Part shown: positions 1-64,000 of the stretch, in pieces
Layout of the letters: the number at the start of each line of letters is the position of its first letter
How positions within the stretch are numbered: the stretch's first letter is position 1
Origin: Candidatus Acidiferrales bacterium
GTDB lineage: Bacteria > Acidobacteriota > Terriglobia > Acidiferrales > UBA7541
DNA length: 64,000 nucleotides
Assembly (NCBI GenBank): GCA_031296075.1
Contig: JARLGK010000061.1
Location: 1-64,000 of the forward strand
Reading direction: 5' to 3'
Translations under genes and position numbers: made by a program
Notes under the pieces: model-generated
What the model was told of the DNA's origin: nothing
The model's input: the letters and a program-made list of their open reading frames with translations, nothing else
The model's database searches: none

Positions 1-54
1 AAGGGGAAGCTTCCCCTTCCCTTGCATCCCTTCCCCTCGAAGCACCCGAGAAAA

Positions 55-104
55 AAGTGTCAGGGATGTCCCCGGTCTGAAGTGTCAGGAATCTTCCCGG
101 CTGG
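55..104. repeat. Two adjacent imperfect 25-bp tandem units (AAGTGTCAGGGATGTCCCCGGTCTG / AAGTGTCAGGAATCTTCCCGGCTGG)
   Basis: Direct reading: 55-79 and 80-104, about 19/25 identical. Confidence 0.6.
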
Positions 105-550
105 ACAGAACACAGGAACGCCTCGAAAAAGTGTGTCGGGCAGGTGGGGTCGCTGTCGTTTGTTTTCAGGGAGATACGACGATAGATGCCTAGCACCTTG
201 TGTTGATCAACGCGAGGGCGTGATTCGGGAAAAACGCGGGCGGCACTGCCCGGTTCTGCGGTCAACCGCGTATTGCGCGGATCGCTTTTCGGTCCGGCGA
301 CGATCCTAGTTGCCGAGTTGTGGGCTGGCGGCGGTGTGCGGTGAGGAAGGGATTGGGCGGGCATGGGGGGCTCTCTCTCGAGTGGTTTTGGCGCGGGGAT
401 ATAGTGCGGAGGGTGTTGCGGCACAAGTTGCGACAGCTAAGTACATGTGCGAACTCCAGCGGGGCTGAAAAGTGCCCCAACCCATGTTAATCAACTTGCC
501 ATCAGTTGTCAAAAGCGAAAATAGGCAGGTGCATTCGGGACAGACTCTGG

Positions 551-617
551 AGGTGAGAAAGAACCGGGTGCCGAAAAGCCCCACGCTCACAAACCGAGCA
601 TCGGGCACCCGCAAAAG
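551..617. repeat. Dispersed direct repeat, copy 1 (AGGTGAnAAAnnnCCGGG..CCGAAAAGCCCCACGCTCACAAACCGAGCAT(C)GGGCACCCGCAAAAG)
   Basis: Near-identical to 1741-1805; contains CCCACGCTC/GAGCATGGG hairpin arms. Confidence 0.8.
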
Positions 618-759
618 CGTGCTCAGCGGTAACGTGAACTGCATCGTCGCGAACGCGCGAAGCTTGGGCCTCCCGCCTCGTCGGCTCTGCGGTAGTATGA
701 ATGACGGTCACAAAACTCTGATGGTAAGCTCCGCCGAGAAGTGGGTGACGGAAAGATAG

Positions 760-1179
760 ATGAAGACGAAACAAGCAATTTTGAGTTTGATGGCGGTGAC
801 GGGAGCCCTGTTCTTTGCGGCTCGTCCGGCCCTCGCCCATCATTCCCGCGCGATGTTCGATGTGGCCAAGAATATTACGTATACGGGCGTCGTAGACGAG
901 TATCAATTCCAGAACCCACACAGCCACATCATCATCACGGTTGGCCCTGAAGCGAAGGACCCCTCCACCGTCGGAACGTGGGATATCGAGGCTTCGAGCA
1001 TCAACATCATGGTCGATCAGGGCTGGAATCGGACGACGTACAAGCCGGGTGACCCAATTACAGTCGTAGCGCACCCCATGAAGAATGGCTCCAAGGGCGC
1101 TTTGCTGTTCTATGCAATTAAGCCAGATGGCACGCGGTTGTATCGCGCCCAACATCGATATGCTTCCGAAGCGGAATAG
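760..1179 (+). CDS. DUF6152-like secreted protein
   Basis: Signal peptide, AHHSRAMFD..VTYTGVVxEYxFxNPHSHI motif typical of the family. Confidence 0.75.
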
Positions 1180-1219
1180 CGTCACTCGCGCTCACCACAT
1201 CATTGAAAAGGACGGACGA

Positions 1220-1642
1220 ATGATGAAAAAGTCGGGCGCGAGCCGAGGCCAGTCGGCATCGAAGCTCATCTCGAAAAGAATCGGCGAACTCGGGGACTGG
1301 CGCGGGGAAACCCTCGGCAGAATGCGCCAGCTCATCAAGGAAGCAGACCCGGACGTCGTCGAGGAGTGGAAGTGGATGGGCACTCCGGTTTGGTCGCACG
1401 ACGGCATCATCTGCACTGGCGAATCCTACAAGAATGTCGTGAAGCTTACCTTCGCCAAGGGCGCGTCTCTGAAGGATCCGGCCCGTCTCTTCAACTCGAG
1501 CCTCGACGGAAACGTACGCCGCGCGATCGACATCCACGAAGGAGAAGACGTTGACGAGTCCGCCTTCAAGGCGCTCGTTCGCCAAGCGGTCGCCCTCAAC
1601 AGTTCTGGCAAGTCGAAACCTTCGAAGAAAACGAAGTCCTAA
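1220..1642 (+). CDS. DUF1801-type small protein
   Basis: [62 protein letters not shown]; in-frame ATG at 1220 preferred over 1085. Confidence 0.75.
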
Positions 1643-1740
1643 GGGATTCCGCCCCTGAACAGGTCCGACATCGGGTTGGCGGAAGTGTCGTTTCGCCCGA
1701 GCTTACCCAGGTTGAAGAAGGCCTTCGGTATCGCTCATCC

Positions 1741-1805
1741 AGGTGACAAATGTCCGGGGCCGAAAAGCCCCACGCTCACAAACCGAGCATGGGCACCCGC
1801 AAAAG
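1741..1805. repeat. Dispersed direct repeat, copy 2
   Basis: Matches 551-617 nearly base for base. Confidence 0.8.
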
Positions 1806-2009
1806 GGTACGTTCAGGACATGCTGCTACGAATGCAAAGACGCCCGCCTGACACGTTCGACTCCGCACAGCGGAGTCTCAGTGCGAGAAGGCGGCCGCTA
1901 CAAGGGCGAGGCAACGGCTGCCGCGCTAAAGTCCGCGGCGCTACACTTAAATCCTGACCCGGAAGAGCCCTGCACTTCTTGTTCACCCAACCTCGCGTTA
2001 GAATGGGGA

Positions 2010-2768
2010 ATGCGCGTTCGCGTTCTCTTCTTCGGGCAGCTCAAGGACATTACCGGCGTGGCGCAGGAAGACGCCGAGCTTTCCGACGGCGCGCGCGTCG
2101 AAGACCTTTTCGAGCGCTACGGCCGGCGCTTCCCCAGACTCGCCGAATTTCGCGCTTCCATCGCCGCCAGCGTGAATCAGGAATATTCCGGCTGGCGCAC
2201 TCCGCTCGCAACGGGCGATGAAGTCGCATTTCTTCCGCCGGTCAGTGGCGGGCAAGGGGGTGGACAACAGACCGGAGGCCAGCAAGGCGGCCTGCAAACG
2301 GCCGTCGAAGGCGACATTTTTAAGCTGGTGCGCGAGCCGATCCGCCCGCGCGAATTGATCGAATCGCTGAAGGCGCCGGAAGACGGCGCGATGGTCGTGT
2401 TCGACGGCTTCGTGCGCAACAATTTCAAGGGCGGCAAGACGCTGTACCTCGAATACGAGGCCTACGAGCCGATGGCCTACGCCAAGATGCGCGAGATCGG
2501 CGCCGAGATTCGCGCCAAGTTTTCGATTCGCCGTCTCGCGATCGTGCACCGGCTCGGCCGGCTCGAGATCGGCGAGACCAGCGTCTGGATCGCCGTCAGC
2601 TCGGCGCATCGCGGCGCCGCATTCGACGCTTGCCGCTACGCAATCGACACACTCAAGCGCGCCGTGCCCATCTGGAAAAAGGAATATTTCGCCGGCGGCG
2701 CAGTCTGGGCTGAAGGCGAAGTGCCCTCTCAGGAAGCCATTTCCGGCCCGGATGAATCTAGTTCCTAA
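2010..2768 (+). CDS. MoaD-MoaE fusion (molybdopterin synthase small and large subunits)
   Basis: N-terminal ubiquitin-like MoaD ending FLPPVSGG, Q/G linker, then MoaE (GAMVVFDGFVRNNFKGGKTLYLEYEAYEPMA..HRLGRLEIGETSVWIAVSSAHR). Confidence 0.85.
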   Translation: MRVRVLFFGQLKDITGVAQEDAELSDGARVEDLFERYGRRFPRLAEFRASIAASVNQEYSGWRTPLATGDEVAFLPPVSGGQGGGQQTGGQQGGLQTAVEGDIFKLVREPIRPRELIESLKAPEDGAMVVFDGFVRNNFKGGKTLYLEYEAYEPMAYAKMREIGAEIRAKFSIRRLAIVHRLGRLEIGETSVWIAVSSAHRGAAFDACRYAIDTLKRAVPIWKKEYFAGGAVWAEGEVPSQEAISGPDESSS

Positions 2769-3823
2769 TGGCTAAGCGAGGCGCGGAAAAAGGCAGTGAA
2801 GAGTGTCCTCAGGCGCTAACGCGCATTGAGGGCGAGCCGTTCATGTCGGAGCTGAAGCTCCGACCCCCGAAAGGGCGGCCCTTTTCTGCAAACTGTAAAG
2901 CTCGGGCAGCACGATTGGCGCTTCTGGCGGCAATCGCGGCGGGCGCGCTAGCGGTGGGAGCGCTGGGTGCGGGCCAGCAGCGGCGTGGGAACGAAATCCG
3001 CGTGCAGACCGACCTCGTCACCATCCTGGCGAGCGTCACGGACCCAAATGGCAAGCCGATTCCCGATCTTACTAAGGACGCCTTTCAGGTAGCCGAAGAG
3101 GGCGTGCCGCAAACAATCGAGCACTTCGAAGCCGAGACCAACCGGCCGCTCGATTTGGCCCTGATGGTGGACGCGAGCATCAGCACGTTCAAGGATCTGA
3201 GATTCGAGACGGAAGCGGCGGCGCATTTCATCCGGCAGGTCGTGCGTCCCGGCGATACGCTCGGCGTATTCGAATTCACCGAGACGGTGACGCGGCTCGC
3301 CGATTTTTCCGACGACGTGCCACGTCTGCAGACGGCCGTGCGGCAAATCGCGCCCGGAGCGGGCACCTCGATTTACGACGCCATCTTTCTGAGCTCGAAC
3401 GCCCTGAAGCGGAGGCCGGTAGGGCGCCGGCGCGCGATCGTGCTGGTCACCGACGGCGGCGAGACGACCAGCATTTCGAAGTTTGACGAGACGCGGCGCG
3501 CGGCGGTGGCCTCCGGCGCGCTGATTTACACGGTGCTGATCCGCCCGGTGAAGAACGAGAGCGGGCGCAACACAGCCGGCGAGCACGCGCTGATTACCAT
3601 CACGGACAGCACCGGCGGCGATATGTTCATTCTCGACGACAAGAGCCAGCTCGACGACATGTTCGACAGGATCGACCGCGAGTTGCGCACGCAATATCTG
3701 CTGGCATATTATCCGCGCCCCATGCCGCCGCCCGCCAGCGATCGCCACGTGAAACTCGACGTGAAGGGCGACTACACGGTGCGCTACCGGAAGGAATATT
3801 TGACGCCCGCCGCGACTCCGTGA
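2768..3823 (+). CDS. VWFA-related secreted protein (Acidobacterial VWA domain)
   Basis: Signal-like segment, EIRVQTDLVTILASVTDPNGKPIPDLTKDAFQVAEEGVPQTIEHF, LMVDASIST MIDAS-like motif, C-term DVKGDYTVRYRKEYL; start overlaps moaDE stop (TAATG). Confidence 0.8.
   Translation: MAKRGAEKGSEECPQALTRIEGEPFMSELKLRPPKGRPFSANCKARAARLALLAAIAAGALAVGALGAGQQRRGNEIRVQTDLVTILASVTDPNGKPIPDLTKDAFQVAEEGVPQTIEHFEAETNRPLDLALMVDASISTFKDLRFETEAAAHFIRQVVRPGDTLGVFEFTETVTRLADFSDDVPRLQTAVRQIAPGAGTSIYDAIFLSSNALKRRPVGRRRAIVLVTDGGETTSISKFDETRRAAVASGALIYTVLIRPVKNESGRNTAGEHALITITDSTGGDMFILDDKSQLDDMFDRIDRELRTQYLLAYYPRPMPPPASDRHVKLDVKGDYTVRYRKEYLTPAATP
2797..2906. repeat. Intergenic-type hairpin repeat (GTCGGAGCTGAAGCTCCGAC core at 2845-2864) lying inside the following ORF
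   Basis: Similar over ~110 bp to 27491-27600. Confidence 0.75.
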
Positions 3824-3850
3824 TTGGTCGCGCGGTACGATCACAATCTT

Positions 3851-4642
3851 ATGAGCCAATTCCTGGATGTGGCCATCGAAACAGCGCGCGAAGCAGGAGC
3901 CATCCTGCGCCACGAGTTCGATCGCCCGAAAGAGATTTCCTACAAAGGTGAAGTGGATATCGTCACGGAATCGGACCGCCGCTCCGAGGCGTTGATCGTC
4001 GCGCGGCTCCGAGAACATTTTCCCGATCACGCGATTGTCGCCGAGGAAGGCGGTGGCGGCGGAGTGGGCGCGAAATGTTGCTGGCACGTGGATCCGCTCG
4101 ACGGTACGACAAACTTCGCGCACGCATATCCCTGCTTCGCCGTCTCCATCGGCCTCGCCGAAGAAGGCCAGCCGGTCGCGGGCGTCGTGTTTAACCCGGT
4201 GAGCGACGAGATGTTCACGGCCGCCCGCGGAGAAGGCGCGTATCTGAACGGAAAGCGGATTCACGTCTCGCCCATCGAAACATTGGCCCAGAGCCTGGTG
4301 GCCACCGGTTTCCCCACGCATCAACGCAAGCGAAGCGCGAACATGAATTACTACTGGGAGTTCACGCTGCGCTCGCACGGCGTCCGGCGCGATGGCTCCG
4401 CCGCGCTGGATCTCTGCTCGGTCGCTTGCGGCCGCTTCGACGCCTTCTGGGAGTTCGGCTTGAATTCGTGGGACACGGCCGCGGGAATCCTGCTCGTTCA
4501 GGAAGCCGGTGGGAAGGTCACCGATATGAACGGGGAGCCCTACCGCCTGGGCGGCCCGCAAACGCTCGCCACCAACGGCCGCATTCACGGCGAGATGCAG
4601 GAAGTCGCTGCAATCGCCGGACGCGCTGCGAAGGGTTCCTGA
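3851..4642 (+). CDS. suhB: Inositol monophosphatase family protein
   Basis: AEEGGGGG, HVDPLDGTTNFAHAYPCFAVSIGL, NSWDTAAGILLVQEAGG motifs. Confidence 0.88.
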   Translation: MSQFLDVAIETAREAGAILRHEFDRPKEISYKGEVDIVTESDRRSEALIVARLREHFPDHAIVAEEGGGGGVGAKCCWHVDPLDGTTNFAHAYPCFAVSIGLAEEGQPVAGVVFNPVSDEMFTAARGEGAYLNGKRIHVSPIETLAQSLVATGFPTHQRKRSANMNYYWEFTLRSHGVRRDGSAALDLCSVACGRFDAFWEFGLNSWDTAAGILLVQEAGGKVTDMNGEPYRLGGPQTLATNGRIHGEMQEVAAIAGRAAKGS

Positions 4643-4655
4643 CAGGCCGCGGCGA

Positions 4656-5747
4656 ATGAATGTAAGCGATTTCGACTACGATCTGCCGCCGGAACAAATC
4701 GCGCAGCGCCCGCTCGACGAGCGCGATGCTTCGCGTCTGCTGCTGCTCGACCGCGCTAGCGGCGCGTGGGATGACCGGACCTTCCGCGAGCTTCCGGAAC
4801 TGCTTCGCGGCGACGAGCTGATCGTTGTCAACAACACGCGCGTTCTGCCCGCGCGCCTTTTCGGCCGGCGAGCAGGAATTCACGCGCAGCCCCCCGGCGA
4901 CAACAATCCCGCTCGAGCCGAGTTTCTCCAGGCTCCTATCGAAGTGCTTCTGGTCCGGCGATTGGACGCGGATACGTGGGAGACGCTGGTCCGCCCCGGC
5001 AGAAAAGTGCCTGTGGGCGAGCGAATTGTTTTCGGTGAGGGTGAACTCCAGGCGCAGGTGGAGGGCCGGGGCGAATATGGATTGCGCGTGCTGCGCTTCA
5101 GCTCGAAGAACGGTTTTGATGAGATTCTCGCTCGGCTCGGCCACATACCCCTGCCACCCTACATCAAGCGTGAAGATGAGCCGCTGGACCGCGAGCGGTA
5201 CCAGACCGTGTTTGCGCGGCAAGGAAGCGCGGTCGCCGCACCCACCGCCGGATTGCATTTCACGCCCGAGATTCTGCGCCGGCTTCGCGACCGTGGAATC
5301 GAAATCGCGGAGCTGACGCTGGACGTGGGGCTCGGCACATTCGAGCCGGTTCGTACCGAGCGTCTGGAAGACCACAAGATTCACACCGAGGCTTACGAGA
5401 TTCCGGAAACAACCGTGGCCGCGCTCGAGCGGGCGCGACGCGCGAGCCGCCCCGTGCTGGCTGTGGGGACCACGGTCGTCAGGGCGCTGGAAGATGCGGC
5501 GGAGAAGAACGCCGGGCGCGCGGAGCTCCTCGCACCCGGAAAGGCGGAAGCGGAAATATTTCTTTACCCCGGCAAGCCTTTCCGCATCGTAAATCAATTG
5601 CTGACGAATTTTCATTTGCCGCAATCGAGTTTGCTGGCGCTGGTGGGAGCATTTGCTGGACGCGACCACGTCCTCGGCGCCTACCGCCATGCCGTCGAAT
5701 CCGGCTACCGGTTCTACAGCTATGGCGACGCCATGCTAATTCGCTGA
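4656..5747 (+). CDS. queA: S-adenosylmethionine:tRNA ribosyltransferase-isomerase
   Basis: FDYDLPPEQIAQRPLDERDASRLLLLDR..NNTRVLPARL..AAPTAGLHFTPEIL..NFHLPQSSLLALVGAFAG. Confidence 0.95.
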   Translation: MNVSDFDYDLPPEQIAQRPLDERDASRLLLLDRASGAWDDRTFRELPELLRGDELIVVNNTRVLPARLFGRRAGIHAQPPGDNNPARAEFLQAPIEVLLVRRLDADTWETLVRPGRKVPVGERIVFGEGELQAQVEGRGEYGLRVLRFSSKNGFDEILARLGHIPLPPYIKREDEPLDRERYQTVFARQGSAVAAPTAGLHFTPEILRRLRDRGIEIAELTLDVGLGTFEPVRTERLEDHKIHTEAYEIPETTVAALERARRASRPVLAVGTTVVRALEDAAEKNAGRAELLAPGKAEAEIFLYPGKPFRIVNQLLTNFHLPQSSLLALVGAFAGRDHVLGAYRHAVESGYRFYSYGDAMLIR

Positions 5748-5840
5748 CGGACCGGAAATATCCGCTCGCGGCCTGCGCTCGTGGTGCAAGCGAGCGCATG
5801 TTCGTCTATTATGGTCGTCTTGCCGGGGGGGAGCGTTGGC

Positions 5841-6584
5841 GTGCGGTATCTGATCCTAAGCGACATTCATGCAAATCTGACGGCGTTTGAAACAGCTCTG
5901 GACGCCGCGCGCGGGAAATGGGACAAGGCCGTCTGCCTCGGTGATCTGGTGGGTTACGGTCCGGATCCCAACGAAGTGATCGATCGCGTGCGCGCGCTCG
6001 ATGCCCTGACGATCCGCGGCAACCACGACAAAGCCGTCAGCGGCCTGACAAACCCCGAGGAATTCAATCCGGCGGCGCACGCTGCCGTGCTCTGGACGCG
6101 CGAACACCTTCAAATCGGAAATCTCGCATACCTGGAAAAGCTTCCGAAAGGGCCCATTCAGGCCGGCGGGTTTTCCATGGTTCACGGCGCCGTTCACGAT
6201 GAGGACGAATATGTTTTCGGGCCGGAGGAGGCGGCCGACGGCTTGCTGGACGCTCCCACGCCGGTCGTGTTCTTCGGCCACACCCACATCCAGGGCGCCT
6301 TCACGCTCCATGGCCACGATGTGGGATCGCTGCACACCAAGCCCCTGTTGCCGAATCAGTCCTCCACTTTAAATCTCGCGCCGAACACTTCCTACCTGCT
6401 GAATCCGGGTTCGATCGGCCAGCCGCGCGACGGCGACACGCGCGCGGCATTTGCCATTGCCGACCTCGAGAATCAGTCCGTGGAGTTCTGGCGCGTGCCG
6501 TATGATGTGCAGGACGTGCAGCAGCGCATGATGCAGGCCGGGCTTCCCGAGCCGCTGATTCTGCGCCTTTCTTTCGGCCGCTGA
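5841..6584 (+). CDS. Metallophosphoesterase
   Basis: SDIHANLTAFE, LGDLVGYGPDPNEVID, GNHDKAV, FGHTHIQ; likely GTG start 5841. Confidence 0.85.
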   Translation: MRYLILSDIHANLTAFETALDAARGKWDKAVCLGDLVGYGPDPNEVIDRVRALDALTIRGNHDKAVSGLTNPEEFNPAAHAAVLWTREHLQIGNLAYLEKLPKGPIQAGGFSMVHGAVHDEDEYVFGPEEAADGLLDAPTPVVFFGHTHIQGAFTLHGHDVGSLHTKPLLPNQSSTLNLAPNTSYLLNPGSIGQPRDGDTRAAFAIADLENQSVEFWRVPYDVQDVQQRMMQAGLPEPLILRLSFGR

Positions 6585-6592
6585 GGAAAATC

Positions 6593-7087
6593 GTGGAACC
6601 AGACGAGACTGCAAACCGCGAAGAGAAAAGAGGATTCCCGGCTGCGTTCGCGGCAGGCGCGGTGGTGATCCTGGTTCTCGCCGCAGGCGTGGTGCTCCTG
6701 TCGCATTTCATTTCGCCGCGGCAGCAGGCGGTTGACGCGCCGCTGCCCTTCGGAGCCGCCGAGCAGGCCTACGCGCCGCAGATTCATTTTCAGGACCTCC
6801 GTCTTTCGCAATCGGACAATCTGATGAATCAGCACTTCACGTATGTCGCGGGAATCGTTTCCAACAATGGCCCGCGCCCCGTGGCCGCGATGGAAGTGCT
6901 CATCGAATTTCACGATCCGTTCAAGCAGGTGATCTTGAAAGACACGCTGCGGCCAATCCACCGCAGCGACGCCCCGCTGAGGGTCGGCGAGCAGCGCGAA
7001 TTCAACCTGGCGATCGACCAGGGGCTTCCCTCGACGTGGGATCAGCAGTATCCTTCTATTCGCGTCACCGGGCTGGTCCTGGAATAG
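6593..7087 (+). CDS. Conserved membrane-anchored hypothetical protein
   Basis: One N-terminal TM segment then soluble domain; co-directional with upstream gene. Confidence 0.6.
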   Translation: MEPDETANREEKRGFPAAFAAGAVVILVLAAGVVLLSHFISPRQQAVDAPLPFGAAEQAYAPQIHFQDLRLSQSDNLMNQHFTYVAGIVSNNGPRPVAAMEVLIEFHDPFKQVILKDTLRPIHRSDAPLRVGEQREFNLAIDQGLPSTWDQQYPSIRVTGLVLE

Positions 7088-7132
7088 CCGCTGGAATAGC
7101 CGGGCCGCAACTGTCTCTAAACGAGTGGTGTT

Positions 7133-8635
7133 TTGTATATGAACGATTGGGCCGAGCTCGACCGCGCTCTGGTCGCCATGGCGGCATCCGGCAGCACCGA
7201 AGTCCGCGAGGACGGCGAATGGCTCGCGGAACTTGCCGCGCTGCGTTGCGAACTCCATCGCGACGGCAAGAATCCCCTCGTACACCTGTGGTCCGCTGAA
7301 AGCAATCTGACCCGGCGGATCTTGCGCGTCCGAGAACAATCCCAGGATCGCATCGTTCTGGAGGTCCGCCGATTCGGCCGCGCGAAGCCGGGCCGTCTCG
7401 AGTTCCTGCGCACGGATTCGCCGCGCGCCGCGGGACGGGTCACGCGCGAGCAGTTTCGCGCGCGCCTGCGCCGCGTCCTCGCCGAGCATTTCCCCGACGC
7501 GACCATCGATTCGCTGACCGCCGCGCCCGATCTCGAACACTCGTTCTCCGGCGTATACGTCCGCGGACGCATGCACGAAGGGCCGCGCGAATGGGCGGCG
7601 ATCGCGATTGCGCCCGGCGAAGGCGCCGCAGCGATCGAAGGAATTCTCACGTTCGGAATCTTGTGGCTTGATATGACGCGCCAGCGTGCCACGAGCCGCG
7701 CCGTCGAGGGGTTACGTGTATTCGTTCCCGAAGGCGCCAGCCGATCGATCCGAGAGCGCGCCTTCGCGCTCTCTTCGGCCGCGCGCGTGGAAGTTTTCGA
7801 ATTCCGCGAAGAGGACGGCCGCATGCAGAAAATCGACGCCGCTGATGCGGGTAACACCGAAAGCTGGCTCACTCCTTGTCGCGAGGTTGAATCCACGCTC
7901 GCGGCGGCCCGCGAAGCCATTGGACGAATCCACGCACTCGCCCTGCACACGCCGCCCGCAGGTGACGACATCGGCCTCCACCTCGTGCCGGGGACAACCG
8001 AAGTCGCCATCTGTTTTCGCGGCCTGGAATTTGCTCGCTGGTCGCGCGAAGGCATGTTATTTGGTCTCGGTGATTCGCGCGAACACCTCACCGAGGCGAC
8101 CGAGCCTGCGCTCGACCGGTTGATGCGCCGGCTCGATCTCCATCGCAGCTCGCTCGCCACTGAAACAACTCATCCGCTCTATCGCGCGGCTCCGGAGCGA
8201 TGGATCGAAACCCTCGTGCTCCAGGATCCGACGCGCCTCGACGCGCAGCTCGATCCCGGCTATCTCTATTCGCAGCTACCTGCTCTTACTGCGGGCGATC
8301 GCGGAGTTCTCGATCTGCTCGGCGTCACACGGCGAGGGCGGCTCGTGGTGATCGAGTTGAAAGCTTCCGAAGACATGCAACTGCCGATTCAGGCCGTGGA
8401 CTACTGGCTGCGCGTCCGGCGGCACCAGCGCGATGGAGATTTCGAGCGCTACGGATATTTCGCCGGAAAGCAACTCGATCCGAAACCGCCACTCGTCTGG
8501 CTTGCGGCTCCGGCTTTGCGTTTTCATCCGACGACGGAAACTGTGCTGAAGTACCTCTCACCCGAAATTCACGTCACGCGCATCGGCCTCAGCGAAATTT
8601 GGCGCCGCGGCTTGAAAGTGATGTTCCGCCAATAG
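7133..8635 (+). CDS. Hypothetical protein with C-terminal PD-(D/E)XK nuclease-like motif
   Basis: GVLDLLGVTRRGRLVVIELKASEDMQLPIQAVDYWLRV (D..ELK..Q spacing). Confidence 0.65.
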   Translation: MYMNDWAELDRALVAMAASGSTEVREDGEWLAELAALRCELHRDGKNPLVHLWSAESNLTRRILRVREQSQDRIVLEVRRFGRAKPGRLEFLRTDSPRAAGRVTREQFRARLRRVLAEHFPDATIDSLTAAPDLEHSFSGVYVRGRMHEGPREWAAIAIAPGEGAAAIEGILTFGILWLDMTRQRATSRAVEGLRVFVPEGASRSIRERAFALSSAARVEVFEFREEDGRMQKIDAADAGNTESWLTPCREVESTLAAAREAIGRIHALALHTPPAGDDIGLHLVPGTTEVAICFRGLEFARWSREGMLFGLGDSREHLTEATEPALDRLMRRLDLHRSSLATETTHPLYRAAPERWIETLVLQDPTRLDAQLDPGYLYSQLPALTAGDRGVLDLLGVTRRGRLVVIELKASEDMQLPIQAVDYWLRVRRHQRDGDFERYGYFAGKQLDPKPPLVWLAAPALRFHPTTETVLKYLSPEIHVTRIGLSEIWRRGLKVMFRQ

Positions 8636-8686
8636 TGTGACCAAGTAACGTGTCCAGCAATTCGACTTACCAGGGGTTAGGCACGG

Positions 8687-9405
8687 GTGTGCTATAAAAC
8701 CGGAGCGTCTAAGGGGTGTGAGTTGTTCACTTTTTCCAAGAGCAAGCCTGCCGAGGAGCGGCCCACAATTCGAGACACGCTCTTTGGCGACATGCCGCTC
8801 TGGCAATGGATGGCGGTTTCAACAGAGACATTGACCTCCGAACCCTGGGCCTCATTTAAGAATGCCAAGCATCACATTAATTCCGGCAACACGGCAGATG
8901 CTATTGCAGTCCTTCAGGCATTCTTGAAATGCCAGAGCTGGAATCGCGGCATTACTTGCAGGCGTGCCACTTTCTTCGGGAGTTGGGTGTAAACCAGCCT
9001 CAAGAAGAAGGGAAGGATGTCCTGGGTGTAATTGTCGAAGTCGGAATGAAGGACGGCGTGGATTTGATCGTTGGGTATTCAGACCATCACGCACGGTATT
9101 ACAACTACAGTGGTGCGGCTATTATCTGGGAAAAGCCCGATAGCACACTCGACGCATCGATTGATGTTCTGCTGCAAGCCGGACAAGCCGTGGTGCGAGC
9201 GATCGGTCCCTGGAAGGAAAGCAGGCCGCCCGCTCCGCGCACGGGAAACGCGAGAATCAATCTGCTCACACCGAGTGGACTGCATTTTGGAGAGGGTCCG
9301 TATGACGCTCTCTGGAAAGACCCAATGGGCCGCCCGCTTCTTGCTGCCGCCTATCGGCTCATGCACGAACTCATCGAACTGACCAAGAGACGCGGAAAAG
9401 ATTGA
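8687..9405 (+). pseudogene. Hypothetical protein split by an apparent frameshift near 8925-8930
   Basis: ORF 8687-8992 continues logically into ORF 8929-9405 in another frame. Confidence 0.5.
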
Positions 9406-9408
9406 CTG

Positions 9409-9777
9409 ATGGCCAGACGCACAATCAACTTCGACACCGTGCGGAAGATCGGGCTCGCATTGCCTGGCGTGGAGGACGGCACCGCGTACGGGAAACTGGC
9501 GCTCAAGGCGCATGGAAAACTTCTGGCGTGCGTCCCCACGCATCGCTCGGCTGAACCCAACTCGCTTGTCGTCAAAGTGGATTTCGGTGACCGTGCCGAG
9601 CTGCTGGCCGCGGCCCCCGATGTGTACTACGTGACGGACCACTACGTCGGCTATCCCTCCGTGCTGGTTCGCCTGTCTCGTGTCGATGCGGATGTGCTGC
9701 GGGACTTGCTCGGCATGGCCTACAAGTTTGTGACCCGCAACGCTCCATCCCGCTCGCCAGCGCGGAAACGGTGCTGA
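9409..9777 (+). CDS. MmcQ/YjbR family protein (altered C-terminus)
   Basis: VRKIGLALPGVEDGTAYGKLALKAHGKLLACV..; C-term runs into a paralogue remnant. Confidence 0.65.
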   Translation: MARRTINFDTVRKIGLALPGVEDGTAYGKLALKAHGKLLACVPTHRSAEPNSLVVKVDFGDRAELLAAAPDVYYVTDHYVGYPSVLVRLSRVDADVLRDLLGMAYKFVTRNAPSRSPARKRC

Positions 9778-9863
9778 AACATCTTTCCCCCGAAATTCAG
9801 TCCGCGCGCATCGGCCTGAGCGACAACTGGCGCCGAGGGCTGAAAGTCATGTTCCGTCAGTAG
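9765..9863 (+). pseudogene. Remnant of the 3' end of a paralogue of the 7133-8635 gene
   Basis: ETVLKHLSPEIQSARIGLSDNWRRGLKVMFRQ* versus ETVLKYLSPEIHVTRIGLSEIWRRGLKVMFRQ*; both 99 nt. Confidence 0.88.
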
Positions 9864-10038
9864 CCCGCGACAACCACTTGTCGGGTTATTCGACTGATCG
9901 GGAGCTGACCGCAATCACGAATCGTCTCCGTGGTCTGACTTGAGAACACGTATGCCAATAGCCGGCGGCGGAGGAGTGTATACTTGGAATGTCTCGTCCC
10001 ACACCTTCTGCCGCGTCAGCCATCGGCGACGGTTCCTG

Positions 10039-10095
10039 TGCCGCAAGACGTACACCCCGCAGTTCGAGCAGGAAGCCAAGATGTCGACAATCTAG
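10039..10095 (+). pseudogene. Possible IS3-type OrfA N-terminal remnant
   Basis: Short frame CRKTYTPQFEQEAKMSTI* resembles transposase OrfA RKxYTPEFKxEA start. Confidence 0.25.
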
Positions 10096-10301
10096 CTGGC
10101 AGTCGGGGATAGGTAGTCAAAAAAGGCGGGCCGGATACAGCACGCCCATGACCGGCATTCGCACTTTCTTCCATACCGCGAGCAAATTGAAAAAGTGCGC
10201 AATCAGTTCAAGGATTTGAAAGACGAGTCACTAGGCATTTCAAGACAGAGCTTCCGAGCCCCTGGTGGGCGACGGTTTGAGTCTAGCTACCTGGGCGACC
10301 A

Positions 10302-12035
10302 ATGCACCTTCGCGGGATTAATCGAGCGCTCTGTCTCTTCGCCGTAATCGCGATTCTATTCGGCTGCCGGAAAACATCCGTCGATGCAGCAAAGGCCGGT
10401 GCCGTGCCCGTCTTCGGCGCCGCTGAAGGGCCTCAGCAACTTTCTTCGGATGGCCAGGCCTCGCTCCAGACTTTCATCGACTCCGCCCATCTCTCCGACC
10501 TGCAATATCCAGATTTTCAGAATTATCGTGCTGAGGCTAAGGAATTCTACGGAACAGTCGGCGACAGATTGCCTTGGGTTCTGGGTCGGCAGCCCTCTCC
10601 TCAGGCTCAGGCGCTCACGAACCTATTCAAAGGCGCCGAGGAGGAAGGCCTCAATCCTGTCGATTACGATGGTCCTCGGTGGGATGGACGCCTCGCAACA
10701 ATTGAGACAGGTCACGCGTCGGAGTCGGAACTCGTCCGCTTCGATCTTGCAATCACAATTTCGGCCATGCGCTATATCTCCGACTTAAACCATGGGCGCG
10801 TGAATCCCCGTACGGTTCGCTTTGATTTGGAAATCGACAACGCAAATTTCGATCTCTCGGAATTTGTCCGCCAGAAGCTGGTAGGCGCGGAAGATGTAAA
10901 CGCTGTGATGAGAACCGTCGAACCGCCGTTCCCCGCATATCGCCAAACCGTCGGCGCGTTGAAAACCTACCTGAAACTGGCGAGCGAGTCTGGCAGCGAG
11001 TTGCTTCCGGTGCCGCCAAAACCGGTGAAACCCGGCGATTCCTATACCGGCGTGCCGCAACTCAAGCGGCTCCTTGTCCTTCTGAGCGATTTGGCGGCAA
11101 CCGATGCCATCGTCGCGCCTGATTTGGCTTACACGGGACCTCTCGTAACCGCCGTGGCTCGTTTTCAGCGGCGTCATGGACTCGAACCAAATGGAATCAT
11201 TGGGACTCAAACATTTGAAGATCTGAACACACCTGTGAGTCAGCGCGTCCTGCAGCTCAAACTCACTCTGGAAAGATGGCGATGGCTGCCTCACGAATTT
11301 GAGCAGCCGCCACTCGTAGTCAACATTCCTGAATTTCGTCTCTATGCGGCGACTGAGGAATATCGCCCGGCCTTCTCGATGAACGTGGTTGTCGGCCGAT
11401 CGTTCAAGCATCAGACTCCGGTATTCACCACGCAACTGAAATCAGTTATTTTCCGCCCTTACTGGAATGTTCCGCTGGACATTCAACGTGACGAATTGGT
11501 CCCTGAACTAAAAAAGAATCCGCACTATCTCAGAGATCACTCCTATGAAGTCGTGGACGCCCAAGGAACGATTGTCAGCGATGATAGCGTCAGTGAAGAC
11601 ATGGAACGGCAGCTCGACTCGGGCAAGCTGGCCATTCGGCAAAGACCCGGCCCGGACAATTCACTTGGGCTCGTGAAGTTCGACATGCCCAATAGTTATG
11701 ACGTCTATATGCACGGTACGCCCGCCGTCCACCTATTCTCCCGCCCTCGGCGGGATTTTAGCCACGGATGCATCCGTGTGGAAAATCCAGTCGCATTAGC
11801 AGCGTGGGTCTTGCGCGACAATCCCGGGTGGGACACCGATCGTATTCTCGGCGCAATGAACGGAGACCAAACGTTCGGAGTGAGTCTTACCAAGCCCATT
11901 CCTGTCTTGATTCTGTACGGCACGGCGATTGTCGCGGACGATGGAGAGGTGGATTTCTTCGACGATATCTATGAGCTTGACGCCGATCTAGAGAAGGTCC
12001 TCGTAAAAGGATATCCATACTCCCCGAACGAGTGA
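10302..12035 (+). CDS. L,D-transpeptidase (YcbB/LdtD-like) with peptidoglycan-binding domain
   Basis: PLVTAVARFQRRHGLEPNGIIGTQTFEDLN and YMHGTPAVHLFSRPRRDFSHGCIRVENP (HxxxxxxSHGCxR). Confidence 0.92.
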   Translation: MHLRGINRALCLFAVIAILFGCRKTSVDAAKAGAVPVFGAAEGPQQLSSDGQASLQTFIDSAHLSDLQYPDFQNYRAEAKEFYGTVGDRLPWVLGRQPSPQAQALTNLFKGAEEEGLNPVDYDGPRWDGRLATIETGHASESELVRFDLAITISAMRYISDLNHGRVNPRTVRFDLEIDNANFDLSEFVRQKLVGAEDVNAVMRTVEPPFPAYRQTVGALKTYLKLASESGSELLPVPPKPVKPGDSYTGVPQLKRLLVLLSDLAATDAIVAPDLAYTGPLVTAVARFQRRHGLEPNGIIGTQTFEDLNTPVSQRVLQLKLTLERWRWLPHEFEQPPLVVNIPEFRLYAATEEYRPAFSMNVVVGRSFKHQTPVFTTQLKSVIFRPYWNVPLDIQRDELVPELKKNPHYLRDHSYEVVDAQGTIVSDDSVSEDMERQLDSGKLAIRQRPGPDNSLGLVKFDMPNSYDVYMHGTPAVHLFSRPRRDFSHGCIRVENPVALAAWVLRDNPGWDTDRILGAMNGDQTFGVSLTKPIPVLILYGTAIVADDGEVDFFDDIYELDADLEKVLVKGYPYSPNE

Positions 12036-12054
12036 AAGCCGAATCCGGATTGTG

Positions 12055-12603
12055 CTACCAACGCCGAACGCGTCCCAGATCCACGTGGACAAATCCGGAT
12101 TGAGGATAGTAGCCGACTCCTCCACGATGCAAACTTAGTGCGGCGTCGCGTAAGCGAGCGGTCGGCACTCCTGGGATGCGGATGTCAATCGCTTCACCGA
12201 GCATGTGCTGGCTATGTTCGGCCACGCCCGCGGTCGTCCGCCGGAGGAACTCGTTGCTCCAGGGCGTGCGGTAGCCGCAGACGATGTCGATCTCAGTTCC
12301 CGGGCGTCCCACCGCTGCGGTGAGATCGCTCAACAAGTCGAAAAGCCTGGGATCCAGGGCGGTTACATCGCCCGTTCGGTGATCTCGCAAAAAATGATCG
12401 AGCTGGTCAACGGCGCCGGGAAGGTACGAATCGCCAAGTCGGTAAACGATATTTATCCGCTCGTTGGTATGCAGATGGAACAGCAGCAATCGGTGCTCTT
12501 GCGAGGGAAGGTCAGCTGTTGCAATCCGGAGCGGTAGAAGCAGACTACCTCCCAGCAAGAGTGCAACCCCCAAAAAGCGCATCGCGGCACGCACTGATAA
12601 CAT
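12055..12603 (-). CDS. DUF882/YcbK-like M15-type peptidase (MepK-like)
   Basis: VCGYRTPWSNEFLRRTTAGVAEHSQHMLGEAIDIRIPG..GGVGYYPQSGFVHVDLGRVRRW. Confidence 0.9.
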   Translation of the reverse strand: MLSVRAAMRFLGVALLLGGSLLLPLRIATADLPSQEHRLLLFHLHTNERINIVYRLGDSYLPGAVDQLDHFLRDHRTGDVTALDPRLFDLLSDLTAAVGRPGTEIDIVCGYRTPWSNEFLRRTTAGVAEHSQHMLGEAIDIRIPGVPTARLRDAALSLHRGGVGYYPQSGFVHVDLGRVRRW

Positions 12604-12822
12604 TTTTTAATTATATCACTTCCCGCTCGATTGTCTTTAGGTTTACGCCCCCGAGATTGCGAAGCAGTTACTTCACTTGCTCCCGGTCCTGGCGCGGAAG
12701 ATTCCTGACTTTCCCCTGCTCGGAAGTAACCCACTTGGACGATTAGCGTGCTGTCCGGACATATGCTCGCTGACCGCGGTTGGTTCTTACAGTGACCCAC
12801 TACTTGCGATGAAATGTTCCGG

Positions 12823-12868
12823 AAAAAAAGGAAGGGAAGCGGACTGGTTAAGACCAGTCACGCCTCCC
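12823..12868 (-). terminator. Putative intrinsic terminator of the minus-strand HNH gene
   Basis: On minus: GGGAGGCG-T-GACTGGT-CTTA-ACCAGTC-CGCTTCCC stem-loop then TTCCTTTTTTT. Confidence 0.75.
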
Positions 12869-12949
12869 GGGGTGTGTCCTAGAAGCGTTTGATTAATTAG
12901 ACGCAGAATCTCCGAAAGGGTTGCATCAAAGCGCGGTCAGTAACGGCGA

Positions 12950-13576
12950 TCAGTAGAAAAGGTACTTCCGCCACTTCTCATCGCGATGCCCAATCAAGCG
13001 CATCAGCTGCCGCGACGTATGTAGTGTGAACGGCCGTGGACGACGCCGCAGCTTCAGGCCAGCCTCTTCGGGCGTGCGATCACCCTTGCGATTGTTGCAG
13101 GTGTAGCAGGATGCCACGAGGTTCTCCCACGACGAGCGGCCCCCGCGCGAACGCGGCATCACGTGGTCGAGCGTCAGCTCCGAAGCCGGCAAAGCCGCGC
13201 CGCAGAACTGGCAGGTATTCCGGTCGCGCAGGAGAATATTTTTCCGCGAGAGCGCGCGGCTCTGCTGCGGGATATGCCTGTACGAGAGCAGCCGGATCAC
13301 GGACGGAACCTGAATCGCCTTGGTTGTCGAATGCACTTCGGAGTGGTTGGTTTCTTCGGCCTGCGCCACGCCCTTCAGCATCAGGACCAGCGCGCGGCGC
13401 ACCGCCGTCACGTTGATCGGCTCGAAGGTCGCGTTGAGAACGAGCACCGGCGCCTGCATCACCGAAGGCCGGCTCGCGGGCGGAGGCAGCGGCTGCGGGA
13501 GCGCGGATTCGTGCACTACTCCGCCGTGCCCGAGAGTGGGCCGGGGACGTAGGCCGATTTTGTGCCGGTTCTCCAT
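12950..13576 (-). CDS. HNH endonuclease
   Basis: [54 protein letters not shown]. Confidence 0.9.
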
Positions 13577-13611
13577 CGCGTCGCCTCTGCGCCGCTCGAC
13601 AATTATATCCA

Positions 13612-14436
13612 CTATCTTCGATGCTCTTGCTGCCCGCTTGGTTTCTGTCGGCTGCGCGGCATCCCTGCCGCCACAACGGGCCCCGGAATCACCGGTACGG
13701 AGCGGACCCTCGCCACCGTCAACCCCAGCACCGCGGCGGCGCCTGCTTTCTTCAGGGCGCGCGCGCAGGCATCCAGAATCGCGCCCGTCGTCAATACATC
13801 ATCTACCAGTAGGACGCGGAGGTTGTCAACCTGCAGGCCTTCCCGCGTCGCGTAGGCGCCACGGACGGACTTCCAGTGCTCGCTGCGAGAGAGCACCAGC
13901 TGAGGCGGGCGTGGCCGTGTGCGCGCCAAAAGATACCTTTCCAGTTTCAGCCCGAGGCGCTTTGCCAGCGGCCGGGCGATCAGCTCCGCCTGGTTGTAAC
14001 CGCGCTCGCGCTGACGGTCCCTGTGCAATGGAACCGGCACCACCACGTCGACGTGCCACTCCTCCGGCGCGCGCAAGACGATTTCAGCCAGCCGCGCCGC
14101 GAACCAGTCGCCCAGCCGCGTCACCTCCTCATATTTCAGAAGGAGAACGGCCTCAATGAGCGCGTCGTCATAGAGAGCGAAGCTCCGCGCGCGGTCGAAG
14201 GCGTAAAACTTCGCTCGGCACAGGCGGCATAGCGGCTCGATCGCCTGTGCGGCGACGTCCGAAACAAACGGCCGGCCGCAGCAGCGGCACATCGGCTCCT
14301 TGATTCGCACGAATCCATCCAGGCAGGTCACGCAGATCGGAATGCGGCTCGCATTCGTCAGCGCCTGGCCGCAAATGCGGCACGGGCCGGGGAACACGAC
14401 CGATGCCAGTGCGTCGAGCGCGCTTTTCAAGATCAC
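13612..14436 (-). CDS. ComF family protein (phosphoribosyltransferase-type)
   Basis: [57 protein letters not shown]. Confidence 0.92.
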
Positions 14437-14530
14437 GGATGCGTTGTTAACCGAAATGCTATCTGAAACGCTACCTCAAATCAGGCGGCGAGGGAAGAGA
14501 CACGAGCGCGCGGAAGGTTACCGCAGGGGC

Positions 14531-14884
14531 CTAGAGCAGGCCCTCTTCTTTCTTTTCCTGGCAGGCGAGGCAGTAGCGGGTCCAGGGCACGGCTTCGAGG
14601 CGCTTCTGCTGCAGCTCCTCGTGGCAGGACACACATTCACCGAACGAATCGTCCTTCATCCGCGAGAGCGCTTCCTCGACCAACTGCAGCAGCGAGCGGT
14701 CGTTGTGCGTCTGGCCGAAAAGGAATTCTTTCGTGTACGAGTTCGCGGCCTTGTCGGCGAGATCCACCGTCGAGTCCTCGTCCGCTTCGCGGCCTTCCTG
14801 TTGCGTGCGTGCGATTCCGCGCATCAGTTCCTCGCGGCGCGTGACCAGTTTCTTTTTGTAATATTCGAGACGCTTCTTATCCAT
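14531..14884 (-). CDS. TraR/DksA family zinc-finger protein
   Basis: FGECVSCHEELQQKRLEAVPWTRYCLACQEKKE. Confidence 0.9.
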   Translation of the reverse strand: MDKKRLEYYKKKLVTRREELMRGIARTQQEGREADEDSTVDLADKAANSYTKEFLFGQTHNDRSLLQLVEEALSRMKDDSFGECVSCHEELQQKRLEAVPWTRYCLACQEKKEEGLL

Positions 14885-15047
14885 CGTTCGGGTCCTCAGT
14901 TCGGGTCCGCGATGCCATCCAAAACCGTTGATTTTAGAGGTATCTGCGCGTCATGTCAAACGTGCCGCGCAAATGACGTTCCGTGGACCCTCTTCAGCCC
15001 CACAGTAGATGCCGCATGGCCGCAAAAGGATTCCAGCCGTACCTACC

Positions 15048-16031
15048 TCAGGACGCCGTCCGCCGCGCAGGAAACATGAAATGGATGATCGCTGCCGACA
15101 GGATCAGCACTACAAACACGAACACGCTTCCTTCCGGTCCCACCGATCCGCCCGTCAGCCACACCGGCCCGTGAAAGGACGAATTCAGCAGATGGCCCCG
15201 CGCCAGCTGGCCGCTGTCGGCCACCCCGTAGAAATACGTCTCTCCCCAATCCCACGCAGTGTGCATCCCGATCGCGAACCAGATGTTTCCCGTCCGCCGC
15301 AGCGTGAACGCACACAGCAACCCGAAACTTCCCGCGGAAAGCGCGCCCACCGGCGCTTCGCCCAGGTTTCTTAGATGTAGCGCTCCAAATCCGACAGCCA
15401 GCACAACTGCCGCTGGCCAGAATCCGGTCGCTGATGCCAGCGTCGTCTGCAAATACCCTCGAAACGACAATTCCTCGAAGATCCCCGTAAGAATGAATGC
15501 AATCAGGTAGAGGAAACCGTACCGCAAGGCGTCCGCGCGTCCGAGCGCCCACCCACCGAACAAGAATCCATGGAACGCGGCGACCAGTGCCAGCATGATC
15601 GTGATCATCGCAAATCCGTACGGCATGCCTTGCCAGAAACGCTTTCCGAAGGCTTCCTTTCCCGGAAGACCGTAGTTGGCGAACGACCGCCCCTCGATGA
15701 ACGTCATCACCAGCACCGCGAGAACGAGCGAGAGCGTCTGGACTCCTTCCGCGATCAGCACAATGCCCGGCGTGAAGACGCCCTTCGCCATAGCGTGCTG
15801 CCCTGCCTGGAGCGCCGGGACGCGCCTCACACCTGCCTGCATGAGAAATACGAAAAGGACGAAGAGCGCGATCGCGATCAGCATCCGCCAGCCGGCACGG
15901 ATGCCATTCGGCCCGAAGAAGAATGTGTTTCCAGTGGTCCGGGCGGTCGCGGTGGGGGTAGTTTCACTCTCCTGTGTCATTGAATCGCTGGGTGTGATTT
16001 CCGGCGCCATCCGCACCATCTCCTTCGACAT
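15048..16031 (-). CDS. CPBP family intramembrane metalloprotease
   Basis: Multiple TM; EELSFRGYLQTTL and FGALHLRN..GMHTAWDWGE motifs. Confidence 0.88.
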   Translation of the reverse strand: MSKEMVRMAPEITPSDSMTQESETTPTATARTTGNTFFFGPNGIRAGWRMLIAIALFVLFVFLMQAGVRRVPALQAGQHAMAKGVFTPGIVLIAEGVQTLSLVLAVLVMTFIEGRSFANYGLPGKEAFGKRFWQGMPYGFAMITIMLALVAAFHGFLFGGWALGRADALRYGFLYLIAFILTGIFEELSFRGYLQTTLASATGFWPAAVVLAVGFGALHLRNLGEAPVGALSAGSFGLLCAFTLRRTGNIWFAIGMHTAWDWGETYFYGVADSGQLARGHLLNSSFHGPVWLTGGSVGPEGSVFVFVVLILSAAIIHFMFPARRTAS

Positions 16032-16285
16032 CCAATGGTCGATCCGCGTGCTGACTTGGGACCGGGCCGGCTACGCCGTGCCTCGAAAAATGCCGCTCGC
16101 CTTATATCACGTGCGCGATTGCGCGGGCAAACTAACTGGCCCGGTCGAGGCCCGCCAGCGGGGTTGCGATGGCCGGGCAGCGGCTGCTAAACTCTTGGGT
16201 CTGCGATGACGATAGAGCCGGGTTGTCTCCAACCCTCCACGAAATCCCGGCTCGGGGTCCATGGGAACCACAAGGGAGAACAGGT

Positions 16286-17683
16286 TTGGCCAAATATGAT
16301 CTCGTGATCATCGGGAGCGGACCGGGCGGGTACGTCGCCGCGATTCGCGCCAGCCAGTGGGGTTTGAAGACGGCGGTCGTGGAGAAGGACCCGTTTCTCG
16401 GCGGCACTTGCTTGCACGTCGGCTGCATTCCCACAAAAGTTTTCCTGCATCACGCGGACCTCTACGACCATTTCCTGCGCGCCGAGGAATTCGGCTTCGA
16501 AGTGAAAGACGTCAAGGTCAACTGGCCGGCCATACTCGCGCGCAAGGACAAAATCGTCAAGAAGCACGCGGGCGGTATCGGCATGCTCTTCAAGAAGAAC
16601 AAAGTGGATTCGATCACCGGCTGGGGCCGCATCGCCGCGCCCGGCAAAGTCTCCGTCGAAAAGGACGGCAAGACCACCGAAATCGAAACCACCTACACGA
16701 TGCTCGCCACCGGATCGGAAGCACGTTCGCTTCCCGGAGTCGAGATCGACGGCGGGATCATTCTCAGCAACCGGGAAATCCTGCAGCTCGCGGGGATCCC
16801 GAAGTCGCTCGTCGTCGTTGGCGCTGGAGCGGTGGGCGTCGAATTTGCTTCGATCTATCGCACCTTCGGCACGGAAGTAACCATCCTCGAAGCCCTTCCC
16901 CGAATCGTGCGGCTCGAGGACGAGGAAATTTCGCCCGAGCTCGAGAAGGCGTTCAAGAAGAAGGGCATCCGCATCGAGACCGAGGCAAAAGTCGAATCCG
17001 TGAAAAGGGACGCCAAGATTGGGACGGTTGCGTTCAAGGACAAGACCGGAAAAACGCAGACCATCTCCGCGGAGAAGGTCCTCATCGCCGTGGGCCGCCG
17101 CCCGCTCACTGAAAACGTTGGCATCGAGCGAACCAAAGCCAAGCTCGAGCGCGGTTTCGTGCACACCAACGCGTACCTGGAAACCGACGAGCCCCGTCTA
17201 TATGCCATCGGCGATATCGTCGCCGGACTTCCCCAGCTGGCGCACGCCGCTTCGATGGAAGGCATCATCGCGGTGGGCCGCATGGCCGGGAAAGACGTGC
17301 AGCCGTTTGACCGCAAGCGCTGCCCGAACTGCACGTACTGCGAGCCGCAGATCGGTTCCGTTGGCCTCACCGAAAAGCAGGCGCGCGAAGCGGGCTTCGA
17401 TGTGAAGACCGGCAAGTTTCCGTTCCTCGGCAACAGCAAGGCGACCATCCTCGGCCAGCATGAAGGCTTTATTAAAGTGGTCGCGGAGGCGAAGTACGGC
17501 GAGATTCTTGGCGTTCACGCCATCGGCCCCCTCGCCACGGAAATCATCTCCGAGCCGGTTGCTGCGATGGGCCTCGAAGCCACTCTCGACGACATGGCCG
17601 CCACCATCCATGCCCATCCGACCGTATGGGAAGCGATGGGTGATGCGTTCAATTCGGTGCGCGGCCTGACCATCAACTATTGA
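16286..17683 (+). CDS. lpdA: Dihydrolipoyl dehydrogenase
   Basis: AKYDLVIIGSGPGGYVAAIRASQWGLKTAVVEKDPFLGGTCLHVGCIPTK; HAHPTVWEA C-term; TTG start inferred (ORF opens at 16169). Confidence 0.93.
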   Translation: MAKYDLVIIGSGPGGYVAAIRASQWGLKTAVVEKDPFLGGTCLHVGCIPTKVFLHHADLYDHFLRAEEFGFEVKDVKVNWPAILARKDKIVKKHAGGIGMLFKKNKVDSITGWGRIAAPGKVSVEKDGKTTEIETTYTMLATGSEARSLPGVEIDGGIILSNREILQLAGIPKSLVVVGAGAVGVEFASIYRTFGTEVTILEALPRIVRLEDEEISPELEKAFKKKGIRIETEAKVESVKRDAKIGTVAFKDKTGKTQTISAEKVLIAVGRRPLTENVGIERTKAKLERGFVHTNAYLETDEPRLYAIGDIVAGLPQLAHAASMEGIIAVGRMAGKDVQPFDRKRCPNCTYCEPQIGSVGLTEKQAREAGFDVKTGKFPFLGNSKATILGQHEGFIKVVAEAKYGEILGVHAIGPLATEIISEPVAAMGLEATLDDMAATIHAHPTVWEAMGDAFNSVRGLTINY

Positions 17684-17723
17684 TCCGTGATGGCTCGCCC
17701 GCAGGTTTAGGATTTAAGCGTAG

Positions 17724-17854
17724 CGCCGCGGCCTTCAGCGCGGCATTCTTGAATCTTGGTGGAAGCGTGGGGCTAAGCCCCACGAAAAGCACCACCAAAG
17801 TTTCCGGGCTTCAGCCCCGGCGGTTTTTCGGGGGGTCGGAGCTTCACCTCCGAC
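17724..17854. repeat. Cluster of four hairpin repeats (GCCGCG..CGCGGC; CGTGGGGCTAAGCCCCACG; CCGGGCTTCAGCCCCGG; GTCGGAGCTTCACCTCCGAC)
   Basis: Direct reading; partner cluster at 18694-18756. Confidence 0.8.
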
Positions 17855-17904
17855 ATAGATCGCCGGTGCGATAGCGCCATCCTTTGCGCTGAATCTATCG
17901 CGGC

Positions 17905-18681
17905 ATGCAGTTTGCGGTTCTTGAAGAGGTCACGTTGACGCAAAGCACGAGAATCTGCTGGGTAGTGGACGCGGGGCTAATCCCCTACGGCCGCGCGTGC
18001 GAACTGCAGCGTCAGCTCGTCCAGGCGCGCAAAGCGCGCTCGATTCCCGACGTGCTGCTTCTTTGCGAGCATCCGCACGTGATCACTCTCGGGCAAAATG
18101 GAACCCGCGATCATCTGCGCGTCTCGGACGCTTTGCTCGCGCAGAAAAACGTCGAATTCCATTCCAGCGACCGTGGCGGCGACATCACGTACCACGGTCC
18201 CGGCCAGATCGTCGGCTATCCGATCCTGGATTTGACCGAGCATCGCCGCGATATCGGCTGGTACGTCCATGAGCTCGAAGAAGTGATGCTGCGCGCGAGC
18301 GCGAATTTCGGCATCGCCGCGAAGCGCGTCGAGGGCCAGCACGGCGTCTGGATCGAATCGCCGGCCGGTGAGGAAAAACTCGGCGCGCTCGGCGTTCATC
18401 TCAGCCGCTGGGTCACGTCCCATGGTTTCGCTTACAATGTCTCGACCGACTTGCGCTATTTCGACATGATCGTTCCGTGCGGCATCGCGGATAAGCGTGT
18501 CACGTCACTCGAACGCGCTCTCGGCCGCACCGTCTCCATGGCGGAAGTCCGCGAGCGGCTGATCGATCACTTCGCTTCTGTTTTTGCGCGAGAGGTCAGG
18601 AAAATCAGCGGCCAGGCACTCGCGGAGAGCTTGCAGAGCGCGCCGGCCATTGCCGAACACGCTGGTTCCGCGGTGGGTTAA
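17905..18681 (+). CDS. lipB: Lipoyl(octanoyl) transferase
   Basis: EHPHVITLGQNG..RGGDITYHGPGQIVGYPILDL..GVWIESP..KLGALGVHLSRWVTSHGFAYNVSTDLRYF. Confidence 0.93.
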   Translation: MQFAVLEEVTLTQSTRICWVVDAGLIPYGRACELQRQLVQARKARSIPDVLLLCEHPHVITLGQNGTRDHLRVSDALLAQKNVEFHSSDRGGDITYHGPGQIVGYPILDLTEHRRDIGWYVHELEEVMLRASANFGIAAKRVEGQHGVWIESPAGEEKLGALGVHLSRWVTSHGFAYNVSTDLRYFDMIVPCGIADKRVTSLERALGRTVSMAEVRERLIDHFASVFAREVRKISGQALAESLQSAPAIAEHAGSAVG

Positions 18682-18693
18682 GGTGTAAGTGTA

Positions 18694-18756
18694 GCGCCGC
18701 GGTCTTCGGCGCGGCACTGTTGCTTTTCGGTGGAAGCGTGGGGCTTCAGCCCCACG
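18694..18756. repeat. Hairpin repeat cluster downstream of lipB
   Basis: GTAGCGCCGCGGTCTTCGGCGCGGC..GGTGGAAGCGTGGGGCTTCAGCCCCACG, matching the cluster upstream of lipB. Confidence 0.8.
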
Positions 18757-18844
18757 AGACGCATCACGAAAACGGTCCGGGCTTTAGCCCTGGATTTGCG
18801 ACTCTTGGCCGTTATTCTGAGCGGCGTGAGATGATGAAACTCGA

Positions 18845-20221
18845 ATGTCGAATCAAAAAATGACTCCTGCACTCACTCACGACCAGAAACTCGACCTCTA
18901 CTACTTCATGCAGCTCAATCGCCAGCTCGAAGACCGCCTTGTAAGACTCTTCCGTCAGAACAAGATCGTCGGCGGCGTCTATTCGAGCCTCGGGCAGGAA
19001 GCCGTCTCCGTCGGCACCTCCTACGCCCTCGAGCCGCGCGACTGGCTGGCCCCCATGATTCGCAACATCGGCGCCTTGCTCGTCAAGGGATTCAAGCCGC
19101 GCGACATTTTCACCCAGCACATGGCGAAATTCACCTCGCCCACCCACGGCAAGGACGGCACCAGCCACTTCGGCGATTTGAAAGTCCGCCACGTGGTCTC
19201 TCCGATCTCCATGCTCGGCGATCTGATTCCGGTAATGACGGGCGTGGCCATGGCCGGCCGCTATTTGGGACAGAACATCGTCGCGATGACCTGGATCGGT
19301 GACGGCGGAACCTCAACAGGGGCATTTCACGAGGGCCTGAACCTTGCGGCGCAACAGCGCGCCCCATTCGTACTCATCGTCGAAAACAACCAGTGGGCCT
19401 ATTCGACGCCCGTCGCGCGCCAGGTTCCGATCAAGAATCTTGCCGACCGCGCCGCCGCCTACGGCATTGCAAGCAAGATTGTGGACGGCAATAACGTGGT
19501 GGCCGTGTATGAGACAACGAAGACCGCGGTGGACGAATGCCGCGCCGGCCGCGGACCCATTCTGATCGAAGTGAAAACCATGCGCATGAAGGGGCACGCC
19601 CAGCACGATCCGGCCGAATACGTCCCCAAGGCGATGTTCGACTACTGGAAGGCGCAGGACCCGATTGCGCGCTACGAATCCTATCTGACGGAACACAATC
19701 TCTGGGACCCAAAGAAAAAATCCGAGATCGATGCGCGCATCGAGCACGAGTTGGATGCGGATCAGAAATTTGCCGAGGAGTCTCCTCTGCCGCCGGCAGA
19801 GACCGCCGAGCAGGGCGTCTATTGCGAGGGCTGCCATACGATTGAAGCCGAATGGCGCCGGCCGAAACAAGATGTGATGCCGCCCGCGTCGAGCGAGGTA
19901 GCGGTGTGGAAGGTCGCTGATTTCGGTGCATTCGTCAAAACGCAGGCAGTGGCCACTCAGCATGGAAATAGGCCCGGCCATGCTCCCCGTCACGAACCGG
20001 TTTTGTCGGCTGAGAAAAAAGAGAGCATTTCAGGGGATGAGGTCGCCGGCCCGACTGGCAAGAACCAGCCCGCTACTGGCGACGTTGCCGCGCAAGTTCC
20101 ATTGCGCGTGCCCTTCGGCCGCGGACCCAAGGACCGTTCGGTGGAGCTCGAGCGCCGCGATAAAGTTGCCGAACGCCCTCCCCGGCACAACAAACCGCCG
20201 CACAAAAGGCGGAGGCGCTAG
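18845..20221 (+). CDS. pdhA: Pyruvate/2-oxoacid dehydrogenase E1 component alpha subunit with unusual C-terminal extension
   Basis: GGVYSSLGQEAVSVG..WIGDGGTSTGAFHEGLNLAAQQRAPFVLIVENNQWAYSTP (TPP motif). Confidence 0.9.
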   Translation: MSNQKMTPALTHDQKLDLYYFMQLNRQLEDRLVRLFRQNKIVGGVYSSLGQEAVSVGTSYALEPRDWLAPMIRNIGALLVKGFKPRDIFTQHMAKFTSPTHGKDGTSHFGDLKVRHVVSPISMLGDLIPVMTGVAMAGRYLGQNIVAMTWIGDGGTSTGAFHEGLNLAAQQRAPFVLIVENNQWAYSTPVARQVPIKNLADRAAAYGIASKIVDGNNVVAVYETTKTAVDECRAGRGPILIEVKTMRMKGHAQHDPAEYVPKAMFDYWKAQDPIARYESYLTEHNLWDPKKKSEIDARIEHELDADQKFAEESPLPPAETAEQGVYCEGCHTIEAEWRRPKQDVMPPASSEVAVWKVADFGAFVKTQAVATQHGNRPGHAPRHEPVLSAEKKESISGDEVAGPTGKNQPATGDVAAQVPLRVPFGRGPKDRSVELERRDKVAERPPRHNKPPHKRRRR

Positions 20222-20223
20222 CG

Positions 20224-21198
20224 ATGCCCGAAATCACCATGCTCGAAGCCATCCGCCAGGCGCTCTTTGAGGAAATGGACCGCGATCCGGCTGTCGTCGC
20301 CATTGGCGAGGACATCGGTGTTTACGGCGGCGCGTTCAAGGCCACCGAGGGACTGCTCGCCCGCTTCGGCCACGAGCGCGTGATCGATACGCCCATCAGC
20401 GAGACGGCCATCGTCGGCGCCGCATGCGGCATGAGCTATCTGGGATTGCGCCCGGTGGCGGAAATGCAATTCATCGACTTCATCGCCTGCTGTTTCAATC
20501 AAGTTACGAACTTCGTCGCCAAGTCGCACTACCGCTGCGGCGCCCCGGTGCCGATGGTCCTGCGCGGGCCTTCCGGCGGCGGTGTTCACGGTGGGCCGTT
20601 CCATTCCGCGAATCCGGAAATGTATTTCGTACACACTCCGGGGCTGAAGGTCGTTTACCCTTCCACCGCCTACGATGCGAAGGGACTGCTGAAATCCGCC
20701 ATTCGCGACAACAATCCCGTCCTCTTCTTCGAGCACAAATTTCTCTACCGGCGCATCAAAGAAGAAGTCCCCGCGGGCGACTACACCGTGCCCATCGGCA
20801 AGGCCGTGGTTCGCCGGCAGGGCAGCGATTTGACGATCGTCAGCTACGCGGCCATGGCGCACGTGGCGCTCGAAGCCGCCGCCACGCTCGCGAAAGACGG
20901 TATCGAGGCCGACGTGATTGATCTGCGGACGCTGCTGCCGCTCGACAGCGAAACGATCCTCGCCTCCGTGAAAAATACGAACCGCCTCTTGATCGTCCAC
21001 GAAGACACGCGCACGGGCGGCATCGCGGGCGAAATTGCCGCGATCGTGTGCGAGAGCGCATTCGAGCATTTGGACGCGCCGATTGCGCGCGTCACGGCGC
21101 TCGACACGCCCGTGCCATACTCCCCGCCGCTCGAAGAACGGTTTCTCCCGAATGCTGAAAAAGTTGTCGCTGCCGCGCGCGAACTGGCAAAATACTAG
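20224..21198 (+). CDS. pdhB: Pyruvate/2-oxoacid dehydrogenase E1 component beta subunit
   Basis: ALFEEMDRDPAVVAIGEDIGVYGGAFKATEGLLARFG..RVIDTPISETAIVGAACGMSYLGLRPVAEMQFIDF. Confidence 0.94.
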   Translation: MPEITMLEAIRQALFEEMDRDPAVVAIGEDIGVYGGAFKATEGLLARFGHERVIDTPISETAIVGAACGMSYLGLRPVAEMQFIDFIACCFNQVTNFVAKSHYRCGAPVPMVLRGPSGGGVHGGPFHSANPEMYFVHTPGLKVVYPSTAYDAKGLLKSAIRDNNPVLFFEHKFLYRRIKEEVPAGDYTVPIGKAVVRRQGSDLTIVSYAAMAHVALEAAATLAKDGIEADVIDLRTLLPLDSETILASVKNTNRLLIVHEDTRTGGIAGEIAAIVCESAFEHLDAPIARVTALDTPVPYSPPLEERFLPNAEKVVAAARELAKY

Positions 21199-21222
21199 CT
21201 GGAAGAAAGCAGGTCTTGCGCC

Positions 21223-21474
21223 TTGGGAAAAACAAAAGGATTGAACAAACCGGAGTTTGAGGTCGGGTCGGAAGTCCGCATCGCGGACCGCGCCTTCCTG
21301 GAGAACTTCCTCGAGGCCGGGCAGTATCACAACGAACTCGAGTCCGAGCAGCTCGATTACGCCGGCCGCATCGCCAAAGTAAAATCCGTCGAATTTTTCC
21401 ACGGCGGAGATGAAATCTACACGCTCGAGGACGTGCCCGGCGTCTGGCACGAAGAGTGTCTAAGCGCCGCCTGA
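21223..21474 (+). CDS. Small uncharacterised protein (83 aa) inside the PDH cluster
   Basis: Start 24 bp after pdhB; coherent acidic protein KVKSVEFFHGGDEIYTLEDVPGVWHEECL. Confidence 0.6.
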   Translation: MGKTKGLNKPEFEVGSEVRIADRAFLENFLEAGQYHNELESEQLDYAGRIAKVKSVEFFHGGDEIYTLEDVPGVWHEECLSAA

Positions 21475-21635
21475 GCGGAAGTCCGCAGGCGTTCGCGCTT
21501 GCATTTCGAGTTTCGTATCCTGAGATCGAATGGATGAGCACGGGTCACAAGTCGCGAATCACGTGTCACTACTCACTAATCACCACTCACTAATAACGAA
21601 CCGCGGGCCGATCAAGCAGGTTGGAGGTACAAGCG

Positions 21636-22997
21636 ATGGCTGCTGTTGACGTCATTATGCCCCAGATGGGCGAGAGCATTTTCGAAGGCACCATCACCAA
21701 GTGGCTGAAGAAGCCGGGCGACAAGATCGAGCGCGACGAGCCGCTCTTTGAGATCTCCACCGACAAAGTTGACGCGGAGATTCCGTCTCCCGCCGCGGGC
21801 GTGCTGAAGGAGATCAAGGTCCACGAGGGCCAGACGGTGCCCATTCAGACGGTTGTGGCCTTGATTGACGCCGTCGGCGCCGCCGCTGCCGCACCCGCGC
21901 CGGCAAAGACGGAAAGCCCGAAACCTGCTCAGGCTCCGGTTTCGGCTCCGCCAAAATCCGCCGCGGCCGCGCCCGCTCCGCCGCCTCCCGTCAAAGCCAC
22001 GCCCGCCGCTGCCTCCGCGCCGCCGCAAATGACGGACGCGAATGGCGACGCGATTCGCAGCTCTCCGCTGGTCCGCCGCATCGCCCGCGAACGCAATATC
22101 GATCTCGCGCAAGTGCAAGGCACAGGCGCGGGAGGCCGCGTCAGCAAACAGGACATTCTTGCTGCCGCAGAAGGCGGCGCGGGTTCGGCCGCCGCCCCGG
22201 CCGCAAGCGCAGTTCCGGCCCGCACAGCTGCTCCTCCGCCAGCGGGCGGTGCGCTTGCTTCCGGCGCGATTGAAACCGCCGTCCCGCGCGAGCGCATGTA
22301 CTTCGGCCACTACGAAGTCCAGCCGATGTCCAACATGCGGCAGAAAATCGCCGAACACATGGTGCTTTCAAAGCGGGTCTCGCCGCACGTCTATTCCGTG
22401 GAGGAAGTAAACGTCCACGTGATCGCCGCCCTGCGCGCCAAAACAAAAGAAACGTTCGAACAGGAATCCGGCACGAAGCTCACGTTCATGCCCTTTTTCA
22501 TCCGCGCCGCCGTCGAGGCCTTGCGCGCTTTCCCCACGGTCAACGCATCGGTTGACGGCACGAACATCGTCCTGCACAAGGAATGCAACATCGGCATCGC
22601 TGTGTCCCTCGATTGGGGATTGATCGTCCCGGTAATCAAGGGCGCCGAGGAAAAGAATTTCTTCGGCCTCGCGCGGGCGGTCACCGACCTCGCCGAACGC
22701 GCGCGCTCGAAGAAGCTCAAGCCCGACGAAGTAATGGAGAGCACCTTTTCAATCACGAACCCGGGTGTATTCGGCGGGCTCTTTGGCCTCCCGGTCATCA
22801 ACCAGCCCAACGTGGCGATCCTCGGCCTGGGCACGATCGAGAAGCGCCCCGTGGTGATTGACGACGCCATCGCCATCCGCTCGATGGTCTATCTCACACT
22901 GACCTACGATCATCGCGTGGTGGACGGCGCCGTCGCCCATCAGTTCATGGGCCACGTGAAGCACACGCTCGAGAATTGGACTGAGCCGATTCTGTAG
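21636..22997 (+). CDS. pdhC: 2-oxoacid dehydrogenase E2 (dihydrolipoamide acyltransferase)
   Basis: Lipoyl motif FEISTDKVDAEIPSPAAG, A/P linker, E3-binding domain SSPLVRRIARERNIDLAQVQGTGAGGRVSKQDI, catalytic LTLTYDHRVVDGA. Confidence 0.93.
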   Translation: MAAVDVIMPQMGESIFEGTITKWLKKPGDKIERDEPLFEISTDKVDAEIPSPAAGVLKEIKVHEGQTVPIQTVVALIDAVGAAAAAPAPAKTESPKPAQAPVSAPPKSAAAAPAPPPPVKATPAAASAPPQMTDANGDAIRSSPLVRRIARERNIDLAQVQGTGAGGRVSKQDILAAAEGGAGSAAAPAASAVPARTAAPPPAGGALASGAIETAVPRERMYFGHYEVQPMSNMRQKIAEHMVLSKRVSPHVYSVEEVNVHVIAALRAKTKETFEQESGTKLTFMPFFIRAAVEALRAFPTVNASVDGTNIVLHKECNIGIAVSLDWGLIVPVIKGAEEKNFFGLARAVTDLAERARSKKLKPDEVMESTFSITNPGVFGGLFGLPVINQPNVAILGLGTIEKRPVVIDDAIAIRSMVYLTLTYDHRVVDGAVAHQFMGHVKHTLENWTEPIL

Positions 22998-23101
22998 GAC
23001 CAGTTGAAAGTTGGAAGTTCAGAGTTGAGAATCGAGCGGCGCTCGATATGGTTTGGATTTCCTTTCGACTCTCAACCTTAAACTCTTAATTGCTCTCTCA
23101 C

Positions 23102-24259
23102 ATGTCTCCTTCCTTGTCGCAACACGCGTGGGGCCAGCCTCCCTGGCAAATTGATTCTTCGCCGGCACGAAAGCCGCTCCCGAAATCCGTGGACTTCGCC
23201 ATCGTCGGCGGCGGTTTCACGGGTCTAGCCGCGGCGGCGTGGCTATGTCTTCTGGCCCCCGAGAAATCGGTCGCGGTCCTCGAGGCCGGGCGGATCGGCG
23301 CGGGCGCGAGCGGCAGAACCGGTGGAATGGTTCTGGCCGAATCCGCCGCGGGCGATCTTCCGGGTCTTGGTGATGTCCTCGCCGGACTCACGCGCATCCT
23401 CGGTGATCTCGGACGCGCATGCGGACTTTCGCTCGCCGATGCATGCGAGCTCGCGCTGCCCGGCGCGTGGGAAATCGCGCGCAGCGGCGGCATCGCAAAT
23501 TCCGCCATCGAGTGGACCGATTCCGGCGCGCTGCGCGTGGTGAACGAAGTTCCCGGCGGCACGCTGAACCCGGGAAAGCTCGTGGCGGGACTGGCGAGCG
23601 CCGCCGAAAAACTTGGCGTGCTGATCGTCGAGAATGAGCGGGTCGAGCGCGTGAGTTGGGGCTCGGGCGGCGAGTTGCACTTCGCGTATGAAAAACTTCG
23701 CGCGAAGAAAGTCCTATTCGCCACAAACGGTCTTTCCCTCGAATTGTCGGGGCTGAACGATCGCGCGCATCCGAAGCTGACGCTTGCGGCTTCCACCGCG
23801 CCTCTCGCCGAAGAGCAGCTGCAGGCGATCGGGCTTTCGCAGAGAAAACCTTTCTATACGGTGGACTTTCCGTATCTGTGGGGAAGGGTGTGCCCCGACA
23901 ATTCGATCGTGTGGGGCGCGGGCCTGGTGGGCGCGGCGGATCTGGGCAGCGTCGAACAGATTGATATCGCGGCGGAGGAGTCGTCGCGCATGTTCGCATC
24001 GCTCGAGCGGCGCATCCGCCATCTTCATCCCGCCCTGGAGCAAGCGAGTTTCACGCATCGCTGGGGTGGACCGATTCTCTTCCGCGACAGCTGGGAGCCC
24101 GTGTTCGATCGCCATCCGGAAAGCGCGGACGGAATCGTTCTGGGAGCCTATGCGGGTCACGGCGTCGCGCTTTCGGTTTATCTCGGCGCCTGGGCTGCCG
24201 AGATCATGCTCAGCCGCCGCGATTTACCGGAATGGGGCCGGATCGCGAATTCGGGATGA
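23102..24259 (+). CDS. FAD-dependent oxidoreductase (DadA/glycine oxidase-like)
   Basis: VDFAIVGGGFTGLAAAAWL..VLEAGRIGAGASGRTGGMVL..GAYAGHGVALSVYLG. Confidence 0.85.
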   Translation: MSPSLSQHAWGQPPWQIDSSPARKPLPKSVDFAIVGGGFTGLAAAAWLCLLAPEKSVAVLEAGRIGAGASGRTGGMVLAESAAGDLPGLGDVLAGLTRILGDLGRACGLSLADACELALPGAWEIARSGGIANSAIEWTDSGALRVVNEVPGGTLNPGKLVAGLASAAEKLGVLIVENERVERVSWGSGGELHFAYEKLRAKKVLFATNGLSLELSGLNDRAHPKLTLAASTAPLAEEQLQAIGLSQRKPFYTVDFPYLWGRVCPDNSIVWGAGLVGAADLGSVEQIDIAAEESSRMFASLERRIRHLHPALEQASFTHRWGGPILFRDSWEPVFDRHPESADGIVLGAYAGHGVALSVYLGAWAAEIMLSRRDLPEWGRIANSG

Positions 24260-24735
24260 ATTTGCGAGGCCCCGATCAGTATCGATTAGAGATGTACCCG
24301 AGCGTTTTTTTCAGCGAGTTGCGGGCGTTTCTAATCGCCTCAGTGTCGATTAGAAGGCAGGGGTTAGGGGATAGGGTTTAGGGACGAGGTTCCAAGAAAA
24401 GGACAACCCGACACGGCCGACGGATTCGTTCGCGCGCACGGGCGTCCGTAACCAACGTGGAGGTCGCAAGAGCACAGACAGGATTGTCTGTGCCACGAAG
24501 ACCACAACTCCCGATTCAGTTGTCAAAGAGCGTTCAGCTCTTGTCGAGAAAGCGGGCGACATTTACACGCCGTTAACACGCTGGCAGGTTTCAGAACCCG
24601 CGTCTACTGGCCGTCGGTGCAGGATAATGTCCCCCTGTCCTTTTAAGTCTTCGATCCTGCGGCGCACCTCGCGCATCCAATTTGGACCGCGCGAAAGCGC
24701 GCGAACGAAACCCCTCAGCGAAAGGAAGACCAGCG

Positions 24736-25749
24736 ATGGCGAAAATGAAGGCGGTGCAAGTACCGAAGGCGGGAGCGGACTTCGAGGTTGTCGAGCGGGA
24801 AATCCCGCAGCCGGGCCCGGGAGAAGTGAGGATCCGCGTGCAGGCATGCGGCGTGTGTCACAGCGACGTGATCACCAAGGAAGGCGCGTTCCCGGGCATC
24901 AACTACCCGCGCGTGCCGGGACACGAAGTGGCCGGATTGATTGACGAAACGGGCGAGCGCGTCACAAACTGGAAGAAAGGCCAGCGCGTGGGCGTCGGCT
25001 GGCACGGCGGACAGGACGGGACTTGCCTCCCGTGCCGGCGCGGCGATTTCGGGAACTGCCTGAATCTGAAAATTTCGGGAGTCAGTTTCGATGGCGGCTA
25101 TGCGGAATACATGGTCGCGCCGGTGGAAGCTCTGGCACAGATGCCGGAATCGCTTGATGCCGCGGAGGCCGGGCCGCTGCTCTGCGCGGGTGTTACCACA
25201 TTCAACTCGCTGCGCCACAGCGGCGCGATGCCCAGCGACCTGGTGGCCATCCAGGGCATCGGCGGGCTGGGGCACCTGGGAATTCAGTTCGCGCAGAAGT
25301 TCGGCTACAAGGTGGCCGCGGTGGGGCGCGGGTCGGAGAACGCCGCGCTGGCGAAGAAACTGGGCGCGCACGTGTACATCGACAGCGCCGCCACGGACGC
25401 GGCGGCGGAGTTGCAGAAACTCGGCGGCGCGCGCGTGATCCTGGCGACGGCGCCCAACTCGAAATCCATGTCGGCCCTGATTCCCGGGCTCGGCACGAAC
25501 GGCAGGATGATGGTGGTGGGCGCAACGATGGACCCCATCGAGGTCACGCCCATTGGATTGATTTTCGGCATGAAAAGCATTCAGGGGTGGGCGTCGGGAA
25601 TCCCCACCGATTCGGAGGACACGCTGCGCTTCGCGGAACTGACCGGCGTGCGGCCGATGATTGAGAAGTTTCCGCTCGAGAAGGCGGCCGAGGCTTACGC
25701 GCGCATGATGAGCGGGAAAGCGCAGTTTCGCGTCGTTCTGACGATGTAG
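24736..25749 (+). CDS. Zinc-dependent alcohol dehydrogenase
   Basis: CGVCHSDVITKEGAFPGINYPRVPGHEVAG..GQDGTCLPCRRGDFGNC..GIGGLGHLGIQFAQKFG. Confidence 0.92.
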   Translation: MAKMKAVQVPKAGADFEVVEREIPQPGPGEVRIRVQACGVCHSDVITKEGAFPGINYPRVPGHEVAGLIDETGERVTNWKKGQRVGVGWHGGQDGTCLPCRRGDFGNCLNLKISGVSFDGGYAEYMVAPVEALAQMPESLDAAEAGPLLCAGVTTFNSLRHSGAMPSDLVAIQGIGGLGHLGIQFAQKFGYKVAAVGRGSENAALAKKLGAHVYIDSAATDAAAELQKLGGARVILATAPNSKSMSALIPGLGTNGRMMVVGATMDPIEVTPIGLIFGMKSIQGWASGIPTDSEDTLRFAELTGVRPMIEKFPLEKAAEAYARMMSGKAQFRVVLTM

Positions 25750-25932
25750 CTGTGGTGAAAGCGTGGGCCTTTCTTATCCTGAGTCCGCCGCGGCGGACGA
25801 AGGGCAGGCCCGCGAAAAGTCCGGCCAGCGAAAACACGGCTTTAGCCGCGGTGTTGCGCGTCTACCGTAAGTCTTCGAGAACGGTCATTCGAATCAGGCG
25901 TGCTCGGAGGCAAAAATTAAGGAAAACAGTAG

Positions 25933-25960
25933 AGGTAAGGAAATTTCTCCAGGTAAGGAA
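25933..25960. promoter_or_regulatory. Direct repeat AGGTAAGGAA (25933-25942, 25951-25960), putative operator/SD of the AbrB-like gene
   Basis: Two identical 10-mers 18 bp apart immediately upstream of ATG 25967. Confidence 0.35.
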
Positions 25961-25966
25961 TTCCGC

Positions 25967-26185
25967 ATGCCGCATTCCACGGTGACGAGCAAGGGACAGA
26001 CGACGATTCCCGCCGAAATTCGAAAGGCGCTGCGAATCAAACCGGGCGACACGCTCAAGTACGCGGTGCAGGGCGATCACGCGACGATTCGCGTGCACCC
26101 CGGCGCAGGGTCTCTCAAGGGTGCGCTCGCCAGCAAGAAGGGCAAGGGCATGTCGTTCGCCCAAATCCGCAAAGCCGCGGACTGA
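25967..26185 (+). CDS. AbrB/MazE/SpoVT-type DNA-binding protein
   Basis: STVTSKGQTTIPAEIRKALRIKPGDTLKYAV. Confidence 0.88.
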   Translation: MPHSTVTSKGQTTIPAEIRKALRIKPGDTLKYAVQGDHATIRVHPGAGSLKGALASKKGKGMSFAQIRKAAD

Positions 26186-26220
26186 CCGCCCCCAAAGCTT
26201 CTAGCATTCGCGCGAGGAAT

Positions 26221-26295
26221 TGGTAGCGCTAACGGGAATCGAACCCGTATTTCAGCCTTGAAAGGGCCGCGTGCTAACCGTTGCACCATAGCGCC
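26221..26295 (-). tRNA. tRNA-Glu (anticodon UUC), CCA encoded
   Basis: GGCGCTA/TAGCGCT acceptor, GTGC/GCAC D stem, CGGCC-CTTTCAA-GGCTG anticodon arm, ACGGG-TTCGATT-CCCGT T arm, ACCA. Confidence 0.95.
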
Positions 26296-26540
26296 GGAGT
26301 GAAACACAGCCGGGAAGAGCTTCGATTATCCGGGAAAGGCTCGGCGTTGACAAGGCGCGGAATGATTCTGGAACTTGCGGACAGGCTGTACCTCCGTACG
26401 GCTTACTAATACGGCTCAATTCCCGCTATTACAGAACTATTACAAACACGCGTCCGCCCTTCTGCTAGTCTGAACTCGTAAACTGAGAGAAAGCGCAGAC
26501 CCCTCAGCAAATACAAATAAGACATAGGACAAAGGGCCCC

Positions 26541-27458
<918 letters not shown>

Positions 27459-27490
27459 GCGCGCTGCTTTACAGGCTGTGGGAAAAACCA

Positions 27491-27600
27491 AGAGTGTCCT
27501 CAGGCGCTAAAGCGCATCGAGCGCAGCTTCTTTATGTCGGAGCTGAAGCTCCGACCCCCTAAAATGCGTCTTCTTTCCGCAAGCTGTTTGACCTCCCGGG
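27491..27600. repeat. Intergenic hairpin repeat (GTCGGAGCTGAAGCTCCGAC at 27536-27555)
   Basis: Similar to 2797-2906. Confidence 0.8.
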
Positions 27601-27708
27601 CGTAAACCAGAGCTGCTGCGTTCCCTCGCAGGGGGCCAGTTTCCGCCGTGAAATATCTCCGCGCGAATCCGCGCGTCCGCCGCTGTACAATCCTCAGAAG
27701 AAGCCGCC

Positions 27709-28620
27709 ATGCAGATCACAGGTCGCCGAAAGAAGATCGCGTTCTTTTTGATCCTGGGCATTTGCCTGGTCGCAGCGGCGGTGGCGCTGACGGGCAGCTG
27801 GATCATTCTCAATTGGCGCGAACGCGTCCTGCTGTTCTTCGGCTTGGTTTTCTTCATCGCCATCATCACCGGCTTGATTCTGAACACGAGCTTCCTGGTG
27901 CGCGAGATCCGGCTGAACGAATATCACGACAGCTTCATCAACGCCGTAACTCATGAATTGAAGACCCCGATCACGTCCATCCGCCTCTATCTGGAGACCC
28001 TGCAGCGGCGCGACGTGGACGAAGCGCAGCGCCAGCAATTCTACAAACTGATGCTGGACGATACCGACCGGTTGCGGGGAACGGTCGAGCAGGTGCTGAA
28101 GGCGGGCGAAGTCCGCTACAAAAACGTCGCGCGGAACCCCATTGACGTGGATTTCGGCAGCCTGGTGCGCGAGTGCATGGAACTGGCGCGGACGCGGCAT
28201 CATTTGCAACCCGCGGCGCTGCGCTGGCAAGACTCCCCCGGCATCAACGGCAACGAGATCAAGGTTCACGGCGATCCGGACGAGCTCCACACAGCGGTTT
28301 CCAACATTCTCGACAACGCCATCAAGTATTCCGGCAGCGAAGTGGACGTCTCGGTAGGAATCGATACGCCGAACGAAAAGTTCATAGCGCTGCGCGTGCG
28401 CGACCGCGGAGTGGGAATTCCCGCGGGCGAGCTGAAAAGGATTTTCAAACGTTTCTATCGAGTCCCGCGCAGGTCCGCGGGCCAGGCGAAGGGCACCGGC
28501 CTGGGTTTGTTTATCGTTCGGGCGATCGCGCGCGCGCACGGCGGCAGGGTGTTCGCGGAAAGCGCCGGCGAGGGTCGCGGCACCACGGTGACTCTCGAAT
28601 TGCCGAGGAGCCGGGCGTGA
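27709..28620 (+). CDS. Sensor histidine kinase
   Basis: Two TM segments, FINAVTHELKTPITSIRLYLETL, DNAIKYSG, GKGTGLGLFIVRAIARAHGG-type ATPase. Confidence 0.93.
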   Translation: MQITGRRKKIAFFLILGICLVAAAVALTGSWIILNWRERVLLFFGLVFFIAIITGLILNTSFLVREIRLNEYHDSFINAVTHELKTPITSIRLYLETLQRRDVDEAQRQQFYKLMLDDTDRLRGTVEQVLKAGEVRYKNVARNPIDVDFGSLVRECMELARTRHHLQPAALRWQDSPGINGNEIKVHGDPDELHTAVSNILDNAIKYSGSEVDVSVGIDTPNEKFIALRVRDRGVGIPAGELKRIFKRFYRVPRRSAGQAKGTGLGLFIVRAIARAHGGRVFAESAGEGRGTTVTLELPRSRA

Positions 28621-29366
28621 GCCGCGTCCTGGTGGTCGAAGACGAAGCTCATCTGGCGGAGGGCCTGCGCTTCAATCTGGAAGCGGAAGGCCATACCGTC
28701 GAGGTCGCGGGCGATGGCGAGCGCGCCATCAGCCGGCTTCTGGGGTCCGGCGTTAAATTCGATGCGGTCGTTCTCGACGTGATGCTTCCCGGCATGGATG
28801 GCTTCGCCGTGGCCGCCGCCCTGCGCAAAGCCAAGAATTACGTGCCCGTGCTGATGCTGACCGCTCGCGGCCGGCCGGAAGATGTGCTCGCGGGGTTTGC
28901 GGCAGGAACGGACGACTACCTTCCGAAGCCCTTCGAGTTGCCCATATTTCTGGCCCGGCTCCAGGGCCTGCTGCGGCGCAGCGCATGGCTCGCGGGTGCG
29001 GATCGAGCGGCAGGCGGAACGGCAGCCAGCACGACCAAAGGAAGTGCAGGCCGCGCGAGCGACGAAGAAGTCTTCTCGTTTGATGGCAAGACCATCGATT
29101 TTGGCAATCTGGAGCTGCGCACGAAGGAGAGCACCATTCAGCTCACTCTGATGGAAGCGAAACTCCTGCGCCACCTGATTCGCAGCAAAGGCCGGACCGT
29201 CTCGCGGAAATCCATTCTGGAGGATGTTTGGGGCCTGCGGGAAGACACCGACACGCGCGCCATCGACAACTTCATCGTCCGGCTGCGGCGTTACATCGAG
29301 GAAGACCCGGCCGAACCGCAACATCTGCTGACGGTGCGCGGAATAGGATATCGATTCGTCGCCTAG
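28617..29366 (+). CDS. OmpR-family response regulator
   Basis: RVLVVEDEAHLAEGLRFNLE..VVLDVMLPGMDG..LTARG..DDYLPKPFEL; winged-helix C-term; GTG start overlaps HK stop (GTGA). Confidence 0.93.
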   Translation: MSRVLVVEDEAHLAEGLRFNLEAEGHTVEVAGDGERAISRLLGSGVKFDAVVLDVMLPGMDGFAVAAALRKAKNYVPVLMLTARGRPEDVLAGFAAGTDDYLPKPFELPIFLARLQGLLRRSAWLAGADRAAGGTAASTTKGSAGRASDEEVFSFDGKTIDFGNLELRTKESTIQLTLMEAKLLRHLIRSKGRTVSRKSILEDVWGLREDTDTRAIDNFIVRLRRYIEEDPAEPQHLLTVRGIGYRFVA

Positions 29367-29524
29367 CCTCCATTCCTCTCCACGCGCAACCACCTGAAAG
29401 GCCGTCCCGCCGAAACATTGGTGTAACCACAATGGAACGCCTCCAAGCAGCAGCCGTTGACACGGAGAGACCCTCTGGCAAAATTGATGGATCAGAAACA
29501 CTTGGGACACTAGGGGGCACCTCC

Positions 29525-30349
29525 ATGAATTTTTTCAAACGCCTGACGGCGATATTCGTCTGTTTCATGATTTCTCCACTGGCCGGTATGTGCGCGCCGC
29601 AGGGCGGCACCCAGCGCGCGGGAGAAATTAGCGCGCTGATCCCCGCGGCCACGCGCAACGCCCAGCCCACCAAGGCCAAAGACGAAATCGACTGGAACGA
29701 CCTCCTGAAGACGGAGCATTCGGGTCGCGTCCGCGCCGGCCTGACGGACGGCTCGATCCTGAGCGTTGGTTCGGACAGCGAACTTCGCGTGGTGCAGCAC
29801 GATGGCGCCACCCAGCAGACGTCGCTCGAATTGAGTTACGGCAAAGTGCGCAATCAGGTGACGAACATCACCAAGGCCGGCGGCAAGTACGAGCTGAAGA
29901 CTCCCAACGCCGTGATCGGCGTGATCGGCACCGATTTCGTCGCCGAATTCAAGAGCAACAAGACCACCGTGATCTGCTACAAGGGCAAGGTGAAAGTCAC
30001 GCCGCTCGGCAAGATCGTGAAGAGTTCCGGCCAGCAGGGTAGCGACAATTCCGTCACGCTGACGGACGGGCAAATGGTGGTGATCACGTCCACAATTCCC
30101 GGCGCCGGTTTTCAGCCTTCGAACACGCCGCCGGACGTGGCGCAGAACGGCTTGCTTTCCACCGACGTTCCCGACGGCGGCAACCTCCCGCCTCCGGGCA
30201 AAGGCGGCCATGGTGGCTTCGGCCATCCGATTCGCACGATCATCGTTGGCGGAGGAATCGCCGTCGGCATCGGCGTAGGCTTGGGCGTCGGCCTGGGACC
30301 CGGTGGCTCCAAATGCCCGGTGGGCTCGAAAAGCCCGAGCTGCGGGTAA
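29525..30349 (+). CDS. FecR domain protein with C-terminal glycine-rich segment
   Basis: GRVRAGLTDGSILSVGSDSELRVVQHDGATQQTSLELSYGKVRNQV..FELKTPNAVIGVIGTDF-type. Confidence 0.85.
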   Translation: MNFFKRLTAIFVCFMISPLAGMCAPQGGTQRAGEISALIPAATRNAQPTKAKDEIDWNDLLKTEHSGRVRAGLTDGSILSVGSDSELRVVQHDGATQQTSLELSYGKVRNQVTNITKAGGKYELKTPNAVIGVIGTDFVAEFKSNKTTVICYKGKVKVTPLGKIVKSSGQQGSDNSVTLTDGQMVVITSTIPGAGFQPSNTPPDVAQNGLLSTDVPDGGNLPPPGKGGHGGFGHPIRTIIVGGGIAVGIGVGLGVGLGPGGSKCPVGSKSPSCG

Positions 30350-30433
30350 TTCGCTCGGCCTCGGGTAGAATGCCGGCGTGAACGGGCGCCGGCGGCAGCT
30401 CCTTAGGCGGCCGACCCGCAAGTTTCCTAATCT

Positions 30434-32797
30434 ATGAGCTCGCAGCAAAATCCGTCGTCCCGCTGGCCGGCGTGGCTGCGCTTCTCCCTTTTCAAGGTCG
30501 ATCTGGCGCTCGCGATCGCCGTCACGATCGCGGGCGTGGTCCTTTTCGCCTACTTCGGTTTCGGCGCGGACACGCGCGCGGGCATTGCGTTCCTCCAGAG
30601 CGTCGAACAGAGCTCGCTCGACATGCGCTTCGGCATGCGCGGCGCCCGCCCGCACGATGATCGCATCGTCATCGTCGGCATCGACGAGCGGACTTTGCAG
30701 GAAGTCGGCTCGTTTCCGCTCCCGCGCACGACTTACGCCACGCTAGTCGACCAGCTGAGCGCGGGCGGCGCGCGCGTCATCGCCTTCGACGCCACCTTTC
30801 CCACGTCGGAAACCAACGGCGGCAAGGCCGCGCTCGAGCAGCTTCAGCGCGACCTCGGCCCGTCCGCCCCCACGAACGTCACGAAAAAAATCCAGCAGCT
30901 CGAAGCCGCCGGCGATCCCGACGCGATATTCGCCGACTCGCTCAAGCGCGCCGGGAACGTGATCCTCGGCCACATCTTCCTCGACGCGGAAGCCGCCAAG
31001 CACTCCGATCCCAAGCTCGCGGAAGATTATTTCAATATCGCCTGGGCCAAGAATTTTCCCCAGGTCTACAAAGCGAAATCGAAAGACGGCCGCGACTTCG
31101 ACATGGGCCAGGCCTGGGTGCAGAACGGCGGTCAGGTCGCCGCCGGCGCCGAGGCCAATATCAAGGAGCTCGCCGAAGCCGCCGCCTCCTTTGGATTCAT
31201 CGACATCAAAGAGGACCCCGACGGCACGCTGCGCCACGCCCTGCTCATCAAGCGCTACCAGGATCAGGATTTCTTTCCCTCGCTCGACATGCAGATCGTT
31301 CGCGAGTTCGAAAACATCCCCGATCAGGATATCGCCGCATACATCGCGCCGGACGGACTCGAGCGCATTCAATTCGACCGCCATACGATGCGCCAATCGC
31401 GCGACGGCAGCGCCTTGATCAACTACACCGGGCCGTACGAAACGTACGCGCACTATTCCATGTGGGACGTGATGAGCGGAGCGGTGCCCCCTTCGACCTT
31501 TAAGGACAAAATCGTTCTCGTCGGCGCCACGGCCCTCGCGATCGGCGATCTCCGCAATACTCCCTATCAGAGCGGCGAAGCCTACATGGGAGTTGAGGTC
31601 CACGCCAACATCATCGACAACCTGCTGCACAGCGAGGAAAAGGGCCGCACGTTCCTCACCCGCGGATTCCGCGAGGAGATCATTGACCTCGGCTTCATCG
31701 TGCTCTTTGGCCTCGGCTTCGGCTATCTCTTCAGCACCGTCAAGCCTCTCTGGTCGACGATCACCGTGCTGCTCGCGCTCGCCGGGTTCGGCTGGTTCGT
31801 CTATTTCAGCTTCGCGCGCGAAGGCCGCTGGCTCAGCTTCGTGATTCCCGCCGGCACGCTCGCGGCAAATTACGCGGCCATCACCAGCTTTCGCATGATT
31901 TTCGAAGAAGGCGAAAAACGCAAAATCCGCAAAAGCTTCGCGCAGTATCTTTCGCCCGGCGTCATCGGGCTGATCGAAAAGGATCCCCAGAAATATATTC
32001 ATCCCGGCGGCGAGACGAAAGATCTCACCGTGATGTTCAGCGATATTCGCGGCTTCACCACTATTTCCGAAAGCCTTTCGGCCGACGAGCTGGTCCGCCT
32101 GCTCAACGAATATCTCGGCGCCATGACCGACATTCTTTTCGCCAATCTCGGCACGCTCGATAAGTACATCGGCGACGCCATCATGGCCTTCTGGGGTTCG
32201 CCCTACCCGCAGACCGACCACGCCTATCGCGCCTGCCTGTGCGCGCTGCAAATGTCGAAGGGCCTTGCGAAGCTCAACGTGAAATGGAAGCAGGAGGATC
32301 GCCCGCCAATCGCCATCGGCATCGGCCTGAACACCGGACCGGTGAACGTGGGGAACATGGGCTCGGACAAGCGCCTCGCGTGGACCGTGATGGGCGACAA
32401 CGTGAACCTTGCTTCGCGCCTGGAAGGAATCACCAAGCAATATCAAATTCAAATCGTGATCAGCGAGGGCACCTACCGCGAAGTGGCGGACAAATTCGTT
32501 TGCCGAGAACTGGACAAGATCAAAGTGAAGGGAAAGAACCAGCCTGTGAATATCTACGAGCTGCTGGATGTTGCCGCGGAAAAATCGAAGTACGAATCGC
32601 TGCTGACCGGTTTCGACCGCGCCATGGCCGCGTACCGCAGCCAAAACTGGAAGGACGCCGCCGGACAATTCGGCGAGCTCCTCGGCGTCTACCCCGACGA
32701 CGGCCCCACGCGCGTCTTCCTCCAGCGCGCCCTCGAATATCTCGACAACGCCCCCGAATCAGACTGGGACGGCGTCTACGTCGTGAAATCGAAATAG
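30434..32797 (+). CDS. CHASE2 sensor-adenylate/guanylate cyclase
   Basis: N-term TM, CHASE2 (DDRIVIVGIDERTLQEVGSFPLPRTTYATLVDQL), 3 TM, class III cyclase (VMFSDIRGFTTISE..KYIGDAIMAFWGSP..GDNVNLASRLEGITKQY). Confidence 0.93.
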   Translation: MSSQQNPSSRWPAWLRFSLFKVDLALAIAVTIAGVVLFAYFGFGADTRAGIAFLQSVEQSSLDMRFGMRGARPHDDRIVIVGIDERTLQEVGSFPLPRTTYATLVDQLSAGGARVIAFDATFPTSETNGGKAALEQLQRDLGPSAPTNVTKKIQQLEAAGDPDAIFADSLKRAGNVILGHIFLDAEAAKHSDPKLAEDYFNIAWAKNFPQVYKAKSKDGRDFDMGQAWVQNGGQVAAGAEANIKELAEAAASFGFIDIKEDPDGTLRHALLIKRYQDQDFFPSLDMQIVREFENIPDQDIAAYIAPDGLERIQFDRHTMRQSRDGSALINYTGPYETYAHYSMWDVMSGAVPPSTFKDKIVLVGATALAIGDLRNTPYQSGEAYMGVEVHANIIDNLLHSEEKGRTFLTRGFREEIIDLGFIVLFGLGFGYLFSTVKPLWSTITVLLALAGFGWFVYFSFAREGRWLSFVIPAGTLAANYAAITSFRMIFEEGEKRKIRKSFAQYLSPGVIGLIEKDPQKYIHPGGETKDLTVMFSDIRGFTTISESLSADELVRLLNEYLGAMTDILFANLGTLDKYIGDAIMAFWGSPYPQTDHAYRACLCALQMSKGLAKLNVKWKQEDRPPIAIGIGLNTGPVNVGNMGSDKRLAWTVMGDNVNLASRLEGITKQYQIQIVISEGTYREVADKFVCRELDKIKVKGKNQPVNIYELLDVAAEKSKYESLLTGFDRAMAAYRSQNWKDAAGQFGELLGVYPDDGPTRVFLQRALEYLDNAPESDWDGVYVVKSK

Positions 32798-32842
32798 GCC
32801 AATTCGGTACCGCGCGCGAGGCAGTAATTTGCTGGTGTAGTC

Positions 32843-33145
32843 GTGATCAACAAGAGCATCCAACCCGACGCCGGTTCCAATCTTTCAAGCCGACGCATTG
32901 TGTTTGGCGTGCTCGGTGCAGTGTTGATTGTCTCCGGCGCAATTCTCGCGTGGAGTTTTGGAAAGGATGAGTATTACGAGTTCTATCTCATTCCCAAGGA
33001 CAAAGGCGATCCTTTGTTTCCGAGGCGTTGGCAGGACCTGGTTTTTCTAGGCTGCTTTTGGTCGATCCTGTTCGCTTGGCTCGGGCTTGGTTGTTGGTCG
33101 CTCAGGCGCGCATTCCGCAAGCAATTTTCCAAGCCTCTTTCTTGA
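32843..33145 (+). CDS. Small two-TM hypothetical protein
   Basis: Two hydrophobic stretches in a 100-aa ORF. Confidence 0.45.
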   Translation: MINKSIQPDAGSNLSSRRIVFGVLGAVLIVSGAILAWSFGKDEYYEFYLIPKDKGDPLFPRRWQDLVFLGCFWSILFAWLGLGCWSLRRAFRKQFSKPLS

Positions 33146-33380
33146 TGGTCGTGCCACGTTCAAAATCGAAAAGTACAGGTGCACGCCTGCCCTGCACCTA
33201 TGGCCAGTAGACGCGCGCTGCGCAATCTGCCAGCGTGGTAGCGGCGACCAAATGTCGTCCGCTCTCCTGGCGAGAGTCGAACCGCTCTTTGACAACTGAA
33301 CATGAAGTTGGGTCTGAGTGGCACGGGCGCATTCGTGTCACCGAACTTGCTTGGCTGTGCGCGGCCATTCACCACCGCTG

Positions 33381-33467
33381 AGCGCCGGAGGCGCGGCAGA
33401 CGATAGCCCAGCCCGCAGGGCTGGGAACTCAAGCCGCCCCGGTCCCAGCGCCGTAGGTGCGACACGT
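33381..33467 (-). repeat. ~87-bp triple-palindrome repeat, inverted copy
   Basis: Reverse complement closely matches 40276-40362. Confidence 0.88.
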
Positions 33468-33517
33468 TCCCGGAATCGCTAACTCCGCGCCAAGCAACGC
33501 TCACAAATCACCAAATT

Positions 33518-33598
33518 AAGTGTCACACCATGCCGAGTAATTTCGGGCCTAAGTGATTGAAAACAAAGAAAAGCGACACCAACAAAGTGTCACACTTT
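33518..33598. repeat. Direct repeat AAGTGTCACAC (33518-33528, 33585-33595); second copy in AAAGTGTCACACTTT near-palindrome
   Basis: Direct reading. Confidence 0.55.
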
Positions 33599-33624
33599 TT
33601 CGAGCTACGCCGCGCGCTCAAAAT

Positions 33625-33703
33625 GTAGCTCGCCTCTTCAGAGGTGAGGCAGTTCGGCCCGGTTTTCGGACCGAAAATCCTCAGGTCTGAAGACCTGAGC
33701 TAC
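33625..33703. repeat. Compound hairpin element bounded by GTAGCTC..GAGCTAC
   Basis: Contains CCTCTTCAGAGG and CTCAGGTCTGAAGACCTGAG plus central CGGCCCGGTTTTCGGACCG. Confidence 0.75.
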
Positions 33704-33709
33704 ATATTC

Positions 33710-35011
33710 CTAGTCGCCGAGCCCCGAAAGCGTCAGCTTCCCCTTCACGGCCTTCGCCTTGGTCCAATCGTGATACGTGTGGCACTCGAAGCAGCGCGAT
33801 TCGGCGCCGTCGGCGCCCGAGTGGTGGCACTTCTCGCACGTGGCGATGCCAGGGATCAGGATGTCGGCGGTTTCGTGGCTGGTCAGCGCCGCGTGGCACT
33901 CGGTGCATTTCACCAACTGGTGCCGGTCGTGGTTGAAATTCGCATGAGGCAGCCAGCGCGGCGTAATGTTGGATTTCGCGACCACCGGAAGCTCACTGCC
34001 TGAAGAAACACTCAGCGCGTGGCACTGCTTGCAGGTCTTGCCGTAGAGCAGCTGCTCGGATTCCGCCACGCGCTCTGTGACCCACTGCTGTGGCGTGAGC
34101 ACGCGCACCGCAACCGGCTGCGGCTTCTGCGGCAGCCCGGGAACGGGTCCGGTGACGCGGACTTCCGCCGGATGCGCGGCGATGTATTGCTGAAATCTTT
34201 CGACTAGGAATTTGTGCACCACCTCGGGCGTATCGTGCGGGACGCTTTCCGTGAATCGCTTGTCGAATTGCAGGCTGTGGCAGGCGACGCAGGTTTTCAC
34301 GTACGTCGGCGGCGCCATGTAGGCGCGCGCCAGAACCATCGCGGCCAGATCGGACTTTTGTGGGAGAAGATCGGATTTCTGCGCTGCGGGAATCGCCATC
34401 GGCGTGGCCGAGCCGAACCGCCACGCGTCCGTGGAAGTCGGAGGCCGGTGGCAATCGTCGCAATCAAGCTGCACCGGCTCCCCGTTCGGCCCTTTGAGGT
34501 TCTTCTTCATGTGCACGGCGTGATTCAGCTTGATCGTTCCGGGATCGCTGCTCCCGGAATGCAGCACCGCAAACTCGGGATGGCCCGAGCCGAAATTTTC
34601 GATATCGCGCACGAACTTCGTGGGGGCGCCGCTGGTCCGCAGGTTTGAATGGCACTGCGTGCAGGCGGCATCGGAAGTGGCCGCGAGGCGCGCGAGTCCT
34701 CGATGCTCCTCGTGGCAGGAGGCACATTTAGGAGTAAAGACTTGATTGGCGTGATGAATCGGGCCGTCATGGCAGGCGAGGCAGGCGCGGTCGCTAGTCT
34801 TCTGGCTGAAAAAACCGGCCATCTCGAAATGGCAGGCATCGCATTTCGCGGCCAGGACGGCGTGCGCGGGAGACATCGGACCGCCGCTGTACACGCGCTT
34901 GTTGCCGGTAAGTCCGTGCCAGGCGATCCAGAGAATCGCCAGCAGCGGAACGGAGACCGAGAGCCAGAAGCGCCAGCGCCGGAACGGATGCGGGCGCTTG
35001 AAATAATTCAT
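33710..35011 (-). CDS. Decaheme c-type cytochrome, N-terminally anchored
   Basis: Ten CxxCH motifs (CDACH, CLACH, CASCH, CTQCH, CDDCH, CVACH, CKQCH, CTECH, CEKCH, CFECH). Confidence 0.92.
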   Translation of the reverse strand: MNYFKRPHPFRRWRFWLSVSVPLLAILWIAWHGLTGNKRVYSGGPMSPAHAVLAAKCDACHFEMAGFFSQKTSDRACLACHDGPIHHANQVFTPKCASCHEEHRGLARLAATSDAACTQCHSNLRTSGAPTKFVRDIENFGSGHPEFAVLHSGSSDPGTIKLNHAVHMKKNLKGPNGEPVQLDCDDCHRPPTSTDAWRFGSATPMAIPAAQKSDLLPQKSDLAAMVLARAYMAPPTYVKTCVACHSLQFDKRFTESVPHDTPEVVHKFLVERFQQYIAAHPAEVRVTGPVPGLPQKPQPVAVRVLTPQQWVTERVAESEQLLYGKTCKQCHALSVSSGSELPVVAKSNITPRWLPHANFNHDRHQLVKCTECHAALTSHETADILIPGIATCEKCHHSGADGAESRCFECHTYHDWTKAKAVKGKLTLSGLGD

Positions 35012-35083
35012 ATCAATGCGCTGCGCTCGTTTCTTTGTTGCTCGCTCTCCGTCGGCCAAGGTGATTCGCCTCGCTTTACCTCA

Positions 35084-35177
35084 GGGGCTAAAGCCCCGAT
35101 TTCCAATGGCTTTAATGTCGGAGCTAAAGCTCCGCCCCCCTAAACTGCAAGACCAAGATGCCGGGCTAAAGCCCGGC
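35084..35177. repeat. Three CTAAAG-centred hairpins (GGGGCTAAAGCCCC, GTCGGAGCTAAAGCTCCGCC, GCCGGGCTAAAGCCCGGC) followed by GCTAC
   Basis: Direct reading. Confidence 0.8.
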
Positions 35178-35192
35178 GCTACATTCAAACCC

Positions 35193-36020
35193 TCAGTAAC
35201 GCAACGCCGTGATCGCGTGCACCACGCCGAGCAGCAGCAACGCGAATGATAGCGGAATGTGCAGCATCAGCCAGCCATGCAGCCAGTGATGCAGGAGCGA
35301 TTGCCGTCGCAGTTGCCGCTCCTCCTCGCAGATCTGCTCGAGCCTTTTCGTGGCTTCCTGCGCTTCGGCCGGCAGGAGCATGCGCAATCCCTCGAATGTG
35401 CTGTGCGCGCGATCGCGACTCGAAAGCAATTGGTGCCGCGCGCCACGGCTTTGCAGAAAGGGGCGCATCTCGCGCTGGTAGAAGCTGCTCAGCGGCGCGA
35501 CCCCTTCTTCGCCGGTCGCCGCTGCCTCCGTTGCCGCGATCAATTCGTCCGCGTCCGAGACGAACTGAGCGCGCACATGGTCGATCTGCTCGAAGATGGT
35601 TTCCGACGGGACTTGCGCGGTCATGATGTTGGGCACGTAATGCTGCAAGATCGCGCCGAAAATACCGCTGGCGACCACGATGATGACCAGCACCATCAAG
35701 ACGCTCGTCAGCGGGCCGCCGAAACGGAATCCCGCATGGAAGAAGATGATCGGGAGGCTCAGCAGCCCAAGCCAAAGGTGGCCGCGCATCCAGGTCTGCG
35801 CGCGTCCGAGCCGCCAGACCGGAACTTTTTTGCGCCCAGCCAACAGGCCAGCAAAGACCATGAAAGCGGAGCCAACGATTCCGAACGTGAGTCCGATGGC
35901 GCTGCCGCCGCTGGGACCCGACGGCGAATGCACCGCGTAGGGAATGTAAACGGCTGTCGCTAATCCAAAAATGATGAGCGAGGCCGCCAGCCATTTCCTA
36001 TGTGTGTGGTCTATGTGCAC
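35193..36020 (-). CDS. Integral membrane protein, possibly cytochrome b-like
   Basis: About five TM segments with His in TMs (LSLPIIFFHAGFRFG, HHWLHGWLMLHIPLSFALLLLGVVHAITA) and a long soluble loop; adjacent to cytochrome genes. Confidence 0.65.
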   Translation of the reverse strand: MHIDHTHRKWLAASLIIFGLATAVYIPYAVHSPSGPSGGSAIGLTFGIVGSAFMVFAGLLAGRKKVPVWRLGRAQTWMRGHLWLGLLSLPIIFFHAGFRFGGPLTSVLMVLVIIVVASGIFGAILQHYVPNIMTAQVPSETIFEQIDHVRAQFVSDADELIAATEAAATGEEGVAPLSSFYQREMRPFLQSRGARHQLLSSRDRAHSTFEGLRMLLPAEAQEATKRLEQICEEERQLRRQSLLHHWLHGWLMLHIPLSFALLLLGVVHAITALRY

Positions 36021-36041
36021 GGTTGATCTTGAATTTCGGCG

Positions 36042-36177
36042 CCGGGGCTAAAGCCCCGGGGAATTTGTAGTAGCGCTTTTCGTGGGGCTCAAGCCCCACG
36101 CTTCCACCTGACCGAACTTCAACGGCTTCGGCCGCGCGCATCCATCCTAAAGGCGGAACTTCAGCGGCTAAAGCCGC
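36042..36177. repeat. Hairpin repeat cluster (CCGGGGCTAAAGCCCCGG, CGTGGGGCTCAAGCCCCACG, GCGGCTAAAGCCGC)
   Basis: Direct reading. Confidence 0.8.
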
Positions 36178-36200
36178 GACCTACAAAACATCTCCTGCGC

Positions 36201-38372
36201 TCACGGCTTTTGCGCGATGCCCGGAGCCTGGCCCAGCAGACTGGCAAAGAACTTTCGCGGATCGACGCGATGCGCCGCATCGTGCGGGCAAGCATACACG
36301 CAACTCGGCTCGGCGTGGTCGGTGCACAAATCGCACGACGTGGCTTTCTGCTTCACCATCGCGACTTTTCTTCCGGGTTGGCCCGGGTCATCCGCCATCA
36401 CGTTGAATGGGTGCAGGTTGATATTGCCGTAGGGACAGTTTTCGGCGCACAGCCCGCAGCCAATGCACCAATCCTCGATAATCACCTCAAGCGAGTTGCG
36501 CCGGCGGATCGCGCCGACCGGGCAGCCGACCATGCACAACGGGTCGAGGCACTGGCGGCACGAGGTGGCCACCAGGTAGTGATCGAACCGCAGCCCTTCG
36601 CGAACGAGCCGGGTGATTCCGTCGTGCGAGTCGGCGCAGGCGCGCACGCACGCGTCGCATCGCGTGCAGCTATTCAGATCCAGAAGCAGCAGGCTCTGCG
36701 CTTCCATCAAACCCTGCGCGAGGAAATTATCGAGAGGAACGCTCTGCACCACGGAGAGCCGCTCGCGATTCATCTGCGCGCGGTCGTGTTCCACCGCCTC
36801 CAGCTTCCGCCGCACGACGGGAAATTCGCTCATCATGCGGTTGAAATCGCCGGCGCCGATGCGAACGAGCTCCACATGGTCGAGCGCCGTGCAGGTGGCC
36901 GTGCGTATATCGCCCGCGAGCAGGCCGGTTTCTCCGAAATAATCACCGCGCGAAAGGTAGGCGAGAATCATGTCGCCGCCCGGATGCGCCTGCGACACTT
37001 TCACGAAACCGATGCGGACGAGATAAAAGCTGTCGGCGGGATCGCCCTGCCGGCAGATGATCTGGCCGGGCGAATAGCGCACCAGCTCGACCGATTCGCG
37101 CAGGCTGCCGATGAATTCGTCCGTCAACTCCGCGAATACGGGAACCGAGCGCAGGTGGCTGTCGAGCGCGCGCTGGCGATACGATTTGTCGAGCTGAGCG
37201 CGGAAATTCTTGTTGCGCTGCATGATGTCGAGCACGTTGCGCAGCATTTCGAGCATGGTGCAATCGGTTTCGGCGCGGACGGTGGCCGAGCGCGGGTAGA
37301 GGCTCATGCAGGTCATCTCGCCGAACAGATCGCCGGGGCCGAGTTCCGCGACGGGATTGTCGTAACTGAGGTCCATGGGCGCGTCGATGGGAATCCAGCG
37401 CTGGTCGGCCTCTTCTTCGCGGCGATCGCGGCTGCGCTGGGCGAGCGAACTGGAAAGCTTGCCGATAAATTTCTTGATGCCGCTCTGCGTTTTCACGTGC
37501 GCCATCGGAGTCGAGATGGAAACCTGTGCTCTACCATCGAGAATGTAGAACGCGGTCGAGCCGTATTCACCCTCGCGGCAAATAACTTCACCCTTGCGGA
37601 AGTGGCGCTTCACCACGGCGCCGCGGTTCAAACTTAGAAATGTTCCGGAGACGCCCTTGAAAACCGGGAGATGCTGCAGCTCATCCGGCGAGACGGTTTC
37701 ATAAGCAGGGCCCGCGCCCAGCGCGGTCCGGGTCACGCCCTTGTTCGTGAGCGCTCCGGTCGGGCAGGAAACCATGCACTCGCCGCAGGAGACGCAGGAG
37801 GATTCGCCCATGGGTTCGTTGTCGTCAAAAGCGATTCCCGCGTGCGTGCCTTTCCCCATGCGGCCGAGCACGAAGTTCTCGCGAATCTCGCTGCACCCGC
37901 GGATGCAGCGGTCGCACAGGATGCACGCGTCGAAATCCACGGCGATGCTCATCGAAGAGTCGTCTTTGGCGCGGCCGCTGGTACTCCGCGCGAATCGCGG
38001 CTGCTGCACATTTTCTTGCCGTGCCAGGGTTTCGAGCTCGCAATCGCCGGAATGCTGCTGGCGCGCGCAGGGCGAAGGATGGTCGGACATCAACATCTCT
38101 ATGAGCGTGCGCCGCGCGCGCTGCACTTTCTCGGATGCCGTATTCACGACCATGCCGGCCTCGGCCGGGCGCACGCACGACGCGGTGAATACGCGCGCGC
38201 CAACGTCCACGACGCACAACCGGCAGACGCCCACGGGCGTTTCGTTCTGCTGGTGGCACAAGGTGGGAATGGCAATATCGTTCAATCGCGCGGCGTCAAA
38301 AACGGATGTTCCCGCCGGCACGGAGACTTTCCTGCCGTCTATGGTGAGTTCGATGAGGCCGGCCGCGCTCAT
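36201..38372 (-). CDS. Iron-sulfur protein: NuoG/HoxU-like 2Fe-2S/4Fe-4S N-term, two cNMP-binding domains, HycB-like poly-4Fe-4S C-term
   Basis: CHQQNETPVGVCRLCVVDVGARVFTASC; CILCDRCIRGC / CVSCGECMVSC; FGEMTCMSLYPRSATVRA and FGETGLLAGDIRTATCTA; CTRCDACVRAC, CRQCLDPLCMVGC, CIGCGLCAENC, CDLCTDHAEPSC. Confidence 0.88.
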   Translation of the reverse strand: MSAAGLIELTIDGRKVSVPAGTSVFDAARLNDIAIPTLCHQQNETPVGVCRLCVVDVGARVFTASCVRPAEAGMVVNTASEKVQRARRTLIEMLMSDHPSPCARQQHSGDCELETLARQENVQQPRFARSTSGRAKDDSSMSIAVDFDACILCDRCIRGCSEIRENFVLGRMGKGTHAGIAFDDNEPMGESSCVSCGECMVSCPTGALTNKGVTRTALGAGPAYETVSPDELQHLPVFKGVSGTFLSLNRGAVVKRHFRKGEVICREGEYGSTAFYILDGRAQVSISTPMAHVKTQSGIKKFIGKLSSSLAQRSRDRREEEADQRWIPIDAPMDLSYDNPVAELGPGDLFGEMTCMSLYPRSATVRAETDCTMLEMLRNVLDIMQRNKNFRAQLDKSYRQRALDSHLRSVPVFAELTDEFIGSLRESVELVRYSPGQIICRQGDPADSFYLVRIGFVKVSQAHPGGDMILAYLSRGDYFGETGLLAGDIRTATCTALDHVELVRIGAGDFNRMMSEFPVVRRKLEAVEHDRAQMNRERLSVVQSVPLDNFLAQGLMEAQSLLLLDLNSCTRCDACVRACADSHDGITRLVREGLRFDHYLVATSCRQCLDPLCMVGCPVGAIRRRNSLEVIIEDWCIGCGLCAENCPYGNINLHPFNVMADDPGQPGRKVAMVKQKATSCDLCTDHAEPSCVYACPHDAAHRVDPRKFFASLLGQAPGIAQKP

Positions 38373-40075
38373 GCGTGCCTCGAAGCCGCGTGAGCTTCCA
38401 CCGACGGCGCGCCGGAGAAACAGATTCCCGACGGGCATTCGCGGCGCGATACGTGCGCCTCGACTTCGTCGCGGAAATGTTTTAACACGGAGCTGATGGG
38501 AGACGGGACGACCTGGCCGAGGCCGCAGATGGACGTGAGGCGCAGCGCGTCGGAAAGCTCGTCAATCAGCGCGAGGTCGGAGGACGAGCCGTGGCCTTGC
38601 GTCCAGCCGGTGAGGAGATCGACCATTTTCTGTGAACCGACGCGGCACGGAACGCATTTCCCGCACGATTCATTGCGGAAGAATTTCGTGGAGTTGAGCG
38701 CCATGTCCAGCATGCAGGTGCCTTCGCCGCATACCACGACCGCGCCCGAGCCAAGCATCGAGCCCGCGTCGGCGAGCGCTTTGAAATCGAGTTTTACATC
38801 GGCGAGCGACGCCGGGAGGTAGCCGGAAGAGGGTCCCGAGGGCGCGAAGCCTTTCAGTTTTCTCCCGCCGGGAATGCCGCCGGCGTGCTTGAAAATCAAA
38901 TCGGAAAACGTGGTGCCCATGGGAACTTCGTAGACGCCGGGTTTGGCGATATCGCCGCTGATGCCGACGAATTTGAGTCCGGCGCAGCCGCCCACGCCTT
39001 GCGCCTTGTACCAATCCACGCCGCGCACCAGGATGGGCGGCACGTTGGCGAATGTCTCGACGTTGTTGATGACCGTGGGCTTGTTCCACAGGCCCTGCGT
39101 CACGGGAAACGGCGGCTTGTTGCGCGGCTCGGCGCGCTTGCCTTCGATGGCTTCGAGCAGAGCGCTTTCTTCGCCGCAGATGTAGCCGCCAGGGCTGACG
39201 AAAAGCTCAAGGTCGAATTCCAGGTCGCTGCCGAGGATGGACGGCCCGATGAGGCCCGCTTTCTCGCAGCGATGGATTTCCTCTTCGAGAATTTTTTCCT
39301 GTTCATCGTACTCGTGGCGAATGTAAAGAATGCCCTTGCGCGCGCCCGTCAGCAGTCCCGCCAGGATCATCCCTTCGATAACCAGATGGGGAAGGTTCGT
39401 GAGAATGAAACGATCCTTGATCGTGCCGGGCTCGCTTTCGTCCGCATTGCAGACGATATATTTTTCGGGCCCTGGCTGCTGGCGGACCAATTGCCACTTG
39501 GACTCCGTGGGAAATCCCGCGCCGCCCAGGCCTCGAAGGCCCGAAGCTTTCAGCAACGCGAAGGCGGAATCCCAATCGCGCGATTGCACCAGCCGCCGAA
39601 CGACGGCGTAGCGCTCGGCTGGCGCGGCGTATGGATCGGAGGCGCAGGCGATTCCGCGGCGCGAGGGGACTGGTTCCGGCAGCGTCCCTTGCGAAACCAC
39701 GTCGCGGATCATTTCTTCAATTTGAGGTTCGGTCAACCGCGTATAGATACGGTCGTTGACAGCCAAGGCCGGGGCTTGATCGCATCGGCCGAGGCACGAC
39801 GCGCCGCGCACAATCACATCGGAGCCGCTCAGATTCTGAAGCCGCTCTTCGAGGCGCGCGCGAAGACCGTCGGCGCCGCGAAGGTGGCAGGACATGTCCT
39901 GGCAGACGCAGACGTCCGCCTTGGGAGGCGGCGTGAGACGAAAATGCGGATAAAAGCTGGCGACTCCGTGCAGGCGATACAGGGGAACGTCAATCTTCTT
40001 CGACAAATTCTTCAATTCTTCAGCAGGCAGGTAACCGAACCGGTGTTGGATCTCCCTCAGCGAATCGAAGATCAA
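38369..40075 (-). CDS. NuoE-NuoF fusion (HoxF/diaphorase-like NADH-binding subunit)
   Basis: NuoE-like VCVCQDMSCHLRGA..GASCLGRCDQAPA fused to NuoF-like GLRGLGGAGFPTESKW..NADESEPGTIKDR..GAYICGEES-type..ESCGKCVPCRVG. Confidence 0.92.
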   Translation of the reverse strand: MIFDSLREIQHRFGYLPAEELKNLSKKIDVPLYRLHGVASFYPHFRLTPPPKADVCVCQDMSCHLRGADGLRARLEERLQNLSGSDVIVRGASCLGRCDQAPALAVNDRIYTRLTEPQIEEMIRDVVSQGTLPEPVPSRRGIACASDPYAAPAERYAVVRRLVQSRDWDSAFALLKASGLRGLGGAGFPTESKWQLVRQQPGPEKYIVCNADESEPGTIKDRFILTNLPHLVIEGMILAGLLTGARKGILYIRHEYDEQEKILEEEIHRCEKAGLIGPSILGSDLEFDLELFVSPGGYICGEESALLEAIEGKRAEPRNKPPFPVTQGLWNKPTVINNVETFANVPPILVRGVDWYKAQGVGGCAGLKFVGISGDIAKPGVYEVPMGTTFSDLIFKHAGGIPGGRKLKGFAPSGPSSGYLPASLADVKLDFKALADAGSMLGSGAVVVCGEGTCMLDMALNSTKFFRNESCGKCVPCRVGSQKMVDLLTGWTQGHGSSSDLALIDELSDALRLTSICGLGQVVPSPISSVLKHFRDEVEAHVSRRECPSGICFSGAPSVEAHAASRHA

Positions 40076-40275
40076 CTGGACTCTCCCCAGACAGAGGGTC
40101 GTTCATTCCCGCGGCGGAATCAATCTCGGTTATCGATTTCGGTGACCCATCAGGATATAGCAGAGATGGTTGGGCAAGTCCATTGGCAGGCGATAAACAA
40201 TCTTAAGGCGAGGGGGATGGATCGACGCGGCGCGCATGTGAACGCGGCGACGAACTGGGCGGCGAGGCGAACAAA

Positions 40276-40362
40276 CGGTGTCGCACCTACGGCGCTGGGC
40301 GCGACGATGGCCTGGTTTCCCAGCCCTGCGGGCTGGACTAGTATCTGCCACGCCTACGGCGT
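40276..40362 (+). repeat. ~87-bp triple-palindrome repeat, direct copy
   Basis: GTGTCGCACCTACGGCGCTGGG..TTTCCCAGCCCTGCGGGCTGG..CTGCCACGCCTACGGCGTT. Confidence 0.88.
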
Positions 40363-40453
40363 TCGGAAACGGGTGACGAATTGTATCCGGCGGGATGAGT
40401 TCGCGGATTGCAGCTGCGGAAATTTGGGGTAGAGTAGGCGTGCCAAACGGGAC

Positions 40454-41821
40454 ATGATCACCACGCTCGAAACCAAGTCCTCTCACCTGTTTCTGCTGCC
40501 GGCTGCGGCGCTTCTGCTTTGCACTTTGCTTCCATCTACGAGTTCCGCGCAGACGCGCACTAGTGCGTACGATGGCGCGGGAAAATACACGGGGCCGGGG
40601 TCGTGCGCCTCGACGAGCTGCCACGGAAGCGTGACACCGCGCACGGAAAACGACGTCCTCCAAAATGAATACAGCACCTGGATCGTCAAGGATAAGCACG
40701 CGCAATCCTACAAGGCCCTGACCGGAAACGTCGGCGAGCGAATGGCGGGCATCCTTGGGCTGGGCAAGGCCGAGACGGCCCCGCGGTGCCTGGCCTGCCA
40801 CGCTCTAAATCCGCCAGCGGAGGAACGATCGCGCACGTTTGACGTGAGCGAGGGCGTGAGCTGCGAGAGCTGCCACGGACCCGCGTCCGGGTGGCTCGGC
40901 CCGCACACGGAACGCGATTGGACTCACCAGAAGTCCGTCGCGCTGGGAATGGTTGACACGCGCGATCTGGTGAAGCGCACGGAAAAATGCCTCAGTTGCC
41001 ATCTCGGCAGCGAACAGAAATTTGTGGACCACGAGATGATCGCGGGAGGACATCCCGATCTATTTTTCGAGCTGGATTCTTTTTCCGCCGTGATGCCCCG
41101 GCACTGGAAAGAGCCCGGCGAGCCGGGTGCGGCCGGGCAGAGCGACCCCTGGTACGACGTTCGCGAGATGACCACGGGGCAGGCGGTGCAGTTGCGCGAA
41201 TCGATGCTGCGGCTGGCATCGCGATCGCGCGGGAAAATCTGGCCGGAATACTCCGAGATGCAGTGCTACGCGTGCCACCACAGCCTGACTCCACCGGAAC
41301 AGAGCTGGCGGCAGGCGCGGGGCTACGAGGGACGGCGGCCCGGCGACCCTCCGTGGAACGCGTCGCGATACGCGGTGTTTCGGGACGTGGTTCATCAGCT
41401 GGATGGACAGGACGCGGGACAACTGGACGACCAGATTTCACAGCTCACGAAACTGATGAGCCAGCTGAATCCCGACCGCGACGCGGTTGCAAGCGCGGCT
41501 ACAAATTCCGCGCATCTCGCTGACGCGCTGGTGGGGAAGATTCAAACGGCGGCGTACGATCCGGCGTCCACGCTGCGGCTGCTGCAGAAGATTTCCGGCG
41601 ACGCGGACGACATTTCCGGCCAGGGCGAGCAATCCGCGGCGCAGGCCGCCATGGCGGTCCAGTCGCTTTTCGTCGCATACAACCGCGACGCGAAACCGCA
41701 AAACGCCGCGGAACTGCGCGCCGCAATCACGGCGCTGTTTCAGCAGCTCGAGACTCCATCGGCCTACGATCCGGCGCGATTCGCGCGTCAGATGCAGCAA
41801 GTGAACGCCCTCCTGAGGTGA
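40454..41821 (+). CDS. Multiheme cytochrome c (c554-like; four CxxCH plus one CX4CH)
   Basis: Signal peptide; CASTSCH, CLACH, CESCH, CLSCH, CYACH. Confidence 0.88.
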   Translation: MITTLETKSSHLFLLPAAALLLCTLLPSTSSAQTRTSAYDGAGKYTGPGSCASTSCHGSVTPRTENDVLQNEYSTWIVKDKHAQSYKALTGNVGERMAGILGLGKAETAPRCLACHALNPPAEERSRTFDVSEGVSCESCHGPASGWLGPHTERDWTHQKSVALGMVDTRDLVKRTEKCLSCHLGSEQKFVDHEMIAGGHPDLFFELDSFSAVMPRHWKEPGEPGAAGQSDPWYDVREMTTGQAVQLRESMLRLASRSRGKIWPEYSEMQCYACHHSLTPPEQSWRQARGYEGRRPGDPPWNASRYAVFRDVVHQLDGQDAGQLDDQISQLTKLMSQLNPDRDAVASAATNSAHLADALVGKIQTAAYDPASTLRLLQKISGDADDISGQGEQSAAQAAMAVQSLFVAYNRDAKPQNAAELRAAITALFQQLETPSAYDPARFARQMQQVNALLR

Positions 41822-41824
41822 ATC

Positions 41825-43231
41825 GTGCGGGAATTTGACCTGGTGGTGATTGGCTCCGGCCCGGCCGGCGAAAAGGGCGCGGCGCAGGCCGCCTACTTCG
41901 GCAAGAAGGTCGCCGTGGTCGAATCCGGCTCCGACCTCGGCGGAGCATGCATCAACACCGGCACGCTTCCCAGCAAGATTCTGCGCGAATCCGCGCTGTA
42001 CTTTTCGGGCCTGAAACAGCGCGGGCTTTACGGAATCGACTATTCGCTCCGCGAAGGCCTGACGATCAAGAGCTTTACGCACCGCAAGGACGTCCTCGTC
42101 GGGATGGAGCAGGAAAAGATCCGGGCGAATCTGGCCGCGCATGGCATTGAGCTGATACAGGGAGTCGGATCCTTTGAAGACGCGCACACCGTGGCCGTGA
42201 AGACTCCGAAAAATGAAATGACTCAACTACGCGGCGAGGCGATCCTGATTGCGACGGGTTCACGCCCCCACAGGCCGGCGGAGATTCCGTTCGACGACGA
42301 GGCCATATTCGATTCCGATTCGATACTGAAGATGGGACGCATCCCGCGGAGCCTGGTCGTGGTCGGCGGGGGCGTGATCGGATGCGAGTACGCCTCGATA
42401 TTTACGGCGCTGGGAGTGGAGGTGGCGCTGGTGGACGGGCGAGATCGCGTGCTTCCTTTTCTGGACGCTGAATTGTCCGAGGCGTTGCGCGAGCGGCTGG
42501 CCGGACTGGGAGTGACATTCTTTCTGGGCGAGCGCATGGGGCCGATCGAGCGCACCAAGCAGGGCGTGCGCATCCAGATGCCATCGGGCAAGACGATCGA
42601 AATGGAATCGGCGCTATTCGCAGCGGGACGGCGCGGCGCAGTGGATGAATTGCATCTCGAAAAGGCCGGTCTGGCGGTGAATAAGCGCGGCTACGTGGAA
42701 GTGAACGGGTCCTACCAGACGGCGGTGCCTTCCGTCTACGCGGCGGGAGACGTGATTGGATTCCCGGCGCTGGCTTCGACCTCGATGGAGCAGGGGCGCG
42801 TGGCCGTGTGCCACGCCTTCGGCTTCCAGTATAAACAGCGGCTCGGCTCGATGCTTCCGATGGGCGTGTACACGATTCCCGAGATTTCGGCCGTCGGTGA
42901 ATCGGAGGAAAGCTGCAAGGAAAAGGGCATCGAGTACGAGGTTGGGCGGGCGCGCTATGCCAACAACGCGCGAGGCTTGATCGCGGGAGATGCCGCCGGC
43001 CTGCTGAAGCTGCTGTTCCGGCGCTCCGATCGTCATTTGCTCGGCGTGCACATCATCGGCGAGAACGCCACCGAGCTCATTCATCTGGGTATGATGGTGC
43101 TCGAATCAGGCGGGACGATCGATCTTTTCATCGAATTCGTTTTCAACTATCCGACGCTCTCCGAAATGTACAAATACGCCGCGTACGATGGATTGGGAAA
43201 TCTTGCGGGGCACAAGCTGCGGCAGGGATAA
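41825..43231 (+). CDS. sthA: Si-specific (soluble) NAD(P)+ transhydrogenase
   Basis: FDLVVIGSGPAGEKGAAQAAYFGKKVAVVE..GGACINTGTLPSKILRES (second redox Cys replaced by Thr) and pyridine nucleotide-disulfide fold. Confidence 0.85.
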   Translation: MREFDLVVIGSGPAGEKGAAQAAYFGKKVAVVESGSDLGGACINTGTLPSKILRESALYFSGLKQRGLYGIDYSLREGLTIKSFTHRKDVLVGMEQEKIRANLAAHGIELIQGVGSFEDAHTVAVKTPKNEMTQLRGEAILIATGSRPHRPAEIPFDDEAIFDSDSILKMGRIPRSLVVVGGGVIGCEYASIFTALGVEVALVDGRDRVLPFLDAELSEALRERLAGLGVTFFLGERMGPIERTKQGVRIQMPSGKTIEMESALFAAGRRGAVDELHLEKAGLAVNKRGYVEVNGSYQTAVPSVYAAGDVIGFPALASTSMEQGRVAVCHAFGFQYKQRLGSMLPMGVYTIPEISAVGESEESCKEKGIEYEVGRARYANNARGLIAGDAAGLLKLLFRRSDRHLLGVHIIGENATELIHLGMMVLESGGTIDLFIEFVFNYPTLSEMYKYAAYDGLGNLAGHKLRQG

Positions 43232-43245
43232 GACAAAACCAAGAT

Positions 43246-43450
43246 GCCGACCTGAAGGTCGGCGCTACGAAACCATCTCGGACGTTCATTCCTGCCTGAC
43301 GAATTAGATCATGCCAAGGAACTGCGCCGGGCACGATATATCGTGCCCCTACGAAACCCGCTCGGACGTTTCGCATTGCCGAATGGATTGAATCACGCCA
43401 AGAATGCTTGCCGGGCGTAGTCCGCCGCGGCGGACTACGCCCCTACGAAA
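43246..43450. repeat. Three tandem-like units: hairpin + CTACGAAA, with different hairpin arms
   Basis: GCCGACCTGAAGGTCGGC; GGGCACGATATATCGTGCCC; GGGCGTAGTCCGCCGCGGCGGACTACGCCC; each followed by (G)CTACGAAA. Confidence 0.88.
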
Positions 43451-43472
43451 ACACCCCTGATCACGTTGCGAA

Positions 43473-45053
43473 CTACTGCGTAGGATTACGGGGGAACTTC
43501 AGATAGGGCAGACGGACTCCATTGACCATGATCTGGTCCGCGCGAATGGCGTCCGGAGGCTCGAAGCCGACGGCGCCGCCTGCGGTGACGAAATCGTCCT
43601 GATCGACGCCGTCGCCGCTGACGCCCAGGCCGCCGACAAGCACTCCGTTGATGTACAGCGGCTCTGAGCCTGGGAAGAATACGATTCCGCTTTGATTGAC
43701 CGCCGGCCATGACGGTCCCGGCACCTGAAATCCCTGCGTGCAGGGCTTGTTCACGTCCTGCAGGAACAAATTGAAAAAAGGGCCTGCGGCCGAGCCGTCA
43801 ATTCCGGGCGGAAAGAATGGCTGCCCGCCGAAGCCGATGGTGCGATTGGTGACCGCGGTACCCATGGGTACGCCGTTCAGGTCCATCGGTTGGCGGGTGG
43901 TGCCGCTGAAATAGATCACGTTGCGAGCCTTCGTGGCGGCGACATCGATGCTGAACACGGTGCCGTCGGTCATGCGGTAAAGCCCGATGATGGTGCCGTC
44001 GAGGTCGCTCACCGCAATCGACATTTTCGCCCGCGATCCGAGAGGGAGGCGAATGAGCGCGCGCGTCTGGTTCGCGGTGGCGCCAGCGTTGGAGATGATC
44101 CCGCTGACCTGCGCGGCGGTGAGGCCCCCGACGGGCCCCGCCGTGGCGGGCACGAGGTACCCTTCGGGAGCGTCGCCGGGGCTCGCGACGGGACCCTCGG
44201 TGAATAAAGCGGCGTTGAACGTCCCCGGTGAAACTCCGGCAGGAGCCGTCGTTTGATCCACGAACGGCAGCGCGACTCCGTCAATCACGACTTCGCCGGG
44301 CGGAGGCAGTGAAGCAGGGTCGAGGAATATTCCGTCCGAGTTCACGCGCACGGCCGTGAACGCAACGTATTCCGCGATGTCCAGGGAAACGCCGGTGATG
44401 CCGATTCCGCCGACGACCTGGCCGTTCTTGAAAATCGGAACGCCGCCCGGGTTAACCGCGGTGGGATCGCTGTCCGAGGCGTCAGCCTTGCCGGTGGCGA
44501 TCCCCAGGCCGGGGCTGGCCCCGCCGATTGTCGTGGCCGGCGGAACGGTCGTGGCGAGGCTGCTGGAAAGCGTGCATCCGCGATTCGTATTTTCGATGCC
44601 GTAGAGCGCGGCGTTGGGCGCGTTCATGACGCCCGGCGGGAAATGGATGCCGCTGATATAGCGCACGGTCCGAGACGAGAGGGGAGCCTGATCGTTGCTG
44701 AAGAATGCGCCGGTGCGGGCGAGCGAGACAGCAAGTTCATCGGCGGGCACCATGTTGCCAAAATTGCCCGTCACGAGGGCCGGAGCGGAAGAACCTTTAT
44801 ACACTGCCAGAATCCGCCCTAGCCGGTCGACCACGGCGATGGCCATCGTATCGGACTGAGCGGCCGTAGCCGCAGCCTGCACCAGCATCATGACGTCGCT
44901 CTGCGTGAGCGCCTGAGGCCCGGGTGGAGGCACAGTCGGCGAAACCGGAGCCGCTCCACCTCCGCATGCAGATAGGCCGACGCAAAGCGCGGCGACGATT
45001 CCAAAGGTTCGGAGGAAAGAGCCTGCAGAATTGCGATGGATGGACCAATGCAT
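43473..45053 (-). CDS. Secreted lipoprotein with GlcG/HbpS (DUF336)-like domains
   Basis: Lipobox LSACGGG; AATAAQSDTMAIAVVDRLGRILAVYKGSS..ARTGAFFSNDQAPLSSRTVRYISG. Confidence 0.75.
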   Translation of the reverse strand: MHWSIHRNSAGSFLRTFGIVAALCVGLSACGGGAAPVSPTVPPPGPQALTQSDVMMLVQAAATAAQSDTMAIAVVDRLGRILAVYKGSSAPALVTGNFGNMVPADELAVSLARTGAFFSNDQAPLSSRTVRYISGIHFPPGVMNAPNAALYGIENTNRGCTLSSSLATTVPPATTIGGASPGLGIATGKADASDSDPTAVNPGGVPIFKNGQVVGGIGITGVSLDIAEYVAFTAVRVNSDGIFLDPASLPPPGEVVIDGVALPFVDQTTAPAGVSPGTFNAALFTEGPVASPGDAPEGYLVPATAGPVGGLTAAQVSGIISNAGATANQTRALIRLPLGSRAKMSIAVSDLDGTIIGLYRMTDGTVFSIDVAATKARNVIYFSGTTRQPMDLNGVPMGTAVTNRTIGFGGQPFFPPGIDGSAAGPFFNLFLQDVNKPCTQGFQVPGPSWPAVNQSGIVFFPGSEPLYINGVLVGGLGVSGDGVDQDDFVTAGGAVGFEPPDAIRADQIMVNGVRLPYLKFPRNPTQ

Positions 45054-45247
45054 GCGATCGCAACTATTCGTACCACAGCTGGCCACTGTTCTCAATCTAC
45101 TCTCGCTCACGCGGCGTCGCGGAGACCGGAGGTCACGCGCTCTGTGTCGTCTTTGGCACGCGAGACGGTGAACGAATTCATCAAAAAGACTTGCTCATCC
45201 GGAAGCAACCGGGTTAGATAGACCGAGCACGGCAAAATGATACGAAA

Positions 45248-47431
45248 TTGCTGACGCTTTCCAGGACACCGAGGATGCTCGCTGCATCCAACGCCCTCTC
45301 CAGACTCGTTCCACTGATCTTGCTTGCATCGTTGCCGCTATCCGCCGCCGTGAGATTCACCGCGGCCATCGCTTCCCAACAGCAGCGCCTTCCCGGGAAA
45401 GCGCCACAAAAGACGGGCGCGCTTGAAGGTGTGGTGCGAGATTCGAACGGCCGGGCCGTTGGTGGCGCGATCGTGGCCCTGCGGAACGTTGCGACGGGCG
45501 AGGTTCGCAAGGCGACAAGCAGCGCGGAGGGCGTTTTCCGCCTGATTGACTTGCCTCCGGGAAAATATGAATGGAGCGTCGTGTGCGAAGGCTACGAGAC
45601 ATTCACGGGAGAGAGCCTGTCGCTGGCGGCCGGCGAAGTCCTGATTCGTGAAATCAAGCTCGTTGCCGGGCCCATCGCCGCTCCAGCTCCGACAGGACTT
45701 CCGCAGCTTCCGCCGATGAATGCGGCGCCGACAGCGACGGAGTCGTCTGCTCCGGGATATTCCGGGGCCAAGCAGAGTCCCGATCTGCAGCCCGCCGGCG
45801 CGCAGCCCGCGCCGGAAACGCTCCCGCCGGATGGCGAGATTTTTCAGCCCGAACCGAATCGCTGGCGGGTCACGATGCCCGACTGGAATCGCTACGGCAC
45901 AGGCGGCGAGCATCCTTATGTAAAGGGACACCGCTGGGACCCCTTTGACCGGAACAAATGGAAAGGCGACGTCCCGATCATCGGCCAGCAAACCTTTTTC
46001 AACTTCACGGGCATCAGCGATACGCTTTTCGACGGCCGGCGCCTGCCGGTTCCGAGCGACGTCAGCACGGCTCGCCCCGGGAGCAGCGATTTCTTCGGGA
46101 AGGGCGAGCAGGTTTTCCTCGATCAACTTTTTCTTTTCTCCTTCGACCTGTTTCACGGCGACGCGGCCTTCCGTCCCGTGGATTGGCGGATTCGAGTGAC
46201 TCCGGCGGTCAGCCTGAACTATCTCGACGTGCGCGAGCTCGGCATCGTCAAAGTTGACGTGCGCGGGGGAACCACGCGACTGGATTCCCACATCGGATTT
46301 CAGGAGGCGTTCGCGGAAGTAAAACTTCACGACCTGAGCCCGAATTTCGATTTCATCTCCGTGCGCGCGGGAATTCAGGATCTCAACGCCGATTTCAGAG
46401 GATTTCTTTTCGTTGACGAGCAGCCCGGCGTGCGATTCTTCGGCAACCTGGAATCGAATCGCTGGCAATACAACTTGGCCTACTTCAACTTGCTCGAGAA
46501 GAATACGAACAGCGGCCTGAACTCGTTCGCCCGGCGAAAGCAGCAGGTGATCATCGCCAACGTGTACAGGCAGGATTTCCTGTTCCAGGGCTATACGGCG
46601 CAATTCAGCGTGGACTACAACGACGACGCGGCCAGCGTTCATTACGATGACAACGGGTTTCTGGTGCGCCCATCGCCCATTGGCGCGGTGGTCTCCAATA
46701 ACATGGTTCAGCCGCATAGCATTCACGCCGCGTACCTCGGATGGACGGGCGACGGGCACATCGGGCGCGTGAACCTCACGCACGCCTTTTACCAGGCTCT
46801 CGGAACCGACAGCCTGAACCCGATCGCCGGGCGGGCGGTCACAATCAACGCGCAGATGGCCGCGCTCGAGCTCTCCGTGGACAAGGATTGGATCCGCTTC
46901 AAGGGATCGCTTTTCTACGCTTCGGGATCGGCAAATCCCCGGAGCGGCAAGGCGCGCGGTTTTGACGCCATTGAAGACTTCCCGGAATTCGCAGGCGGAA
47001 TTTTCAGCCTGTGGAATCGCGAAGGCATAAGGCTGACCGGGTCCGGCACGAACCTGACTTCGCTCGATAGCCTCTTGCCCAGCCTTCGTTCGAACAAGGA
47101 CGAAGGGCAAGCCAACTTCGTCAATCCCGGAATATTCCTCGCGAACCTGGGGACGGATTTCGACCTGACGCCAAAGTTGCGCGGCTTCGTCAACGTAAAC
47201 TACCTGCGATTCATGCGCACCGAGCCGCTGGAATTGCTGCTGTTCCAGGCGCCCATTCACCATACGATCGGGGTGGACTCCAGCATCGGAGTGCGCTACC
47301 GGCCGCCGCTGACGGAAAACATCTCGATCACCGCCGGAGCCGCCACACTGGTGCCCGGCGAGGGCTTGCGCGATATCTATACGGGCAAGATGATGTTCTC
47401 GTTGTTTACGAACGTGCGTTTTCAATTCTAG
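45248..47431 (+). CDS. Outer-membrane beta-barrel protein with N-terminal CarboxypepD_reg-like domain
   Basis: [20 protein letters not shown]..; amphipathic strands; C-terminal FTNVRFQF ending in Phe. Confidence 0.7.
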
Positions 47432-47433
47432 CG

Positions 47434-50400
47434 TTGCGCGAGGAAGACCGAAAAGTGCTGAAGCGAGGTCCATTCACGGCGCGTTCAACGCGTCCAGGCA
47501 TGACGCGGCCCTACGTCGCTGTGCTCGCGCTCGTCATTGCTGGATTATTTGCGCTCGAGCACGGATTGCCCGCACAGCCGCGGCCGCAGTCGCAGTCGCG
47601 GATGCCTATGGGATCTCAAGCTACGCAACCCAGCCTGATCACGCAGACTCAGGCCGACGCTGACGCCAAGAGCGCGGGTTGCGTCACCTGTCATACCAGC
47701 GAAGATGAGCCGACGATGCATCCCACGCGGACGGTGCGCCTGGGCTGCACGGATTGCCACGGCGGCGATGCCAGCGCCGGCATCTCAGCCGGCACGCCCA
47801 AGGATTCCGCGGCCTACGACCAGGTGAAGACGAAGGCGCATCCGCAGCCTCGCGATCCCGTCTTCGCGCGCGGATTGGCCCACGCGGAGCGCGCTTACAC
47901 GGCATGGTTGCGCGAAAGCTACGACTACGTTCGATTCGCCAATCCCGGAGATCTTCGGGTCGCCCCGCAAACCTGCGGCACGGCTGGGTGCCACGCAGTG
48001 GAAGTTCGCAACGTCAGCACCAGCATGATGACGCACGGCGGCATGCTCTGGGGCGCGGCGCTTTACAACAACGGATCGATTCCGGTGAAGAATGCGCGCT
48101 TCGGCGAAAGCTACTCCGCAGATGGCCTGCCGCAGACGATGCACACCTTCCCTCCGCCGACGCCCGAGGAAACACGGATGAAAGGCGTGGTGCCGGAGCT
48201 GACTCCGCTGGAGCGTTGGGAGATTTCGCAGCCTGGAAATGTGCTGCGCGTCTTCGAGCGCGGCGGCGCGAAAAAAGGCGAAGTAGGAAACCCCAAGTCC
48301 GAGGAAAATCCCGGCCGTCCCGATGACCAGCTGGGAGAGCGCGGCTTCGGCACTCTGCTGCGCACCGATCCCGTCTTTCTCGGCCTGCAGAAGACTCGCT
48401 TGCTCGACCCGATGCTCTCGTTCCCAGGCACGAACGATCAATCGGGCGACTATCGCGGCAGCGGTTGCACGGCGTGCCACGTGATTTACGCCAACGACCG
48501 CTCGCCCGAGCATTCCGGCCCGTACGCACCCTTTGGTCATCTTGGTGAGAGCGCTTCGTCCGATCCGACGATCGCAAAGAACGAGCCGGGCCATCCGATT
48601 CGGCACACGTTCACGCGCTCGATTCCCTCCAGCCAATGCATGGTCTGCCACATTCACCCGGGCACGAACATGGAAACGACTTATTTCGGTTACACCTGGT
48701 GGGACAACGAAGCGGACGGCGAGTCGATGTATCCCGCACAGCAACGGCATCCCACAGCGGACGAACGCCATGATATTGCGCAGCGGAATCCCGAAGGCGC
48801 CGCCCCGCGAGGCTTGTGGTCGGATCCGAAATTCCTGGAACAATTGGGCAGCGCACAATTCAACACGCAACTGAAGCAAAGCCAGTTCGCCGATTTTCAC
48901 AGTCACGGATGGGTCTTCCGCGCCGTTTACAAGCGGGATCGAAAAGGCAACCTGCTCGACGGCGATAACAAGACCGTCTCCGCCGATGATCCGAAGAAAT
49001 TCGACAAAGCCGTACACTTGAAAGACATCCACCTGGAAAAGGGAATGCAGTGCGTGGATTGCCACTTCCAGCAGGACGTGCACGGCAACGGAAAGCTCTA
49101 CGCCGAGCCCCGCGCCGCCATCGAACTCGACTGCACCGATTGCCACGGGACGATTGAAAAACGCGCCACATTGATCACGTCCGGCCCGGCGGCGCCGAAC
49201 GGCGGCACGCATCTCGACGCGCTGCGCACGCCGTGGAATAGCCGACGATTCGAATGGCGCGACGGCAAACTTTACCAGCGCTCGATGGTAGAGCCCGACC
49301 GAGAATGGGAAGTGGTGCAGACGCTGGACACGATCACGCCCGGCAATCCTCATTACAGCGAGAAATCGCGGTGGGCGAAAACCGTGCGGCGGGATGGCAC
49401 GACCTGGGGCGCGCTTCCGGCGGACGAGTCTCAGCTGGCGCACGCGAACAGCCGCATGACCTGCTACGCCTGCCACACTTCGTGGACGCCGAATTGTTTC
49501 GGCTGCCATCTTTCGATGACGGCGAACCAGCGCATGCCCATGCTGCACAATGAAGGCCTGACCACGCGCAACTTCACGTCCTATAACTTCCAGGTGCTAC
49601 GCGACGACGGATTCATGCTGGGAATCGACGGCACGGTGACGGGGCATCGCGTGGCGCCCGCGCGCTCTTCCTGCGCGATCACGGTCAGCTCGCAAAATCA
49701 GAATCGTGAATGGCTCTACTACGGGCAACAGACGGTTTCGGCCGAGGGATTCGCGGGCACGGCGTTCAGCACATTCGTGCCGCACACGGTGCGGTCGAAG
49801 GAAACCAAGGCCTGCGACGATTGTCACGTCTCCGAGCGCAACGACAACAACGCGTGGATGGCGCAGGTCCTGCTGCAGGGCACCAACCTTTTGAATTTCA
49901 TGGGGCGTTATATATATGTTGCGGACGGCACCAAGGGCTTCGATGCCGTGGCCGTGGCGGAACACGATGAGCCCCAGGCGATCTTCGGCAGCTACCTGCA
50001 ACGGCTGGCCTATCCGGACGACTACCGCCAGCACGTCGCGCGCGGCCGCGAGCTCAAGGAAGCCTATCATCACGAAGGAAATGTGCTCGATGTGCAGCTT
50101 CGCGGCGAATATCTCTACGCCGCGCTCGGCAAGGGCGGCTTCCGCGCGTACGACGTCGCGAACATCGACAACAAGGGATTTTCCGAGCGGCAGGTCACCG
50201 CGCCCGTCTCTCCTCTGGGTCAGCGCCTCTACGTGCACACGAAGTATGCGACGGCCATCGCCAGTCCTTCGACGCTGGCCCTTGATCCCGCGCGCACGCG
50301 GAATCCGGAAAACGAAGAGCAGCCCATCCACGCGATGTACGCGTTTCTCTATGTCGCCGATAAATACGAGGGCCTGGTGATCGTGGGAGATTCAAACCCT

Positions 50401-51246
50401 CATAGTAAGAGTCCCGGCGTCAGCACGCTGCTCGACGGCGATCCGCGAAACAATTTCCTGAAGCGGGCGCTGGCATTCAACCCGAACGGGATATTGAATG
50501 GCGCGCGCCGCATCGCCATCGCCGGAAACTACGCCTACATGCTCTGCGATCACGGCCTCGTCGTCGTGGATTTGGATAAGCCGCTCCAGCCGCGGGTGGT
50601 TGCGGAAATCGGCGCGCCCGAATTGAACGATCCTCAGGGAATTTCGATCCAGTTCCGCTACGCATTCGTGGTGGACCGCGACGGCCTCAAGGTTTTGGAC
50701 GTCACTGCGCTCGATCATCCTCGCGTCGTGCCGAATGCCGTCGTGCGATTGGAAGACGCCCGCAATGTGTATATCGCGCGCACGTACGCGTACGTCGCCG
50801 GCGGCAAGCAGGGTCTCGCGATCGTGGACGTCGAGCAGTCCGAGCAGCCGCGGCTCGACCAGATTTTTTCGGACGGCGGCAAGATCAACGACCTGCGCGA
50901 CGTGAAAGTCGGAATGGTGGACGCCAGCGCGTTCGCCTTCCTCGCCGACGGACGCAACGGGCTGCGCGTCCTGCAGTTGCTTTCGCCCGAGGATTCGCCC
51001 AATGCCTACGGCTTCAGCCCGCGGCCAACTCCCAAGCTCATTGCCAGCTACCGCACCGGTGCGCCGGCTCTGGCGATTTCCAAGGGAGTGGACCGCGACC
51101 GCGCCGTGGATGAGAGCGGAAATCAGCTCGCGGTGTTTGGACGCCGCGGCGCAAGGCCGCTCAATCGCGAAGAAGCAGGCCGCTTGTATCTCCGGGACGG
51201 CAAAGCCTTCCGCATTACAAACGATCCGCCGGGCCCCACGCGCTAA
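47434..51246 (+). CDS. Giant multiheme cytochrome fused to LVIVD-like repeat propeller
   Basis: Nine CxxCH (CVTCH, CTDCH, CTACH, CMVCH, CVDCH, CTDCH, CYACH, CFGCH, CDDCH) plus CGTAGCH; C-term repeats [23 protein letters not shown] / [22 protein letters not shown] / [23 protein letters not shown]; signal-like start at 47500. Confidence 0.9.
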
Positions 51247-51277
51247 GCGGGCGTCCGCCTGCCGCGCCGACTCCTTC

Positions 51278-51323
51278 CGTATTAAATCGTTTTGACATAT
51301 CCGTATTGTTCGTATTAAAACGT
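51278..51323 (+). promoter_or_regulatory. Putative promoter/operator of the TonB receptor: CGTATTAAATCGT and CGTATTAAAACGT flanking TTGACA
   Basis: 13-mers at 51278-51290 and 51311-51323, TTGACA at 51292-51297; AT-rich island in GC-rich context. Confidence 0.45.
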
Positions 51324-51386
51324 ATGTACCGGTAAATCCGGAATCCCTGTATCGCCGCTTGCTTTTCCAGCGAGGAGACCTCCGAC

Positions 51387-54300
51387 ATGCGCGCCGATCT
51401 GATCGTGGTCGTGTTCCAGAATCTGAAAGCTCAAGAGCGTCTGCGATCGGGGCGAAGCCGTTTGAAATTGGCGGCAACCCGCTGGAGTGCGTTTCTGGCA
51501 TTGATACTGCTCTGCGCGTCGTACGCCGGCGCACAAGTTGCCGCGAGTCTGTCGGGCCAGGTGGCCGATCCATCGGGCGCCGCGATTCAGACGGCGACGG
51601 TAACCGCGCGAAACGTGGAAACGGGCGCGGCCCGCACCACGGCGTCGGATGGCCAGGGCCGTTACCAGCTCTTTGCGCTTCCCCTGGGCGAGTACGAAGT
51701 CCGCGCCAACAAATCCGGATTTGCCGAATCGGTGCGGAAGGGCGTGTATCTCGTGGTTGGGGAAGAAGCCAAGATCGACCTCACGTTGCAGATTGGCCGG
51801 GTCAATCAGCAAATCGAGGTCAATGCGGACGCGCCGCTCGTCAGCATCACAACCACGGACATCTCGGGTGTTGTCGGCGAGCAACAGGTCAAGGACCTGC
51901 CACTCAACGGAAGAAGCGTTGACCTGCTCCTCCCGCTAAATCCCGGAATCGTGAACTTCACGTGGGAGAAAACCGGAGGAACGGGGATATCGAACTCGAC
52001 GACCGCAAACAACTTTTCCGTCTCCGGCAATCGTCCGCAGCAAAACATGTTCCTGCTGAATGGCGTCGAGTACACGGGAGCCGCAGAGAACAACATGCAG
52101 CCGGGCGGGACCAGCGGCGAGTTGCTGGGGATCGATGCGGTGCGGGAATTCAACGTCCTGCGCGACTCCTACGGAGCGGAATACGGAAAACATCCCGGTG
52201 CGCAAGTGGCGATCGTTACGCAATCGGGAACGAACCAATTTCACGGATCGGTTTTCGAGTTCTTGCGCAACAACGCGCTGGATGCGCGTAACTTCTTCGA
52301 TGTCGGCGCACCCCCGCCGTTTCAAGACAGATCTGTCGGAGCCCCACCCTTTCAGCGCAATCAGTTCGGAGCGTCGCTGGGAGGGCCCATTCAATCGGAC
52401 AAGACGTTCATTTTCGGCAACTACGAAGGATTTCGGCAGAACCTGCACCAGACTTCGCAAACCTTCGTTCCGGCAGACGACGCCCGCAATGGCACTCTCG
52501 CGCCGTTCGGCGGGCAGTGCGCTCTCGCGCTTCAGCCCAAGTGCAAGATGGTCGTTCAGCAGCTCCTCAACCTCTGGCCGGTCGCCAACGGACCCGAACT
52601 TCTGTTGAATGGGCAGCCAAGCGGGATCGCCACGCTGACCTCCAGCCCGCCGCAAACCGTGCGGGAGGACTTTGGCACCACGCGACTCGATCACATCTTC
52701 TCCGAAAGGGACGCGCTGGCGGGAGTTTATACGATCGACGACGGCGGTGACGTGACGGCCACGCCCTTCGACCCGTGGAGCACGGACCTGATGAGTTTGC
52801 GCGAACAGGTGTTCAGTCTTGAGGAAACGCACGTGTTCTCGCCGACTTTGGTGAATACGGCGCGGTTTGGGTTCTCGCGGGCAGGCTACTTCTTCGCGGG
52901 GGAACCCACACCGGGGACCCCAGCGGCGGATGTGACGAGCTTTGTGGCCGGACATCCGGTGGGCGCGGTTGTCGTAGGTGGCAGCGCCGCTTCCAATCCT
53001 GCGACGCAGGTGGGTCTCGCGGGAAGCAACAATGGCAGCAACCTGCACGTCTTCCGCAATCTCCTCACCTATGAGGACGGCGTGAAGCTGACGCACGGCA
53101 GGCATCAGCTCAGCTTTGGCGCTTGGTTCCAGCAATTCCAATCGAACGAAACGATCGCGCTCAGCCAGTACGGGCAGGCCTCCTTCAGCGGCATCAAAGC
53201 GCTGCTCGGAGGAGTGGTCGGAACGTTTCTCTACGATCCTGCTCCCACGGAGATGAACTGGAGGTCTCTCTTTGCGGCATGGTACGCCGAGGATTCGATG
53301 CGGCTGACTTCGAAGCTCACGCTGACCCTCGGCTTTCGCGCGGAATCCTCAACGGGATGGAATGAAGCGCATGGCCGCGCCGCAAATTATCTTTTTACGG
53401 GCGGCCTGATCAGCACACAACCGCACATCGGGCATTCAGCCTTGCTACCCAACAATCAGAAGTTTCTTGCTGAACCGCGAATCGGCCTGGCGTGGAGCCC
53501 CTTCAGCAGCAAGACCGTTATCCGCGCGGGATTCGGCGTCTATAACGATTTGCAGGATGCGCTGGGATATCGGATGGATCAGAACGCGCCGTTCAATCCG
53601 ACCTACAGCATCGCGAATTTGCCCGTTTCAAGCCTCCCCGAGCCAATCTCCCCGATACCGGCGGCTGCGAAACTGGTTCCCGGCGGCGTTCAGCCAAATA
53701 TGAAGGCTCCGACGTTGATCTCGTATTCGCTGCGAGTCGAGCAGCAGCTTTCGCCGAACACCTCGCTTTCGGTCGGCTACGTGGGATCGCACGGCTACCA
53801 TGAGGTCATCGGGCTCGATGCCAACGAGCCGATTCCGACGATTTGTCCGGCGGCGCCGTGCCCGGCGGTCTATCCGACGTACGACCCTGCTCTACCAATC
53901 AGTGCCACGAACTCGCCGGCGATCGGATTCCTGAAAGGCTCGCCGCTGGCGGGAGCGGCCGTTCCTGCGGGAAGCTTCTACATTCCGGTGGGCACGCCGA
54001 AGGCGAATCCATCCGCCATCATCACGAATACGTGGACGTGGTTCGCGCTCGGCGACAGTTCGTACAACTCGCTGCAGGTGGACCTGAATCGCCGCTTCAG
54101 TCACGGACTTTCCGTGCGCGGCGTTTATACCTGGTCGAAAGCGCTGGACGATGGAGATTCGCTGAACGGCACGGCGGCCAACAACGCCCCGGGCCTGGTT
54201 TCCAATCCATTTGACTTGAAGGCGGATTGGGGGCTCGCAACCTACGACGTTCGCAACGTGGGAGTGATCAATGCCGTTTACGAACTTCCTTTCGGTCGCG

Positions 54301-54836
54301 GAAAGGCCTGGGCCGGCGACGCGACCGGATGGGGCGATCACCTCGTCAGCGGATGGAGCGTGAACAGCATCGTGACGCTGCAAGGGGGCTTTCCGTTCAC
54401 GCCACAGCTGAGCTACAACCCTTCGAACAACGGCGACAATCGCAACCCAGTGCGGCCGTTTATCAATCCCGATTTCAGCGGGCCGGTCGTCCTTGGCAAG
54501 GTAAACGAATGGTTCGACCCGAACGCGTTCATAGCACCTCCGAGCACGAGCGGCTTCTACGGAAATCTGAGGAGGGACACGCTGATTGGTCCGGGGCTGG
54601 CCAGCTGGGATTTCTCGATACTGAAAGACACCCTGATTACCGAACGTCTGCGCATACAGTTTCGAGCCGAACTCTTCAACATCCTCAATCGCGCGAATTT
54701 CAATACACCGAACCTGATTGTCGCGGTGTTGCCTCCGGGAACGAATCCACCGCAGGGAAACCCGGCGGCGGGAAGCATCACGAGCACTTCGACAACTTCA
54801 CGGCAGGTTCAATTCGGACTGAAGCTGCTCTGGTAA
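51387..54836 (+). CDS. TonB-dependent receptor, Oar-like (CarboxypepD_reg + plug + barrel)
   Basis: GQVADPSGAAIQTATVTARNVETGAART..VNQQIEVNADAPLVSITTTDISGVVGEQQVKDLPLNGR; C-term VQFGLKLLW. Confidence 0.93.
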   Translation: MRADLIVVVFQNLKAQERLRSGRSRLKLAATRWSAFLALILLCASYAGAQVAASLSGQVADPSGAAIQTATVTARNVETGAARTTASDGQGRYQLFALPLGEYEVRANKSGFAESVRKGVYLVVGEEAKIDLTLQIGRVNQQIEVNADAPLVSITTTDISGVVGEQQVKDLPLNGRSVDLLLPLNPGIVNFTWEKTGGTGISNSTTANNFSVSGNRPQQNMFLLNGVEYTGAAENNMQPGGTSGELLGIDAVREFNVLRDSYGAEYGKHPGAQVAIVTQSGTNQFHGSVFEFLRNNALDARNFFDVGAPPPFQDRSVGAPPFQRNQFGASLGGPIQSDKTFIFGNYEGFRQNLHQTSQTFVPADDARNGTLAPFGGQCALALQPKCKMVVQQLLNLWPVANGPELLLNGQPSGIATLTSSPPQTVREDFGTTRLDHIFSERDALAGVYTIDDGGDVTATPFDPWSTDLMSLREQVFSLEETHVFSPTLVNTARFGFSRAGYFFAGEPTPGTPAADVTSFVAGHPVGAVVVGGSAASNPATQVGLAGSNNGSNLHVFRNLLTYEDGVKLTHGRHQLSFGAWFQQFQSNETIALSQYGQASFSGIKALLGGVVGTFLYDPAPTEMNWRSLFAAWYAEDSMRLTSKLTLTLGFRAESSTGWNEAHGRAANYLFTGGLISTQPHIGHSALLPNNQKFLAEPRIGLAWSPFSSKTVIRAGFGVYNDLQDALGYRMDQNAPFNPTYSIANLPVSSLPEPISPIPAAAKLVPGGVQPNMKAPTLISYSLRVEQQLSPNTSLSVGYVGSHGYHEVIGLDANEPIPTICPAAPCPAVYPTYDPALPISATNSPAIGFLKGSPLAGAAVPAGSFYIPVGTPKANPSAIITNTWTWFALGDSSYNSLQVDLNRRFSHGLSVRGVYTWSKALDDGDSLNGTAANNAPGLVSNPFDLKADWGLATYDVRNVGVINAVYELPFGRGKAWAGDATGWGDHLVSGWSVNSIVTLQGGFPFTPQLSYNPSNNGDNRNPVRPFINPDFSGPVVLGKVNEWFDPNAFIAPPSTSGFYGNLRRDTLIGPGLASWDFSILKDTLITERLRIQFRAELFNILNRANFNTPNLIVAVLPPGTNPPQGNPAAGSITSTSTTSRQVQFGLKLLW

Positions 54837-54908
54837 CCGCGAGAGGACTGCGGAACGAAAACAACGCAGGGGAGGCGGTGAAATGCCTCCCCCGCGCCGG
54901 TTGGTTCT

Positions 54909-56948
54909 CTACGGCAGGTAGTAGCGGAACGAGGTGAACACCATGTTGTTGTCCGAGTGCGGCTGCCCGCTTGCTGCGATGGGGAGCGTGGTGCTTCCAA
55001 CGCCGCGCCAAGTGTTGCGGATAAGGTTGGAATACTGCATGCCGAACTGCACGGTACCTTTCGGGCCCTTATAGAAGCGATACCAAAACCCGATGGTTCC
55101 CTCGATCAGGTTTCGCGTGTCGCCCGTGCAGCTGCCGAGCGGGCCGGGAATGAAGCCCGTGCCGCCGCCGACGCCAGTTGGGACGCCGAGGTTGGTGTTG
55201 GTCGCCGGCCCAGTGAGTGGCTCCGTCTCCGTCCAGCATCCGGAGTTGTTCAGGCTCTTGTAACCATACCCCTCGTTGCATATGCCGGACCCGGTAGTCG
55301 CCTCGATGCAAGGGCCAAAGACGCCCGAGGCAGACTTCATGTAGGCAGTGCGCTCCTCGAATTCGCCGCCGATGTTGAGGTTGATGTCCAGTTTCGGCGT
55401 TGGATGGAACTGCAGCGTGCCGAGGGCTTGGAAGTTGTGGATTGGAACGAGCGTGCCGTCGGGGCGAACAGTAAGGTCGGCCAATCCGCCGGAGCCGTAC
55501 CGTCCGATGCCGGTGCCGCCCATGAAGTGAACGCCGAGGTCAACCTTCTTCTCGAACAGGTTCCACCGCGCGTTGGCCCCGATACCACCGGTCCCTGCGG
55601 AATTATTCGTGGCGCCGAAGCCAGACAGAGCCGGGGTGGCGCCGGTGCACCCCAACAAAGTTGCGGAGTTCACGACGCACGGGAAGGTGCGGTCGTGGAC
55701 CACGCCCGCCACGCCGAAGATCTCGTAGTGGCCGAAACCGGGTTCAAAGACCGCCTTGAGGACAAAGTCTGGAGCATCGTTGTACCCGTAATTGGCGAGC
55801 GGATTGTAGAGACCGCCGCTGGTACCGAAAGCGCCGAGCAGGAAATTGTTGAATGTCGGGTTGAGGTTGATGGTGTAGGTACCGCCAGCGCTGCACCCAT
55901 TCGTGCCAGGAGTTGTGCATGTGAGCGTTGTCGAGGCAGCTTGGGCCGTGGGGTTGCCGTGAACCGTAATTGTAGGTTGGGCTTCCTCCACTGCGAAGCC
56001 AAGCCAGACCTTGTTGTTGAAGTTCTTGGTGACGCGGAATCCGTACTGCCGCGCCCAGCTAAAGCCGATGTGGTACTGCGCGTCGATGGTCTGCGGCAAA
56101 GCCTCGGTGCGGTTATCCATGCCCTTGTTGGTTTCCGTCAGGAGGCTCCACTGCTGGCCCCCGGTAAAGGTCCAGCCGCTGTTGAAGGCGGCCTGAGCCC
56201 AGAACTGGCGCTGGCGCATGGTGTAGCTGTTGCTCTGGTTGTTGTTTGATGTAACGCCGGCGGAGAGGAAATCCATTTCGTAGTAGCCGCCGATCTTGAC
56301 ATTGTCCAGCTTCCCTTCGGCCAACATCGAGATGCGCGACTGACGGCCGCTGGCTTGAAACTCAGATATGTGGGCATTCGAGGCGCCATTAAAGGGATTG
56401 GAGCTGAGGGTGGAATTGATGTCCGAGGCCAGCGCCTTCTGGCGCCATACCGTTTCCGCCGCCATGAAGCCACCCGGAGTAAGCGTGATGCCTTTGAACG
56501 AGATCGAGGTCGGAGGCCCGGTCTTTTCCTGACTGGCCGCGAGGTTCGACGGGTTGGAGCTTGCCGCCACGCCTGTGACCGGTCCAATACCCGCAGGATC
56601 CGCACCGGCAGGAGCCGCGGCTAGGCCCGCTCCGGCGACACTCGCAGCGTGCAGTTGTTCCTCGAGCAGTTCCATCTTTGCCTGCTGTTGCTGCAGCTGC
56701 TTTGCCTGCGATTCGAGAAGTTCGCGGAGCTGCTGTAGCTCGGCGGATATCTCGGAACTCGATGCTTCGGCTTTGGGAGCCGGGTCAGCGTTCGGGGCAG
56801 CAGCTGGAGCGGGGCTACTCGCCGCGCTCGCTGCAGAACTCATTCTTGCGCCCGCTGCGGCGTCTTTGTCCGCCGCATTACCTGTAGCGGCCAACGCAGG
56901 CAATACCACGAGGCCGAGGGATAAAATACATGCTGCAAGTGCTCGCAT
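54909..56948 (-). CDS. Porin-like outer-membrane protein with N-terminal Ala-rich/coiled-coil region
   Basis: Signal peptide; ISAELQQLRELLESQAKQLQQQQAKMELLEEQLH; barrel-like C-term ending FRYYLP. Confidence 0.75.
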   Translation of the reverse strand: MRALAACILSLGLVVLPALAATGNAADKDAAAGARMSSAASAASSPAPAAAPNADPAPKAEASSSEISAELQQLRELLESQAKQLQQQQAKMELLEEQLHAASVAGAGLAAAPAGADPAGIGPVTGVAASSNPSNLAASQEKTGPPTSISFKGITLTPGGFMAAETVWRQKALASDINSTLSSNPFNGASNAHISEFQASGRQSRISMLAEGKLDNVKIGGYYEMDFLSAGVTSNNNQSNSYTMRQRQFWAQAAFNSGWTFTGGQQWSLLTETNKGMDNRTEALPQTIDAQYHIGFSWARQYGFRVTKNFNNKVWLGFAVEEAQPTITVHGNPTAQAASTTLTCTTPGTNGCSAGGTYTINLNPTFNNFLLGAFGTSGGLYNPLANYGYNDAPDFVLKAVFEPGFGHYEIFGVAGVVHDRTFPCVVNSATLLGCTGATPALSGFGATNNSAGTGGIGANARWNLFEKKVDLGVHFMGGTGIGRYGSGGLADLTVRPDGTLVPIHNFQALGTLQFHPTPKLDINLNIGGEFEERTAYMKSASGVFGPCIEATTGSGICNEGYGYKSLNNSGCWTETEPLTGPATNTNLGVPTGVGGGTGFIPGPLGSCTGDTRNLIEGTIGFWYRFYKGPKGTVQFGMQYSNLIRNTWRGVGSTTLPIAASGQPHSDNNMVFTSFRYYLP

Positions 56949-57528
56949 TCATTCCTCCTTGAAATTTTCTATCGAATACGGATAGCGACAAACACCACAA
57001 CGCGACGATCTCAATTCGATTTCCGCGTGAGCTTGGCGTCTTTCAAACTGAGAGCCGCCTCTAGCCAGCCGCGTGAGAAAACTCCACGTAAAGCGCCCAC
57101 GTCTTCCGGGAATCTTTAGAGAAATCCAACGTTCATGGAATGTTCTGACGTTCGCCAAATCTCCCGTGCGGCCACACCCGAGACGCAAAAGAGAAAGCGA
57201 CCTGACGTTAACGGCTCCGATTGAATCGCCTGTGATAGGAATATGAATAGTGTGTTACTGACAGGTGGTCCTAGTACTACGCGAAAAGCGGGGCTTCGGC
57301 GAGTCCTGGAAGCGACCTTCGGCCGGAGAAGCTTGCTGCGCGGCGCCGTCGAATCGGTGAAGTTCGTTCGGGTCTCGACTCCAGCTTCGCAAAAAGCTGG
57401 AAAGTCCCGCGAACAAGCAATGGAGACTCTCCATTCGCCGTGGTGCAAAAACTCGGTCTGGGCGCAGACCTCATTACTGTTCAGCACCTTCTGCCGCGTG
57501 TTAGTATTATTCGAGTCGTTCGCACGAT

Positions 57529-57605
57529 AGGCCCGTAGCTCAGTTGGCTAGAGCGCCACCTTGACACGGTGGAGGTCTGCGGTTCGAGCCCGCACGGGCC
57601 TACCA
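57529..57605 (+). tRNA. tRNA-Val (anticodon GAC), CCA encoded
   Basis: AGGCCCG/CGGGCCT acceptor, GCTC/GAGC, CCACC-TTGACAC-GGTGG, TGCGG-TTCGAGC-CCGCA, ACCA. Confidence 0.96.
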
Positions 57606-57606
57606 T

Positions 57607-57776
57607 TCATCCTACTGACCTGCCCGTAGTTGCGGTTTCCCCTATTTGGCTTTTCGTCGAGTTGAAGACCCCTGTAGCGGATTTTGTAGCGGCTAGTACC
57701 GCTGTTTGTCCCCTCACGAGCATCTCTACGGCCTTCTGTTTCAGCTCCTCGCTCGGATGCCTTACGTGGGTCTTGG
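57607..57776 (-). pseudogene. Putative tyrosine integrase C-terminal remnant
   Basis: Minus-strand frame KTKTHVRHPSEELKQKAVEMLVRGQTAVLAATKSATGVFNSTKSQIGETATTGRSVG* resembles phage integrase C-termini; abuts tRNA-Val 3' end. Confidence 0.4.
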
Positions 57777-58128
57777 TCTTTATTGCGCTTCCAAACCACA
57801 GCTTACCCGGGTCGAGGAGCCGACATTGTTATGCAATCAAGTGGGTACTAGCACGCGGAGCGTTGCTCTGCCCAGAAACCCCGCTTACAAGTGGCCGGCA
57901 AGTGCTTGAATTGACAGCCTAGGAAATCGCAGTTCTGTTTGCCCACAAACACATGTTTTCGATGCAGAAGGTCCGCAGGCGCTAGGCCAGCCGCATCGCT
58001 CCGGAACGATGGCGGTCCATTCCTCTGAATTGCGGCTCGCTTGTACCAACAGTCTTGACTTGAACGGTGCCTGTCAATAGGATCAGCCCAACTAATAGCC
58101 CTGCAAGACGGGTTGAGATCTTTATACC

Positions 58129-59061
58129 TTGAAGAGGGTGCGCTCCGTGACCGCAGGAACGAACAGGGTTTTCACGGTTCGCGAAACGCATGGAAGAGTC
58201 CTTAGGCCTTATAACCGCCTAATAGCCCACAGTGCTGACGTGGGTTGGCGCTCCCTCTATGCCGCCATCATCGAAGAGGCCCCTTTTGATGCAATCGAAT
58301 CGGGCGTTCGCCATCCTTTTCTAATCTACCATTTGTGTCATCCAACTGCGGTCACGCGCAAGATCTCCGGCGCGCCGCGTGAGAGAGCTCTCATCGGTCC
58401 CCGTCGAATTTGTGTGACACCTGCTGGAACTACCGCCCAGTGGCAGCATTCTGGGCATCCTGAAATTCTTCAGGTTTATTTGCGCGATTCGGTTTACGCA
58501 ACTGCGGTCAATGAAATGTACGGATGCGAGGCATCATCTGCTCAGATTGTGCCTCGGTTTGCCGTCTTGGATCCGTTGCTCGAACAATTGTCCATGGCGA
58601 TTGTCACGGCACTTCAGGATGGAAGCGTGCGGGAAGGGCTCTATATAGATACGTTGGCGCAGATGATAGCCGTGCATCTCGCGCGACATCATTCGGCGCG
58701 GTCGTTACCAGACCGCACACCAACTGCAAGGCCCATATCCAATCCAAAAATGAGGAGATTAGTTGACTTCATCGAGGAAAACCTCGACCGCGATCTGAGC
58801 CTCGAGGTGATAGCGGCGGAGGCGGAGATCAGTCCACTTTACTTGCCTCGCGCCTTTAAGACTGCCGTCGGTCAGTCTCCACATCAATATGTGATTGGAC
58901 GCCGTATTCAAAAAGCCAGGAATCTACTAGCGAACACCGATGCCCCAATCGCCGATATTGCTTTGGCCGTGGGTTTTTCATCACAAAGTCATCTCTCCAA
59001 CTGGTTTCTGCGACTCGTGGGAGTTTCTCCAGCGAGTTATCGGCGACAAGCTATCGCTTGA
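58129..59061 (+). CDS. AraC family transcriptional regulator
   Basis: C-terminal double HTH DRDLSLEVIAAEAEISPLYLPRAFKTAVGQSPHQYVIGRRIQKARNLLANTDAPIADIALAVGFSSQSHLSNWF. Confidence 0.93.
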   Translation: MKRVRSVTAGTNRVFTVRETHGRVLRPYNRLIAHSADVGWRSLYAAIIEEAPFDAIESGVRHPFLIYHLCHPTAVTRKISGAPRERALIGPRRICVTPAGTTAQWQHSGHPEILQVYLRDSVYATAVNEMYGCEASSAQIVPRFAVLDPLLEQLSMAIVTALQDGSVREGLYIDTLAQMIAVHLARHHSARSLPDRTPTARPISNPKMRRLVDFIEENLDRDLSLEVIAAEAEISPLYLPRAFKTAVGQSPHQYVIGRRIQKARNLLANTDAPIADIALAVGFSSQSHLSNWFLRLVGVSPASYRRQAIA

Positions 59062-59111
59062 CCACCGCAAATTGGCTTCATGGCGATTCTGACTAAACAG
59101 CGTTGCCAGTA

Positions 59112-59690
59112 TTAGGTGATTGGCGGGTCAATATTGCCGATCGAGAATAACGAGAAGTCGTCTTGCGGCCACTGCGTAGGCCTCAGCTTCTCCGCGCCCA
59201 ACTGTTGATATCTTCCAGCATAGAACAGCAAAGGCTTATCGTCCCGCGACTCGAAGTGCTCTACCCGGCCGACATACAACGAGTGATCGCCAGCCGGATG
59301 CGCGTCGATCACTTGCACAACAAAATAGGCGACCGCGCCTTCCAGTAGAGGAATGTCCTTCCTCATTGTGAAACGAATTTCGAGCCCCTCCACCGTATGT
59401 CCAGCGAAGTGATTACTTAACACCTCCTGGTTTTCTGCCAGCACGCTAACCCCGTAGCGGCCAACGCGTGGAAGTATCCGGTGCATGTATGAGCGATTGT
59501 CCAATGAAACCAGCACGAGCGGGGGATCAAGAGACACTGAGACAAACGCATTGGCAGTCATGCCGTGCGTATGCTCTTCGTAACGGGCCGTTACGACGGT
59601 AACACCACTGGCAAATCGCCCTAAAGCGTTTCGGAACTGGATTGGATCGAAAGAGGGAGCGCGTTCGATGGGATGTCTCCTCTGATTTGC
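59112..59690 (-). CDS. Flavin reductase (HpaC-like); no canonical start found for the full domain
   Basis: Domain reads FDPIQFRNALGRFASGVTVVTARYEEHTHGMTANAFVSVSLDPPLVLVSL..GRVEHFE; ORF track only starts at 59561. Confidence 0.8.
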   Translation of the reverse strand, partial: ANQRRHPIERAPSFDPIQFRNALGRFASGVTVVTARYEEHTHGMTANAFVSVSLDPPLVLVSLDNRSYMHRILPRVGRYGVSVLAENQEVLSNHFAGHTVEGLEIRFTMRKDIPLLEGAVAYFVVQVIDAHPAGDHSLYVGRVEHFESRDDKPLLFYAGRYQQLGAEKLRPTQWPQDDFSLFSIGNIDPPIT

Positions 59691-61277
59691 CTACGTCTTT
59701 CGATTCCCGCCCTTCATGACCGCACTGATGTCATCCGGATTAATCAAATCCGGCACTGTCCAGCCGTCCAGGTTGTATTCCGCCATGCATTCTTCGGCGA
59801 AGCCCTTGTACTTCGCGGATTGGCCCATCGATTCGGCCACCATCAAGATCTCGAAACGAATACTCTCGTGGTTGCCAAAGTAGTTGCGCTCGTATAGCTC
59901 ATGCCGTCCGCCAAACTCTGTTCCCATCGCATCCCACATCAGTTTCATCAGTTTTACGCGATCCACGGCCGAGTAACCGTTCGAACCGCGCACGTATTGG
60001 TCGAGGTGCTTGCGGATTTCTGGCTGTTTGAAGTCGTTGGCATGGGAGGGGAGGTAAATCAGTGCGCTGGCGAGCACGTTCTCGATGATCTCCTTGAGCC
60101 GCGGATAAGCCATGCTGGACATGACGCGATACGCCAAACCGTAATCGAGATTGGGCAGGACGTAACCCGGCGTCCACGGAGTGGTCGTACGAGCCATCGC
60201 ATCGGTCAGGGCCCAGAACAGGTTGCGCCAAGCCAGCACTTCACCCACCTGTACTTGTACGCCTCGAAAATCCTTCGCGCCCGTAGCGTCAACTCCCTTG
60301 AGCAACAGCCCGGCGATAAAATCAAGCTTGACCGCCAACCGCGTGCAACCGTGAAACATGAAACGCGGAAGGAAACCCGAGCGCGGAAAGAAGTTATTGA
60401 CCTTCTCGATGTCGCCATAAGCGAAGACATTTTCCCACGGGATAAACACTTTATCGAAAACCAGGATTGAGTCGTTCTCATCGAGCCGGCTCGAAAGCGG
60501 GTAATCGAACGGACTGCCCATTACACCCGCAGTCATCTCATAGGACGGTCGGCAGAAGAGTTTGAGGCCCGGCGAATTCGTAGGCGCGATGCAGACGAAG
60601 GCAAAATCCTTTGTTTTGATGGGCAATGCGCCATTGTTTGCAATGAAGTTGTAATTCGTAAGGGTCGAAGTCGTAGCGACAACCTTCGCGCCGCTGACGA
60701 TCAAGCCGCCATCCGTTTCCTTCTCGACGTGCATGTAAACATCGCGCACCTCGGAAAGTTCTTTGTTGCGATCCACCGGAGGATTGACGATGGCGTGATT
60801 GACGAAGGTGACTTCCTCCTGCACTTTCTTGTACCAACGCCGGGCATTCTCCTGATATGGCGCATAAAACTCCGAGTTCGCCCCCAGCGTCGCAAGGAAC
60901 GCAGCCTTGTAATCCGGGCTGCGCCCCATCCAGCCATAGGTCACGCGCGCCCACTCCGCGATCGCATCCCGCGCCCCCACCATTTCTTCCGCATTGCGTG
61001 CCGGTTTGAAGAATTTGTGGGTGTAGCCGCCATTGCCCGTATCGGTCTCGGTGCAAAGTATGGTCTTCCGTTGATCGTGCAACGCGTCGTACAAACGGGC
61101 CAACATCCGAACCGTATTGCGGAAGGCCGGGTGCGTAGAAACGTCCTTCACTCGCTCGCCGTAAATCCAAATCTCGCGCCCATCGCGCAGGCTATCAATG
61201 AACTCTTTCGAAGTGAACGGCCGCCTGCGCGTCGTGTCATTCACTTTGGTGTTTGGCGTGTTCTCGTTGCTCGACAT
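59691..61277 (-). CDS. hpaB: 4-hydroxyphenylacetate 3-hydroxylase family (HpaB-like) monooxygenase
   Basis: [77 protein letters not shown]. Confidence 0.9.
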
Positions 61278-61340
61278 CCTGGTCCTCCTCCGCGTTTCCG
61301 TTTGGCTTGACCTTTAAGCCGCCAGGCACTACTTAGCATC

Positions 61341-62189
61341 CTACGCAAAATGCGCCCAATCGCGCTCGAACCGAAATACCTCTTTGGCCGGCGGCAGCGG
61401 TGCCTGCGTCTCTATCCAGCGGACGGGCTCCGTGCCAGCATTCTCAAAACTGTGAATGCAGCCTACGCTGGTCCAGATCACGTCTCCGGGCCCTAAATCA
61501 TATTTCTTTCCATCTGCCGTCGCACGAACGCGCCCGTCGGCGATAAAGTAGGACTCCTCGAAAGTATGATCGTGCGGATCGATTTTTGCCCCCGGCGCGT
61601 ATTGAATCAGAAACAGCGATTGATGGATCGCGCCGAATGAACGGTCCACGAACATCTTGATCGCGACGCCTGTAGTCGGGTTGAAACCCTCCATCTGTGA
61701 CGGGCCGCCCGGCCGCGGCAACTGCGACTCGTCGAAGTGGCCGACGACAGTCTGGGCCGCGTCTTGACTCTCAGGCGGTGCGGGTTGCATGGCAACATCG
61801 CCGCCGGTGAAAAACGTATCGCGGCCGTATTCCACGGGACGGGGTTGTGGCGCTTGCATCTCTAGCCAACAAACCATTCGATCTCCTGCGCTGCGCCAGC
61901 CATGTCGCATGCCCGTACGAATCAATCCGAAGTGACCGGGACCTAGCGTGTAACCTTTCTCACCAATCTGTGCGATAACAGTTCCTTCTAGAATGTAGAA
62001 ACTCTCTTCGAATGAGTGCGTGTGCGGCTGAACCACGCCTGCAGGCTCGAGAAAACAGATTCCCACGCCCATATGAACCGAGCCCATCGCGTGATCCACG
62101 TAAGTGGCGCGCCGAAAACCAGTGCAATGCTTTTCGTAAATTGTTGGCGTTCGTGCGGCAGCTAGGTCAATTCTAGATACGTGGTGCAT
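61341..62189 (-). CDS. Bicupin protein
   Basis: Two cupin cores: VQPHTHSFEESFYILEGTV and IDPHDHTFEESYFIADGRV. Confidence 0.88.
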   Translation of the reverse strand: MHHVSRIDLAAARTPTIYEKHCTGFRRATYVDHAMGSVHMGVGICFLEPAGVVQPHTHSFEESFYILEGTVIAQIGEKGYTLGPGHFGLIRTGMRHGWRSAGDRMVCWLEMQAPQPRPVEYGRDTFFTGGDVAMQPAPPESQDAAQTVVGHFDESQLPRPGGPSQMEGFNPTTGVAIKMFVDRSFGAIHQSLFLIQYAPGAKIDPHDHTFEESYFIADGRVRATADGKKYDLGPGDVIWTSVGCIHSFENAGTEPVRWIETQAPLPPAKEVFRFERDWAHFA

Positions 62190-62491
62190 ATCGGCTCTCC
62201 ATTGAATCAATCCTGCTCCTGCCACTCTAGGCTAATGTAGAATGCGTTGACCAGCTTGCAGAAAGCCCGCTCTCATGAGCAGAATCATGACGTGCGGTCC
62301 GGAGTCTCTTTGGTGGTCGTACCTGTTCTTCGTCGGCTTCTGAAGTCCGCTGTCTGCCGTTCGGCAGGTCACCAGGTCACGAATCTGTCCAATCAAGTGC
62401 TGTTTCTGCAAGCGGCACCGCACGGCAATCTGCTATTTCATCGTCCGCCGTTGTGGTGTGCCGCATCGCGTTGCGCCCGCAGGAGCGTGGA

Positions 62492-63379
62492 ATGGCTGGC
62501 ATAGATCGGTTCAAGATACTCGGGCTTACACTGCTGCTTGTGGGGCTGCTGAGTTGTCCCGTGTTCGCCCAAACCGATCCCAGCGGGGAATGGGAAAACC
62601 GCTTTCACGAGGACGAGCCCGAGCGCGTTCCAGGCCCTGAAATTGGCGATTACCTTGGGCTCCCGATCAACGATGCGGCGCGCCTCAGAGGCGATAGCTG
62701 GGACGCCACGTTGCTCGAGCTGCCCGAGAATCAATGCAGGCCACACCCGTCCGACTATGCCTGGCGCGGCCCCGCGCTTCTCAGAATCTGGAAGGAAGTG
62801 GATCCGCAGACCGAGAAGCTGATCGCCTACCACACGCACATTTCGTGGCAGTCACCCGAACAAACAATCTACATGGATGGACGCCCGCACCCTCCGGACT
62901 ATGCGCCCCACACCTGGCAGGGCTTTTCCACTGGGAAATGGCAGGGGGATATTCTCACAGTTACGACCGACCATCTGAAAGAAGGTTGGATCCGACGAAA
63001 CGGAATTCCTCGCAGTGCAAATGCCGTCGTAACGACATACCTCTTGCGCCACCAAGACTACCTTACCGTGGCGGTCCTTATTTCCGACCCGGCTTATCTC
63101 ACCGAGCCATTCATTCGCACGACGGATTTCGTTAGCGCTCCGCAACAGCAGATTGCGCCGTATCCCTGCGAGGTTGTGGACGAAGTCGATCGGCCGTCGG
63201 GCGTCGTGCCCAATCACTTGCCGGGTACGAATCCGTTTCTCAACGAGTTCCCGTCCGAATATGGGATCCCTCCGGAAGCGGCTAGGGGTGGGGCGGAAAC
63301 GATGTACCCCGAGTACCAAATAAAGCTAAAGACCATGAAAGCGCTCCCGCGACCGGCAAGGAAGCACTCGGACCGATAA
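62492..63379 (+). CDS. Secreted protein of unknown function
   Basis: Signal peptide; HTWQGFSTGKWQGDILTVTTDHLKEGWIRRNGIPRSANAVVTTYLLR. Confidence 0.7.
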   Translation: MAGIDRFKILGLTLLLVGLLSCPVFAQTDPSGEWENRFHEDEPERVPGPEIGDYLGLPINDAARLRGDSWDATLLELPENQCRPHPSDYAWRGPALLRIWKEVDPQTEKLIAYHTHISWQSPEQTIYMDGRPHPPDYAPHTWQGFSTGKWQGDILTVTTDHLKEGWIRRNGIPRSANAVVTTYLLRHQDYLTVAVLISDPAYLTEPFIRTTDFVSAPQQQIAPYPCEVVDEVDRPSGVVPNHLPGTNPFLNEFPSEYGIPPEAARGGAETMYPEYQIKLKTMKALPRPARKHSDR

Positions 63380-63387
63380 AGAAAAAA

Positions 63388-64000
63388 GTGCTTAACACTT
63401 CACAATCACTTGCGTCGATCCTCACGGTTACATTCAGCGTCTTCTTGTGGGTATTCCCTTTGCGTTCATCTGCCCATGCTCAGCAGAGCGGGAACCCAGC
63501 CAACGCAGAAATCCACATAATGCCGGTGCAGGGCAACGTCTACATGCTAGTCGGTGACGGTGCCAACATCACGGTGCAGGTAGGCGATCAGGGCGTGCTT
63601 CTCGTGGACACTGGGCTCGCCAAGATGAGCGATAACCTCCAGGCTGCCGTGCGAAGGCTTTCCGACAAGCCGATTCGTTACATCATTGATACGAACGATG
63701 ATCCGGACCACGTGGGCGGAAACGAAAGCCTCGCGATGGCCGGAAGGACGATAACGGGCGGGAACGTCGTGGGCGATATCGGCGCAAGTGCAGGTGACAC
63801 TGCGGCGGTAATCGCATTTCAATCCATACTTGACCGAATGAGCATGCCCAAAGGAAATCAGTCATCGATGCCCCAGGGTGCGTGGCCCACCGACACGTAC
63901 ACGGTTCCTAAGAAAAGCTTTTGGTTCAATGGCGAAAGTATTCGAGTCTTTCACCAGCCGGGCCTCACCGATGGTGACAGCATGGTCTATTTTCGTCGTT
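63388..64000 (+). CDS. Metallo-beta-lactamase fold protein, truncated by window end
   Basis: GTG at 63388; IHIMPVQGNVYMLVGDGANITVQVGDQGVLLVDTGLAKM..RYIIDTNDDPDHVGGNE; open to window edge (absent from ORF track). Confidence 0.75.
   Translation, partial: MLNTSQSLASILTVTFSVFLWVFPLRSSAHAQQSGNPANAEIHIMPVQGNVYMLVGDGANITVQVGDQGVLLVDTGLAKMSDNLQAAVRRLSDKPIRYIIDTNDDPDHVGGNESLAMAGRTITGGNVVGDIGASAGDTAAVIAFQSILDRMSMPKGNQSSMPQGAWPTDTYTVPKKSFWFNGESIRVFHQPGLTDGDSMVYFRR

Follow-up and report, generated by a model that had tools for sequence, protein, structure and literature searches.

A soil acidobacterium carries a group of genes that, in our interpretation, probably exports electrons across the cell envelope, fed by NADH and controlled by cyclic nucleotides (cNMP). 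The genes, their cofactor motifs, their synteny and co-occurrence and the enrichment of cyclases near them were directly observed; complex formation, gating, direction and acceptor are inferred, without any biochemistry. The source is Candidatus Acidiferrales bacterium GCA_031296075.1 (3.19 Mb, 241 contigs, ~89% complete), and the window is the whole stretch of 64,000 nucleotides analysed, positions 1 to 64,000 of contig JARLGK010000061.1. A first-pass annotation had described four minus-strand genes at 33710-40075, all of which were recovered from the reading frames and a Pfam scan:

38369..40075, minus strand: NuoE-NuoF fusion (NuoEF), the NADH/FMN input (PF01257, PF01512, PF10531, PF10589; solved relatives; motif check)
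36201..38372, minus strand: hub protein, with a NuoG/HydA-like N-terminus, two cNMP domains and a HydN-like C-terminus (domain matches, motif check)
35193..36020, minus strand: membrane protein (MemB) with five transmembrane (TM) helices, a putative di-haem cytochrome b (invariant His, AF2 model, charge topology)
33710..35014, minus strand: membrane-anchored decahaem cytochrome c (MHC10; ten CxxCH, N-terminal hydrophobic segment, Cytochrome_C7 / Paired_CXXCH)

The conserved unit goes beyond what that annotation saw, both in size and in distribution, and its core is made of the hub, MemB and MHC10. At least three input variants, a linked outer-membrane porin/cytochrome module and an adjoining CHASE2 cyclase had not been recognized. 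Translational coupling had been proposed for at least the first two genes; the overlap of the NuoEF stop with the hub ATG (ATGA, 38372-38369) supports it for that pair, but there is no overlap further down. The two later gaps are ~180 bp each and both contain a palindromic repeat, and the operon is nearly free of gaps in a relative (L034). The repeat, centred on GGCTWAAGCC, is a REP-like element. It occurs six times without mismatch in the window, where 0.17 copies are expected, and four of these occurrences lie in the operon gaps (35084-35183 and 36044-36185).

NuoEF (568 aa) has 2Fe-2S thioredoxin-like, Nuo51 FMN, SLBB and NADH_4Fe-4S domains, all above the Pfam cut-off. Its likeness to an NADH-oxidizing diaphorase was borne out: GLGGAGFPT and NADESEPGT are intact, as are the N1a-type (2Fe-2S) and N3-type (4Fe-4S) cysteines, and with these FMN/NADH motifs and cysteines it qualifies as a NuoEF-type NADH dehydrogenase module. 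The nearest solved relatives are HydB, HoxF and NuoF chains. In agreement with the earlier claim that no hydrogenase or nuo core is present, the Pfam scan of the window genes beside the operon found no hydrogenase catalytic subunit and no nuo core; the unlabelled neighbours of relatives were only partly scanned. Complex I, which would have refuted the proposal as a natural partner, can be ruled out, given that a complete complex I on another contig has its own NuoE, F and G, its NuoG retaining the N5-type ligands (HPLDCPVCDKGGEC). The operon itself is not a complex I, in which NuoEFG are encoded with membrane and quinone subunits. There are three NuoF genes in the genome, at the complex I locus, at a contig end and in this operon; the second lies next to an FDH-type NuoE and was set aside as a separate locus. 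At the complex I locus L139:16694-18949, NuoE and NuoF apparently share one reading frame too.

The hub (723 aa) shows Fer2_4, two cNMP and multiple Fer4 domains in Pfam. Its NuoG/HydA-like N-terminus has one 2Fe-2S and two 4Fe-4S clusters, and its HydN-like C-terminal region has four 4Fe-4S motifs. The N5-type ligand pattern (tested as H-x3-C-x2-C-x5-C) is degenerate in the window hub (HPSPCARQQHSGDC); the middle Cys is absent from all Terriglobia members and the motif is lost entirely in those of Planctomycetes/Verrucomicrobia, so that the hub does not meet the definition of a complex I or HydA NuoG module. NuoEFG, HoxFU and HydAB share with the operon the NuoE-NuoF chemistry and the NuoG-type 2Fe-2S and 4Fe-4S start of the relay, whereas the operon has no quinone arm or hydrogenase, its N5-type ligands are degenerate or lost, and its hub adds the two cNMP domains and the HydN-like exit. 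Bifurcating HydB and HydA chains are among the top solved relatives for NuoEF and for the NuoG-like part. A HydABC-type NADH enzyme that bifurcates electrons therefore has to be considered, but NuoEF has no C-terminal ferredoxin domain and the N5-type site of the hub is degenerate, which makes this explanation hardly credible.

MemB (275 aa) has no match in Pfam. An alignment of 43 homologues has just seven invariant columns, four of which are the histidines H81, H95, H254 and H268, with a spacing of 14 within both pairs (two HX13H). The AF2 model (pLDDT 92.7) has five TM helices, with the His pairs on the third and fifth (model helices 74-96 and 218-274). Both run from inside to outside, from which we infer that H81/H254 would hold an inner and H95/H268 an outer haem. 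Charge counts (positive-inside) place the N-terminus and the large helical TM4-TM5 loop in the cytoplasm, and this loop could be the docking site of the hub. With two conserved His pairs on two helices, MemB fits the definition of a di-haem transmembrane cytochrome b, and we consider it a putative member on its sequence, no bound haem having been shown. The PDB fold search gave no significant match, which leaves the histidines as the only evidence for the two haems. The first-pass annotation would have been refuted by homologues without a haem or quinone signature; the four histidines are present in 43/43, and the five-TM model is confident. Some members gave weak matches to Ni_hydr_CYTB (14/43), DUF4405 (10/43) or Ferric_reduct (4/43), the window MemB to none. 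A search for MemB homologues alone over-counts, since its weak matches include b-type proteins from unrelated contexts (L052 and others). In NADPH oxidases, ferric reductases and MsrQ, NAD(P)H electrons cross the membrane via b haems that are ligated by paired histidines of TM3 and TM5. MemB has the TM3/TM5 His pairs in common with them and would share the cytoplasmic NAD(P)H source; unlike them, it would pass its output to a decahaem cytochrome, and it has no significant sequence or fold match to them.

Scanning species genomes with the hub C-terminus revealed at least 228 loci, of which 80 were examined. These belong to Acidobacteriota, Planctomycetota, Verrucomicrobiota, Lentisphaerota, alpha-, beta- and gamma-Proteobacteria, Myxococcota, Nitrospinota, Elusimicrobiota and Riflebacteria. 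Conserved synteny without hydrogenase or nuo genes, named earlier as potential support, was thus found in several phyla. A Chloroflexota entry (L081, labelled Thermoflexus hugenholtzii) is near-identical to a locus from a beta-proteobacterial MAG (L084), and is probably a binning contamination. In Acidobacteriota the MemB homologues adjoin hub and decahaem genes. Among the 71 examined loci with at least 3 kb of downstream sequence, 59 have a membrane ORF with two HX13H and a multihaem ORF directly downstream of the hub on the same strand; at L065, L069 and L072 the hub, membrane and multihaem genes are present in a different order. In public records the Sphingobium genes bear generic product names ("cyclic nucleotide-binding domain-containing protein", "hypothetical protein", "cytochrome c3 family protein").

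The input is exchangeable. In class 1, as in the window, a NuoEF gene accompanies a hub with a NuoG-like N-terminus; in class 2 an FAD pyridine-nucleotide oxidoreductase (YpdA/thioredoxin-reductase-like) is fused to the hub; in class 3 the hub has no such N-terminus, and a pentahaem protein and a probable barrel are often nearby. Sphingobium herbicidovorans (NZ_CP020539.1) has a three-gene FAD version. A quick tree without bootstrap places the class 1 hubs, along with one truncated contig, in a single supported group (SH-aLRT 97); the hubs with FAD also cluster together. The recurrent neighbours of class 3 hubs (L040:2147-5625, for example) are a pentahaem cytochrome and a protein of ~500 aa ("548") that has a signal peptide and in most cases ends in Phe. 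The latter is a probable barrel, and the two are possibly another undescribed porin-cytochrome pair.

The count of exactly ten CxxCH in MHC10 (residues 58, 78, 97, 118, 185, 242, 328, 370, 393 and 408) confirmed the decahaem assignment, and the protein has one N-terminal hydrophobic anchor. Beyond one marginal match, a PDB sequence search with it returned nothing, and no recognized decahaem gene was found within 10 kb at the class 1 loci L066-L068 and L073. Some class 2 decahaem multihaem cytochromes carry FHA domains (e.g. L041:10160-12484), an unusual pairing that suggests phospho-threonine control. Five further genes of the window are relevant to the system:

40454..41821, plus strand: C554-like tetrahaem cytochrome c, divergent to the operon (PF13435)
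41825..43231, plus strand: SthA, Si-specific NAD(P)+ transhydrogenase (NCBIfam PRK05249, 580.8 bits against a cut-off of 465)
43473..45110, minus strand: HbpS-like haem-binding protein, a probable lipoprotein assigned to the outer-membrane module (PF03928)
45248..47431, plus strand: outer-membrane beta-barrel, the porin partner (many-stranded barrel in AF2; Foldseek; C-terminal Phe)
47434..51246, plus strand: large 9-haem cytochrome c with LVIVD beta-propeller repeats (PF08309; nine CxxCH)

A C554-like cytochrome lies at most 10 kb away at 9/14 class 1, 6/25 class 2 and 28/39 class 3 loci, and SthA adjoins the system in L054 too. The barrel matches AlgE (4.5e-17) and OprD-type porins in Foldseek; its gene is separated by 2 bp from that of the LVIVD cytochrome and has the HbpS-like gene on its other flank. 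Lying side by side, barrel and multihaem cytochrome fulfil the definition of a porin-cytochrome conduit, with electron transfer inferred. A CarboxypepD_reg-domain outer-membrane barrel with a plug (PF25183, 51387-54836) directly follows the LVIVD cytochrome.

Barrel and LVIVD cytochrome lie 5-11 kb from the core, in a separate block that is partly on the opposite strand to the operon; at class 2 loci the barrel, LVIVD and HbpS-like genes come directly after the decahaem gene. The core might instead be an NADH-fed reductase that serves a periplasmic enzyme through the decahaem and tetrahaem proteins, the outer-membrane block being a neighbour with a separate job. Class 3 cores are indeed paired with different multihaem proteins, and the barrel is missing from 28 of the 60 genomes with a MemB-like match. 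However, the barrel occurs in 32 of the 297 genomes of the phylum, and every one of these 32 has a MemB match; moreover, class 3 has a probable barrel of its own in the "548" protein. The barrel is present in 24 of the 28 hub genomes (Fisher P ~1e-24 to 1e-26, uncorrected for relatedness), and in 16 of those 24 it shares a contig with the hub, 6-19 kb apart. In the eight barrel genomes under the hub threshold the MemB matches fall within frames of 850-1070 aa, suggesting fused hub-MemB genes. We therefore regard a purely periplasmic role as unlikely, if not to be dismissed, and prefer export to the outer membrane.

The hub also has the sequence hallmark of a putative cNMP-controlled protein, as the phosphate-binding cassette Glu and Arg are kept in both cNMP domains (FGEMTCMSLYPRSATVRA and FGETGLLAGDIRTATCTA). 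The two domains have a likely ligand because a cyclase gene adjoins the operon:

30434..32797, plus strand: CHASE2 adenylate/guanylate cyclase (PF05226 and PF00211)

A gap of 0.9 kb separates the end of this gene from the operon. The gene is the sole CHASE2 gene of the genome and one of its two class III cyclases, and is the likely source of the ligand. Cyclases were found near 12 of the 80 related hub loci, against ~1.1 expected from 51 cyclases in 63 Mb (P ~3e-9). Both this value and that for co-occurrence are optimistic, since the counts include related, non-independent lineages. In Sphingobium a CpdA-type phosphodiesterase gene is directly 3' of the decahaem gene. Cyclases are rarer at class 3 loci (1/40). 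Class 3 hubs, had they lost cNMP binding, would have offered a contrast to cyclase adjacency, but the simple correlation did not hold because degeneration in this class is confined to the second cassette. Direct gating of the relay by cNMP binding is an inference, with no binding or activity data. The same two domains and cyclase, together with the FHA domains in class 2, could point to a signalling device in which the hub reports the redox state to cNMP signalling and electron flow is secondary, but a complete chain of cofactors running from FMN to the ten haems, with an outer-membrane module besides, exceeds what a sensor needs, and we find this very doubtful.

The wiring proposed by the first-pass annotation, from NADH module to FeS hub, membrane protein and multihaem cytochrome, is supported as an interpretation. 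In the electron export that we favour, NuoEF would take the hydride from NADH to FMN, and the electrons would pass through its 2Fe-2S and 4Fe-4S clusters to the hub, leaving by the four C-terminal 4Fe-4S clusters for the inner haem of MemB. The outer haem may then deliver them to the membrane-anchored decahaem cytochrome, from which they would reach the barrel and LVIVD cytochrome, with the tetrahaem C554-like protein as a probable intermediary. The cNMP domains, situated between input and output clusters, are predicted to sense the product of the CHASE2 cyclase and to switch the relay. The cofactor chain is apparently complete from NADH to the ten periplasmic haems, and probably continues to the surface.

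The direction had been left undecided, and we infer that flow from NADH to the periplasm is more likely than the reverse. NuoEF-type modules are reversible in NAD-reducing hydrogenases and formate dehydrogenases, and the same parts could be used in either direction, so that electrons from an outside donor might be carried inward to reduce NAD+. This seems improbable: inward flow would run against the membrane potential, which drives electrons out, with no pumping subunit present, and unpumped NAD+ reduction from any mild donor is uphill. The adjoining SthA, moreover, fits NAD(P)H disposal. Outward export would make the system an energy-dissipating valve, for which a switch is plausible. Its presence in aerobes such as Sphingobium is at odds with classical anaerobic metal respiration, and argues against this as the only role.

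The system is filed among the trans-envelope electron conduits, as a variant for which no description was found. CymA, CbcL/MtoC and ImcH have been described as quinol oxidases or quinone reductases (PMC6295460). They too pass electrons from an inner-membrane protein to multihaem cytochromes, and CbcL likewise contains a di-haem b domain; in contrast to these quinol-fed proteins, a cytoplasmic NAD(P)H module is joined here via a soluble FeS hub. The Geobacter cluster extHIJKLMNOPQS likewise encodes a porin-like protein together with several multihaem cytochromes and a b cytochrome of the inner membrane (PMC5877670), but it has a Rieske protein in place of the cNMP/FeS hub and no NADH module. 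The LVIVD cytochrome matches the NCBIfam Ext models only weakly (ExtM 77.6/800, ExtO 37.2/200, ExtN 36.4/200 bits), far below the equivalog cut-offs, and does not qualify as part of that system by this criterion. Mtr and OmbB-OmaB-OmcB share the adjacency of barrel and multihaem cytochrome genes, whereas the barrel described here best matches AlgE and OprD-type porins and its cytochrome has an LVIVD propeller. The literature search, outside which subscription papers and preprints fell, found no description of the system and nothing pairing multiheme with LVIVD, cyclic nucleotide-binding or HbpS; for NuoEF with multiheme cytochromes none emerged from what were mostly titles and abstracts.

The characterized electron-export conduits of bacteria are described as fed from the quinone pool. 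We tentatively suggest, with rather less confidence than for export itself, a widespread family of ligand-gated conduits with a conserved core, swappable NAD(P)H inputs and outer-membrane outputs, and a dedicated cyclase that sets the current by ligand binding and not by transcription. The system is testable, since it occurs in many phyla and culturable aerobes such as Sphingobium are among its carriers. If true, a core that runs on NAD(P)H, with exchangeable inputs and a cNMP sensor, would be a different link between metabolism and the outside, one that can be switched quickly, and a role for many unassigned multihaem cytochromes would follow.
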